DNA of 64,000 nt from Haliclystus octoradiatus. Its lineage: Eukaryota > Cnidaria > Staurozoa > Stauromedusae > Haliclystidae. Positions 1 through 64,000 of the stretch are shown here, piece by piece. Position 1 is the stretch's first letter. Each line of letters begins with the position of its first letter. A program made the translations under genes and the position numbers. The stretch is taken from assembly GCA_916610825.1 (NCBI GenBank), contig OU744447.1, positions 32,799,073 through 32,863,072 of the forward strand, written 5' to 3'. The notes beneath the pieces were generated by a model. That model made no database searches and was not told the origin of the DNA. It was given only the letters and a program-made list of their open reading frames with translations.

Positions 1-302
1 ATATGTACCGATTTTATCTTGCATCGTACTTAACCTTGATAATGTTGGTTTCGTTAAATAGATTTGAAAATCGGGAATATACTCTAGAAATAATCGGCGT
101 TCATTTGGGCAGATCTCGGTTTGTAATGCTTCCAATGATGACGTAACAAGATATTGATGACAATCTGTGTTCAATAATTGGTATTCATTTTCACATTGTG
201 ATAAGTAATTAGAACTTGAATTCATTTTATGTGATCCATGCTGGAAGTTTCCGGATAAGAACAGCATAAAGAAAGTAAAGAAATTTCGTGCTGAGCTGTC
301 TC
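1..302 (-). CDS. PC-esterase gene, exon with catalytic GDS (partial, runs off window)
   Basis: Third recognised coding exon of the minus-strand gene that also uses 2092-2366 and 3226-3532. A good acceptor (T-rich tract then TAG) precedes 302; reading in phase 1 gives exactly 100 codons, open to the window edge. Joined to the upstream exon, which ends ..RLSFL plus one G, the first residues read FLGDSSARNFF, the GDS signature carrying the nucleophilic serine of PC-esterase/SGNH-type enzymes. Members of this family (for example NXPE proteins) are thought to add or remove acyl groups on cell-surface glycans or glycoproteins; the substrate here is unknown. The rest of the domain, including the expected C-terminal DxxH-like motif, would lie left of position 1. 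Exon phase and motif agree independently, so the exon is well supported although its far end is not visible. Confidence 0.8.
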
Positions 303-2091
303 CTAAAAACAAGATATGCACATGAAATATGTTACTTAGTATATTATTGATGAAAAAGGGGGCAAGGCAAGAGCATTATATAAGAGAATTCTAGTTTTCA
401 GTGGTAAAAATTTACCGCTGTATTTTAATAGTCATAACCCCCTGTTGACCTTATTGATTATTTTTTGGACATGAACGTCAAAACTTGAGCAGTTCTCTAA
501 TTTCATGCATAGTAGTCTACTTAGTATAGGTAAATTTGCACTTTAACTTGATTGATAGTGGTATTGTTAGATTTGATATTTAGGATAATTGCTGTTTTAC
601 TTTTTTGTTTAGTTTTGATTAGCATGGGCATTGAGTTTTATTTACATTGAAGCTTAGCTTATTGGCGCCTATAACAATGAGTAAGTGGTTTCAATTTCTA
701 GACTAAGGATCCCATTTACATTATTAACATTATCTTGAGAAATAAGTTATAATATCATCTGCATACAAATTTATCTTACATGTGTTAGTAGAGTACGATA
801 TCGATAAAACAAAAATTTACGGCTCCGGCGAAGCGAACGACTAGAATTACACAGTCGAGTTGTTTTATTTTGCTTGTAATCATTCAAAACTAAATACGTT
901 AGTACTACAGAAACTTGTTACAGTAACAAAAAAAACAAGTAGTGTATTTTCCATACTATGTTTGAGCTGCATTTCTCTATTTAGTGACTGTTGATCTAAC
1001 GCATTGATGATTTCTAGGACACAACTAAGGTATATTGTATTGTAGTGAGGGAGCTAGTGCTGTGAATTTTCATTTCATTGCAAATAATGTTAAAATGTAC
1101 ACATAATATCCAGTTGATCAAACTTATTTTGCATTACGTAATGAAAAGCTTAGAAGCAATTTATCTGACAACAGTATACAATTGAATCCGGTAATAATGT
1201 TATGCTAGGGAGAAAATCTATTTTGCCGGTTTTGGCAGAATCCGTTGTTTAGTGGTAAATAGTTAGCAAAGTTTGACCGTAAATTACTCGATATCGGATT
1301 TTTTTGGCTTGCTGTTATTGACAGAATACCGTTAAAGTCAGAACCGTTATTGCCGAATTCTACTGTGTTTGAAAAACAATTCGAACAGAATCTACATTTG
1401 GAAATTTTAGATGGAATATTAAAGGCCAGCTAGGAAAACTGGTAAACAAATATTCTAATGATAATGATGATTTTATTATCTTTCAAGGGGAGCACAGTAC
1501 AACTTCACACAAATTTATACACCAGCACATAAACGGTGACACGTGCCCTTGTCACTATTCCTTGATCCAATCGGTGTACATGAGCTCATTTGTGGTCGTG
1601 CTCGTGTGCCTATATAAACACACCAGGGTTTCGATTCCTCATTCGTGCACAAATGTATTTTGCCGGAAAAACTTGAGTAAACGTTAGGTTTAAGACAAAG
1701 CAAATGCTTTAATATGAACATCATGCTCCTATCATGTATATATGAGAGCCATCTATTTACAAGAGCTGGGACACTCTCTTATGTGCCTCTATCGGTTCCC
1801 ATTGGACTTGATACCAGTCACATGATTTTATAGACCTGTGCCACATACTTCACTTCGCTTCGTATAGGTGAGCGCAGCGAAATAGTGGGCCTTGTGGAGC
1901 TAGGCTAATGAATTATATGGACGCCATTTTCGTTCCGTCAAACCCAGGCTCGCGAAATTTGAAACAAAAGCAGGAAAACTCGAAAAAGTTTTTGTTCAAA
2001 AGCAATGAAACGAAAATGGTGATTTCCGAGCCCCAAAAGTTGTGTGTCCCAACTCTTATAAATATATGGCTCTGGTATATAAACAACATAC
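303..2091 (-). other. Intron of the PC-esterase gene
   Basis: Donor GTATGTT just after 2092 and acceptor TTTTTAG before 302 on the minus strand. Apart from the inverted-repeat element at 1744-2075, nothing recognisable is seen; the short open frames here have no family features. Confidence 0.75.
1744..2075. mobile_element. MITE-like inverted-repeat element, family 1 copy 1
   Basis: About 332 bp bounded by inverted repeats: the left end reads AGAGCCATCTATTTA..GAGCTGGGACAC and the right end is its reverse complement with a few changes (GTGTCCCAACTC..ATGGCTCT). A TA-rich flank (TATATA on both sides) suggests a TA target. A second copy, inverted relative to this one, is at 44451-44728 and shares internal blocks (around ACGAAAATGGCGTCCAT and CAGTCACATGATTTTAT on the appropriate strand). 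No transposase is encoded. It lies 16 bp inside the intron, next to the splice donor at 2091. Confidence 0.7.
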
Positions 2092-2366
2092 CTAAAAATG
2101 ACAATCGCGATGTTGATCTTGCAAGAATCTGGCAGGCTTCTTCTTGGTTAAAATAGCTCAAATCACATTTCTCAGAATGAGGTTCCCATCTCAGACCACG
2201 TGGTATTGAATCAGTTTGCTTGCTGTAATCCAAAGTGCCATCTCCATTACAATGATATACAGTAGAACCACACCATCCAGTTGCTAGGTTACAGCAATGA
2301 TGTTCTCCAAATGGATTACATTCTGCTCCAAAAACTGTTCCTTCGATTAAATTTGTTGGTCCGCAT
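2092..2366 (-). CDS. PC-esterase gene, exon with hevein-like CC module
   Basis: 275-nt exon, phase 2 in and phase 1 out, between acceptor AACTTCAG and donor G|GTATGTT. It begins CGPTNLIEG and carries a cysteine module with the pattern AECNPFG..HCCN...GWCGST..HC, resembling the CC-x-x-x-GWCG core of hevein-type chitin-binding modules. This is followed by WEPHSEKC and ..RLSFL, the usual lead-in to the GDS of PC-esterase domains. The join to the previous exon (DDLR|CGP) and to the next (FL|GDS) both keep the frame. Whether the CC module binds chitin or another glycan is inference; only the cysteine spacing is seen. The open frame extends past the donor into the neighbouring mobile element, which is not part of the protein. 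Confidence 0.82.
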
Positions 2367-3225
2367 CTGAAGTTATAACGACAAAGGAAGAATGCACTAA
2401 TTTAAGCACCCTACAAGTAAAGTAAAGCAGGTCGTTTTGCTCCTTTCAATTTAATTTATGGAATCATGCTGGATGGAAATTCTGAGGTGAAAACTTTCAA
2501 TCTTGCTTCATGCTGCGAAATTTCTGGTTAGGGATTTGGACCCAGTAGACGACCTCTTATGAGGTGTCAATACCCGTGCTGTGAGAAGCCTAATTGAATT
2601 TTTTAATACTAAAGTCAGTTTATAGAACAGTTGTTGGTAATTTGTGAAAATGAAATTGAAATTTTGGGTGCTAGCAAGGTTCTCAAATTGGCGCACTGTC
2701 CGCCATTCACGCAAAAGCACTGATATCGCCTGGTTCCGTATACTGCTCGAAATAAGGATCGCAAATGTAGATTTAATTTTGCCAGAAGATTTCATAGCAG
2801 GTAGTGTTGAGATTAAATTCAAGGCTCATTTAACTTTGATTTATTCTGTAGTACCCGAATGAATTTATTTGCACCATGCACATACTGAACATTCCTATAT
2901 AAAGTATAAGGATATCACGTTTAACTTCAAGATGTCTTAGTCTGCACTACAATTTAAAAGTATCTGATACTTGAAGATATCATCATTAATTAAAGATAAA
3001 TTTATCAGCAAAACTTACCACGGTCAAAACCATTTGAGTAACGGTCACCTCTATAGATTAGACACCTATCTATAGTGGTTAATCTTGTTGCATGTCTAAA
3101 ATATTATCCCTATATATTCAACTCTATGTGTAAAGGCCACCTGTCTATAGTGGTCAATTTGTCTAGCTGTCATAGCTGGCTGTTATATAATCATATTTCA
3201 TTGTATACATCACTAGAAATTATAC
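2367..3225 (-). other. Intron of the PC-esterase gene
   Basis: Between donor AAG|GTATAAT at 3225 and acceptor TTCAG before 2366. It has no convincing coding content. Two short similar blocks around 3040-3090 and 3125-3160 contain CTATAGTGGT, probably old repeat debris. Confidence 0.7.
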
Positions 3226-3532
3226 CTTAAATCGTCTCTATACATTTTCAAAGGAATTCTGAAATCTTTCTTCATCTCAACAATCGATTGCAGTTTCATA
3301 TTGGCAGGATACATCCTACTTGAATTGTCATTCCGTTGAGGCACCCATTCACCTCGCAGAGCATTTGTTAGTACATGTGGGCATGTTTGTTTCACACAGA
3401 CATCAGTATGTGCTGAAAATGCATTGTATTGAGAAAGAAAGAGCAATACCAGAGACAATAATGTCGAAATTCCAAATGCAATTAATATTGCTGGTCGTAC
3501 ATTGAATTTTGAGGAGAGTTGCAGAAGGAGGA
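3226..3532 (-). CDS. PC-esterase gene, membrane-anchor exon
   Basis: 307-nt exon starting after a strong acceptor (T8-ACAG) at 3533-3545 and ending at AAG|GTATAA. It enters in phase 1, so the initiator methionine is in an unidentified upstream exon. The translation has a hydrophobic stretch (RPAILIAFGISTLLSLVLLF) ahead of a Cys-containing segment (CVKQTCPHVL..LRGEWVP), as expected for a type II Golgi or cell-surface protein with the catalytic part in the lumen. The G-x-W after a cysteine pair is common just N-terminal of PC-esterase domains. The frame is open across the whole exon. The Copia element at 4076-8637 sits about 540 bp upstream, either in the first intron or in the 5' flank. Confidence 0.75.
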
Positions 3533-4075
3533 CTGTAAAAAAAACATATCATTCGCTATAACAAAAACTGCTATTAATATTCTACAACGGAGGGAGTTTA
3601 GTGGTATATTTGTATAAACAAAAGTAAGCTTACTGTTATAAACATTTATAAAATCATCGAATGTGATACTGATCGCTGATTGGTAGTTGTTGATGTTTGT
3701 GTTAGACTATACGTAAAATGGCAAAATTATAGGCACTTTTGTTTTATTGATAAATGCCAAAGCGGCATGTTACGCTACGATAAGTTTCAGCTTTTATCTG
3801 CTTCAAAAGCATAATCGCATAGAATCCTGTATAGTTGAATAATACAGTTCTCTAAATCTTCTATATAAATACGTACTGTAAATTATGTTCTTCACATCTA
3901 TTTTCAATGTATTTACTTCCATTTGATACTTCCATTTGTATACCGGTGGCTTTCCTCAAAAAACGCAGCGTGTTTCTATTGAAAATCCACGCACGTTCTC
4001 CGTAGTTTCTATACGATGACATCATTTTTGAAGGATCTGCATTCGATCATTAATTTGAGCTTTTTATGTCAAAAT
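3533..4075. other. No gene seen; 5' intron or flank of the PC-esterase gene
   Basis: No exon could be supported here. The first coding exon of the PC-esterase gene, which must end after one base of a codon, is either here or beyond the Copia insertion. Confidence 0.5.
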
Positions 4076-4228
4076 TGTTGTATTATGTAATGTAATTTAC
4101 ATGTATTGGTCCCAGTCTTCTTAGAGACTGATCTTGTGACCATGTGCTCTGAGTTTTAGAACAAGATGGCGGATATACTATGAAGGCGTGTTATCTCTTG
4201 TTGATTTATTCTTGACCTAATTCTAACA
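4076..4228 (+). repeat. Copia 5' LTR
   Basis: 153 bp, starts TGTTG and ends CTAACA; identical by eye to 8485-8637. Confidence 0.95.
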
Positions 4229-4242
4229 GGTTATGGGCCCAG
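4229..4242 (+). other. Copia primer-binding site (half-tRNA type)
   Basis: Immediately after the 5' LTR, GGTTATGGGCCCAG is complementary to the anticodon stem-loop of animal initiator methionine tRNA (CUGGGCCCAUAACC). Copia-type elements are known to prime from a cleaved half of this tRNA rather than from its 3' end; the match here is exact over 14 bases. Confidence 0.85.
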
Positions 4243-4397
4243 TGCACTGTTGAAACTCTGCATTATAATTGAAAGTTATTATATTGAAATGTTGAGTTGT
4301 TAATTATATTATTGGTTACTTATTAATATTGTTCAAGTTAAATTGGTATAAGGAATCCCTTCACTGCCAGGAGAAAAAGAAAAGAATTGTTAACATC

Positions 4398-7300
4398 ATG
4401 GATGAGAAGTGGTCAATTGATAAGTTGAATTCAACAAATTGGATGACATGGAAGTTTCAAATGAAGCACTGTCTGCTCTCTAAGGGTGTTTGGGGCTTTG
4501 TAAATGGCACAGAAACAGTAGCAGAACCTGGTTCAGCAGAAGATCAGCTAAAATTCAAACAGAAATGTCAAAAGGCATTTGCTCTCATTGTTATGTCAAT
4601 AACAACCAGTCAATTGTATTTGATAACATCTTTTGAAGAACCAAAACCTGCATGGGATGCTCTTTGCAATCATTTTGAGAGAGAAAGCCTCGCTAACAAG
4701 TTGTATTTAAAGAAAAAATATTTCAGAGCTGAAATGGAAGATTCATCTTCTATGGAAGATCATTTGAAGATGATGAAAGGAATAGTGGACAAACTTAGAG
4801 CCATTGGGTCACCTATTTCTGAGGAAGATCAAGTTGTAACATTATTGGGAAGTCTTCCACAAAATTATTCTACTATTGTGACTGCTCTAGAAGCACGTGT
4901 TGATGACATTAGTTTGGATTTTGTACAGCAAGCATTATTACATGAAGAAACCAAGCACAAAGAATTGATGATATCAAATGATAGTATTGCTAAGAATGAC
5001 TCAGTTTTATTAAGTAGAAGGGGAAATGGACTGAGTAATGTAAAATGTTATGGTTGTGACCAATATGGTCATTACAAGCAAAACTGTCCTCGCAAAAGTA
5101 GAAGGAAATCCAATTATAAGAAGCATCATGTAAACCTCAGCAATAATCAAAGTGAGTCTGATTCTGACTCTGATCATGGTAGACGATCTACTGTAAGTGC
5201 ATTTGTTGCAGGCCATCAATTGAATGTTGCAAAGGAAAGCAATTGGATAGTTGATTCAGGAGCATCAAGTCATATGACATGTCAGAAGAAGCTGTTGATG
5301 AATTTCAGAGAGTTGGATGTAAAGCAGTTCGTTACACTGGGTGACGGTGGAAGTGTGGAAGTCATGGGCATTGGAGATATTGGTTGTGAGATCATGATCT
5401 CAAAAGGCAAATTCAAGTCAGCTGTGTTTCATGATGTATTACTGGTACCTCAATTAATAAGTAATCTGTTCTCTGTGAAAGCTGCTACTGAACGTGGTAA
5501 CTTTTTACAATTTGGTCACAGTAAATGCTGGATTAAAGATGAGGATGGAATTTTATGTGGTGTTGGTACCAGAAATGGAAAGTTGTACCAATTGATATGT
5601 AGGAGTACCTCAAATAATGCAGCCGCTACTGCCACTACAAAGGTTGATGCAAATTTATGGCATCAACGTCTTGGACACCTGAATGAGCAACAGCTAAAAC
5701 TCATGGTCAGAGAAGATTTGGTAGAGGGTATGGATCTAAAGGAAGATTCTAGAACATCATTCTGTGAAAGTTGCGTTGAAGGAAAAATGCAACGGAAGCC
5801 ATATAAAGCAAAGCATGAAATAAAGTCAACTAAGAAACTTGAGCTTGTCCACACCGACGTATGTGGACCCATGGAAACACAATCAATTGGTGGACACAAA
5901 TATTTCGTAACATTCATTGATGACTTCAGTCGCTGTTGTGCTGTCTACTTTATTCGACATCGATCACAGGTATTACAAAAATTTAAAGAATTCAAGACTC
6001 TAGTGACAAAAGAATCTGGTGAAGAAATTGACAAAATGAGATTTGACAATGGTGGGGAATATGTTTCACAAGATTTCAAAGATTTTCTCAAATCAGAAGG
6101 GATCATTGCCGAGCCAACTGTACCTTACACTCCTCAGCAAAATGGTGTTGCAGAGAGAATGAACAGAACGCTGGTGGAATCTGCGAGAACTATGATTGCA
6201 CATGCGGATCTGCCAAATATGTTCTGGGCAGAGGCCATTGCAACAGCTGCATATTTAAGAAATCGCACATGCTCATCTTCATTCGAATGTAACATCACAC
6301 CGTTTGAGAAATGGCATGGTTACAAGCCTGATATTTGTCATTTAAAAGTGTTTGGTTGTACTGCCTATGCACACATTCCAGATGCTCTCCGTAAGAAGCT
6401 TGACAAAAAGGCTAACAAAATGCGATTTGTTGGCTATTGTAACAGCAGCAAAATTTATCGTTTATTTGATGAATCCAAACGAAAAGTTGTGCTGAAGAAA
6501 GATGTAGTTTTCAATGAAAAGGAATTCACTGTCACCAGAAAGAAGCAAGAAGTGAATGAAAATACCGAAATCACATCTGGTAGTTCTGAAGATATTCAAG
6601 AAGCAAATGATGTTAGCAACTCATCTCCAAGCATTAATGGTGATGGTGGCACCAAAGTTAGTAGACCGATGAGAGAATCAAGACAACCAGTTCGTTTTGG
6701 CTATGAAGAATATGCTGATCTAACGGAGCTCACACACCAAGCATCTCATGTGGCCTTGAATGTATCAGATGTTATAGAGCCTCAGAGTATTAGAGAAGCA
6801 ATGGAAAGTGAAGAAGCAATAGAATGGAATACTGCATGTGAATCAGAATACAAATCCCTCATGGACATGGAAACATGGGATCTTGTCAAGCTACCACCTG
6901 GGAAGAAACCTATAGGCTGTAAATGGGTGTTTAAAGTAAAACACAAAAGTAATGGTGACGTTGAACGTTTCAAGGCCAGATTAGTCGCAAAGGGTTATGC
7001 ACAACGTCATGGAATAGATTTTGGAGAGACATATGCACCTGTTCTTCGTCTAGACACAATGAGAACATTGCTGGCTTTTGCAACAAAGAAGGGATTGCTC
7101 GTGCATCAGATGGATGTCGTCACAGCATTCTTGAATGGCAAACTAGAAGATGAAGTGTACATGTGTCAGCCTGAGGGGTTCATTGCTGATGGGAAGAAGG
7201 ATCTAGTTTGTAAACTAAACAAATCAATTTATGGTCTTAAGCAATCCCCTAGATGTTGGAACAAGACATTTCATGACTTTATGGAGCAGCATGGATATAT

Positions 7301-8339
7301 CAAATCTACTGCAGACCCATGTCTCTACTACAAATCAGATGGTAATCTATCAATTGTTGCTGTTTATGTTGACGATCTGATTATTATTACGGATAATGCG
7401 GAAGAGATGACAGAAGCAAAGAATGCACTAGCTGCAAGGTTCAAAATGAAAGATATTGGTGAAATACATTACTGCCTTGGCTTGACGATCGAAAGGGATG
7501 AAAAATGGGAAACTTTAAAACTTCATCAAAAACAGCATATCTTGAAACTGATCAATACATCTGGTTTAACTAATGCGTACATTGTGTCAACTCCGGCTGA
7601 TATCAATGTTAAACTTGTAAAAGATGATGGTGTCAGCAAGGAAGTAGATGCAACAATTTATCAATCGCTTGTTGGGAGTTTGCTGTATATATCAATTGCT
7701 TCGCGTCCAGATATCGCACAAGCAGTGGGAGTAGTTGCTAGATTCTCATCAAGACCTACTGAATCTCATTTAACCGCAGTAAAGCGTATTTTGAGATATC
7801 TCAAAGGAACGGTAGACTTGGCACTGACATTCAATTCCTCAAAAGATGAAAACCTAGTTGGTTATTCTGATGCTGACTGGGCAGGTGATCTTGATAACAG
7901 AAATTCGACTACTGGCACTCTCTTTTTGATGTCAGGTGCAGCTATCTCTTGGAGAAGCAGAAGACAACCATGTGTCTGTCTATCAACTACTGAAGCGGAG
8001 TATGTTGCTCTAAGTTTAGCTTCTCAAGATGCAACTTGGTTCAGATATCTAATAAAAGATTTGATGACAACAGATGAAGAGCCAACAACAATAATGGAAG
8101 ATAATCAAGGAGCAATGGCATTGGCGTCCAATCCTGTTTGGCACGGTAGAACAAAACACATTGACATCCGATTCCATTATGTCCGAGAAGCAATTGAAAG
8201 AGGTCTTATCAAACTGCAGTACTGCCCAACAGAAGAGATGACTGCAGACATTATGACAAAACCTCTACCCAAGGATAGATTTGTAAAACTGCGAAAGCAA
8301 ATGGGTTTGAAATTTACAATTGCTATAAAACAAAGTTAA
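4398..8339 (+). CDS. Copia gag-pol polyprotein
   Basis: Single uninterrupted polyprotein, 1313 residues from the ATG at 4398 (the open frame starts at 4329, but MDEKWSIDKLNSTNW is the usual start of a Copia Gag). Order of domains: Gag; CCHC zinc knuckle CYGCDQYGHYKQNC near 5046; aspartic protease with DSGA at 5253; integrase with its HHCC finger (LWHQRLGHL) near 5660 and catalytic D at 5856, then the second D and E around FDNGGE and NGVAERMNRT; reverse transcriptase with YVDD at 7365-7376; RNase H with DADWAG and STTEAEY. Integrase before reverse transcriptase is diagnostic of Copia. It makes all proteins for reverse transcription and integration of the element. No frameshift or missing catalytic residue was noticed. 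Confidence 0.95.
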   Translation: MDEKWSIDKLNSTNWMTWKFQMKHCLLSKGVWGFVNGTETVAEPGSAEDQLKFKQKCQKAFALIVMSITTSQLYLITSFEEPKPAWDALCNHFERESLANKLYLKKKYFRAEMEDSSSMEDHLKMMKGIVDKLRAIGSPISEEDQVVTLLGSLPQNYSTIVTALEARVDDISLDFVQQALLHEETKHKELMISNDSIAKNDSVLLSRRGNGLSNVKCYGCDQYGHYKQNCPRKSRRKSNYKKHHVNLSNNQSESDSDSDHGRRSTVSAFVAGHQLNVAKESNWIVDSGASSHMTCQKKLLMNFRELDVKQFVTLGDGGSVEVMGIGDIGCEIMISKGKFKSAVFHDVLLVPQLISNLFSVKAATERGNFLQFGHSKCWIKDEDGILCGVGTRNGKLYQLICRSTSNNAAATATTKVDANLWHQRLGHLNEQQLKLMVREDLVEGMDLKEDSRTSFCESCVEGKMQRKPYKAKHEIKSTKKLELVHTDVCGPMETQSIGGHKYFVTFIDDFSRCCAVYFIRHRSQVLQKFKEFKTLVTKESGEEIDKMRFDNGGEYVSQDFKDFLKSEGIIAEPTVPYTPQQNGVAERMNRTLVESARTMIAHADLPNMFWAEAIATAAYLRNRTCSSSFECNITPFEKWHGYKPDICHLKVFGCTAYAHIPDALRKKLDKKANKMRFVGYCNSSKIYRLFDESKRKVVLKKDVVFNEKEFTVTRKKQEVNENTEITSGSSEDIQEANDVSNSSPSINGDGGTKVSRPMRESRQPVRFGYEEYADLTELTHQASHVALNVSDVIEPQSIREAMESEEAIEWNTACESEYKSLMDMETWDLVKLPPGKKPIGCKWVFKVKHKSNGDVERFKARLVAKGYAQRHGIDFGETYAPVLRLDTMRTLLAFATKKGLLVHQMDVVTAFLNGKLEDEVYMCQPEGFIADGKKDLVCKLNKSIYGLKQSPRCWNKTFHDFMEQHGYIKSTADPCLYYKSDGNLSIVAVYVDDLIIITDNAEEMTEAKNALAARFKMKDIGEIHYCLGLTIERDEKWETLKLHQKQHILKLINTSGLTNAYIVSTPADINVKLVKDDGVSKEVDATIYQSLVGSLLYISIASRPDIAQAVGVVARFSSRPTESHLTAVKRILRYLKGTVDLALTFNSSKDENLVGYSDADWAGDLDNRNSTTGTLFLMSGAAISWRSRRQPCVCLSTTEAEYVALSLASQDATWFRYLIKDLMTTDEEPTTIMEDNQGAMALASNPVWHGRTKHIDIRFHYVREAIERGLIKLQYCPTEEMTADIMTKPLPKDRFVKLRKQMGLKFTIAIKQS

Positions 8340-8475
8340 TCAATAAATATATTTTCAAGTTTCTGAAGAAGCAAACTGTTAGTTTATAGACTAAATATTC
8401 TTCATAACATTCTCTTACTGTTTAGATTTCGATTTTGTATTATGTTTATTGTTGTTTCTATTTGAAATGTAAATT

Positions 8476-8484
8476 GAGTGGGAG
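8476..8484 (+). other. Copia polypurine tract
   Basis: GAGTGGGAG directly before the 3' LTR; expected primer site for plus-strand DNA synthesis. Confidence 0.7.
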
Positions 8485-8637
8485 TGTTGTATTATGTAAT
8501 GTAATTTACATGTATTGGTCCCAGTCTTCTTAGAGACTGATCTTGTGACCATGTGCTCTGAGTTTTAGAACAAGATGGCGGATATACTATGAAGGCGTGT
8601 TATCTCTTGTTGATTTATTCTTGACCTAATTCTAACA
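8485..8637 (+). repeat. Copia 3' LTR
   Basis: 153 bp, identical to the 5' LTR, followed by the AAAAT target duplication. Confidence 0.95.
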
Positions 8638-8642
8638 AAAAT

Positions 8643-11386
8643 AAACAATTTATTTGTTTTATAAAACAAATGGAAAACGGTTATCTGTTTTAAGCACTGT
8701 GCTGCTAACACTTTGGGTGCTATGAGACACTTGGCGGTTCGTGATTTGTTAAGCCTTTTTCATTCCACATTACGCACCCAGCGTGTTCGTATGAGAGTAC
8801 ATAAAACTGAGCACCTTTTTTATTTGTTAAATATTACCGTAGAAACTGTGCCCTTGCGGACCATTACAAAACGTATTTTGTTTTACGATAGCCTGATCTA
8901 TAGATGTGAAGAGTGAGAAAGTCCCTTGGGGGGGGGGGTAATTCAAGCTCTTCAGAGACAGGGCGGTGCCACTTTAGAAAAAGGTGAAGTACCCAAAAAG
9001 TTCCAAAAAGTCTGTTTATGCTACCCAAAAAATCCAAATTATTCAACTATGCTACAAAATTTCTTGAAAAAGTCAAAAATATGACACCCAAAAGCTCCAA
9101 AATTTGAAATGTCATGCCCAAAAAGTTTTCTTTTGAGCTGGAATATGATATGGATCCAAAAAAGTGGCACGTCCCCGTATAGCCGTCATGATGGAGTTAC
9201 CTCACCCGTGGAGAAAGTACAACTGCAGTTATCCTGACATATAAACTCGATTCAAATCTCGGTTTTTATAGAGGTATGGACAATGTCATATTATTTGCAC
9301 ATTGTGTGTATCGAATCGATCATCTTCGGTATGAGAGCATTCATGATTTACGTTAACCATGAGTGATGGGGATTGTTAGGAAAGTTGACAAGAGGGGATC
9401 CAAAGAAAACAGGTTGACGTGCGTTGTATATTGATCAATAAGGTGGTATCGAAAGCATGAGAGCTAGAATGTCAGATAATGCATAATTACAAGGCTATGG
9501 CAATTAACATTTCTTCAAGGTGTATTACATCTATTAGCTTAGCTGAGGCTTCATTGAATCGTATATACAACCTAAATTGTTTGCTATGGCGAATTAATTA
9601 CACACTGTCTTTTAAGAAGGGAAATAATTGTGAAGATATTCTCGAACTAGGCCGAATTATATATTGCAGTAATGTTTTCTATAAGATGTTCTTAACTCTC
9701 TGTCAACGTCATCACCGCGTCAATTATAGACGAGAAAAATAACCGTGAAGCCCATAAAAATATCATTTTTAAGCAATGATATGAAAAAAGAACTCTATAT
9801 ACATATGACCCCACAAAAGATCATCAAGACTAGATGAATACTGAATAAGTATATCAAATACCTATATAATTATTAAGATTAAATTTGCGTTCTCATAACG
9901 CATTTATGTTAACATTAACCTCTCTCCTCTTCACATATCTCAACGTGACCACATATTTACAAATTATCCAAAACCATCTCGTACAAGAGCATCCAAACGC
10001 TACTCAACCTCCTTCTGAAATTAAAACTTGAATATATAAACATAAAATCATACGTTTTTTTCGTCTTCTTCTTGTTGTCGTTCGTAGTAAACTTTTACTT
10101 TCTTTCACGTCTTCCATAATCACTCTTTTCTCTAATTGAAATGCATTTTCTTGGTAGTCTATCATTGTCTATGAAATGAACTAAAACAATATTTTAGGCT
10201 GGCTTCGATTTTTGAAATTTGAAGGCAAAGTAAGTATAGACGCTGTTTAATTCCCATTGTTTAACACAACAATAGATTCTGTTTTCAACAAAGACAACAA
10301 TGGGAATTCATGAAGCTGAATTGGTATCACCATGGAAACATTGTTATTGTTACAGAATGTAAGAACACGCTCCAGACATTGAAAAACGTGATTATAGCTC
10401 ACAAAGAATAGCAGTTGGACAGGCTAACATGTTTCTGATTTGCCATAGAAATAAAATAACTAGGACTCAGTAATTTATCATGCTCACTATATACGATTGG
10501 AGGCGTTCACGTAAAATAATAGAAAGGTATATTTGTTTAGTGCCCGCGCTGTGGATGTAAGTGTTATATATATTTGCCTGTTCAATACCTTATTTGTTAT
10601 TATTATTTATTCATTTGCAAAATATATATCTGCAGGCATTCAAAGGTATTTTTCAATTAAATATTTAATGCGTTGACTCAATAACCTATTATGAATTTAC
10701 AAAATCGCTATAAACTTACAGCGTCTATAAACGCGCATTAAATGAGGGTGATTAGAACAACACTTTCATCAAGCGAATTCCACAAAGTAGTTACTCTACT
10801 ACATAAACAAGTGTTTGATTATTTCTATAGAAATTTTGTTGTTTTATTCTTAGTGGATGTCCTCTTGTGCAACTAATTTGATAGTAGAAATGAAAAAAGA
10901 GAGTCCATATAAAGATCTAATAAATTATCTATGATTTTACAAACCATGGTTGAACTATAACTCAAAGTTGATTCTATGAATTTCTTAAGATTGTAAAGAT
11001 AGATTCAATCATTGTAATTGTCATAACTAATGTTGCAGCGACCGTATATGGTTTTAGTGCAGGTTCTTCGCACTTTTTCTACTAACCTGATGCTTTTTGT
11101 TAATTAATTGTAATCGCTATTGTAAATTGTGTAATTACAATCATATAGAACTGGAAGTTTACTTCCCTTCATTTTCCAGTCAAATTTTGACAAATAAATC
11201 AACAACAGCAACAACAACATTATTAGAATGAATCGCTGTAATATGAACACATGACACTTAAAAAAGATTTACAAGCACAATCTATTTGGAATGATGTAAT
11301 AAATATTATAATATATACATTGATCATTGATAAGTTCCATGTATGTAGTGTACCGTATACTACCAAACTGATATAGCATAAGCATC
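8643..11386. other. Intergenic stretch without a recognised gene
   Basis: No coding region supported. It contains a run of 13 G around 8926-8938 and a degenerate A-rich tandem motif (ACCCAAAAAGTTCCAAA-like) at about 8985-9135. A short hairpin is seen at 10249-10308: AATTCCCATTGTT and its exact complement separated by 34 bases. The open frames at 8713-8916 and 9479-9742 have no family features. Confidence 0.5.
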
Positions 11387-12730
11387 CTAAGGTTTGATTT
11401 CTTTTGGAAGGCGTAGAGAATGACCACGTGCTACAAACATAGCTAACGTTAATGCCAGGATAAACGGAATGGTACCAGAAACAATAAATACGTTATGAAA
11501 CCAAAATGATGTAAACAGACCAGCCATTGACATAGCCGTTGATTTGAAAACTACTCGTACTGCCTCTGAAAAACTTTGCAATTCTGCTGGCAGAAATTTT
11601 GCAAGCAAGGATCTGAATATAACCCGTTCACATAGCTCGACAGATAATGAGATAGATACCCATCCATAGGCAGATATTTTACTAAGCTCAATTTCTCCAG
11701 AATCTTTCATAACATACATAAATATAAGTAATAATGGGGCCAGCATACTAACGGTTGACATACAAACAAGGAGAACATAATCGCTTACTTTTCGTGAGAT
11801 GTACATGAAAGAGATACTAACAATAAGAAAGCACGTTGCTGCAATCATAAATATAATAGATGTATCAGATGGTGCATAATTATAAAGGTGCTTTGTAACT
11901 AATGGAACAAGTACATATGATCCTTTAAGAACCCAATTGTAAATGAACGTACAGAAAAATATCAATGCGATATCAGCGTTACAGAATAGGATCTCAAGTG
12001 AACGTCTCATAGGAGGCAGTACATATCCCTGTTTCCCATTTCTATTCGACGTAGCTTTCGCTGGTAGTCTCTCATCCAATAATTTTTCGCTGTCTTGAGC
12101 CTCATCTTCAGGTTCAATCTCATCGCTATCATATACACATAGGAATGATAGAACAAGATAAGCAGCTAGTAGAATCGCTTGAATAAACATAGTTGCATTT
12201 GTAAAGCGTATATCAATACCAAGAACTTCCCAATGGGTATTTTTAGTCAAATGACAAACCAAGGTCCCTCCTGCCACTCCGGCACTTGATCCAATGTTAA
12301 GAAAGAACAGCGTAGATGAGATATGCGACCGTTTCACGATTCGTGCAATTTCACCATTGATTATAGGAAAACCAGCGAAATAAACTCCATAGCCAAGTCT
12401 TCCTATAATTAAATATGTCAATGATGTTGGTATTGAATATATTAAACATCCAATTGATGCTACAAATGACATTGAGATCATTAATCTTCTTGCGCATCTA
12501 TAACGATCACATAATCGACCAAACCATAATCCAAGTACTAAACCAAAAGTTGGTCCCAACATAAAAAGTGTCCCATGCCAAAAACTGACATCATCAACAT
12601 GTATCTGCTGTAAGTAATATACTGCCGTTACGTTTTGAGTGACAAGATCAAAATTAGCTATGAAGTAATACCACAAGTAGACAAATAAAGTCGAAGCAAT
12701 TTTGCCTTTTCTTTTCATCTTGCATGCCAT
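11387..12730 (-). CDS. Major facilitator superfamily transporter, MFSD8/CLN7-like
   Basis: 447-residue intronless membrane protein with about 12 hydrophobic segments. The loop between TM2 and TM3 carries the MFS signature GRLCDRYRCARR (the G-x-x-x-D-R-x-R-R motif). The TM4-5 region (GRLGYGVYFAGFPIINGEIAR) resembles the MFSD8/SPX-MFS group of lysosomal transporters, but the substrate cannot be inferred. A charged central loop (DSDEIEPEDEAQDSEKLLDE) separates the two six-helix halves, and the protein ends with a short basic tail PKEIKP. Two starts are possible, the ATG at 12730 or the ATG four codons later, which has a better context (A at -3). The open frame without introns in an intron-rich neighbourhood suggests either a single-exon gene or a retrocopy that has stayed intact. 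No polyadenylation signal could be fixed with confidence. Confidence 0.88.
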   Translation of the reverse strand: MACKMKRKGKIASTLFVYLWYYFIANFDLVTQNVTAVYYLQQIHVDDVSFWHGTLFMLGPTFGLVLGLWFGRLCDRYRCARRLMISMSFVASIGCLIYSIPTSLTYLIIGRLGYGVYFAGFPIINGEIARIVKRSHISSTLFFLNIGSSAGVAGGTLVCHLTKNTHWEVLGIDIRFTNATMFIQAILLAAYLVLSFLCVYDSDEIEPEDEAQDSEKLLDERLPAKATSNRNGKQGYVLPPMRRSLEILFCNADIALIFFCTFIYNWVLKGSYVLVPLVTKHLYNYAPSDTSIIFMIAATCFLIVSISFMYISRKVSDYVLLVCMSTVSMLAPLLLIFMYVMKDSGEIELSKISAYGWVSISLSVELCERVIFRSLLAKFLPAELQSFSEAVRVVFKSTAMSMAGLFTSFWFHNVFIVSGTIPFILALTLAMFVARGHSLRLPKEIKP

Positions 12731-13681
12731 TCGTGACGAGCCTTCTGGAATGGTGACTTTAAACTTGTATGGACCTTTTCACATCGGCGCAGTTGTTAAA
12801 TAATTGCTATTCAAAAAATTTCTAATCACCCATGCATGATATAAATACAAAGCAATCAGAATTCATATTCTTCATAAAGAAACATTGTACTGGATATATA
12901 CATACAATGGAACTGTCCAGTGAATGATTTCTACACAAATTATACAAATCGGTAAATTTATTTTCTTTAGAATTCAACTAAAGCGCTATTGAGTGACCAT
13001 CTTTCATATTTTTTTTCTTTAGTTATTATGATGATTCTCTGCAAGATTGATGAACCGCTACATCACATTAAACAACCATTTTGCATTGAGTAAATCATTT
13101 TTTTTAACAGCATTGCAAAAGCATCAACTATACACATTATCAAATTATTTTGTTGGTTTACTAGGAGGTTTGGCTCTCTTCATCCAAATATGCAAGATGA
13201 ATTGTCCTGCTTACCCCTCCCCGTCTTGATAGCCCTGCTGGAAAATATCAGGGAACAGAAAAAATAGAACGCAACATTCAGACTGTGTCATAGCTATTGA
13301 ACTTTCGTCTGTATAGTCTATGGTTCAATTTCTATCATGAGTAAGATCGGTTTATAATCTTGTTATAAAACAACACGTACATGATTCTAATACTGATAAC
13401 GTATAGCCAAACGCTCAATTAAAAAATGCTACTAGCCTAGTCTACCTAGTTTGTAGATGAATGATTCCGAATTTAATTGTGTTGAAATATTATTTAACTG
13501 TTTTTAACTTATTTAGATAGTGGTGGTCCGAATTTAACGTTCAAACTGCATGACATCAATGATTATAAGATGATGGTTGTCACATATTCGTTTAGCATTA
13601 TTTAATTTAGAATCCTTAGAAATTCGCAGGATTAGATATGATTTATGCATGGTTTACAAAATTATTAATAATCTAATTGAC
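12731..13681. other. No gene recognised
   Basis: Upstream flank of the transporter and downstream flank of the LINE remnant. AT-rich; the open frame 13047-13229 has no family features. Confidence 0.5.
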
Positions 13682-15443
13682 TTAATTGTGCTGCATACTG
13701 TCAAAAGCTTCCGATAAATCCATTAACAGCAGGAGCGAGAGTTCTTGTTTATCCATTGTTTTATAAATTTTTTCTGTAATGTTCAGTAGAGCAGTGATGG
13801 TGGAACGCCCAAGCCGAAAGCCATGTTGATATGTATTGAGTAATTTTGAAAGATATGGATAGAGTTGGACATATGAAATTCTTTCAAAATTTTTGCAAAG
13901 TAATGATAGAAGAGCTAGTGGACGATGTTGATCAGGTGTATTAGCAGCTGGTGTTTTAGGTATAGGAGAGACGATAGTATATTTGAAGTTTGTTGGAATT
14001 GTAGATGTTTTGATAGAAATATTGATAAGACTTGTTAGATAGCTGACAATGGCAGGAAGTGCTGATTTGATTACATAGCCATTTAGCCCATCATTGCTTG
14101 GTGATTTCCAGTTCGGTAGCTTACCAACGGCTATGATGTCAATTTCTGTCATTGGAGATAATTGGAACACTGATCTTGTGGCTCAATGGTTGAGTAGTCA
14201 GGAGATGTATGCGTGGTATTTTTATGTTTTCTCCGACATTACTAAAGAATATATTTATTTTATTCAACTCTTCCTTCGTTGTTGCATTACATAGATGTTT
14301 GTGTTTCTTTGTTAATCTTTTTGCCTGGTCCCGGTTCCATAACTCTTTCACATCATCACCACAGTCCTGAAATTTGGATTTGCTGCATTCTATTTTTGCT
14401 TTTTTTAATTTATAGTTTACGTTATTTATAAGTCCGCGATACCTTTTCCAGTCTTTCTGACGCTTTGTTTTAATTGCAGTAAATCTGCTTTTGCTTCTTT
14501 GTTTCAAATATTTTCTCAATTCAGTTGTCACCCAAGGTGCATAATTGGAGTGCAGAACAATTGCTTTTCAGGGGCGTGTCTATCTAATGTTTGTCTTACT
14601 ATACTTTGTAATATAACTGCAGCATCGTCTACGTCTTCATTTTGGATAGCTTGTTTAAATTCAATCATATCAGCATCAAATAGATCATTACAGAAAGCTT
14701 CTCTGTCGAATTGTTTGTATGATCTGATCGTTCGTAGATTATTTTTAGGTTTTTCAATATCACAAGTTAACGTTGCTAGTAAGCCCAGATGGTCAGATTT
14801 GCACACTGGTGTTGAGATGCACGAGGAAAATTGTTCACGAATACATGCATAAGATATCATGTGATCAATACAGGTTTCGGTAACCTCAGTAATGTGAGTT
14901 GGATCCAAGCTATGTGTGTGTAAGTCAAATTGCGACATCATGTCTAATGAAGCTGTTTTTGATGGAGAATTTTTATCTTAGTTAATATTTAGATCACCTG
15001 CAAGGATAAAATTGCGATTCTTTTCGGCTAATGTTTCTAAAGTGTCTCTAATAATATCGATAGCTTGTACATAGTTATTAAGGCATGGGTTATAGCAGTT
15101 GATAATGTAGAATGTATTATTATGTGTTGTCTTTACTTTTACAACTAACTGTTCGTATTCTATCCCCTGCGCTACTTTTGTCATTGACGTATCTATTGAT
15201 ACTTTAAAATCATCTTTATAAAATATAGCTGTACCACCTTGTCTTCCATTTCTGTCATTTCTATACAAGTTGAATCCAGTTATTTCACAGCCCATAGATT
15301 CAGGTTGTAGCCATGTTTCTTGTATTAATATTATGTCTATATTGTTTTCTAAGATATATATAATATATATATATGCAATTCAGAAAGTCGATCGGATGAT
15401 AAACATTGCGCATTAATAGATAATAATTTGATTGAATTTTGCA
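13682..15443 (-). pseudogene. LINE ORF2 remnant: endonuclease plus truncated reverse transcriptase
   Basis: Minus-strand non-LTR retrotransposon ORF2 in several frames. It starts near 15443 (MQNSIKLLSINAQCL). The apurinic endonuclease part includes GGTAIFYKDDF and ends at ILAGDLNIN (14978-15295), with its tail at 14528-14941 (SDHLGLLA). The linker is at 14139-14531. The N-terminal half of the reverse transcriptase (KSPSNDGLNGYVIK, PISKTP-like, HGFRLGRSTITALL, LLMDLSEAFDSMQHN) lies at 13682-14170. The sequence stops being RT-like right after the first catalytic aspartate, so the YxDD half and the 3' UTR are missing. This is opposite to the usual 5' truncation. Frames change at least three times. 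The family is CR1/Jockey-like by motif style; the exact clade is not decided. Confidence 0.8.
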
Positions 15444-15465
15444 TTGTTAGTTTTTCATTGGATAG

Positions 15466-16637
15466 TCAATTATTTTTATTCTGGTTTTGTTTTGTTTTTA
15501 ATGACTTTATTTGAATTAAGGTAAAGTTTCTGACAATCCAACGGTCATTTGATTCTGCGAAAATATTTTCGTTTCTTATTTTGCATTCCGCGCGTAGATT
15601 TGCCATTAGTTTCTGATCTTCAATTGTATAATCAGGTGAAATAAATACACGATATAAATCACTGTCTTTCAGATTTTTTGCATTTTTCCGCAATTTCATT
15701 TTATCTTCAAAAGTTTTGAGTCTGACCAAGAGAGGCCGTGGCCTTTATGGAATTTGGCCAACTGATGTTGCTTTCCCAAGGCGAACGAATCTATATTTCA
15801 ATCTGTACTCCGATTTCAGTCAGTGCAATATCTTCAAAGTATTCCTTGTCAGTGTTGAAGTGTTTGCTCGGTTTAAGGCCTTGAATAACAACATTGAGCC
15901 TCCTTTTGTCTTATGCTGTGATGTTTTTCACGGCCTTCTCGTGCAGTTTCTGTTGGGTTTGTATTTTTAATATATCGGAATAACTTTTTGTGGTAGGGTT
16001 CACATTAATGTTATCATTGTTGTCCTGATTGTTTTCTAACTTTTTCTGTGTTTCATGTGATAGTGCGGTTAGTTTGTCTAGTTGTTTGGTTATCTCTATT
16101 GTATTCTTCTCCGTTTTCTTTAAGCTGGCTAAAGTTATTTCATATCCAGACAGTTCTATCATCAGACGACAATTCTTGTCCTCTCATTTCCGTTAAATTT
16201 ATGTTCGTGTCTGGATTAATAACAGCGTTGCAAACATTTAGTTTATTGCAGATAGCGATTTGTTTTTCTAGTTGTTCATTTATATCGCATTTTAAGCTAA
16301 AAAGATAGAGACACAAGTCCAGGAGGTCACCTTTCCTTGTATTCTTACTTAATAACTTACGGGATTCTGCAACGTCATTGTTTTCTAAGACAGCAATATA
16401 TTCCACATTCCATTCGCTTTCTGTTTGAATAGCATCTCCAATTACATCTGCAGTCCCATCTTCAATAAAATTTATATCAGGTGAAGCTGTATCAATTAGT
16501 TGTTCAGTAGGAATCAAACTGCAGGAGTCATTAGCATTTGACATGATATAGATATTGACTAATTTAGTAAAACATATAATGAAATATACATACTCAAATT
16601 TGTCAAAATACAGCAGTTTCTGAACAATATTTGACAA
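15466..16637 (-). pseudogene. LINE ORF1 remnant
   Basis: Upstream of the ORF2 remnant on the same strand. The reading frame is broken into at least three pieces: 16140-16637 (acidic N-terminus), 15911-16162 (coiled-coil-like, rich in K, E, Q and N) and 15466-15729, which contains YRVFISPDYTIEDQKLMANL, the RRM-like nucleic-acid-binding segment common in LINE ORF1 proteins. It acted as the RNA chaperone of the element and is now non-functional. Confidence 0.65.
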
Positions 16638-17322
16638 GAGCTAATAGAACATGACCGTCGCGTGTTGTCACATGTCAGTGTCACAGTATCAGTGTCACTC
16701 TTATTAGGTTGCACATCAGGGTTAATTATATTAATATATAATTTCCCTTTGCTTGCCTGTAAAAAAATACATCTTATGGTTTATTTTTTACAAATAATAA
16801 ATGAATTCAAATGAATTATCATCATCATCATTGTTTTGATTACAGTATTAATTATTGTTCTGATAATTGTCTGAGTGATTGTGTGGAGAAGACGTTCTAG
16901 GTAGAAAGTAGTGCTGTTCGATGTTAACTTTCCCAAAGCCGATCTGATCCGATATATAATTTTATATCCGATGCTACAAGATTGAAGCCCGATTCGGTAA
17001 ATGTTTTAAATGATCATCAGATATGATCCCGATATCAGGAAAAATTGCAACTATAAATTTTAGCTATATAATAATGTTATGCAAACAAATTTTTAATGAA
17101 GACGCAACATTTGGCTTGGTAAACATTACATATCGGTATATCGAGAATTGCCAAATAATCGCATTGACCATATCGCGACCCGATATATCGAATATCCGAA
17201 AGATAAAGCAGCACTAGTGTGAAGATTGCTGAAGTAGTAACATGTGTTTGTTTTATTTGTACAGATATTCACACATCTTAAATATTACTTTGATTTTATG
17301 AATTGACAAGGCTATGGCTAAA
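16638..17322. other. No gene recognised; possible short repeat
   Basis: AT-rich. The part 16909-17216 is bounded by AGTGCTG and CAGCACT and is rich in GATATAT/CGATAT motifs, which may be a small inverted-repeat element, but no target duplication was found. Confidence 0.35.
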
Positions 17323-18164
17323 CGGCGTATTTTGAGCGAAAATAATGCAGGTGTATTTAACTCGAGCATTATTTACGCCTAAAATACGCCTGGAGAACAC
17401 GTTATAGCTCGCATTAAATACGCCTGTTGCATTTTAACCGGCTAAAATCCCAAATACGCCTTGGCTAGGCGTATTTAAATGCAAATACGCCTTCGACACC
17501 TCTCAAATAATCCTATAATAATCTTTAATTATTCGTAAACTATTTCAACAAAGACGATGGTTTAGACATTTAATTTGTTTCGTTTATACGCAGTTGCAAG
17601 ATTCAATGAACAACAAATGCAAATGAGCAGCGACAGAAGTAAGATAAATCGTTCATTTATTTCATATAGTCTTCAAATTTGATATAAATGTTTATTTCAT
17701 ATATCATTGGAAATCAGAAACATGGACTTGAAATTGCAATAATTAAATCTCGAAACAATCTCATTTTGATTGTATATAAAATAAAAATTCATAGTTACTT
17801 AAATGCAAACTCTTCTCGGCATTATCGCAAAGGTAAGTTTGCAATTTTCATTTCCAATGGGTATTTCTTGAACAGCGTATGTTTATTGCTTCTGTTGATT
17901 ATTATCTTGAACATTACTTGTAACAATCACAGAAAAAGCGAACGATTTCCTTCCGCAACTTTGTTTATAATTTTTGAGTAAACTTACGATATCATTTTGC
18001 CTCATGACGAAATTGATTTCAGAAAAATTCAGAAAATTTGATTTATTTCCGCCTGTTTAACGCGCTTCAAGTTTTCTAACTTCTCGAAGGCGCATTTCGA
18101 TGCGTAAGTAATGCCATTACATACGCCTGCATTATTTTCGCTCGAAATACGCCGTTTAGCATCT
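17323..18164. mobile_element. Non-autonomous DNA transposon with long TIRs and ATACGCC motifs
   Basis: About 840 bp. The left end GCTAAACGGCGTATTTTGAG..AATAATGCAGG matches the reverse complement of the right end (CCTGCATTATTTTCGCTCG..CGCCGTTTAGC) over more than 35 bp. The subterminal parts are crowded with AAATACGCC/GGCGTATTT copies in both orientations (17330-17500 and 18080-18160). There is no transposase frame and no clear target duplication, so the superfamily is not assigned. Confidence 0.7.
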
Positions 18165-18499
18165 TGTTATAAACAGAATTTATTTAATTGATTAGAATAG
18201 AAATTGACAATCCAGATTATGACCTCTGCAATTTCCCTTGTCTTGAGGCCGATTGTAAATATCAAAATTTTGCTGTAAATTATTTCAAGATGAAATCCTG
18301 CTTTGTATTAACAATCATTACTAATTTTGAAATATCGTCGCGCAAATACACATTTCCTAACGAAAACTTCATAGAATAAAGTTTATTATATCCTTGGCAG
18401 CAACAACTTATTATAGAAGACTCCCCACAATCTCACATCTCGCCTTGTTGAACATTTTAAACTTATCCATGAATTATCATGCATATTAAATTAGACATT

Positions 18500-19400
18500 C
18501 CTCGTATATACTACACAAGGTTGTGTGTGCGGAATTAAATCTAAATGATCCTTCCGTTTTTTATCTTTCATGCTTGAAGCTAGATTAGATCTCAATAATT
18601 TTCTTTGATTGTTGCATCGTTTTTCTTGTGTATCGGTATGATTAGACCGTGTTTCCAATGCATTGGAATTTCGTTGATAGTTATAAAGTGATTGACGACG
18701 TCTGTGAGAGGAGATGTGATGTTTGCGATAATTTAATTGATGATTATGTGCAGATATGTTGCAGCTCAAGTTGATTTGTTGCTGTCTATGCAGCTGATGA
18801 TTGTGTACTTTGTCATCTGTTGTTTAATTGGAGGTGACTGAATTGCAACCGAGATTATAGATAGGGGTAATACTGGGGATGATTTTGGAGGTCGTTGGCA
18901 GTCCAGTTAAATGCAGGTGGTTCACAGGCTGCGAAGTAGTTACTAATTATTTCTGCTTTTGCTTTCATGGGTAATTAATCAGATAATTGTCATCTATATA
19001 AATTTGCTTCTGCTTTTCCAATTCCGGTAATATGCTGTAGGTCGCGGCCGGTGAAATCTCGAAGGGTTTGATTTGGATGCTTCTTCCAGATATTCTTTTA
19101 GTCATTGCCCTTTTAGGTTGGTGACTCTATTTCTTAGAACTCTAAATCAGAATGGTTTTCGTCAGTTTTTGGGAGTTTTGATATTTTGTCCCGTAGTCGT
19201 ATGGCTTCATCGGGGTCTGCTGTGATCCATGGTGGTCTTTGTGCTTTTATCGATTAAGTTTTGAGCGTTTTTCTAAAACTGCATTAATTGTAGTACTGTA
19301 AACCATTTTACAAGACAAAATCTGCTTGTAGTAGCTCTTGTCTGTCATTTACTGTAGATTCTTTCCAAATCTATTTCTTGTAGGTAGTTGTTTAGGCATT
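18500..19400 (-). pseudogene. Heavily decayed LINE reverse-transcriptase remnant
   Basis: On the minus strand, frames broken by many stops still show typical LINE segments: PPWITADPDEAIRLRDK and a following RNRVTxLK-like stretch (about 19100-19240), and an RT beginning with ..ITSPLTDVVNHFITINEIPMHWK, then IIPIHKKND (about 18620-18760). This is the endonuclease-RT linker and the start of the RT fingers. It is far older than the 13682-16637 copy. The limits are approximate. Confidence 0.6.
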
Positions 19401-20176
19401 TGAAATCAGTTTTATTGTTTTTCTGCATTGTATAGGCTTAGATTGCATCTTTAGTAATTTGGTTTTGTAATTTGCGCAGCATATAATTTGGTGCTTATAT
19501 TGTATGATGCTCCAGTCGCAACGATGTTATTAGTAAACCTTGTGGAGCTAGACAAGCAGTTTTGCGTCAGTCACTTTGTAAAGCTTTATTCAATGAAGGT
19601 CAAAGTATATCAAAGAGATCAAGAATATGTTTTGTCAGCGCAATACTACGGTGAAAAAATGATTTTACTAATATCTTCCATTCGCAGCTCATCTCTTGGA
19701 TGCGGAAATTGTTTCCATTATCAAATGAGCATTAGTTTACAGATAAATATGAAAATACGGAGGTGTCTGGAGATTGTTCCAATCATCTAATAAAATTGTA
19801 ACATCAACTGAAGCAAACTGAGAAATGAAAAATTTCCGTTCCTCGGCATTATGTTGCATAAAATATGGACAATGATAGAAATCTCAATACGTAAGAAGCC
19901 CTCAGATTGCGGCTTATTACTGAACTACGAAAGCTACTCGCGTTGATGAAAAATATAAATGGGGTGTTTTACAAACTAGGTTAGATCGAGAACGACAGCT
20001 ATCGTCTAGCGAAATTATGTTTAGTTTTGAATGCATTTTAATTGAGAACATATTTTAAAGTAAAGTTTACGGAGCACTTTATTGATTAATTTATTTGTAA
20101 ATCTAATCGCTTCAGTACAGAGAGTGTATCTAGAACACAAGAGACCAATGTGTATAAGTATAGTATTACCATATTG
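19401..20176. other. No gene recognised
   Basis: An open frame of 100 codons on the plus strand at 19488-19790 has no recognisable domain and may be the antisense of further LINE debris. Confidence 0.4.
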
Positions 20177-20430
20177 ACCGAGCGGCACAGAACTAAAACG
20201 GCAGGTTTCTCCGTGCAACTTGAAAAACACATAAAAGTGTTCATAAAAATATGCGAAACAATTTTAAAAATATGCAACCTATTTCTTGTTTTTATTAAAT
20301 TCTATTGTAAACCCTACAAAAATTTGACGAGAACAAGAAACGGGAAAGTTTTCATGGTATTTCATGAACATTTTTTGTGAATTTCAAGTTGCCTGGAGAA
20401 ACCTGCCGTTTTACTTCTGTGGCGCTCGGT
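20177..20430. mobile_element. MITE, family 2 copy 1
   Basis: 254 bp with TIRs: ACCGAGCGGCACAGAACTAA..CGGCAGGTTTCTCC at the left and the complement (..GGAGAAACCTGCCG..CGCTCGGT) at the right, over roughly 65 bp including the CACATAAAAGTGTTCAT part. A second, longer copy is at 31457-31905. Confidence 0.75.
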
Positions 20431-21659
20431 TTAGTATAAGGACCAAGCATCCACGAATTCGTTGCGGAAACATTAGGAACCCTGAGTGTTGAAGTCGGTC
20501 AATGTTTCAGACAGATATTTAGGAGCAGAAACTTAATTGATGACCATAGAATCAGTGAGCCGTGACCAATTCTACCGTCTCGGCAATGCATTGAATATGA
20601 ATTTAAGTTGGGATTTAAATGTGACTCGTGTGATACGACGTATGCATGCCAGATTCACATGCCAGGATAAAGGAAGATGCATGTTTTTAGATAATGCATC
20701 TTCTCGTTTATTGCTGGATACGAGTGGAATAATGTTTGTCATGGCAACTTTTGTGTCAATCTATGTTTGGTCATCAGAAATTACCCCAATGATTTACATG
20801 TAAAGGCATTCTACAATTCAATGAGTGGAATTCCTCCAGGACTTCGATTATCTGATACTATCATTTATTTAAAATCTTCGAAGTATGATTTCTCAGCTAA
20901 AATAAATTCTTCGAATATTTGTGCTCATTCTTCGATTGCATACTTTTCATGACTGCGCTGGCAATTCAGAAACTGAGCATTGAAGGACATCTCCATTTTC
21001 AAAATGCAAATACAGTGATAATAATGAATAACATTCTATAATCCCTCACACTCAATGTTTAATCCTTAATTACTTTCATCCTTATAGTACGCAAACTGTA
21101 ACATCCTTAGCAATTTGCTAAATTGAAAAAGTTGTGTTTTCAATTCTGATAGTACATTGTAATTCATTTCTTTGAAAATCAATTAAAACCAATCAGATAA
21201 TTGCATTGATATTGTCATATCATCATTGTCATCAGCTAAAAAGTAATAACATCACGATTTTCCAAAATATCATTTTGTACATTTATATTTACTTGTATAT
21301 GTTAGTAATGATAATGACAATCTTGAAAGCAATACGAGAAAAAATAAAATCCTCAAAAGTAATTAAATATGCCGATGATAACATGACGAATTTATAAATG
21401 TTTCAAGTTTCGTGACAAAATTCGAGTGCAAACTATGTATATAGAGTTTCGCAATAATAATGTTAGTGGAAAGAGTTCCATTCGTCTTAATTGGAATGTT
21501 TCCTTTACTATCATTGCACCTGGTGCAATCGTCGCTTTTTTGCAATACTGATTAGTAATACTGAAAAGATTTGCAGGGATCTTCAAACGTGCTACTTATC
21601 TTCCTTAATTAAATAAAATGATAAAATGCTGTTTTTAGAGTCCAATTTAGCAGCTGAAA
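20431..21659. other. No gene recognised; 5' flank of gene A
   Basis: The open frames 20537-20803 and 20767-20952 show no family motifs. Confidence 0.4.
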
Positions 21660-21669
21660 CATTATAAAG
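21660..21669 (+). promoter_or_regulatory. Possible TATA box of gene A
   Basis: CATTATAAAG about 80 bp upstream of the chosen start. Gene B has CTTATAAAAAC about 60 bp upstream of its start, and both are preceded by similar blocks (TTAGCAGCTG..ACAT). No transcription start is known. Confidence 0.3.
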
Positions 21670-21746
21670 CACGTTAACACTTCTCTCAAAATTACTTCAT
21701 GGGACATTCAGTTCCCTCATTTGTCGCAAAATTTCGTCTAAACATC

Positions 21747-22058
21747 ATGGAATCATTTGCTAGATTAATCTTTGCATTTTGCATTGGATGGATTACCCAT
21801 GTTATTACTCAGGAAAACAGAGATTTGCTTGTTTACAAAGGCAGATATTTCAAGGATTCAACAATTAACAGCTCTCATGTCATGACTGCTTTAAATCTTT
21901 CATCGATTTATTTGTGTGATTACGCTTGTGCAAAATCATTCAATTGCATTGCTTTAAGCTTTGATGTGAATGCTGCACTTTGTCGCTTATTCAATTTAAC
22001 CATGGTTAATCAGTATATTGTTCCACAGCAAGATGAAGCGGTGATTGTTAAGCTGGAG
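21747..22058 (+). CDS. Gene A exon 1: signal peptide plus PAN/Apple-like domain
   Basis: 104 codons from the ATG at 21747 to the phase 0 donor GAG|GTAAAA. A signal peptide (MESFARLIFAFCIGWITHVIT) is followed by a PAN/Apple-like region with the spacing LCDYACAKSFNC..LSF..LCRLF, the cysteine core of that fold, and a terminal hydrophobic strand (EAVIVKLE). The alternative ATG at 21699 would put 16 residues ahead of the signal peptide; I prefer 21747 because the paralogous exon at 51658 begins at the equivalent MKSLAR. The two exons are clearly homologous along their whole length. PAN domains bind proteins or glycans in secreted proteins. The next exon is probably the microexon 30856-30880, whose phase fits. 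Confidence 0.8.
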
Positions 22059-24830
22059 GTAAAATGGTCAATATATCAACTACATATAGGTCATTTAGAG
22101 TCGACTAAATAAATCACTTATCCACTATCAGTCTATTTAGTTAAGGTATCAAATCATTCACCATTGTCAGAATATATAATATACTAGCAATGACTTAACC
22201 GCGTTGCTGGGTTTAATGTAGGAGGAGTTAGTTTGGGGGAGATCCTTTAGAACAATGGTTTTCGTTGTGAATTTTGCTAAACCACCTGGGTGGGCTAGCC
22301 CGGCAACCATATAAACGCATGACTGTAAAAAATAGACAACAATAGTGGATGTTGATCTCACTCAAAGGTGTCACCTCACCTTGCCGGGCTGGCCCACCTC
22401 ATATAAACACCCCCTAAGGCGCTAAAAAATACAATCGAGCATCCGAATAATTTGCATTCTTTTTTGAAAACACGACAACAACAGTAATGACTTCCTACAA
22501 AATACTAAAAGCCGTGTACTTGCAGCTTCAAATAAGAGGTCGTGCAATTGGAAAGAGCAAGTGACATTTCACTGAGAAATCATGATTGATTGGGGTGATC
22601 CACTGTCAGATCCCTCGCAAACAATAGCAGCGATGACCTAAAGCCACAAAGGCCGAAAATGAAAAGATTTATTTTGTTTCGATACGAAGAGTCAAAACGA
22701 AGATGGAATAGCAAACCAAATAAAAACACAGATCATAAGAATTAGGAAAGTTATTAGGGTAGATACGCTTGAAGCGACTCTCTTTTATATTTTAAGAGAT
22801 ATACTACCAGTTTAGACCAGCATTTGTTTCTTGCCATTAAACCGTATCATGCAGGTATATACTGCTCAGTGAAAGAGAGGAGCTTATTTCGCCATACAGT
22901 TAGGTCAAGACGAGTTAGACAATGCGATAAAAAAATTGTAAAAAATTTACAACTTTCAGTTTACTTTGTTAATATTTTGCTGTCATTTAAATGTTCAATT
23001 TCTGAAATACTTTTGCCTAATAGCATAAACGTTCAAATAAGGCTCTATATAATTTTAGCACAACATCACACACAACTCAAGTGAGAGGCGATATTTGCAT
23101 TGATATACCTGTAATAGCAGACACTACGCTTAATTACTCAGTGAGAATAAACTATTAACGGCGATATAGGCGAAATGCAGTAATTGAAATTTAGGTATGG
23201 AGACATAGTTAGTAAAGTTTGACTGAAAAATGTGTCGAAATGCTAGAAAAATAAAAACTAGAAATTGTAAACATAATTACTTAATCAAGGTCATTATAAA
23301 ATTAAATTTGATAATTAAATGTGTCTATGGATTCGAACTGATTAAATACCAGAACATATTGTCAAAAAAGTGAAAATTTAAAAACAATTAATTACATATA
23401 GTGTGATCTATACATGACAGAAGTGAAAATCATTATTTGCCTGTTACGTGCATATTCTTTTTTTTCTTTCTCTCACATAAAGACCAATAATGATGATTAA
23501 ATATGGCGTTTGCTTTTTGAATTTGATTGCACATCTATAAATGAAGAAATTATTATTTATATTTGTAAAAATATAAGGAAAGAGTTTGTTTTTCCGCCAA
23601 TATTATTCTCTTGTTTGTATATGGAATCTTTTATTCTCTTATTCTACGTTACTTCTCTCTTAAACTAACTGCTGATAATAATTTGATTAGATATTCGAAA
23701 TTAAATGCATTCAAATGAAAATAGTTACCAACACTTCAGCGGAAAAAAAGGAGATTAATGCGCATGCACAACATACATTGAAAAATGATCACACACTCAG
23801 TATGATTATAGGCTCGACTACAGACATCAATCAGTAGTACTGCACTAAATATAAATATATATATTTCTATTGACTCAACTATGCTGTAAGGATTGTGTCT
23901 GAACAGTTCGTGATATTTTTATATCTCCCATTGGCGACAGTATTTGAGTAAAAATCAAGGAGATAGGATCAATCTGCAACAATGTTATAAAAATACAGCT
24001 GCAAAACAAATATCCATTTCACAAATCGTCATAATATTATAGTTTTTGTACTCCAGTTGACAAAAGTATTTCCGAACCTCTCCTGCAATTAGGGCGCTCA
24101 ATGTTTTCTTGTTCCTTCTATGATAATTCATAATGTTTCGACATTTATAATTATAGTTTTATAGTAGAACTAATTAACTTTAAACACAGTAATTGTTAAA
24201 CATGCAGTCTAAAAACACATCGATAAGGCTTCCACCTGTAACAGCTGATCGTGCCAAGCGGAGTTAAGGTCGTGCTATTTCAATCTAATGAAACATATTT
24301 TAAATTACCTAATTAGCTGAAATGTGGATTATTTATATTTAGAGGGATTATTATATGTTGCGTTTTCTGTCGATTTTGGAGCAGAAAAGTTTTGTTTGAA
24401 AAAGGATTGTATGGCTGCAGCTGAATGACCGCAAAATTGGAACCGAAATGTTTTATGGAAATATGTTTTTGAATGTCTTTCATGAACCAAAGTGAAAACA
24501 AAAGAATCTAAACTAAATTAGAGATGATTATTTACTCAAATATCCAGCAAGAACTGGAAGGATATATATTTTTTCTATATTGAAATATTTTGTACGTAAT
24601 CAACGTTAATATTTGAAATGAAGGCTCTCTCCAGATTTATTTTGGAGTATTAAGACTGAACTATTCTTTGCTTATTTAAATTAAAGATCAAGCATTTATG
24701 ACTTACAAAATAATTTATAGCTTGTAGAAGTGATATGTAAATTTGTTAGCGGAAAATTATGTTTTACGAAACAGGTATGAATTTTTCAAGAAACTCTGTT
24801 CTGATCGAGTCACGATTATGACTTGTTTTG
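22059..24830 (+). other. Gene A intron 1, first part
   Basis: No coding content supported. At 22285-22425, GGTGGGCTAGCCCGGCAA and its near-complement form an inverted repeat about 100 bp apart, in a patch that is GC-rich for this window. Confidence 0.5.
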
Positions 24831-24833
24831 CTT

Positions 24834-25046
24834 ATTTAAAGGGGCAAAATTGACCAGCGACCTCTGCGAGCTCAAGTTGAATATATGCTTAGCGTAATTC
24901 AACCGTCTCGTTTTGAAACAATTGTTATACGCAGGCCTAAATTGTAATAAAATTCATGTCAACAATAAGCATTGTGTTATAAACAATAAGCATGCCATGT
25001 GATCCTAAGTGCGTAGCACCTGCCGGTCATTTTTGCTCCTTTAAAT
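24834..25046. mobile_element. Short MITE-like inverted-repeat element
   Basis: About 213 bp. The left end ATTTAAAGGGGCAAAATTG and the right end (complement of ATTTAAAGGAGCAAAAATG) are imperfect inverted repeats of about 30 bp. No coding capacity. Confidence 0.55.
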
Positions 25047-25124
25047 GGCTGTAAGTTTTTATGCTTCATTTGGAGTGCATGGAAATTATTTATTTTAATA
25101 AATATTGGATTATAATTTGCTTCT

Positions 25125-25438
25125 AGTTATTTTAGTTTTTCTTCATGATGAGGCACATCTCAATGGTTGATAACGCATGGAGTTAAGTGTCCTTTACGTC
25201 ATCAGCTTTGTTTTAGAGCAACTCTATAATTCTGCTGTACAACCACATTGATCGTAAAATATTGAAACTTTCAGTTAATTACATTAAATATGCTGAAATA
25301 ATCATTGTGTTTCGCTACACATTTGATTCGAAATCAATATTTACATGACTTCATCCACAGCATAAAAGAACACTGAACTCCATGCGTTATCAAACATTGA
25401 GATGTGCCGCATCGTGAAGAAAACTAACTAAAAAGTAA
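25125..25438. mobile_element. MITE with about 65-bp TIRs
   Basis: The left end runs GTTATTTTAGTTTTTCTTCA, then GGCACATCTCAATG and GATAACGCATGGAGTT; the right end is the same series in reverse complement with few changes. About 310 bp, no coding capacity. Confidence 0.7.
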
Positions 25439-25912
25439 CCCTTCCTTTTTGAAGGAATAATTAACGATGATGAGTTCTGATACATAAATTTGAAGGTCAT
25501 ATTCGTTTTTATCGGTTCTTCAACTATAAATATTTTGAATAGTAAATTTAAGAGCAAATAACTAAAAAAAATATGCTAGAAAATGTCAGACCATTGCGTT
25601 ATGTTGTTGAAAAACTATTACACTGAATTGAGGTCATTTGACGCGATAGCTGATTTGATGCTAGTGGTAATTTACGACCATATCGACCGATACGCGTGAT
25701 CATACATGCACGGAGAGGGATCTGATGAAAATGTATAATATATTTCCAAATCACGTAATAAACACTTTCTTGCTCAATATGGGCTACATAAACACTAAGC
25801 GTTAGGAAAAGAACACGAGTATCATAAAGACCAGACGCATAAAACAAAAGCTAACCAACAGACGGCACAGCCCACCTGCAGAAAAAGCTGCTATTGGCCT
25901 ACCCGGTTTAAG

Positions 25913-27073
25913 CAGTGGCGGATACAGGGGGACGCAACAGGGGCAAGCGTACCCGTCAGATTTTTAAACTGTTTGATAGCGCCGCGGCTGTTGTTTTGCT
26001 TTCATTCTTTACGTAAACAATAACTGAGAAAACGACTTGTAAATGATATTTCATCCTGAGTACGTCATATTTTTTCGTAGCAGATTGGAAGTAGCAGTAC
26101 GATTGTTATAATAATCGTATGATTGGACACTAGACTAGAAGAAAGGCAACTTAATTTGACCAATCAACGACACTGATTTCGCTACCGCGGAAGTAGAGCA
26201 TCCAATAGATTGCTTTGATTTCGCTCCCCTCAGATGACGTAGCCTTCAAAGAATTTAGCTATGAACCAATGATAATGCTCTATTTCACATTCCTGACATA
26301 GTTCGCCCCCCTCGGCACCCGTGAATAGCAAAGCTTGTCTTGCTTACTGTCCTGCTTGTACTTTCTTTTCTCTTTTTGTTATTTTCAAACCCTTGAATCA
26401 GTCATCGTCATCTAGCCTCCTTTTGTTAACTTAATCACAAATGACGCTTAGCGAAGGATTAAATTCATAATCTTTGTTGGAAGTTAAACAAATTTAAATG
26501 GCGATCTTTCTCAAGATTTGAAAACATATACTCCAAGGAGATTATTTCACATGAGTTCAAGGTGTCATTTTATTTGAACGATGCTAATAGAAGTTTGTGA
26601 ATGTTCAGAGTTTGCATCGTCAGAGAGCAAACTCATAAACTCTTAAGGTCATCTCAAATTTGATGGAAACTTACCTTGGTATCATGATTCACGAGGCATC
26701 CTTATCCAAACTCCGGAAATACTAAACAAGACAAATGTTTTTCTCTCTCCAGGGTACATTGTTTAAATTTGTAATTACTATTTTCTTACAAATGCTGATA
26801 TATTTAACTTGAATACAGTATATACTTGTTTTTCTTGGTTACAACCTTTTTTGTCGCTGTAAATTTGGAATAACTATGAGATAGACCATACTTTGTAGCT
26901 ACTTGAAAGTCCGATTTGGATATGCAAAAACGATGCTACAGACATCCTAAGAGGTTTTAAATTTCAAAAGTTTTTAGTGGGGGCATGCCCCCGGACCCCC
27001 TAGATGGACGGGGCTTCGCCCCTCGACCCCGGAATCCATGCACCCCTCAGATTTTTGGCTAGATCCGCCCCGG
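25913..27073. mobile_element. Non-autonomous hAT-type transposon
   Basis: 1161 bp starting CAGTGGCGGAT and ending ATCCGCCCCGG, flanked by the 8-bp duplication GGTTTAAG (25905-25912 and 27074-27081). The 8-bp duplication and CAGTGGCGGA ends are hAT-like. Near the right end lies the GC-rich hairpin block GGGGGCATGCCCCC.. GGGGCTTCGCCCC. No transposase frame is present, so it would depend on an autonomous relative. Confidence 0.85.
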
Positions 27074-27189
27074 GGTTTAAGTTATAAAACGATAAATCTA
27101 AATAAAATGCTTAACAGTAAATTTACTTTTTTTACGTAATAGATATTTTTATTAAATATTGATTAATATCCATTGCCCCCACATGTCAC

Positions 27190-29640
27190 GTCATCAAAGA
27201 TAGAATAGAATAGAATTTTATTTCAACCACATGATAATAGATGTATACAGGCTAAATACATTGATTAGTTAAGTATGATATACAGTGGTTGACGTTATCT
27301 CGAAAGCAAAATTGCTTGTCTATTGAGAGACGCTATAGTGTTTATTAATGACATGGGTGAAAAGTTAAAACAAAAATGGTAAATTTCAACTAAAAGGAAA
27401 TTAAAAATTAGTTAACATACAACTATACTATAAAAACGATACAATTTAACAACATATCTAGCTGTCTTTGAAAGTACAAATAGAATATTGGAAATTTTCA
27501 TTGTTCTTTCGAATATAGTTACTGAAAGAATTAGACGATGAACATACATTTTGAGGAAAGGGATTGTTGAAGCCATTCCAAAGTGTTGGAAATCTATAAT
27601 TTGGTTATGATTGTAGCATTTTATTTAGTTTAAAAAAAAAGAATTTCAAAAGCATTCAGCTTTCTGAATCTGGATTCAAAAATATTAACATTGAAAGTAA
27701 CAAAGATGGCACAGAATCATTGGCAATTGATTAACAATCTCTGCAATCTATGCATCATCATCGAGGATCAGCATGGGATATGTACTTTGCGTTCATTATA
27801 ATCTTCGCACACTTCTTCTGCAACAACTCTAACAGTGAAACATTTGCGTGACCCCAAATCTCAATACAATACTCGGAACGAGGTTTGCATAAAGAATTGT
27901 AAATTATTGGTTTATGATTCAAAGTTGAGAAATTTTTCAGACGAAATAATGTAAAATTGTATTACGCTGTTTGGAGTAACAAAATTAGCATGGGCTTTCC
28001 AACTGAAATCATCATCGATCAATACACTACACATTTAATGAAATGATTCTTTTGTAGAGAACTGCAACGTTCGAGAGAGTGACCATCAAATGATGAAGAT
28101 ATAGATTAAAGTTTGGCATGGTTGAAAAGCATATATTTAGATTTGTCTGGGTGTAGAGTCAAATAATTTTCGTAAAACCAATGCGCCACAGAATTCAATT
28201 CAATTGTTTATTTCATTTTCAAGATCTTCCTTGTTATTTGAGGGCCATTGTAAAGTTGTGTCATCAGCGAAAAGGGTTACTTGGAATTTTGTTGAATCGG
28301 GTAAATCATTTATGAAAATCAAGAATAATAGGGGGCCGAGAATACTACCTTGCGGTACTCCACAGCATATTTCACAAAAACTAGATAGAGCTCGAAATAA
28401 AGCTGCTGCCTTCTATTTGATGAGTAGCTTCTTCTTATAGCATTTGATAACAAAATCAAAGACAACAGTAATTTTTAATTTGTCTTATTAGTAAAAGTTG
28501 ACGTTTCGAGTATAGTTTGTGTGACAATTTCCAAGAGTGAAAGAAACATTATTACACCGTGCATTTCGTTAAGCTCGTCAGAGAAGTATTTTAATTGTGA
28601 ATGTAATAATATCAAACGTATTTTTATCGATCTTAAGTATCCAGTTTACCTTTAAAATTTCTATCTTCGTCGTTTTAATTTTAATTATTTTAATAGTATT
28701 GACCATGTTAACATTTAAAAAAAGCAACTGACGCTATAGCTAAATTGCCTTTTAAAGATCAGGGCGTAAGTAATATAGTGAGAAGAGATATAAAATCTCT
28801 GTTTAATAAATTCAAAGTTAACATTTTATCTGTTTTTACCCGTTGAAAACTCAAAAACGACTTGAGGCACCGTGAGTCCAAATCTGAACTTCTTTCGAAA
28901 CATTGCGTAATCTATCATTTCATGTGTGGCTTGTGTAATTCAAGCTATGTAGGATATACTAAGCGTGACCTACACCAAAGAATAGAAGATGCAGTTCTAA
29001 ATGGGACTGCCTCGCTTATGAAAGGCTATTCATTAGGGACTCACAACCAAACCTGAATAGTCAATCAGACTCAATGCGATCTAAATTATCTTGAGTCAAT
29101 TTCTTATTCTATTTTGTCAAACAAAAATTCTGTTTTTTTTTGTTTTGCAATTAGGTATCTTAGTAAGCTTAATTCATAAATTTGAAATAAATATATAATT
29201 GATAGCATAGAGTCAACTCAATGATATAAAATTTCTTTCACTCATATAAATGGTCACAGACGCAGCTGAAACTTCGAGTTTTACTAATAAAACACATTCA
29301 AAACTACTGTTGTCTTTGATTTTTGTTATCAAATGCCTTCTATTGGACAGGTAATTCAAATTCAATCCCATGCAGACAATAACGATTCAACGTTTGTAAA
29401 AGAATGTCATGAGAGACTGTATCAAAATCGTTTTTGATTCGAGAATATTGCACATTGATAATTTGAACGTTTTGAAGAAACATATTGTTTAAAAAGATGA
29501 GTAAGCAATGGGTTGTTGAACAATATTTACGAAAACCAAATTGGTCATTATTGTTAGGAAGATGGTGTTGAAATAGTTTTACATTTGAAAATAAACAACC
29601 TTTTCTAAAATTTGAAGAAAAAATTGTGTTGTCAGATCAA
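27190..29640 (-). pseudogene. CR1/Jockey-like LINE remnant, interrupted by a Penelope-like element
   Basis: Minus-strand reverse-transcriptase pieces. Upstream part at about 29340-29560: NNDQFGFRKYCSTTH and DFDTVSHDILLQTLNRY, then NYLSNRR. Downstream part at about 28240-28440: SNRRQQLYF, then [20 protein letters not shown] and LFADDTTL, the RT catalytic core. The two halves are separated by the insertion 28440-29335. The 3' UTR continues to about 27190, where ATTCT repeats (on the minus strand) may be the tail. Stops and frameshifts make it inactive. It lies in intron 1 of gene A, antisense to it. Confidence 0.75.
28440..29335 (+). mobile_element. Penelope-like element fragment with GIY-YIG endonuclease
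   Basis: About 895 bp inserted in the LINE above. The plus-strand frame shows the C-terminal part of a Penelope protein: LPFKDQGVSNIVRRDIKSL (about 28750-28810), then after a break 28862-29056 with CVIYHFMCGLCNSSYVGYTKRDLHQRI, the GIY-YIG (here Y..YVG) endonuclease with its preceding CxxC. The ends are inverted copies of about 65 bp (CATTTGATAACAAAA..ATCAAAGACAACAGTA). An 11-bp target duplication (TGCCTTCTATT) is seen on both sides, near 28408 and 29334. The reverse-transcriptase portion is missing, as in many 5'-truncated copies. Confidence 0.75.
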
Positions 29641-30364
29641 TCCAGGGGCGGATCGAGGAAAAAGCTGTTTTAATATTTTTCGAAATAAAGCTGTAATTTA
29701 TTTGAAAATAACAAATCAACAATCGACAATATCAACAACCAAAAAGAAAAATGCATTATTCTGTTAACTAGCGTAATTCATAACAGTAACTAGCAGCAAC
29801 AAAAGATGTAACTATATATATATATATATAATATTAGCACTATAATAAAATAGAGTTGATTAATATATTAAATTGGAAGAATGTTTAAATTTACGAGAAA
29901 AAAAAAGAGGAGCATGGTGTAATAGCTTCAACATATCGAATCAATCACCAGGTCGGTTGTTTCTAATTATTGTTTCGTTGCATGACATAGTCGATCGTCC
30001 TGTTCTTGACAAGCAGTTAATTGTAGATCAGCGAAAGAGCAAATCCTAAGTCGTAATAGCTTGTTCTCTTTTACTTTTTCATTACGATTAGTAGCCAATA
30101 CTTTCTCAAATGTAACTTTAAAATTTTCAAATCATAATCTTTTCTCTTCGATAGTGAGATCATTATTTATCAAAGAGCACTTCAAATCTTTCAACAGTGT
30201 GTTCGCAATATTGTTTGATGCACGAAATGGTTCATACGGTGTAATCACGGCTTCATTTTTCATTTCTACATCGTAATCGATTCTAGTGCTTCACTGAAGC
30301 GGCATTGTGCTAAGCTACGATCGTCTCATGCAGCATATTTCAAATTCCAATCCCTCACTTAGTG

Positions 30365-30625
30365 ATATCATTGGCTTAAAGACGATCCGCTTGAATTCTG
30401 CTGCATGAAAAATGACGTAGGCAGTGTCACCAAAAATATGAAGAGAACTGGTCTGGCTGCTCTGTTGAGATTAGCAAGATATTTCCACAGGGGACTCACG
30501 TGGAGTTGCGTTAACCACTTATAAACATAAAAAGCAAATCGTCGGCATTTGCACATTTTTGATTGCGTCGAATGGGTAAATGGACAGGGAGATTAGACAA
30601 GGAACCCATTGATAGGGGTCGGGAA
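30365..30625. repeat. Dispersed repeat, copy 1
   Basis: Resembles 32225-32460 in order of blocks (CCGCTTGAAT.., ACATTTTTGATTGCGT.GAATGG, GGGACTCACGTGGAGT). It lies in intron 1 of gene A, just before the microexon; the other copy lies just after it. Confidence 0.5.
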
Positions 30626-30855
30626 TGCAGAATGCTGAATCTTAATGGGACAAGCGGGAAAATAGTGAATACGTTATTTACAAACTTCAGAAATACAATA
30701 ATAATAAAGTAACAATCAATGTTGAGGATCAATAATATGAAAACAAAGCAATTTTTGTATTTTCTTTCAACTGATTTTAACTTGCGACAGTCTTGATCAG
30801 CCCCTGTAATCCTATTTCATGAATAACTACAAATGAATTTTTTCCTTTCTTTCAG

Positions 30856-30880
30856 ATTGGATGCATCCCAAGCACGATAG
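30856..30880 (+). CDS. Gene A microexon (25 nt)
   Basis: Flanked by a strong polypyrimidine acceptor (TTTCCTTTCTTTCAG) and donor GTAAGCC. Read in phase 0 it encodes IGCIPSTI plus the first base of the next codon. It matches the PAN exon (phase 0 out) and the TSP1 exon (phase 1 in). Gene B has the same microexon at 56703-56727, with equal length, equal phase, the same donor GTAAGC and the peptide IECVPSTI, which makes chance very unlikely. Confidence 0.8.
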
Positions 30881-31456
30881 GTAAGCCAATGATCTCAAAT
30901 TTTATTTACTTTATAATTCTTTTAATATAAATGTAGCATCAATGTTGCCACATACATCAGGTGTATGCACTCCAGGTAATCCTTTGTAAAATGATGATGC
31001 CTTCTAGTTCTTTAACTGCTGTTTAACTTCCTTTAAAATATCTGCAAGAAACAAATTCTGATTCAGCAATAAATTCAATACAAGGTATCTTTTATTCAAG
31101 AGGAAGCTATAATGCAATTACTATGAACTCATGACTTTTGACAAATATTTTCAACTCATGATGAAGTTGTTTTAGAAATACTGTTTTTGGAAATGTCACT
31201 GGATGTTGCCATTACTTCCCTAAATGTATCACCTCTGTAATTATCTATCGCGGAGAAAAAAACAAGAAATAATACACAATTTGAGTTAATGAGATGATAT
31301 TCATTGCTATTCTTGTTCCAAGGTTAGTTGTTCCACTGCATGCTATGTAGTGACAGACGACATCAAATGAAAGTTCTATTTCACAATTTGCATTTCTGTC
31401 CATCTATTGATTGTTTATTTTATTGATTGTTATTGTCTAAAGAAGATAGATAAGAT

Positions 31457-31905
31457 ACCAAGCACCGCAGAACTGAAACGGCAGGATTCTCGAGGCAACT
31501 TGAAAATCACATAACAGTGCTCATAAAAAAATATGCTAAACAATTCCCTTTCACTTGTTTTAATTAAATTCTATTGTAAACCCTTCAAAAATTCAATTTA
31601 TATTTATGATTCACGGTCAAAGCCTTCTTATGATTTTGATAAAATGCTGCGTGTGAGCTTCATGTGATTAGATTTATTTTGTTTTCCCATGGTTTTGCAA
31701 ATCCATACAACGATGACGAAAACACATATTGTATGAATTAGAAGGGCCTGACGGTAAAATGATTTACAAATTCATCTTGGTGAGGTCAACCATAAAATTT
31801 GACTAAGCTAGAAACGGGAATGCATTTATGGATTTTTTATAAACATGTTATGTGAATTTCAAGTTGCCCGGAAAAACCTGTTGTTTCAGATATGTGGCGC
31901 TCGGT
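31457..31905. mobile_element. MITE, family 2 copy 2
   Basis: 449 bp. Ends like copy 1 at 20177: left ACCAAGCACCGCAGAACTGA..CGGCAGGATTCTC, right ..GGAAAAACCTG..TGTGGCGCTCGGT. Longer inside than copy 1. Located in the intron between the microexon and the first TSP1 exon of gene A. Confidence 0.7.
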
Positions 31906-32224
31906 CTATAATGCATTTAAGTCGATTACATAGATTAAATAAACTTTCACATTTCCCTTGCTCCCGCTTGATATACTTCTTATTTAATGATTTGGTTAGA
32001 ACTATTCAATTTATTTATTCGTTATAGTTTTATTTATTTGGGAATTTATTTAATGATCGGAATTGTTCATATCATTCTATATCATTGTCAGATGATATAT
32101 AATTTTGGGTTTGATAATACAAAATATATAAAGCTCAAAAGTCTGACTTGAACAGTTAGTAAGGGAAATAATGGATACGATTTGAGTCTCACTTCTCAGC
32201 CCACATTAGACTTTTTTTTATTGT

Positions 32225-32460
32225 AAAATTGGCTTGAAGCTGTTCCGCTTGAATACAGTGTTGCTCTAGAAATAATGAAACGAAAATTGTCAGGCTGTCC
32301 TGTGAACACTGTCAGCACATTTTCATAGGGGACATGCATGGAGTAACATTACACATGAACAATAATGGTCGGTGTCTACACATTTTGATTGCGTAGTCGA
32401 ATGGAATCAAAATTCGTTATGATGGGACAGAGAGACTACCAAGGGACCAAAGGAGTACAG
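32225..32460. repeat. Dispersed repeat, copy 2
   Basis: Second copy of the repeat at 30365-30625, same orientation, diverged. Confidence 0.45.
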
Positions 32461-33095
32461 TTTCTTCACATCGGCTATGTTGGTGTGACATGAAAATACA
32501 TCATGTGAACACTGTCCTTTCAAAATACACAACAAGTTTTACCAATCTTTACTTTAAACATTTCTCGAGAGATGCATTGAGAACCTGTGAAAAGCTCTAC
32601 AAGTACGGGAAACGATGAAATGATGATTACAACAATAACAAATAAAAACAAGAAAAGGGTGAAAAAGAAAGCAATAACTTTCGTATATTATCTTTTTAAC
32701 CCTAACTGTCGCTTATGGGACAGTTGCGATAGTCTAGATCTACCCCTTTCCAGAACCATTTTTTCTTTCGCATATATAATAATACTATAGATTATCATGT
32801 AGTATATTGTGATCGGTAGGCTAAACTGAATAGAATGATTGAGCTGGATAGTTATTCGTTCAAGGTCTTGAAACACATTGGCAACAGAGCTGCTTCATTC
32901 CAAAGCATGTGTTGCTTATGCTAGCTATCAAGTTGTTTTATTTGTCGAACGTTAGCTGCACTAATACAAACAAACGAATTCTACATTGGTAAGAATTTTT
33001 GCATTGCAACAACAGATAGTTTAGAGATCCAGCTAGTCAATGCAATATGAAATCAGTTGAGCATATATTTTGATAATAAACTATCGTTATTTCAG

Positions 33096-33290
33096 TGAAC
33101 GGTGGATGGTCGCAGTGGATAAGCACTGGTCTTTGCTCTGCTACATGTGGGAAAGGAGTGAAGAGTGTTAGTCGCTTTTGCACAAACCCTATACCAGCAT
33201 GCAATGGTAACTTTTGTCATGGTAATAGCAGCGGGATCAAAAATTGCTACAATCCAGCATGTCTTAATCAAGTCGCAAAGTTGAATTCGG
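33096..33290 (+). CDS. Gene A TSP1 exon 1
   Basis: 195-nt exon, phase 1-1, between TTATTTCAG and GTAAGTTC. With the G from the microexon it reads VNGGWSQWISTGLCSATCGKG, then RFCTNPIPAC and further cysteines: a complete thrombospondin type 1 repeat with the WSxW and CSxTCGxG signatures. These modules bind glycosaminoglycans and other extracellular proteins; WSxW tryptophans are often C-mannosylated. Symmetrical phase 1 borders allow insertion or duplication without frame change. The exon is followed by an 11.6-kb intron full of mobile elements. Confidence 0.88.
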
Positions 33291-34301
33291 GTAAGTTCAC
33301 ATTCTGTGCAGAGTATGGAATGCTCGTAAAATATAATATATTTGATTATCTGGATGCATTGATAAATGAATGAGGCTGATAATGTTGTTATAGTCTTTGA
33401 TATTTGAATATTATTATCAGATTGGAGCCATTGTATTGTTTCCATCTATTTATGCTCTGCTTAACAAATATTGAACAATTTATATTCAAGGGCTGAGAAC
33501 GTTAATGGAGTATGAAACGTTGGGAAACACTCGGGAAGCTATAAATCATTCGATCGGAGCTCCATACTTATACTCTTCATTCGTATTTCCAAACATTCCT
33601 CGTTTAGTAAATATCATCTCAAACCACGGCCACAGTGCAGTACCTCGCTTATAAAATGAAAGAAACCAATTTACTCCTAAATAGGGTAAGATATTTCTGG
33701 TTGAGTAATGAAAAATTTGAACTTTAAGGTTGAACTAATCATGATCGTTCGATATTAATGAAGTTTACGTGGACATTTTTAGTCAAAAGGCTATCTTTAT
33801 GTAATTGACCAAGAAACCATGGAAGCAGGAATGTCAAAAATTGATAATCGCAGAAATACGGCATAAATAATATCTGAAATAATAAATAATAAACAACATG
33901 GTTTATCCGAATTATTATTATTTGAGATTTCGAACTCCATTATGATCTTAACTAAGCAACTCAGAAATAATTCTAAGTATTCGAAAGAAAACACGACATT
34001 TTGATCTAAAAATTGTCATATACGTCGAGGTGCTGATTTTGTTGGCATATTTCTCTAGATCCAGTGAAAATCAATATCTCTTTCTCTAGTACCCAGCACG
34101 GCGCGGTTGATTTGACATACGCATAACAACCCACATTTTTGCATGATTTTTTATGATTTTGTCGAAATTCAAAGAAAGCAAATCGAACGAAAACAAGGAC
34201 AGACAATATATTATCAGAAAAAGGAGAGACGTTATTTAGTTGCTCATTTATTATTCTAAAATAGTGGAACTTTTGAAAACTATAATGGTAAAATGTAAAT
34301 A
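33291..34301 (+). other. Gene A intron, no other feature seen
   Basis: No coding or repeat structure recognised between the TSP1 exon and the pogo-like element. Confidence 0.5.
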
Positions 34302-35157
34302 CAGTAGAAACCGTTTATAACGGCACCCCTGGGGAATCTGAAAAAAGTACGTTATAGGCGATGTGCCGTTATAGCCGATATTACGTCATAACAATAGAAC
34401 AATAGAAAATGACTTGGCCTCATTATTCGCTTTGATGACGCATGCGCAGTAGCACAACAAAAACCATGCGATTACTTTTTTCAATCGTTTTGGAAAGAAG
34501 TGAGATCGAAAAACAACAACTTCATTATAATCAGCAATTTATGTTGTTCATCTGATTTGTTATTTATTGAGTTAAACAACACTAAAGAAGTGGAATAGTT
34601 TTCAAAATGGTTTCTGTTAAACCGGATTATTAGTATTCAATTTACTTTTAAATGGACGTATATTTATGGTTTTTATTATTATTATGGCGAATGATCGGCT
34701 TTGATTTGTTTTGTTGTTCATGATGTTGCTTTAAATTTTATTTGACTATAGATTCAATGTTATAAAAACAATGACACAAATGTTTTCCTTTCAAATGCTA
34801 AAAAAACTTCACTGTTTTATTTGATATTGCATGTCCAAATAACTCGCAGAGCAAAGTGTGACATTTTATACGTTCCATCGCATCCAAAATACATTCTTAT
34901 TGTTGAAAAATTACTATATTGTTTGTATTTGATAATGAAAACAAAAGATTTTTGTAAAATAAGACGGTAAAAACGATTTTATTGGTTCACTGGAATAAAA
35001 GTGGGTGACGTTATAAGAGATAATCCGTTATAAAACAGTGACGCTATAACCGATAATTATTAAGAGAAATCCTACTAAAATTTGCCGGGAACAAAGAATT
35101 AGTACGTTATAAACAATAATCCGTTATACAAGGTGACGTTATAAACGGTTTCTACTG
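34302..35157. mobile_element. pogo/Tigger-like non-autonomous transposon
   Basis: 856 bp from CAGTAGAAACCGTTTATAACG to its complement CGTTATAAACGGTTTCTACTG, flanked by TA on both sides. Both subterminal regions carry multiple CGTTATA motifs, probably transposase contacts. No transposase frame. Confidence 0.85.
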
Positions 35158-36846
35158 TATACTAAATTAATTGTAGAACTATTTAAAATCATGATTTCAT
35201 ATCTTAAAAATGTATTTTATTGATGAAAGTCGAAATTTTATCAATAATTTTCTAGTTCTATTGTTTGCTAAGCTGAATGATAATTTTATCTCTACTAGAA
35301 TCCAGTTAAACAACAATGATCGTATAGGGTATAAGCGCATTACAATGGTTTGAGCAGTATATATTATCAAGTTTGCATTAACTGTATGAACTTTGACAAA
35401 AACATCATTTAAACAGTTCGTAAATGAAATGAGCAAAAAAGATATATATTATCCTCACCTATGTGACTGACGATCCATAGAGTAGACATTAGATACAAAT
35501 TTGATTTGGTTCAAAATCATGCCAATGAAATATTCAACTTATCAATGATTACTTACATACATTCCAATGATTTGAGCTCCGTGACCTGTGCATTTGAGTT
35601 TGAATTTGAAATCAGATTTATTATTTCGATTACTAAACTTTTTACTTCGGTTGCATATTGTCTATATTGAGTTGAGTTACTTCCTTTTTTGTGTGACAAA
35701 TTCCACAATAAAAAATGTAAGTCAAATTTCGGGCAATTATGAGACGAAAATAGTAAAATTCATGTAACGTGAAGGTATTACAATGCTAAAGCTCCAAAAA
35801 ATGCTGAATGCCTATGATCGGGCAAAATGGACAAATGCTACCCTGGTCAGAAACTATTCGCAATTCTTTCACGATTTAGTACTTTTGTAGTTAAAAATGA
35901 ATTTGGCGTTCCTGAATTCCTTACTTCTGCTGATCGTTGCTTATCGTCGACAGTCTCCTTCCTCTTACGGGTGGTGTTGCTTGAGAAGTCTTTGTTTGCC
36001 TCTAAATTTGTATTTCTGCTCAACGAACACTTATGTTTCGAAGGCATGCAAGGAGATATAAAATTGCTAAGATTGTATATGATTTTTTTCAACATATTTA
36101 CAACGATCGCAATATCGCAAACAGAATAAGACAGTAAATTGTATCTGTTAGTTCAAATTAACACGGTACCGATCCGAGTACCGACAATCCTACAGTGTTC
36201 AATCCAGTTCCTTTAAATACAATCAACAACCCCTTGTCAACTTTTATGTATTGCACAACTTAAATAATGATTTCGTTGTTTGAAGATTAAATCAAAACAG
36301 AAAGTTAAAGTTATATAAATTTAAGAGCTAAACAAACATCCGAGTCATTACATCTTCTATATAGTTATATCGACGAAGTACTTAAAATTACTCCTTTATT
36401 GTGATTAAATCAATCAATACCATACTTCAAATCTTATTAATTTTTTGTTAAAAGACACAAATTCCTGTACTACATTTAATAGTGTATTACATCCATTTGA
36501 TTGATTTGGAGGTATACAATGTCAGAGCAAAATTTCTCAAAACGCGCATTTTATATGAGCTGTGATATGGTATGATATGGTAGTTTTTGTAGTGATTTGA
36601 AATTAGTAAGATTAATTGCTTGAGTAGATTTGTATAAAGTAACTTCTATTTCTTTATCAAGTAGACTTACATATAGTTTTTAAACTCAACTTTTAACTGA
36701 ATTTTTATGCTTTATACACATTATGCCGTAACGCTATCAACTATGGTTGCTGTGAACTGTTATCTACGGTGGGCCACAACTGTCACGGCACAAACTTTAC
36801 AAATTGCATTAGACAATAAAAAAAAACGCAACATTAACTTTTTTTA
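35158..36846 (+). other. Gene A intron, no gene recognised
   Basis: An open frame of 100 codons at 35827-36129 (plus) overlaps an 82-codon one on the other strand; neither has a family motif or convincing splice sites. Confidence 0.4.
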
Positions 36847-37010
36847 CGACACAATCAAAAACTCAAGGCATAACTAAAAACTCATGGCACAAATAAAGAT
36901 GTCACCGCACAAATAAAAAAGTCACCGCAGAAATAAAAAACTCATGGCACAAATAAAAACTCATGGCACAAATGAAAAAAGTCATGGCGCAAGTAAAAAA
37001 CTCATTCGCA
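36847..37010. repeat. Degenerate minisatellite, about 20-bp unit
   Basis: Seven or eight imperfect copies of ACTCATGGCACAAATAAAAA (variants with GTCACCGCACAAATAAA). Confidence 0.75.
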
Positions 37011-37452
37011 TTTCACTGTCATTTCCTCTTTTGAATGCCAAAAGTATTTTTAATCTTCTTTGTCTAAATGAAAAAGAAGTAGATTCTGGCGACGTTATTG
37101 TCATTTCGCATTTCACCGCTATTTCCTCTTTTAAATAACAAATAATTTTAATATGCTGTTAGCTGAAGAAAGCGACAGGCGATTACCTAATTAATAGGAG
37201 TCTTTTGTCTTGTGTAAGGAATGTCTACCGACGAATACAATGCAGCAACATTTGACTGGGAAAGTTTATTAGATGCTTGTATTGGCAGCAGAAAATACAT
37301 TTTAATACCTTGAATAGCCTAGAACCATGAACAAAATCTGGCCTTGCTAGTAATAATCATGCATCATTGTTCGTGCAGTAGCGATTGCGTGATGATGCGT
37401 CATTGAACACACAGACAGATTTAAGGGAAATTTAGAAGTAGATTTTATATAA

Positions 37453-37483
37453 CTAGAATACCAGTTACATGCGATGCATGTTG
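37453..37483 (-). other. Helitron 3' terminus: hairpin and CTAG
   Basis: On the minus strand, the hairpin CATGC-ATC-GCATG is followed by TAACTGGTATT and CTAG, then T. A short hairpin about 11 bases before a CTRR end and insertion ahead of T are Helitron hallmarks. Confidence 0.75.
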
Positions 37484-40400
37484 AGCTTCATGCGTATTCA
37501 TTGTCATTAGGGAGATTATAGCATTGGGGGATATAATGTCAACCAATAAATATTTTATCGATTTATGTATGATTATATTATTTAATCCATCACATAGTTG
37601 TGTCGTTATTTAATCTATATACAAATTTTCAAATACTCTGATACAGCTACAGGCTACAGCATTCGAATACGTAACACGAACTGCAAAAAAAAACTGATTA
37701 AATTAAGATTATAAACAAGATGCAATATTTACATATTTAAAAGTATAAAATATTTCTCTGTATACAACGTTTGTTATTCTGTTATTGTGTGATTTGTTGA
37801 TGGCAGTTGTGGTGGATCCTCAACCTTTGAGCATGCTACATATAGCTGGTCATGAGTAATCACAGGTTCTTCCAATCAAACTCTAACCTTAAAAATATAA
37901 AATTATGAAACTATATTGAACATTGCATGGAATTATATCTATCGATAAAAATAGAGTGGAACCGTTCATCGTACGCTACTGAATGTTTGCCCTTGGCTCT
38001 AGTTTATTGTAATTGCAAAATGCTGATGTAACAGGAAATTGTCTTCTCTTCCATTGAATTGGAAACTTTGTGCTCTCTAATGTTTCCATGTCAATTCTAG
38101 GTATAAGGTTATTTGTATCGGCATGAGAACCTGAAGCAAGTTTGCAACGTAAAACTCGTTTGTTGGATATTCTTGGTAGAATCACACGTGTGTCAACGCA
38201 TACTCCATCGCATGAATCTAAATTCTCAGCATAGTCAACATCATTTGTTGCTTTACCAAAAGACAATGAGGAGGCATACCACTTGGTGTAAATTTGATTA
38301 GAAATCGGTACCAAATGTGTTGCATCATTTGCTTCAGACGTCATATCTGCAATTTCTAAAGACATTTATTCTCCTGCTAAGATATTTGCAACGATAGCAT
38401 TCATTTTATCAACACTACTGTTCTTTGGCGCCAATATCACACGTCCAGCAATCCATGATATCCATTGTTCTACAGAGGAGTTATGCTGAATCAGCAGATC
38501 ATGGAATTTTAATGCAATGAAATCTTTTAATATAGAGAGTGCCGTTTTGTGTGAGCAATCGTTTATTTCAAAAATGAATTCCAGATAAATTTCAATAACA
38601 TCAGCTGCTACTACAATTTGTATATCTCCATTCCCAATCTTTAATAATCAATCATCAAATGAGATTAATGATGGATTTCTGCCAATCCGAATGCGTTCTG
38701 TTAAAGATGATATCTTGAAATGGCACCATAGAATACTTTTCTTGAAGGAGCTATTTGTAATATGCGGTTGTAAAGCTCTCGCAACGACAGGCAAGCATTG
38801 TCTGTGGTCCCCAGCAAAAATAATTACTTTTTTTCCCCAAATGGTTCACACTTGTTGCCAATTATGTCCCAAGGCATCCGTCAAATGCTTCCAGATGATA
38901 CTTGATAACCATTCGTGCTTAATCCCATACAATCAATGGAGACATGGATATCAGACTTGCAAGGGAGTATGGTGGAGAGATAGATGAAGTTTCTGTTGAA
39001 TTCAATGGTACCTTGAATCTTAAATGGAAAGTTCGTCCCAATCGCAAGAGTGTGGCAGCTATTCCACTCAAAGCTACTGCTATTGCTGGTTGCTGTGATT
39101 GCTGAATTGTTGTACAAGCATCAAAATAGTGTTGAAGGTGAATGTCTTACCAGTTCCATCTCAGGCATCAATAAAAAGAGAGAGTGGCTCCTTGTTTACT
39201 ATGGCATCTAGAAATTTGTCAACACAGCTCGTTGGGATGGCGTCAGCATCATTAATCGACGTTTATATTCCATCCTTGTCTCCTCTTGTTTGAAATTCAT
39301 ATTTCTTTTCTAATGATAGCTAGTAAGTGATCTTCAACAGCTTGCTGTCTTAATAAGTCAATGTCAATTCTTTCTTTGTCATTCATCACTGGAATGTTGA
39401 AATCTGCAAGATTCTCTCAACGGAGTTGTAGATAATTTTCCATATAAATTTTGACCATAATGCTAACTTGAACATCAGTTTCTAAGGGGTAATTTCTTTT
39501 AAAGTCGTCATAACATTCTTCGAAATGATGATTGAAAAGAGTTTCTGGATCAATTGGATGACAGTGTAACAAAATCACTCAAAATAAAGGGGGAACAAGT
39601 TTTGTCATTGCTCCTACCAGTAATTGAGCATCATCCTGCAATAAGCCAAGGCAAACACTAACTTCTTTGAAAGAGCGACACAAAAGTCCACATACTGTCA
39701 TTAAATCAGTTTAACTTTTCGCTCCGCGATCTCCAGCAAGCCTCCTCGCTCCGATTGACCTCATGTCTTGATGTTGATTAATTTTATCATATGTGCTAAT
39801 ACCTGCTACAGATCTGTCGATCTTTGGTAACGTACTTGTATAAATACTTTCCTGCCATTGCAGATACATAGGTTTCTATATTTCTGTGACATTGATATCT
39901 TAAGAGCAAGTAAGGGCTGTAGGGAACGACCAAGCTGTTATAAATCAATTTTGCTTTGTCATAAATTACTTCTCTTCCTCCTTTGTCTTTGGATCGTCTT
40001 CTGTACGGAGGGTAGAATGAATTCTTCTTCCATCCAGTGCTGTTAACAAGATCCTTGGGTAATTTGTTTGAGCATGATTCTCCAGGCTTTTACTTTAAAG
40101 AGAATATGAGTGAATCATATGATCAAGTACTAATTTTCTAACATTTCCATTTGTCGTTTTGTGTTTTCTTGAAAACTGCAGGATCGAGTGGAATTTATTC
40201 AAAAATGGTCGAGTCAACATCAGATGATGTTTGAAGTCTTTCAGATTTTTGAAAAATTAATAAAATATGACTATGAGGAAGACCTTTTTTTGAAATTCAA
40301 CAACAGCACATTTCCTGCTCTTCTTCAGCATACAATTTAATTGCATTAATCATTCATCAGAGCCTTTAGCTTGATACAAAACACCTTTGCGGTTAAATAG

Positions 40401-41487
40401 GAACTCTTGCCACAGATTTCCTCAACGCTTAAAGATAATCATAACCACAGTTCATTGGCTGACGGATTTGGCTTTCGAATGCATAATACTGACCCATTGG
40501 TATCCTAGATGGCTCAATCGTACCTGCTAATTCTCCTCATGGGTTTGAGGCTGTTGATTTAAGTCTAAACTGTATCCATCTTGCCCAGTTGTAAAAAGAA
40601 GGATGAAGTGCAGTGGGTCAGCTGATCGAGGGGTGTCGGCGATTTGAGCCACTTTCATATCAGATGAGTTACGTAGTAGAACAGAAAAACCTTCTATTTA
40701 CTGGTTGAGCAACATGGGTCAGGATAAAAATTTCTTAAAATGACAGATAACATTGGCTCGCATATTCCCAGATGGGACGTCTATCTGGATCTATTATCAA
40801 TTTTGCCGCTATATTTTCAATTTTCGACAAACCTTCAAATGCATGTTTATAGTCTTTTACATAGCTGTTTTCTCGAATGAGATATTGCTGAAGAGTTTTT
40901 ATTATGTTTCCGAGATGCGAATTTTCTTCCACAGTAACATTGTTAGGCAATAATGGATTATTAAATCGGATTTCATCCTCTTCGTTTGCATGGCTAGGAT
41001 CTACTACATACAATTGATCGAACACAGGAATGTCTCCTTGGTTTGGTTGCATAGCTCCTACACCCAATAAACATTTTTCCTCGTAGTTGGATTCCACCCA
41101 CTTCTGCTTGGGGTTGTAGGATGTTGGACTTGCAGGCAAGCAAGTGCCAATCCATTTTTTAGCTGCCAACAGTGTGTTCGGAAAGTTTTAGATACCTCTG
41201 ATGTACCTTCCCATAGATCTTTGATTACGCACAAGGGATATGAATGAGCTCTGGAAGAACTTTTCTCGATCTACAGCACATTCCAAGGCCTCATCCTTCC
41301 ACTTCAATGCACTGAAATAATGGCATAATGTGAGATGCGGTAATAATTCTTCTCTATTGATACATCTGATGTTGTTTCTATCCACTAATTGGCTACTTGA
41401 AAGTAAATATAATATTATCCCTGTGGTCTTGTCATATTATCATCATCATGCCCAATTTGTGATTTAATTAGCTAAAACTTTTATTAT

Positions 41488-41710
41488 ATTGATAAGGCTG
41501 GTCTGACACTTGTTTCGTTCCTGCCAAGGAACTCATCAGAGATCTTTCTGATGTCGTAGCTCGTCAGATATCGCGCCTGAAGTCCCGCTAACGAATTGTA
41601 GAGATGGTGACAACCTCGGTGCATATCGCATGCGCAGTTCCTGTTGAATAACAACGTGATTGAATAATCAATTGATAAGGCTGGTCTGACACGTGTTTCG
41701 TTCCTGCCAT
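41488..41710 (-). repeat. 183-bp-period direct repeat carrying hammerhead halves
   Basis: The 39-bp block at 41488-41526 recurs at 41671-41709 with one or two changes (ATTGATAAGGCTGGTCTGAC, then AC.TGTTTCGTTCCTGCCA). The period is 183 bp. On the minus strand the right block holds only the 3' half of the hammerhead, while the left one is complete. Confidence 0.8.
41500..41544 (-). ncRNA. Type I hammerhead ribozyme
   Basis: On the minus strand: CUGAUGA (41539-41533), helix II GUUCC/GGAAC of 5 perfect pairs with loop UUGGCA, GAAAC (41516-41512), a minimal helix III (A-U, C-G) with loop AAGU, and cleavage triplet GUC (41507-41505). Helix I is formed by ..GAUCU before the core and AGACC after the cleavage site: three pairs, one mismatch, then a further pair. 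Every invariant core base is present. Very short helix III with helix I open is known from Penelope-like elements and animal retrozymes. Expected self-cleavage is just after 41505 (minus strand). Activity is inferred, not shown. Confidence 0.75.
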
Positions 41711-42260
41711 TTCGTTCCTCCGTTTATTATATTCTACAATCAAATGGTGTTCAAACATTCAGTGTATACGTGGAGCTGTGGAGGGTGTGCGAATCGAACA
41801 AGATTCCTATCTAATCAAATCCAATCCGATTCAGTCATATAGAATCATAACTTATCGGATCCAATCTGGTCTAAAGGGATCTAATACGATATGACCGTAA
41901 TGAGAACGTTTCGTAGAGTGTTTTGAGCGTATTTTGATTGACTTTCAGCTTTCGGTCAGATCACAAAGTATAATTCTACAACTCATGGGTCCGAACTTTC
42001 TGTGACAAAATTAATGATTATTTCAGATAGTTGAAAGTAGCAATGACACTTGAGGAAACTTGTTATATTTAAGCTGTTAAACTGTTTCTAAATGTAATTT
42101 ATAATACTCATAAAGCATATTTAATATAATTAAATATAATACTCTTTGTGACAATGTTTAGTATTTTCAGCAGTAGGAATCATCACATTTCATAGTATAT
42201 AGCATAAGCATATAACAATGATAAAAATTACACAAATATTGTAGACAGTAAATTAATATT
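41711..42260. other. Unassigned insertion within the Helitron
   Basis: No coding content; AT-rich with several AATCCAATC-like motifs around 41810-41870. Confidence 0.4.
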
Positions 42261-42829
42261 TTATCAACATACCTTGAATATTTGCGTCGGCGTTTCTAGC
42301 AGGTAAAACAGATAAAGCGATTGGTCGATCGAAACGTTTCTTTGGCGTTGTTGTCTAGTTGTGTTATTGATTGACATTGTTATATTAGATTCGTTAAATT
42401 GGATTTGTTAAATATACTTTTATTTGTGCGTTGATTTGTACTATTCAAGCATCGGCGTCTTGTTGTAGGTGTCTCTGACTGGCGTATTGACACTCTACTT
42501 GTAGCATCAGCTGCAAGACGCTAGTCTGATCTATTCATTGGCTATTGCAATTGACGATAGGCATTTGTTGCTCTTCTATTTCCATTGAAAACGTTGGGCC
42601 CTAGTTGTACCTTTTCTGCTTGACGTAAAGCAGAAATTATTTCACGATTTCGCTCAAGATTTTGCGATCTGGTTGTTGGTGTTCAAGCTTGACGTGATTG
42701 TTATATAAATACGTTATTATGTGTTAACTTTCTATTTCTTGTCAATGGATATTCACCACCTCGTACGTTAAGTGCTCTTTTCGTCACAAGAGTTCTAGCA
42801 GATAACTTGCTTTTACATTTTCGCGACAT

Positions 42830-43471
42830 AGCTGGCTATATAGGACTGAAAACCATTACAATAACTTTTTTAATTCGTTCGTTACCCATCGAAATACTTC
42901 ATTTCATTTGAGAAATCGATGTAGTTTTTCAATAACATTCATACTATAAACACAAACATATTATAACCTGCGCTGCTTCCTGATTATAGTCGGCAACAAT
43001 ACAGTAATGTGTTTCCTGGCTAGTCACAAAGGAAGTCAATGAAGGTGGATAAGTAACGTTATTTAATCAATCAACTTCTTAGAAGCAGCGAAATGTTCCC
43101 TTTGAAATGTTATCAATTATACTGTTTTAATGCATATGACGTTTTTCATCTTATCATTCAAAATATGCGATTTTCTATATAGTGTTTAAAGGTAAATTAT
43201 AATCAATTACAATTTTGCTTAGATTAGAAACCAAAAAAATGTGTACAAATCTGTTTGTGCGAATTGTGTATCAAATATCTATACAATCACAGATAATAAT
43301 TCTTATTATGTTATTTTCAACCAAAATACAACATGCATTTGACAAAACTCTGTAATCGATCTTTGGGAAGTTCATTCGAAGCATTTAATCGATTAAATAC
43401 AATTTCTAGTAAAGTCGTAAATTCTTTGAAAATTCCAGTTGAGTCTTACTATTTACAGCATAATGAACTAT
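42830..43471. other. Gene A intron, no feature seen
   Basis: The 5' end of the Helitron should lie here but could not be fixed. Confidence 0.4.
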
Positions 43472-44009
43472 ATGAATGTAATTTCTAAACGGAGCGTGCC
43501 TTTTATTATAATAATTATACTGTTATTGTAAAAGGGCATATAAAGGTTATGCAAATACCTCCGTATTCTATTTCAAATTTCGTACATTAAAACAATACCA
43601 GCGACGCCGATAATCGGAGCATCATGTCAACAAAGAAAGGGACACCTATACTTGACAAAAAGAATGATATGGCGTTGTCAATATCATATTTGATTGTAGA
43701 TAATCGTTGATATTTCTTCATGCAATTAGAGCTGAATGAACTCTTTACTCTACACCACATGAATGTAATTTCTAAACGGAGCGTGAATTCTATTATAAGA
43801 ATACTGTTATTTTAAAAGGGCATATGAAGGTTCTGCAAATACATCCTTACTCTATATCAAATTGAGTACATTGAAACAATACCAGCGACGCCGATCATCG
43901 CAACATCATGACAACAAAGAAAGGGACACCTACTTGAAAAAAACAACGACACTGGCGTTGTAAATATCCTATTTGTTTGTAGATAGTCGCTGTTATCTCT
44001 TCATGCAAT
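43472..44009. repeat. Tandem duplication of about 250 bp, two copies
   Basis: 43472-43727 and 43759-44009 start with ATGAATGTAATTTCTAAACG, share blocks such as ACAATACCAGCGACGCCGAT and ACAAAGAAAGGGACACCTA, and end at CTTCATGCAAT. They have diverged by point changes and small indels. Confidence 0.8.
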
Positions 44010-44450
44010 AAAAACCTAGGATAAATTATTAGAGCAGCTCGCTTTGTGGACTACAACGATCATTTTAAGCTATAGTTTGTCACATTTTAGAGAATAATAA
44101 ATGCGTGAAAAGAGCACATACATACATACATACACACAGGCACGACGCAGGGATCTCTATTTGCATATAAATTTAAATTTAGTTTAACTTTCTTACGATT
44201 TGCTTTAGAAATTTTGAAATAGTAATTGAAAAATGGAAGCAGATAATGTCAAAAATATAAAAATCACAGACATATGGCATACATAATTTCTGAAATAAAA
44301 ATAATAAACATGGTCAATCCAAATTATCGAAAAACAGCAGATAGTATTTACTAAATTATTGTCACTTTGGCATATTGAATATGTTGTTTGTGCTGCATAT
44401 ATACCGCTATTTACATTTATAAACAAAACAGCAAAATACAAAATTTGAGG

Positions 44451-44728
44451 CCAGATGAGCAAGAGCAAACTATTTGTAAGAGTTGGGACACGCAAGTTTT
44501 GAGGCTTGAAAAACGTCATTTTCATTATATTAAAAACAAGGTTTTGCTTTTGAACAGAAAGTTTTTCGAATTCATAGTGTTATTTTTGTGGGATTGTTAA
44601 CATTTCACGAGCCTTGGTTGACGAAACGAAAATGGCGTCCATAAAATCATGTGACTGGCATCTGTCCAATGGAAGCCGAGTTCAGCACATGAAAGAGTGT
44701 CACCATTTTTGTAAATAGATGGCTCTGG
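44451..44728. mobile_element. MITE-like inverted-repeat element, family 1 copy 2
   Basis: Inverted relative to 1744-2075, bounded by ..TTTGTAAGAGTTGGGACAC and GTGTCACC.. ATAGATGGCTCTGG. About 200 bp upstream of the second TSP1 exon. Confidence 0.6.
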
Positions 44729-44929
44729 GATTAACCACACGGTATTTCTAACCATGTTTATGTCACATCATTCCCAGATAATGTAACTGACCAATCAGAT
44801 TGCAGTATTATGCTAGACTATAACGTCATATTTTATATATATATATATTTATATGGTAGAACATTTGTGACTTTTATATAACTGTAATAATATTATTATT
44901 ATTCTAATTGTTATTTTTTTTACCTGTAG

Positions 44930-45103
44930 TTATTCACGGAGGGTGGTCGACATGGTATTCAGTAGATTCGTGCTCTGTATCATGTGGAGTTGGAACAAGA
45001 ATGATGAATAGAACTTGCAGTAACCCAGTACCAACGATCACTGGTAGTCCATGTAGTGGTATATCTACCAAATATATTAATTGCTTGGATGATTTCTGTG
45101 CAG
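44930..45103 (+). CDS. Gene A TSP1 exon 2
   Basis: 174-nt exon, phase 1-1, between TTTTACCTGTAG and GTATGATT. It reads (V)IHGGWSTWYSVDSCSVSCGVG, then RTCSNPVPTITGSPC and INCLDDFCA, a TSP1 repeat with WSxW, CSxxCGxG and six cysteines. It is homologous to the exon at 33096-33290, presumably by exon duplication. It could also belong to a separate paralogue, since no transcript links the exons, but strand, phase and absence of another first exon between them favour the same gene. Confidence 0.87.
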
Positions 45104-46529
45104 GTATGATTATGTAGATTATTCATGATTTAATAGCAGTTTATTAAAAACAATAAACATTTTACAGTTTTTAAAATAAGGTATGATATTATATAAGGTG
45201 TTTATCCAATTTCGCTAATGCTGTTTCTTGATGTCTGATTAGATAGATTTGTTTTTGTGTTATTACATTTTTTTTATTAATTTTTTATTTTAGATTACAT
45301 AACCATTACTTCTGTTAAAGTTTTTCTAATTGTATTTTTAAATTAATTATATGGTAAATTGTAACAAGGGGAGTACTTTCGAAGGAACTTCGCCCCTCGA
45401 AAAGAAAAACTGCGTACGAAGATCATCTTCCTGGAATACATATAACCAATTTAGTTGTTCCGAATTATCGTTCCGGGTTGCGTACTTTACATTATTCTGT
45501 ACTGAGCATGCGTAAATTTTGTAGGCGTGATCTTTTGTGTTTTTGTTCAAATCCAATTTGAGCATTTTCAAACCATTAACGTTTTACTTCAGTTTACAAC
45601 ATATTTAGTAGAACTTTATGATTTTCATAGGTTGTTAAACATTTCTCTATACCTGTAGTTTATTTCTCCAATTTCTGGAAGAAATATATGTGTTTTTACC
45701 TCCGAAAAATCATAGCAAGCAAATTTCAAAATCTTGATATTTTAAACTGAATTGATTTTGATATAGCTAGATAAGAGGCTTAATCAAAAGGACAATATGT
45801 ATATTTTCGTGAAATTTTGGCTTTGTCATGATAAGAAAAATAGATCTGCCTTGGAGTTTAAAGAAAATTACCTTGCATTATCTGTTACAAATCTAGCATC
45901 AAAATAAAGAAACTAACAAGGTTTAGTACGTGTCGATTCTTAAAAGTCACATGCAGCGGTGATTGATTCAGTTTATGTCTTGGAACTTACTATAAACGAT
46001 GCAGAAACTTCCAATCTTTCAAATGACGTGCGTTCTTGATATATTTATTTTGGGATTGTTTCGAAATATACTTAACTTAATATTTGTGGAGTTACCTTCA
46101 TATTGAAATTACAGTAACAAATAAAAAATGGGAAATCTTTGACAAACTTTGCAGCGCTCAATTCTGAAAATTATAAAGTAAGTAGTATATCTTAATATAT
46201 TCTATTGACTTGATAAATTGATTCGAATCCGTTTTGGCTGAAAAGAAAGACCACGCTTTGCTTAATTCAATATTTTGTATAAAAAATACATGTATTTTCG
46301 TAAATATTTTGATCAAAAAGCGCGACCCGGGGGATCCGTGTCGCTTTGTTCGCAACCCGCATTTGTGTAAATTTTCTGTAACCTAGGACAATTTTGGATG
46401 CTTTATTAATTACATCACGCTGAAATGTATGTAAGAGAGTAATATATGTAGAGCTTCAAACAAGTAGTGCATATAAGCCAGGTTGAATGATCATAGACTA
46501 CACGATCCATTTCAATAGTTTTCGGGGTA
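45104..46529 (+). other. Gene A intron, no other feature seen
   Basis: No coding content supported; the open frame 45347-45571 on the minus strand lacks motifs. Confidence 0.45.
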
Positions 46530-47130
46530 GGTCATGTTTTACTTGTTTAATGCCAAAAAGTCAATACATGGCTGTTTTAATTGCATTCGTAATATGTGTT
46601 TTGGAAGTATGGTGTTCGTCGCATGTCACTCCAAGGTTTTTGGCAGATTTCAGTTAATTTATCATTTCACCATTTAGCATTATCGTTGGTTGTGTATGAC
46701 TTGGTAATACTTTTTTTGACCTATACACATCTAGCTTTAGAGTTTGAAACGTTCAAGGACAATGAGCTACTTTGACACCAAATTTGAATATTATCCAAGT
46801 CAGGATTAATTTGTTAGCTAGCATTTTTCTTCGCGCCGTTGTCCTTTGGATTGAAGCAGTTGCGTATCATCAGCATATTCCCAGATTTTAATGCATCGAA
46901 TCATTGAATGTATATCATTTACATATACAATAAATAACAATGGCCCCAAGATCGAGCCTTGCGGGACACCTCATGTTAGAATCATCTTTTCAGAACAAAT
47001 ATTACCTACTTGCACAATCTAACTTCTCTCTTTTAAATACGAATCAACCCAATTGATTGCGCTGGGTTTTAATTCCATTAAGTGTTAAGTTCTGTAATAA
47101 TAATTTGTGAGATATTCTGTCAAATGTGTA
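46530..47130 (-). pseudogene. LINE reverse-transcriptase remnant
   Basis: On the minus strand, with frameshifts: YLKERS at about 47030, the motif (G)[19 protein letters not shown] at about 46910-46975, a [11 protein letters not shown] stretch near 46880, and SAKNLGVTCDEHHTSKTHI at about 46590-46650, the usual segment after the RT palm. It is a separate insertion from the one at 27190-29640, of similar CR1/Jockey style. It lies antisense in a gene A intron. Confidence 0.7.
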
Positions 47131-48047
47131 TGTGTGCTTGATTAATTAATTTGTTTACTGACTGATTGATTGGCTGATTGATTGAGTGATAGCAGTTTAT
47201 CAAAGACATTTGAACAGTTTACAGTCATCCTTTGAGTACAATAGATGCAATTCGATAACGTTAAACAATGACATTGCATTCTGTTCCAAACGTATATAAC
47301 CGCTTCTAAAAGGTACCGTCTTGCTATTTCGGTCACACTCCCTGAGAAGAAGAGGAGAGCACTACAAACTGAATGTTGTTGACGTTCATAATTCGAAGGG
47401 AACTATTTTACATTCTCAATGTCCACTGTAATTGAAAGAGAACCATAAAGTGTTATGCCAATGCATATTGCAATATCGGCTTCCACTCTCCTCTGTTTGT
47501 AACCTCTGTCATTTATATTATAACTTTGATTCTATTCTGATATCTGAACGAGCTTGGTCGTATTATTCTGCTCTCCTTATTTAATAGCTATAAGTACCCG
47601 CATAACAAAAGGCAAAAGTTTCGTTTTGTCAATATTGCGAGAATAATATACTAGTTAAGTTAAAATAACAGAGTGGATTGATAGACAACGTTATTGTTGT
47701 TCAAATAAAGAGTATGCAATAGATGTTGACTTTGCACTGTTTTCGTTTTCGTAATGATCGTTCATCACCTGTGGCTCATTACTAGAGTTCTTAGTTGTTA
47801 GATGAACAATCTTACCTGATCAGTATAAAATCATAGTGGATACAAATTACTTCTTTCTAGATTATTACTAGATCATAGTGGATACAAGTGATTCATTACT
47901 AGATCAGAATAGAAAGCACTCTTAAGTTAAGCTAAGGTTCACAATGCAACGAAAGTTAATGTTCAATATCCTTGTTGAAGCTAATTAATAATGTAAAATA
48001 GATTAACAGGATACAATTTGATCTGAAGAATGATATTTGATTTCCAG
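47131..48047 (+). other. Gene A intron, no feature seen
   Basis: A GATTGATTGG-type low-complexity patch lies at 47158-47190. Confidence 0.4.
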
Positions 48048-48169
48048 GTTCAGAAACACCAGAATACGTACATTGTCATGGTGCAGATCACTGTCCATTA
48101 GGATTTGTAGAATTCAGGAATGATGAGTATGACTTTGATTGTGGATGCTGTCCTCGTAATGAAACATTG
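48048..48169 (+). CDS. Gene A Cys-rich exon
   Basis: 122 nt, phase 1 in and phase 0 out, between TTGATTTCCAG and GTATGTTG. It reads (G)SETPEYVHCHGADHCPLGF, then ..DFDCGCCPRNETL. Five cysteines in 41 residues suggest a small disulfide module, but I do not recognise the family. The phase fits a preceding TSP1 exon, which leaves phase 1. Its phase 0 end is the same as that of the PAN exons, so in principle it could be followed by another 25-nt microexon or by the tentative exon at 48307. Confidence 0.65.
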
Positions 48170-48306
48170 GTATGTTGCTTTTTAAAACTTTCAAACATTT
48201 GCGAATGCCGTTTTAGTAACTTGAACTCCTGTGTTGAGATCATGGAAGCATAAATAGCTTAGACATCATGTTTAGATATGAGAGTGGTTCGAAAGTAAAT
48301 ATTTAG

Positions 48307-48396
48307 ATCTGTGATCTACGGAAGGCAAATTATGACGAAGAAGAGAAGATCTATGGGGAACAGTGGTTTAACAATTGCGTGATCCCACGGGAGCTA
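48307..48396 (+). CDS. Tentative gene A exon
   Basis: 90 nt, phase 0-0, after ATATTTAG and before the consensus donor GTAAGTC. It encodes ICDLRKANYDEEEKIYG and so on, without a recognisable domain. The frame remains open past the donor to 48582, so this may instead be the start of a terminal exon, or a chance open frame. Confidence 0.3.
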
Positions 48397-49104
48397 GTAA
48401 GTCAAGTCACTATAGGTCACCTGCTAAATAAGCGTTCGAAAATTCCTCAAATTTTACAAAATGAATTTCCAGACCTGTATATAGTTGTAAGTAGTAACTA
48501 TATGATTATTATGTTTCGTTTATTTCTCAAGGACTTTGCATCATGTATTGGAGAATACAATGAGGTAACCATTCGGAATTGACAATGATATAGAATGAAT
48601 GAAACAATTTATTATCTTGTTAAATCACTTGATGAAGTAAACATATCATTTTCAAACTGAAAATATTGACACTAAATAACAGAATAACGCACACAGAGAT
48701 GGAAAAACAAGGGAGCAATTGCTTATTATTATTGAATGGAAACTTTGCCGTGTTGATGTGTATAACTGTGCAATTGCACGTGAATCAAATAGCACAGTAT
48801 GTCTTCACCATCTATGTGATGTGATTGGTTAGCTATTGTCAAGTGTAATTTACATTGTAATTACTGTCGGTGACCAAAACCATCAATTGTTTCTTGATAT
48901 TCAAATTCTTTCTCAGCAGCGCACTCTCCAAACAGCTAAACGGTTTCTGGGGGTATCTAGAGGCTTTCATCTAGTTACAGATCTAACAGATCTACACATC
49001 TTAAAATACGATCGATTGCTCTTAAATTGCAATTAGAAAAAAATGAAAATCATGTCATTAATATGCATTGCCTTCGTTCTCTTCCTTTTGTGTTAAGCAA
49101 CCGC
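48397..49104. other. No gene recognised
   Basis: Possible 3' end of gene A; no polyadenylation site could be assigned. Confidence 0.35.
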
Positions 49105-50433
49105 AAATAAAAATACGAAACGGGTAAAGCCGTTTGATGCAATTCCGCCTTGCCTTCAACGTATGATGCTACGATTGCAGCAATACGGATCAAACATTAA
49201 TTACAAACCTCCTAAAGAGAACATTAATACCTTATCTGATACTTTAGTACGTTCACCATCTATTGCGGACACTCCTGAGCTGGGTGTTGATGACTATTGC
49301 GAAATTTATTCCATTATTTTTGACGATTTTGAACATTTCCTAGGTCCAAATTTTATAACATTAAGAGAAGTAGAATTAGAAACAGCTACTATAGTAATGC
49401 TATGACACGCATCATCGAAGCAATAGAATGTAATAATTGGTCTACCATTCAGGAAGTGTTAGATCCCTATTTTAAATATCCTTTTAATTTATATGTTTCA
49501 CAAAAGCCGTGAAATTTAGACGTCGTACTCAAGTTATACTTCCGTCTAGTTTAATTGAACGATTATTCAGACTAGAACACGATAGTCACATTGGACTTAA
49601 CGCAGCACTCTCGCAATTATCATCGGTCTGGTGGCCTAGTATATATGCAGAGGTAAAATCTACGATTGCTTTTTGTGAAACATGCAGGGACGTATTTCAG
49701 CGATGGCCTGAGTTAGAATTAAAGCTATCAGAAGTATTGCCAACCTGGCATACTTTAGCGACCGATATTTTTTATGTTGTTGGTAGGACTTTATTATCTG
49801 TTGTTGATGACGGTTCATGCTAACTGGAAGTATTTCCTCTCAAACACGAGAAAACAACAGAAATAATAAACGTCATGGACCTTGTTTGGAGATGATGATG
49901 ATGATATGAGGATCTTAAATGTACATCAAAGAAGTTTAAAATATTCTGCAAAAGTTGGGGCGTAGTACTTCAACATTTCCCTCCTCGTTACCTGCGTTCT
50001 AATGGCAAGGTTTCAAGAGCGTTTATGTGTCGCTGGACACGATCAGATGATCTTTTCCGAACATAGCACCTGAGACTTGTACTTTTCACCATACGATCAA
50101 CAGTTCATTGCATGATCGGTACATCTCCTTTACATGCTTCATTGTATGTAACGATGAATGTAAGGGTGTAAACCAGTAACACCAATTCCTGCGGTGTCTT
50201 CAAACAAGCCAGTAAGCAGCAATGAAAGCTTTCCACGATCAACAACGCCTGTTGTCAAATTTACCATTACCAATTGAGGGAGAAAGAGTTATTTTACAGA
50301 TGGCGGAAGAGAAGTGATTCGCGGCAATGTCGTCTCGTCGTTACCTCGTCGTACTACCATTGAAACAGAAGCTAGTACGCGTTCGTTCTCACGTGAGAAC
50401 AGTAACTCGTTCAGGTCACATAAGCAGAGCGCC
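49105..50433 (+). pseudogene. Gypsy pol remnant 1 (RNase H tail and integrase)
   Basis: 5'-truncated. It begins with the end of RNase H (LQRMMLRLQQYGSNINYKP, 49163-49300), then the integrase zinc finger in another frame (RLEHDSHIGLNAALS..FCETC, 49509-49700), the first catalytic aspartate (LATDIFYV), and a decayed core with FPPRYLRSNGK near 49980. The C-terminal basic part runs up to the LTR at 50434. Several stops break it. The matching fragment at 53001-53350 is a second copy. Confidence 0.75.
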
Positions 50434-51576
50434 TGTGAGAATCGACCCGTCTAATTCGGAAAATCATTGACAAGACTATGTTTACATTATATATTGTATC
50501 TATAAATGTATTTAAATATTTAAATCAATTCGGATTTTATATATTTAGTTACTAATTTATTATTTCTTTCCAGTAATTATTCAATCATTCGTTTTTATTA
50601 TTCTTTAGAAAAAATAGCGCATGTAGTATTTGTATTAATTTGCATAATTGGTTATTAACCTCTTTATCATGTATCCTCGTAATTGTTAATTATAAATAGC
50701 TTTGTTAAATATTATTTAGATTGAGTGTTATTCAATCAGTCTTGAATGCTGCGTTGTACAGTATCATTAACATAATATTCAATGAACACTATAGTTTGAC
50801 TTCTCATTGTTGTTGCCATTCTCTGGCTAGAGTTAATACAGAACTCTACATAATAGAGATTTCATTAGTCTCATTCTGATGTAAATTGAATACAACAATA
50901 TCTACATGTTCATCTTCTTTTTCAAAGTCAGTGATTGTTCGATGTTGTTGATAAATCCATCATTTTGATTACGTCATCCATGAGAGGTTCTTATTAATAA
51001 AATAAAATAAACTATATATAATACACAAGAGGATTCCATAGCGTCAAAAGTGTTTTGATTACTCTTATGGAAAATCCAGTTGATCAATTTATTGCTTCAA
51101 TTTATCAATTTATCAATTTAATTTCAATTTATTTATTACATTGCTTATTGTTAAGAATTTTGATTAGAAACGTACAATAGCATCATATAAATATGAATTT
51201 TATATTATAAACCAATTTACTTGAACACAGCATTAAAAGGTGTAACTAAGACTTTGTGATTAAAGAAATTTAACTGATGTTACCAATTGTTTTTAATGTT
51301 TAAAACACTAAAAACACAATTTAATTCAAGTTTGAAATTGTAATACAAATACTTTGAGCAATCTTACTGGCTTAAGGCAAAATCTACACACATACTAAGT
51401 ACTTCGAGCCCAATTTCTAGACAGGGTCTTCGAGATTTTTATATAAAAAAATTATTGCAAACGTGTGGCTAAGATGATAGCAATTAGCACTGACATTTTA
51501 ATGAGCTTCATTAATGAAGTGGATATCAAGCTAAGTTCGCTGTTTCTCTGTATATAGTGAATTAGCAGCTGCAACA
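50434..51576 (+). repeat. Gypsy 3' LTR, copy 1
   Basis: 1143 bp, TGTGAGAATC..GCTGCAACA. It is preceded directly by the end of pol and repeated with high similarity at 54135-55279, so its borders come from the comparison. It ends about 80 bp upstream of the gene B start codon. Confidence 0.75.
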
Positions 51577-51586
51577 TGAAACATTC

Positions 51587-51597
51587 TTATAAAAACT
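51587..51597 (+). promoter_or_regulatory. Possible TATA box of gene B
   Basis: TTATAAAAAC about 60 bp before the ATG at 51658 and 11 bp after the LTR end; gene A has a comparable motif at 21660. Confidence 0.3.
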
Positions 51598-51657
51598 TCT
51601 TCATACGTTACATATAATTGTACGGAAAGAGTAATAAATATGAATCGTGTACGCATC

Positions 51658-51978
51658 ATGAAATCTTTGGCTAGGTTTGTATTCGTTTTTTGTATTGGAT
51701 GGATCACCAACATAATTACGGAGGGAAATGGATCTTCGCTAATTTACAAAGGAAGATATTTTGCTGATTCAACAATTAACAGCTCTGATGTTATGACTAC
51801 TTTAAATTTATCATCGATTTATTTGTGTGACTACGCCTGTGCTAAAATGGTCAACTGCATTGCTTTAAGCTTCGTTTTTTCAGATGCAAATTCTGGAATT
51901 TGTCGCTTGTTTAAGCTGACTATGATTAATCAGTATATTATTGCAAAGCAAAATGAAGCAGTAATTATAAAGTTACAG
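51658..51978 (+). CDS. Gene B exon 1: signal peptide plus PAN/Apple-like domain
   Basis: 107 codons to the phase 0 donor CAG|GTATGT. Signal peptide MKSLARFVFVFCIGWITNIIT, then the same PAN/Apple-like region as gene A (IYKGRYF.DSTINSS, LCDYACAKMVNC, ICRLFKLT, EAVIIKLQ). It has three extra residues between the central cysteines relative to gene A. An in-frame ATG at 51640 is the alternative start. It is a paralogue of 21747-22058 from tandem duplication. The next exon is probably the microexon 56703-56727; TSP1 exons of this gene were not found before 64000. Confidence 0.8.
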
Positions 51979-53000
51979 GTATGTGGTTTTGATTGCAGCT
52001 ATATATATATATTGCATTCGTTTTTTATGGATATGATTAATTTTATATCTAACATTTTCTTTTTATCAATAGTGATAGCTGCATTATTCTGAAAGTGATT
52101 AATGCTATAAACAGAAAAATTGTGACTTCTCACTTCATAATATGAAATTCTATTGTAATTATACTTTTGCCATTATAGCAGAATTTTTATTATTTGGCAA
52201 TTTGTATCAAAATATAGCACTCATCAATTTATGTTGGATTTTTAAAGGTTGGTTTATTAAAAAAATGACGACAATTCAATTTATCTCTCCAGCGTTACGA
52301 AACTGGAAAGCACTTGACTTTTTTTTCGAAATTTGATATCATTTAATTTACATTCATTTTTTACTTTCTTAAATTTTTCAATTCGTTTTTGTGTGAAATA
52401 AATTGAGTTCAAATATGTTACCAATTTATATAGCCATCATGTGATAAAGTAGAACCATAATGCAATTTTCAAAATCCGTATGATATAATTAAGTGAAGGT
52501 GTATCAGCTTTATGGCATAATCTATATATAAATTGTAAGATCCCCTTTTTGCTCTTAGAAACCATTATCTCTACTACTATATAAAAATGACCTTCAAACC
52601 TTTGTATGCGCTAATCTCAAAAACCATGCGAAGAAATCCTGAACATCATACATCATTCAAAAGCTCTCTTTCGTGGTCTGAACATAGGCTATATATAATT
52701 TTGAAATATCAACTGAATTCGGCGTAAAATTGAAAAATGAAGTTTTCCGTAAAAGATTAAAGCCGCCGTCATTCAGAGCAAAGCCGTGCAGGCAATGATG
52801 AACCGTGAATATGATCAAGTGTTTTGAAATCTCAAACTCGAACAAAACCAAAAAAATAAATTGGGATGATGACGAAAACTACTTTCTACTTTTGTGATTA
52901 TTTATGTTTCATTAACTGTCAGTTAAATTCTACTTTTCCAGACGTAGCTCTCAGCTGAAATCATTTAGAAATTTTGCTACAGAGAATCAGAGAGAGTGCA
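51979..53000 (+). other. Gene B intron 1, first part
   Basis: No coding content or repeat recognised. Confidence 0.45.
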
Positions 53001-53350
53001 ATAGAATGTAATAATTGGTCTACCATTCAGGAAGTTCTAGATCCCTAGCTTAAATAGCCTTTTAATTTATCCGTTTCACCAAAGTCGCGAGAACTTATAC
53101 GTCGTACTCAAGTTATAATTCCGTCTAGTTTAATTGAACGATTAGTCAAACTAGCACACAATAGTCATCTTGGACTTAACCCAACACTCTCGCAACTATC
53201 GCAACTATCTCGGTCTGGTGGCCTGGTATGCCTGCAGAGGTCAAATCTACGATAGCTTTTTGTAAAACATGCAGGGAAGTTTTTCAGCGATCGCCTGAGT
53301 TAGAATTAAAAATAAGAAGTATTGCCACCCTGGCATACTTTAGCGACTGA
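53001..53350 (+). pseudogene. Gypsy pol remnant 2 (integrase zinc-finger part)
   Basis: Closely similar to 49423-49770 but with in-frame stops and small indels (a GCAACTATC duplication near 53200). Retains H..H and CxxC of the integrase finger in broken frames. Confidence 0.7.
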
Positions 53351-54134
53351 TGAAAGGCAAATGAAGCTAACTCTCATAGGATCACAACAGACATCATACC
53401 AAGGTAATAATAGTAATAATTAATATTTAAATTAAATATACACTAGGATTTATTAACAATATAAATATGTAACAGCATACAGAACAGCAGCGGATTAGCA
53501 TAACCCAACCAATTAAATCTACACCAAAGGTAGTAGCTCGATCCAGACAAATTGAGAACATCAGCTGACTTCTCTAAAACCAAGTAAAGACCCTAAAACA
53601 TAAATTAGAAATTAATAAATTGGAAAAATAATACTAAGAAATTAACAGGAAAATCAGTAGGCAAACAAAAATACTAACATAAAAACGAGACAGGATCAAT
53701 GGAGCAGTGATATCCAATACCCCTAATGACATGAAGGTATAATTCTGAATGATAACAATTACTGGATAGAATCAAACATGATATAATGATTACCTCAATA
53801 TAGTGATCACCTCTCTTAATGACCACTAATCATATGCCAAAGAATAGTGTCTTATATAATAGTTTCACTGTAGCTATATAACATTAATTTTGTACAATCA
53901 GTCATATACAACAATCAGATAGAGAAACAGTCCGTTATAATTACTAGGACAGTAACATTATTCGAGACATACAGCCTCCCTCCCAACCATCACACACCCA
54001 TAAAGAATCAAGGGTTATTACCCTTTCCCATGAGGGACGTTGAAGGTTAAAACTGTAGTAATAAAACGTTAGTGGAACGAAGATTCCATTGATAGTTACT
54101 ATTTAGGAAACAAACAATGCCTAAGCAAAGCGCC
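53351..54134. other. Unassigned sequence between Gypsy pol fragment and LTR
   Basis: Unlike the corresponding part of copy 1; no frame recognised. Probably a replacement or insertion within the element. Confidence 0.4.
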
Positions 54135-55279
54135 TGTGAGAATCGATCCGTCTAATTCGGACACTCATTGACAAGACTATGTTTACATTATATATCGTAT
54201 CAATAAATGTATTTAAATCAATTCGGATTTTATATATTTAGTTATTAATTTATTATTTACATCAAGTAGTTATTCAATTATTCGTTTTTATTATTCTTTA
54301 TAAAAAATAGCGCATGTAGTATTTGTATTAATTTGCATAATTGGTTATTAACCTCTTTATCATGTATCCTCGTAATTGTTAATTATAAATAGCTTTGTTA
54401 AATATTATTTAGATTGAGTGTTATTCAATCAGTCTTGAATGCTGCGTTGTACAGTATCATTAACATAATATTCAATGAACACTATAGTTTGACTTCTCAT
54501 TGTTGTTGCCATTCTCTGGCTAGAGTTAATACAGAACTCTACATAATAGAGATTTCATTAGTCTCATTCTGATGTAAATCGAATACAACAATATCTACAT
54601 GTTCATCTTCTTTTTCAAAGTCAGTGATTGTTCGATGTTGTTGATAAATCCATCATTTTGATTACCTTATCCATGAGAGGTTCTTATTAATAAAATAAAA
54701 TCAACTATATATAATACACAAAAGGATTCCATAGCGTCAAAAGTGTTTTGATTACTCTTATGGAAAATCCAGTTGATCAATTTATTGCTTCAATTTATCA
54801 ATTTATCAATTTAATTTCAATTTATTTATTACATTGCTTATTGTTAAGAATTTTGATTAGAAACGTACAATAGCATCATATAAATATGAATTTTATATTA
54901 CAAACCAATTTACTTGAAAACAGCATTAAAAGGTGTAACTAAGACTTTGTGATTAAAGAAATTTAACTGATGTTACCAATTGTCTTTAATGTTTAAAACA
55001 CTAGAAACACAATTTAATTCAAGTTTGAAATTGCACTAAGTTTGCTTTGAAATACTTTGAGCAATCTTACTTGCTTAAGGCAAAATCTACACACATACAA
55101 GGTGCTTCAAGCCCAATTTCTATACAGGGTCCTCGAGATATTTATATAAAAGAATTATTGCTAACGTGTGGCTAAGATGATAGCAATTAGCACTGAAATT
55201 TTAATGAGCTTCATTAATGAGGTGGATATCAAGCTAAGTTTGCTGTTTCTCTGTATATAATGAATTAACAGCTGCAACA
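54135..55279 (+). repeat. Gypsy LTR, copy 2
   Basis: 1145 bp, starting TGTGAGAATC and ending GCTGCAACA, nearly identical to 50434-51576 apart from scattered substitutions and a few small indels. It lies in gene B intron 1. Confidence 0.75.
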
Positions 55280-56169
55280 TGGATTTAATATATAATCGCA
55301 AAAATTATTGAACGAGGCTGATAATAATATTCAGAACTACTTAAACCGAGGTCGAAGGCATCTGGTGAAGACATAGGCTGAGGCAGATAAATTCGACCGA
55401 GGTCTGAATTATTTTGAGTATGCAAATCGTAAGAAAAAAGGAGTGCAGTAAAACATTGTATCCAAGTTGCTAATCTATTATTTAAAAATAATATAATTAT
55501 TTAGACTATAATGAAATGTATACTTTCAACATTAAAAACACTTTATGACATCAACCATGAAGTAGTTAAATGGTACAGTTAATTCAGTTTACTTTTCATT
55601 TTAGTATCTATTTCTCAAGTGATTTTATTTGGGAAAAGTAAATTGGCAAAGTCTCTACTTTTGCTTGAAATATTTTCTCTGCCACTTGTTTTATTACGAT
55701 TTACTTTCGGATTTTGAAAAAACCGCAACGCTAAGTATGATTATTAAAAAAGTAGTTGGTTGTTAGCTTACGTCAACGCTACCACATTGGACCTTGGTAT
55801 TACGGAATGAGATACTATTTCTGCATTTTGAGCTTAAATCATACAACACTAACGCTTCGATCGTTTTGCAGAAAGTTGATCGTTAATTCGAAGGTAGCAC
55901 AATGTTTAAGTCATCTGGATTAGCGTTTTTATACCCATGTATTTTATGATGGTTTTTCTATTTAAATATACATTTCTAAAGATTACATAAGCTATGTTGG
56001 ATGCTCCAACTACATTTACATTAGTTATATTTTTTTGAATTAGTATTCGAGTATTGCTTATGCGAACATGAATAACTTCTTTCATAAGCAATTTATAAAG
56101 ACCATACTAAAGTGTTGCAACAGATGCTACCAAGATGAGCGGTACTTCGAGATCTGCAAATATAATCTA
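55280..56169 (+). other. Gene B intron 1, no feature seen
   Basis: No coding region or repeat recognised. Confidence 0.4.
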
Positions 56170-56340
56170 AATAATAATAGTCAGAGAATCAGACAGTCAC
56201 GTTTGCGTCTTGAAGTTTCACGCCGAGGCGATCATCAGGCAATCTATTCAATCTATTAAATAGAGTGCCTGATGATCGCCTCGGCGTGAAACTTCAAGTA
56301 GCAAACATGACTGTCTGATTCTGACTTTTATTATTTAAGC
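56170..56340. repeat. Large inverted repeat with hammerhead core in each arm
   Basis: Arms of about 72 bp (AATAATAGTCAGA..GAATCAGACAGTCA..GTTTG..CTTGAAGTTTCACGCC, GAGGCGATCATCAGGCA) joined by a 27-bp centre. Both arms end in the same TCACGCCGAGGCGATCATCAG block. Confidence 0.85.
56262..56305 (+). ncRNA. Hammerhead-ribozyme-like motif
   Basis: CUGAUGA (56269-56275), helix II CGCC/GGCG in UCGCCUCGGCGU, GAAAC (56288-56292), helix III of two pairs with loop UUCAA, cleavage triplet GUA (56298-56300); helix I from UGC before the core and GCA after it. The U-U closing helix II and the short helix I make it weaker than the motif at 41500. The opposite arm (minus strand, 56238-56205) has the core but GAC in place of GUH. 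Confidence 0.5.
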
Positions 56341-56702
56341 TCTGCTATATTTTGCATTGAGTGCTATGTTCAATCAGTAAGACAACGTGTTATAAATATA
56401 ATCTAAATATATATATAATCCTATATGCTAATATTATGTTAATCTGTAGATGCATATGCATATTTACTAATTATGTGAATGATGTCACTAATTATAAATG
56501 TATTGTTTAGCTTCCATTCCATTGTAAGCAGCCACATGAACTTGGTCAGATGTATCCATAATGGCAGATACATTATGAATGATTCAAATAATGTGATTCT
56601 TTGATTTTAAACTTTCTTGTCGTTTATTGTTACAATAATTAAAAAGTATTACATTATAATATCTACAAACAGATACATATGATATTATCTCTTTCATTTT
56701 AG

Positions 56703-56727
56703 ATTGAATGTGTTCCAAGCACTATTG
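56703..56727 (+). CDS. Gene B microexon (25 nt)
   Basis: Acceptor CTTTCATTTTAG and donor GTAAGCG. Phase 0 in, phase 1 out, encoding IECVPSTI plus one base. Same size, phase and peptide pattern as the gene A microexon at 30856, and it lies downstream of the paralogous PAN exon with the matching phase. Confidence 0.8.
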
Positions 56728-56904
56728 GTAAGCGAATTAAAGTATTGAATGAATTAATGATTGTAATCTATTTTTGTTAAACATCATGCTGGTTAATGCA
56801 TACATGCATTAATTATGTTTACCGGTTCATTATTAATCAAATTAGAATGCAGTTTGCCGTAATACATCGATATTCAAATTATTACTAGTAAATTTTATGT
56901 TACA

Positions 56905-57000
56905 GTTGTGAAGTTGTTAATTATGATCATTTGATATATCCTGAAAAGTATCTACACCATGTGAAGCAGAAACTGCAATCATCGTAGACATATACTTTTG
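56905..57000. repeat. Direct repeat, copy 1
   Basis: Shares AATTATGATCATTTGATATA, then TCCTG..AGTAT and a GCAATCA.CGTAGAC block with 58110-58215. Confidence 0.6.
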
Positions 57001-57006
57001 CAGTCG

Positions 57007-57047
<41 letters not shown>
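57007..57047. repeat. (AT)n microsatellite
   Basis: About 20 AT units followed by GTATGTATG. Confidence 0.9.
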
Positions 57048-57055
<8 letters not shown>

Positions 57056-57129
57056 AATAGTAATATCAAGGTACTTGTGTTGTCTTTGCTGTTTCAATAG
57101 TGCTCAATACCATAAATGCAGAGCTGTTT

Positions 57130-57655
57130 TATTAATTAATAAACGAAAAATTCAGACATTCATATTCGCTACTATTAGTTTCACGCCAAGGCGATCGGAA
57201 CTCAACGGAATTATCAAAACATATTTGGACACTGAAAATCGACAAAAAAGATTACATGATAAATTGGTCCATGTTATCATCTGCCACGGCATACAACAGC
57301 AAATCAAAGGAATGTGACCTTTGCCTTACTGAAAAATACCATATCATTTGTTCAGATAAAACACTTTTCAATAAAAAAACAGAGATCATCATCAAATGCC
57401 GACATCAAAATAGGTTCTATTTATCAAACTTTAAATTTTAACAATAAACAGGAACCATTATCTAAAAAACAATGTAATTACCAAATATAAACAATAGAAA
57501 ACTTAACAATAAAATTAGCTGCTTATATATATACCATAGAATGTATCACATATTTTTTACAGATTAAATTGCCTGTTGATCGCCTTGTCGTGAAACTAAT
57601 AGTAGCAAATATGAATGTCTGATTTTTTCGTTTATTATTAATTATTATATATGTA
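57130..57655. repeat. Inverted repeat with decayed hammerhead arms
   Basis: 57130-57195 and 57565-57655 are inverted copies (AATAAACGAAAAA.TCAGACATTCATAT, GCTACTATTAGTTTCACG). The right arm retains CUGUUGA (A6 changed to U), GAAAC and GUA; the left arm has lost the CUGAUGA. It is related to the repeat at 56170-56340. Confidence 0.7.
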
Positions 57656-58370
57656 GATACTATATTTTGCTTGTCTGAGTGTGTCCAGTTCTGCTCTGTT
57701 TTCTCAATCGGATCATTTCTCTCCAGCAGCATACTGCAACACAGCTCGACTTACATCAGTATAATACATAATCTAATAAAACTGCTGAGGGAATCATGAC
57801 GAAGAACATGAATTCAATGCGAATACAATCATTCAATATGATCTTTACGACAATCACAAGAATTTATTAAGAGAGAAAGTACCAACAATAAAATGTTAAA
57901 AATTTATGGTTAAAAATAACTGATAAGAGGATAAGAAGGAATGATAATTTTTGATAAAATGTTGATGAAAATAATTTTATCATGAACAAAAGAACGATGA
58001 CGTAAATATTTATAATAACGTCATCATACAATTTCACTGAAACATTTAGAGGCGTCATTTGCCGTTTTCGCACCTGTCTAGATATGTCCTTGATTACTAG
58101 TACTTTCTATATGTTGTTGTTAATTTGGTAATTATGATCATTTGATATATCCTGTAGAGTATTTAAACATGTGTAGCAGGAAATGCAATCACCGTAGACT
58201 CATATACCATCGAAACTACCTTCATAACATGAAAATGCGAAAGTCTACGTCTGTGTGTGTCCAGTTTTCTATTGTTTTCTCGGTCAGATTTCGATAAGAT
58301 ATTTGAGTTCTAAATCATTACAATCGATTTTTTACAAGTCGTGGGTAGGAGATGTAGCCTGCGTGCAAAC
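57656..58370. other. No gene recognised
   Basis: Includes the second copy of the direct repeat (58110-58215) and two similar GTGTGTCCAGTT..TGTTTTCTC blocks (about 57675 and 58255). Confidence 0.4.
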
Positions 58371-59297
58371 CATAGACATAATAGATATAGACCGCTGATG
58401 GGGTCAAGTGACGCATGGCACTCATGGGCAGCCAAAATGGTAGACATATGCGCGTAAAAGTTGCAGTTGAATGTGTAAACTGACCGCAAAAGTCTAAATT
58501 CCAATACAATTTGGTATTTGTAGTAAGAACAAAGTGCTTGAATTGATTTATATCGCTGAATATATCCATTTGTCTTGCTTTTGAACATTTTTGATATGGA
58601 TTTATTGATATTGAAACATTGATTATAATAAAAATTAGAGCACATTCTGATATGAATTGGTATCAGAAAACTATTGTTTTGTGAACGTATTGCTGATTGT
58701 GAGGCTTAGTTTATGGCTATCTTCATCAATCTTAGACTTCATAATTATTATCACTATGGAGTGTAAAATATTAGGATATTTGGTGAATTTAATTTGAATA
58801 TATTTCGTCGCATTATTGTAATTTTTTGGTTATTGTTTAAATATCAACTTTTCTACGCTCATTCTGCTTCCTGTGCTTTGCAGTAGCCAGCAGTAAAAAT
58901 GAACCTTGTTCTGTAAATGCAGCTTGAATGATTAATAAATGTTAAATCTGAGCAAAATTTGAAATTTTGAGGACTTATTGTTACAAAAGCGGCGATATAT
59001 CTACTTAAAAATTGTTATTCCAATGAAAATGTGATAAAATAATTAAGTGGATTTGTTTCGAAATTGAGTGATACACAACAAAACTGTTAAATACAATCAT
59101 ATCTAGTTGCTTTCAAAGTAACTCGAAATAATCCGGCTCATCTATTCTTTTACTTTCCAACAACAATCTTGGGTCAAAACACTGCTTTTCCCACCTCTTT
59201 GGGCGCATGTGTCAGCCATTATGGATTCCCATAGGAGCTGCGTTTCAAGCCAGCTTTCGAACGTCATCAGCAGTCTATATATCTATTATGTCTACGG
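58371..59297. mobile_element. Possible DNA-transposon remnant with inverted ends
   Basis: The left end TAGACATAATAGATATAGAC..GCTGATG and the right end (complement, TAGACATAATAGATATATAGAC.GCTGATGACG) are inverted, with further matching blocks inside (TGGCTGACACATGCGC versus TGGTAGACATATGCGC). No coding content between. Confidence 0.5.
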
Positions 59298-59807
59298 TGG
59301 AAACATACTTTTTCCGGCACATCTGAATCACGGGAAAGTTTTAAACCGTCGAGGTCTATTGTATTCTGCTTTCCTGTAAACGAGTGTATAGTTGCATGGG
59401 AATATATATATCGTCGTGAGGGGTGGATTCAGATGCATCAAATATAACATGCTGCAATGTTTTCTTGATTGCAATTATTTGTCTGTTTTGTCTTATAGGG
59501 GGGTGGAGGGGGGTTGTATCTTCCATTACGCTTCGATGGGGTTGTTCAAATGAAACTTCGGCAGAATGACCATAAACATTTTCCACATGATGTAAAAGAT
59601 ACCCCAATATATTTTTATGAATGACAGATACAACCACTAAAAACAAATTATCAGAAAAAAAATGAAAAAATTGCAAAAGCGTCAAAAAGATATCTAAAAA
59701 ACTTCATAACTAAGCATACTCTAAATTTTCTCATTTTGAATAAGATACCCTGTAATGTTTGAACGTCCTTGTATACCAAAAGTATGAAAAGTTACCCACT
59801 GGCGTAA
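59298..59807. other. No gene recognised
   Basis: Includes a G-rich patch (GGGGGGTGGAGGGGGG) near 59500. Confidence 0.4.
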
Positions 59808-60444
<637 letters not shown>

Positions 60445-60633
60445 GATATATATTTACGCTCTTATTCTGAGCAAATTTGTTAGTGTTATGTACATTGTGC
60501 ATTTTTTTTTGCTGTTTCCAATTAATAATTTGATATGAGTAAGTTGCCAGCAGTTTGTTATTTAAAGGAAGAATATGTATGTAATATTTATTTATTTATC
60601 TTATTTAACTTTTTAACTATTATAAATTAATTT

Positions 60634-62280
60634 TTAACTCTCTATATTGCTTACAAATTGAACGTAAGATTTAATAGCTTCACAATTTACGATATGGTAT
60701 AGATATGATGCAGATGAGCCACATTTTTCACATATGCATTCATCAGTTGGCTTGTGAAATCCATTTGTCAGGCAAATTAGATGATGAAACCCATGCATTG
60801 ACAGCCTGGTTATAAAATGCCTGTTTACTTTGTTTGACATCATCCATCCATTTGACTCTAGGACTGGAGCATATTGGTGATCACTTTCTAATCTGGATTT
60901 TAGCTTAGATTGTGTAATATTTAATACGTTTTCAATTAGGTTGGAGTTTAAATTATATCGTAAATTCAAATCAGTAGTATATGGTGATACATTTGAAAAT
61001 AAATAAACCAATGTGTTTGACGAATAGGCAGACACACCTAAAACACGTTTGAAGTACTGAGCTTTTAATTTGTTGAGTTCAAACAAGTTTGATAACGAGA
61101 GATAAGGGCCAATAACCTCAAAACCATATGTAATTATCGGAGATAAATTCATTTCAAATATTTCTATAGCTGATTTGATTGAAAGTCGCCTCAAATGTTT
61201 AATTAAGCCAATAGCTATAGCAAACTTTTGTTTTTTCTTTGAAATATGCTATGTAAATGACAAAGAGGTCTGGAGTGTAACACCAAGATAAGTATATGAT
61301 TTCGAAAATGCTACAGCTTCACCGCGGTAAGTAAAATAATCATCTTTAGCCAAACGACCACCTTTACGAAATTTCATAACGTTGGTTTTCTTTAGATTTA
61401 CTTGGAGTACATTGGACTTGCACCATGTAGAAACTAAGTCGATTCCATGCTGGAGTATATTACGATCGGTCGAATAAATTGCCAGATCATCAGCAAAGAA
61501 TAAATATTTAAGGTTATGCACTGCTTTTAAATTATTTGCTAGATCGGCGATGTATAACAGAAATAAAGTTGGAGATAAACTGTCACCTTGTGCAACACCC
61601 TGGTTTTGTCGAATAGAATCAAAGATTCTGATACCATCGTGAATACGAATAAAGTTTCCTTGCAAGAGACCACCAATTAATTTTAAAGTTAAACCATCGA
61701 TACCAAATTGATCTTTCAACTTAGCAAATAATATTTCTCGATTGACGACGTCAAATGCTTTCTTGAAGTCAATGAAAGTGCAGTAGGTTGATTTATATGA
61801 GAAAGAGAATTGAGAATAAATATCTTCAATTAAAATAGATAATGGCATCAAAGTGTTTTTGCCCTCTTGAAATCCATATTGTCCTGATGGAATGAGATTG
61901 AAAATATTTGTCTTTAATCGCAAATTTAGCAATGAGGTCAGGACCTTCAAGGGACAACAGAGAAGGGCAATACCACGGTAGTTATTCGGATCTTGCGCAG
62001 AACCATTTCCTTTATATAATAATTTAAATATACAATCTCTCCATCGAGAAGGTATACAGCCAGATTTCAAACATAGATTAAACAGTTGTGTCCAGAATGG
62101 AAGTAAAATATCCAGGGAATAATACAAATGTTCATTAGTAATATTATCTAAGCCAGGGGATTTCTTCGTTGATGTTTTGAGAATTGTTTCTAAAACTTCT
62201 TCCTCAGTAAATAAGTGGTTGTACCAAGGTAAATTGTTTGAGTCTAAAATCAAATTATTTACTATTTCAATTACTATCAA
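60634..62280 (-). pseudogene. LINE ORF2 copy 1: reverse transcriptase and C-terminal zinc knuckle
   Basis: Minus-strand LINE fragment, 5'-truncated at about 62280-62303. The RT has KKSPGLDNITNEHLY, NNYRGIALLCCPLK, GQYGFQEGKNTL, IDFKKAFDVVN, GVAQGDSLSPTLFLLYIADL and the catalytic FFADDLAIY. The C-terminal part has YTYLGVTL and a Cys-His cluster CICEKC..H..NC near 60700. A single nonsense codon (TAG at 61251-61249, where copy 2 has GAG) splits the frame; otherwise it is open. It is followed by a 3' UTR of about 190 bp and then the GATA array. The clade is not decided; the zinc cluster position resembles many non-LTR elements. Confidence 0.85.
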
Positions 62281-62302
62281 TTACGGTTATCAATTAGCAA
62301 TA

Positions 62303-62873
<571 letters not shown>

Positions 62874-63066
62874 ATGATATATATTTACGCTCTTATTCTG
62901 AGCAAATTTGTTAGTGTTATGTACATTGTGCATTTTTTTTTTTTGCTGTTTCCAATTAATAATTTGATATGAGTAAGTTGCCAGCAGTTTGTTATTTAAA
63001 GGAAGAATATGTATGTAATATTTATTTATTTATCTTATTTAACTTTTCAACTATTATAAATTATTT

Positions 63067-64000
63067 TTAACTCTCTATACTGCTTACAAATTGAACGTAA
63101 GATTTAATAGCTTCACAATTTACGATATGGTATAGATATGATGCAGATGAGCCACATTTTTTACATATGCATTCATCAGTTGGCTTGTGAAATCCATTTG
63201 TCAGGCAAATTAGATGATGAAACCCATGCATTGACAGTCTGGTTATAAAATGCCTGTATACTTTGTTTGACATCATCCATCCATTTGACTCTAGGACTGG
63301 AGCATATTGGTGATCACTTTCTAATCTGGATTTTAGCTTAGATTGTGTAATACTTAATACGTTTTCAATTAGGTTGGAGTTTAAATTATATCGTAAATTC
63401 AAATCAGTAGTATATGGTGATACATTTGAAAATAAATAAACCAATGTGTTTGACGAATAGGCAGACACACCTAAAACACGTTTGAAGTACTGAGCTTTTA
63501 ATTTGTTGAGTTCAAACAAGTTTGATTACGAGAGATAAGGGCCAATAACCTCAAAACCATATGTAATTATCGGAGATAAATTCATTTCAAATATTTCTAT
63601 AGCTGATTTGATTGAAAGTCGCCTCAAATGTTTAATTAAGCCAATAGCTATAGCAAACTTTTGTTTTTTCTTTGAAATATGCTCTGTAAATGACAAAGAG
63701 GTCTGGAGTGTAACACCAAGATAAGTATATGATTTCGAAAATGCTACAGCTTCACCGCGGTAAGTAAAATAATCATCCTTAGCCAAACGACCACCTTTAC
63801 GAAATTTCATAACGTCGGTTTTCTTTAGATTTACTTGGAGTACATTGGACTTGCACCATGTAGAAACTAAGTCGATTCCATGCTGGAGTATATTACGATC
63901 GGTTGAATAAATTGCCAGATCATCAGCAAAGAATAAATATTTAAGGTTATGCACTGCTTTTAAATTATTTGCTAGATCGGCGATGTATAACAGAAATAAA
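63067..64000 (-). pseudogene. LINE ORF2 copy 2 (partial, runs off window)
   Basis: Nearly identical to the 3' half of copy 1. It carries FFADDLAIY near the right edge, YTYLGVTL, SFTEHI (intact where copy 1 has a stop) and the Cys-His cluster near 63130. Its own nonsense codon is TAA at 63528-63526, where copy 1 has TTA. The frame continues beyond 64000. 3' UTR and GATA array follow as in copy 1. Confidence 0.85.

Follow-up and report, generated by a model that had tools for sequence, protein, structure and literature searches.

The stretch of Haliclystus octoradiatus DNA analysed here (64,000 nucleotides, hereafter the window) carries at 41539–41505 of its minus strand a complete type I hammerhead ribozyme (HHR) core, which reads CTGATGA GTTCC TTGGCA GGAAC GAA AC AAGT GT C and includes the CTGATGA, GAAAC and GTC elements, in agreement with an earlier sequence-only reading that had placed every invariant base on this strand. 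A general hammerhead pattern matched the 64-kb window at this single site and none of 100 dinucleotide shuffles. The five perfect pairs of helix II and the two pairs of helix III with an AAGU loop, both described in that reading, could be assigned from the letters, and its 183-bp repeat was found as well: a 39-nt segment at 41488–41526 recurs at 41671–41709 with 97% identity. Since TTTATTATATT flanks the element at 41480–41490 and 41723–41733, we regard it as one insertion of 232 bp, or 1.2 units of 183 nt, bounded by a target-site duplication (TSD) that sets its limits at 41491–41722, wider on the 5′ side than the 41488..41710 first proposed. The parts of the locus are as follows.

41491..41722, minus strand: retrozyme insertion, 232 bp, 1.2 units; 5′ end at 41722, 3′ end at 41491; between the TSD copies
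41480..41490: TSD copy at the element 3′ end, TTTATTATATT on the plus strand; the final 3 bases could equally belong to the element
41723..41733: TSD copy at the element 5′ end, TTTATTATATT, 11 bp
41505..41539, minus strand: type I hammerhead core, found by pattern, Rfam score below gathering; pairs assigned by reading
41539–41533, minus strand: CUGAUGA box, with helix II at 41532–41528/41521–41517 and GAA at 41516–41514, read from the letters
A41513–U41506 and C41512–G41507, minus strand: helix III pairs, read from the letters
Between 41505 and 41504, minus strand: predicted cleavage site, expected from the core
41540..41544, minus strand: helix I, 5′ strand; A41543 lies opposite C41501, where the family consensus has G
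41500..41504, minus strand: helix I, 3′ strand, AGACC
41491..41499, minus strand: 3′ terminal stretch AGCCTTATC; the adjoining AAT is common to element and target
41488..41526, minus strand: repeated 39-nt segment, copy closer to the 3′ end
41671..41709, minus strand: repeated 39-nt segment, copy closer to the 5′ end, with the HHR 3′ half only
41710..41722, minus strand: CGGAGGAACGAAA, 13 nt added at the 5′ end and nearly repeating the AGGAACGAAA beside them
41534..41553, minus strand: competing hairpin CAUCAGA/UCUGAUG, 41553–41547 with 41540–41534, which would mask CUGAUGA

The covariance-model match that had been anticipated was found below threshold: Rfam Hammerhead_1 (RF00163) scored the window HHR at 18.0 bits (E = 0.13) against a gathering score of 34, at which a scan of the window returned no Hammerhead_1 match. 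Among 20 other scanned loci only two gave the model at E up to 1 (L049, 28.1 bits; L060, 23.8 bits), and none reached the gathering score, the best being 28.1 bits. Forcing the HHR helices cost about 10 kcal/mol relative to the unconstrained fold, under rules that ignore tertiary contacts. Reverse transcription of this copy probably started at the end of the 41491..41499 stretch, and the 13 extra nucleotides at its 5′ end possibly reflect a slip or a template switch as cDNA synthesis ended.

In the insert neither a reverse transcriptase (RT) nor a GIY-YIG frame was seen, and an Rfam scan of the window gave no tRNA. The surrounding DNA is low-copy: with the window itself counted, its flanks have two and three matches. 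Placement of the element inside a dead Helitron was not borne out by Pfam, which gave no Helitron match on five neighbouring pieces; the frames beside the element are ones that we take to be Helitron-like. Its proposed arrival after the surrounding DNA fits a paralog of the site on C5 (L161) that lacks the element, but this paralog also lacks about 125 bp more, so that the edges of the insertion are not displayed, and we rejected it as an exact empty site of the window copy.

Other features met in the window were an open copia-type polyprotein frame at 4296–8339 on the plus strand (1347 codons; gag, integrase and RVT_2 matches), perhaps a recent LTR element, and long ATAG arrays at 59808–60452 and 62303–62883 that flank a minus-strand RT frame of LINE type (61249–62280). 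A weak mir-31-like hairpin was seen at L002, 2659–2745, plus strand (32.8 bits versus a gathering score of 51).

Copies of the unit across the genome

The many copies foreseen for a retrozyme-like element bearing a type I HHR were found when the genome (262 Mb, 33 contigs) was searched: 242 sites lie within three mismatches of the 28-nt HHR core (110 forward, 132 reverse), compared with no genomic site for the reversed core pattern as control, and some are in tandem at 183 or 186 bp. The 100 listed core sites were spread over 9 large contigs, and a DNA search with a piece of the window gave at least 75 matches, from the best 40 of 520 first-look candidates. We read 118 loci, five of which repeat one place, leaving 113 distinct ones. 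These gave 119 or 120 element blocks depending on the settings, 94 of them with a clear 3′ anchor; unanchored blocks were excluded from the TSD null and the lap counts and included in the tally of block beginnings. Two duplicated places (L004/L016 and L030/L091) are counted twice among the 94, and the set of 60 copies used below is without repeats. Selection relied on the HHR core or the sequence 3′ of it, so copies stopping short of the core escape.

The computed consensus unit is 183 nt long (T type); in a second, 186-nt form (G type), GCTTTATC replaces TCATC. Its helix I is perfect (GGUCU/AGACC) and its helix III reads AC[ACGU]GU; amphibian hammerheads that act as pairs carry a palindromic tetraloop like this one (PMC7229834). 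L021 and L041 are identical to the consensus. The window copy shows six differences from the consensus (2.8%), among them the A·C mismatch in helix I, and has the loop AAGU versus ACGU, indicating that it is slightly decayed. Median divergence over the 94 copies was 2.6%, which makes the family look young. The helix II stretch was identical in 82 of the 121 HHRs matched in the loci read, and the flanks of the copies differ beyond the unit. Neither the unit nor its core was found in the plasmid, viral and prokaryote collections, and the unit sequence was absent from the paper texts searched. At one locus (L048, G000:C7:7650300-7652800) a 2.5-kb array has mixed spacings of 144 nt and about 177 nt, and apparently expanded after insertion.

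The statement that no protein frame accompanies the ribozyme held in substance, although an open frame does cross the unit: the T-type consensus, with a length divisible by 3, is stop-free in one frame and could thus be read endlessly. We rejected this frame, which looks like chance. About 14% of shuffles of the unit also give a stop-free frame, the commonest change of the unit (T to A at u23, 12/45) creates a stop in it, the 23 changes present in at least four copies each comprise 7 synonymous, 14 nonsynonymous and 2 stops, and Pfam gave no match for the frame through the unit.

Target-site duplications, the start of copying and the laps

Exact TSDs (score 7 or more) were found in 62 of the 94 anchored copies, compared with 4.0% of 1,856 flank-swapped pairs. 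Their lengths were 7–15 bp with a mode at 12 bp (16/62); when one mismatch was permitted, 77 of 120 blocks had a TSD, a count to which the exact-match null does not apply. The TSDs are AT-rich (GC 18.6% versus 33% in the surroundings), the target sequences show no clear TT/AAAA-like motif, and the listed element ends have neither a poly(A) nor a simple-repeat tail. L018 has a relative in L065 that spans the junction but lacks the insert, and such relatives of L031 and L042 lie in the window, at 20.2 and 31.5 kb. As a side observation, L031, L042 and probably L109 are separate insertions into one site of a short repeat, with relatives at window 20173–20433 and 31449–31673. L004 and L016 have flanks and target in common, and their lengths differ by one unit.

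The copies share a common 3′ end and vary at their 5′ ends. In 57 of 60 distinct TSD-bearing copies the 3′ end lies 12–23 nt beyond the HHR cut, within UCAUCAAUUGAU or its G-type form; the three exceptions are L017 and L019, both judged to be miscalled, and L041 at 30 nt. Target and RNA overlap by at least 2 nt at the junction in 26/60 distinct copies (24/58 without L017 and L019), compared with 7.7% expected per junction, where the TSD finder keeps the longest match and thereby favours overlap with the RNA. The frequency of this overlap suggests that the nicked DNA end often pairs briefly with the UCAUCAAUUGAU stretch. Since copies extend back across the cut site, the template RNA appears to have been uncut at the adjoining HHR, an appearance that is in part an effect of how the copies were selected.

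Copies longer than one lap accounted for 24/94 anchored copies, only 4/94 exceeded 366 nt, and the longest array among them was the 2.5 kb of L048. The tandem copies that had been expected thus exist, but most anchored copies are solo, and the collapsed tandem array proposed for the locus has to be replaced by a single 1.2-unit insertion with an 11-bp TSD, in a family in which 70/94 copies are no longer than one unit. Against a background stop rate of 0.0046 per nucleotide, 5′ ends pile up at one lap (length 168–188: 16 versus 3.2 expected) and at length 107–121 (24 versus 4.6 expected), and stopping is raised again at the same unit positions of the next lap, at 230–244 (6 of 17 at risk) and 290–314 (5 of 10); the clusters were picked after inspection of the data, and the background rate excludes them. 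The priming stretch itself falls within the one-lap cluster, which is what an enzyme running into its own primer on a circle would produce. Separately, 25/120 blocks were seen to begin at consensus u 72–83 (GUCACCAUCUC), possibly a strong stop or a transcription start. Taken together, the TSDs, the shared 3′ end and the one-lap pile-up point to an internal, target-primed start on an RNA intact at the ribozyme site, circular or multimeric.

A linear multimer transcribed from tandem copies, uncut or partly cut, is a serious contender for the template in place of a circle, though we would not put it first, and it is otherwise compatible with our main reading. HHR mutants left insertion by a Penelope-like element (PLE) of anole unaffected in vitro (PMC11167929); since that assay, as reported there, needed no HHR cleavage, uncut multimers may have served here as well. 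The 5′ ends of three copies (L055, L062 and L086) are at most 1 nt away from where the HHR cuts, the position that run-off on a cut RNA would produce, so that circle and cut multimer may both serve. On the other hand, these are only 3 of the 19 blocks beginning at u 0–23, the remainder being scattered over the priming stretch, and with only 4/94 copies above 366 nt, long templates would need to come from few source loci. The T/G length class at the inner junction agreed with that of the 3′ end in 22/22 readable copies (14 T, 8 G); point variants at the inner junction occur in L011 and L050, and the TTATC of the window copy is present at both places. Private variants shared between laps were considered as proof of a single circle and not used (17 sites shared, most of them not rare, versus 110 in a single lap).

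Penelope-like elements and the candidate mobiliser

GIY-YIG matches mark 16 places in the genome. One of them, L119, has an open frame of 792 amino acids with RVT_1 and GIY-YIG domains and two HHR motifs; it lies in a partial head-to-tail tandem with a period of 2608, and a minimal hammerhead, CTGAAGATGCAATTAAGCTATTGCGAAACGTT, precedes the end of each tandem copy. The 3′ part of L119 gave at least 46 matches from the best 40 of 377 candidates, and 42 of these were 96–100% identical, suggesting that this family (PLE1) is also young. Because 41 of the 46 matches share one end base, which is where the query L119 itself diverges, the family ends were read separately: 20 stretches comprised 11 short ends, 8 with a tail and 1 shorter, and the two main forms appear, by our count, to end about 49 nt or more beyond the HHR cut. 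PLE1 matches included 12 opposite-strand pairs within 5 kb with outward-facing 3′ ends, and in the end pairs read by us the tail was usually on one side and absent on the other. Duplications at 11 end pairs were mostly 12 bp (6/11), with 13, 8 and 15 bp in three others and no clear length in two; under a stricter script, three of these pairs showed none.

Compared over their 3′ parts, the 13 further GIY-YIG places form at least four PLE groups, and none of them matched the strict HHR pattern. By eye, hammerhead-like motifs could be seen some 30–60 nt before the 3′ ends in two groups, one of L140, L144 and L145 (L146 is broken) and one of L141, L143, L148 and L149. These motifs have U and A at core positions 3 and 8 in place of C and G (CTTGAGAATGG.., CTTGAAAATGG.. 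before ..CGAAACG), which may be a compensatory exchange of a core pair. In the group of L142, L147, L150 and L151 neither pattern nor eye found a hammerhead near the 3′ end.

Retrozyme and PLE1 have only short matches in common (9–14 nt). A terminal likeness, CTTTATC(AA)TTGA, was rejected: its p of about 0.03 against random 30-mers is not significant given three variants and five ends.

We explain the feature as a single copy of a retrozyme that is non-coding and of the non-LTR kind, and that probably moves by the following cycle, with an enzyme most likely derived from a PLE. A genomic copy or array would be transcribed, and the HHR would cut the RNA into units, followed by closure into circles as published for other animals. 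An RT with an endonuclease would nick AT-rich DNA, and, to judge from the footprint, the nicked end would prime inside the RNA 12–23 nt past the HHR site, often with 2–5 nt of pairing. Copying would pass the intact HHR junction and could exceed one lap, tending to halt near one lap and at other places, as the copies indicate. The TSD that is observed would result from a presumed further cut, made in the opposite strand at a distance of about 12 bp. The enzyme would most likely be that of the PLEs in the same genome, which is our best inference as mobiliser and not a proof.

The internal start of the retrozyme beyond the HHR, its AT-rich target and its commonest TSD length would all fit mobilisation by a PLE, in a comparison of TSDs that covered the retrozyme and PLE1. 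Several observations count against the PLE route, among them the shortness of the matches with PLE1 and the microhomology at retrozyme junctions. The 12 opposite-strand pairs of PLE1 contrast with the 113 retrozyme loci, which showed one adjoining inverted piece (L106) and one opposite copy 271 bp off (L065). In addition, PLE1 ends take two main forms, whereas those of the retrozyme fall in one stretch nearer the HHR (12–23 versus about 49 nt or more).

The same target-primed footprint could have been left on the retrozyme by a LINE of this genome, which we judge unlikely without dismissing it. A LINE would also fit the common 3′ end of the copies, their truncated 5′ sides and TSD lengths of 7–15 bp, retrozyme repeats of Nematostella with 15-bp TSDs have been likened to LINEs (PMC4918200), and LINE-type frames with RVT_1 and endonuclease-like matches are present in the window. 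Against this enzyme stand the listed ends, which bear neither poly(A) nor a simple-repeat tail, the targets without a clear TT/AAAA-like motif, the PLE-like start inside the RNA just beyond the HHR, and the commonest TSD length, which equals that of PLE1.

Spread as a passive satellite, by unequal exchange and DNA transposition with an irrelevant ribozyme, is very improbable: L048 does look expanded, and L004 and L016 are alike in flanks and target and one unit apart, but the 100 listed core sites are scattered over 9 large contigs and the copies have their own TSDs and a common 3′ end, and the TSD control makes such spread unlikely for most copies. A chance hammerhead-like sequence or an assembly artefact, for which the Rfam score below gathering might speak, is refuted by the 242 genomic sites against none in the control, the single pattern match in the window with none in shuffles, and the identity of helix II in 82/121 HHRs.

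Returning to the PLE enzyme, we put forward only tentatively that retrozymes and PLEs share one route, in which the enzyme would recognise RNA around a type I HHR, start by target priming a few tens of nucleotides past it in circular RNA, and lap the circle. The one-lap pile-up would then be the enzyme meeting its own primer, and the same effect, on a larger circle, would account for PLE partial tandems and pseudo-LTRs. Such a shared route, if true, names the mobiliser of animal retrozymes and gives the hammerhead of PLEs a function.

Comparison with known systems

According to Frangieh and others (PMC11167929), reverse transcription by a PLE protein begins within the element's RNA, at two neighbouring sites bounding the genomic tail; by the positions given, these sites are downstream of the HHR cut, and AT-rich DNA is cut or preferred. 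The footprint of the retrozyme is arranged likewise. The PLE of anole, PAc (PMC11167929), and Penelope of Adineta vaga (PMC3846280) are like the window element in a minimal type I HHR, an insertion end past it, partial tandems, an AT-rich target and a short TSD. Unlike PLEs, the window element is without an RT or endonuclease frame, has a unit of 183 nt versus 2608 bp and a helix III longer than that of PLE1, and belongs to a family in which an inverted second copy is rare. Retrozyme junctions show microhomology, whereas the anole PLE is described as starting without homology to the target (PMC11167929).

LTR retrozymes of plants are likewise non-autonomous and HHR-bearing, with a circular RNA intermediate proposed, but they have a type III HHR, LTRs, PBS and PPT, a 4-bp TSD and a length of several hundred nucleotides (PMC4918200, PMC7761336), compared with a type I HHR, a 183-nt unit and an 11-bp TSD here. 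SMalpha and W-elements of Schistosoma (PMC8490949) are alike in their SINE- or satellite-like units, minimal type I HHR and one putative TSD. The schistosome repeats are reported to contain a tRNA (PMC4918200) in a unit of 335 bp, in contrast to the 183-nt unit and the Rfam result for the window.

The closest likeness is to the metazoan non-LTR retrozymes (Cervera and de la Pena 2020, PMC7229834), described as having a type I HHR with a short helix III, a non-coding tandem unit of 170–400 nt, GC below 50%, a TSD above 4 bp and PLEs in the same genome. The window element fits them in its type I HHR with all core bases, its TSD length, its unit size within 150–450 bp, its tandem occurrence and its lack of coding capacity, and its GC of 47% (49% in the family consensus) exceeds only the 45% of one figure legend there. 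The kind of element is therefore already published, and what is new here is the insertion footprint; among the titles and abstract openings searched, with subscription papers and preprints outside the scope, we found no paper on an internal start or a lap pile-up of a retrozyme. PLEs or LINEs have been proposed as movers of animal retrozymes (PMC7229834, PMC7761336), whose repeats, according to the review, have no conserved motif telling which retrotransposon moves them (PMC7761336). A family that looks young, with 242 core sites and about 100 copies read, shows the start site, target priming and a template intact at the ribozyme site. Where the text of PMC7229834 leaves the mobiliser open and makes no mention of truncation, the copies in this genome offer an internal start, a lap pile-up and a commonest TSD length that matches a PLE family of the same genome, so that the question of the mobiliser becomes directly testable.
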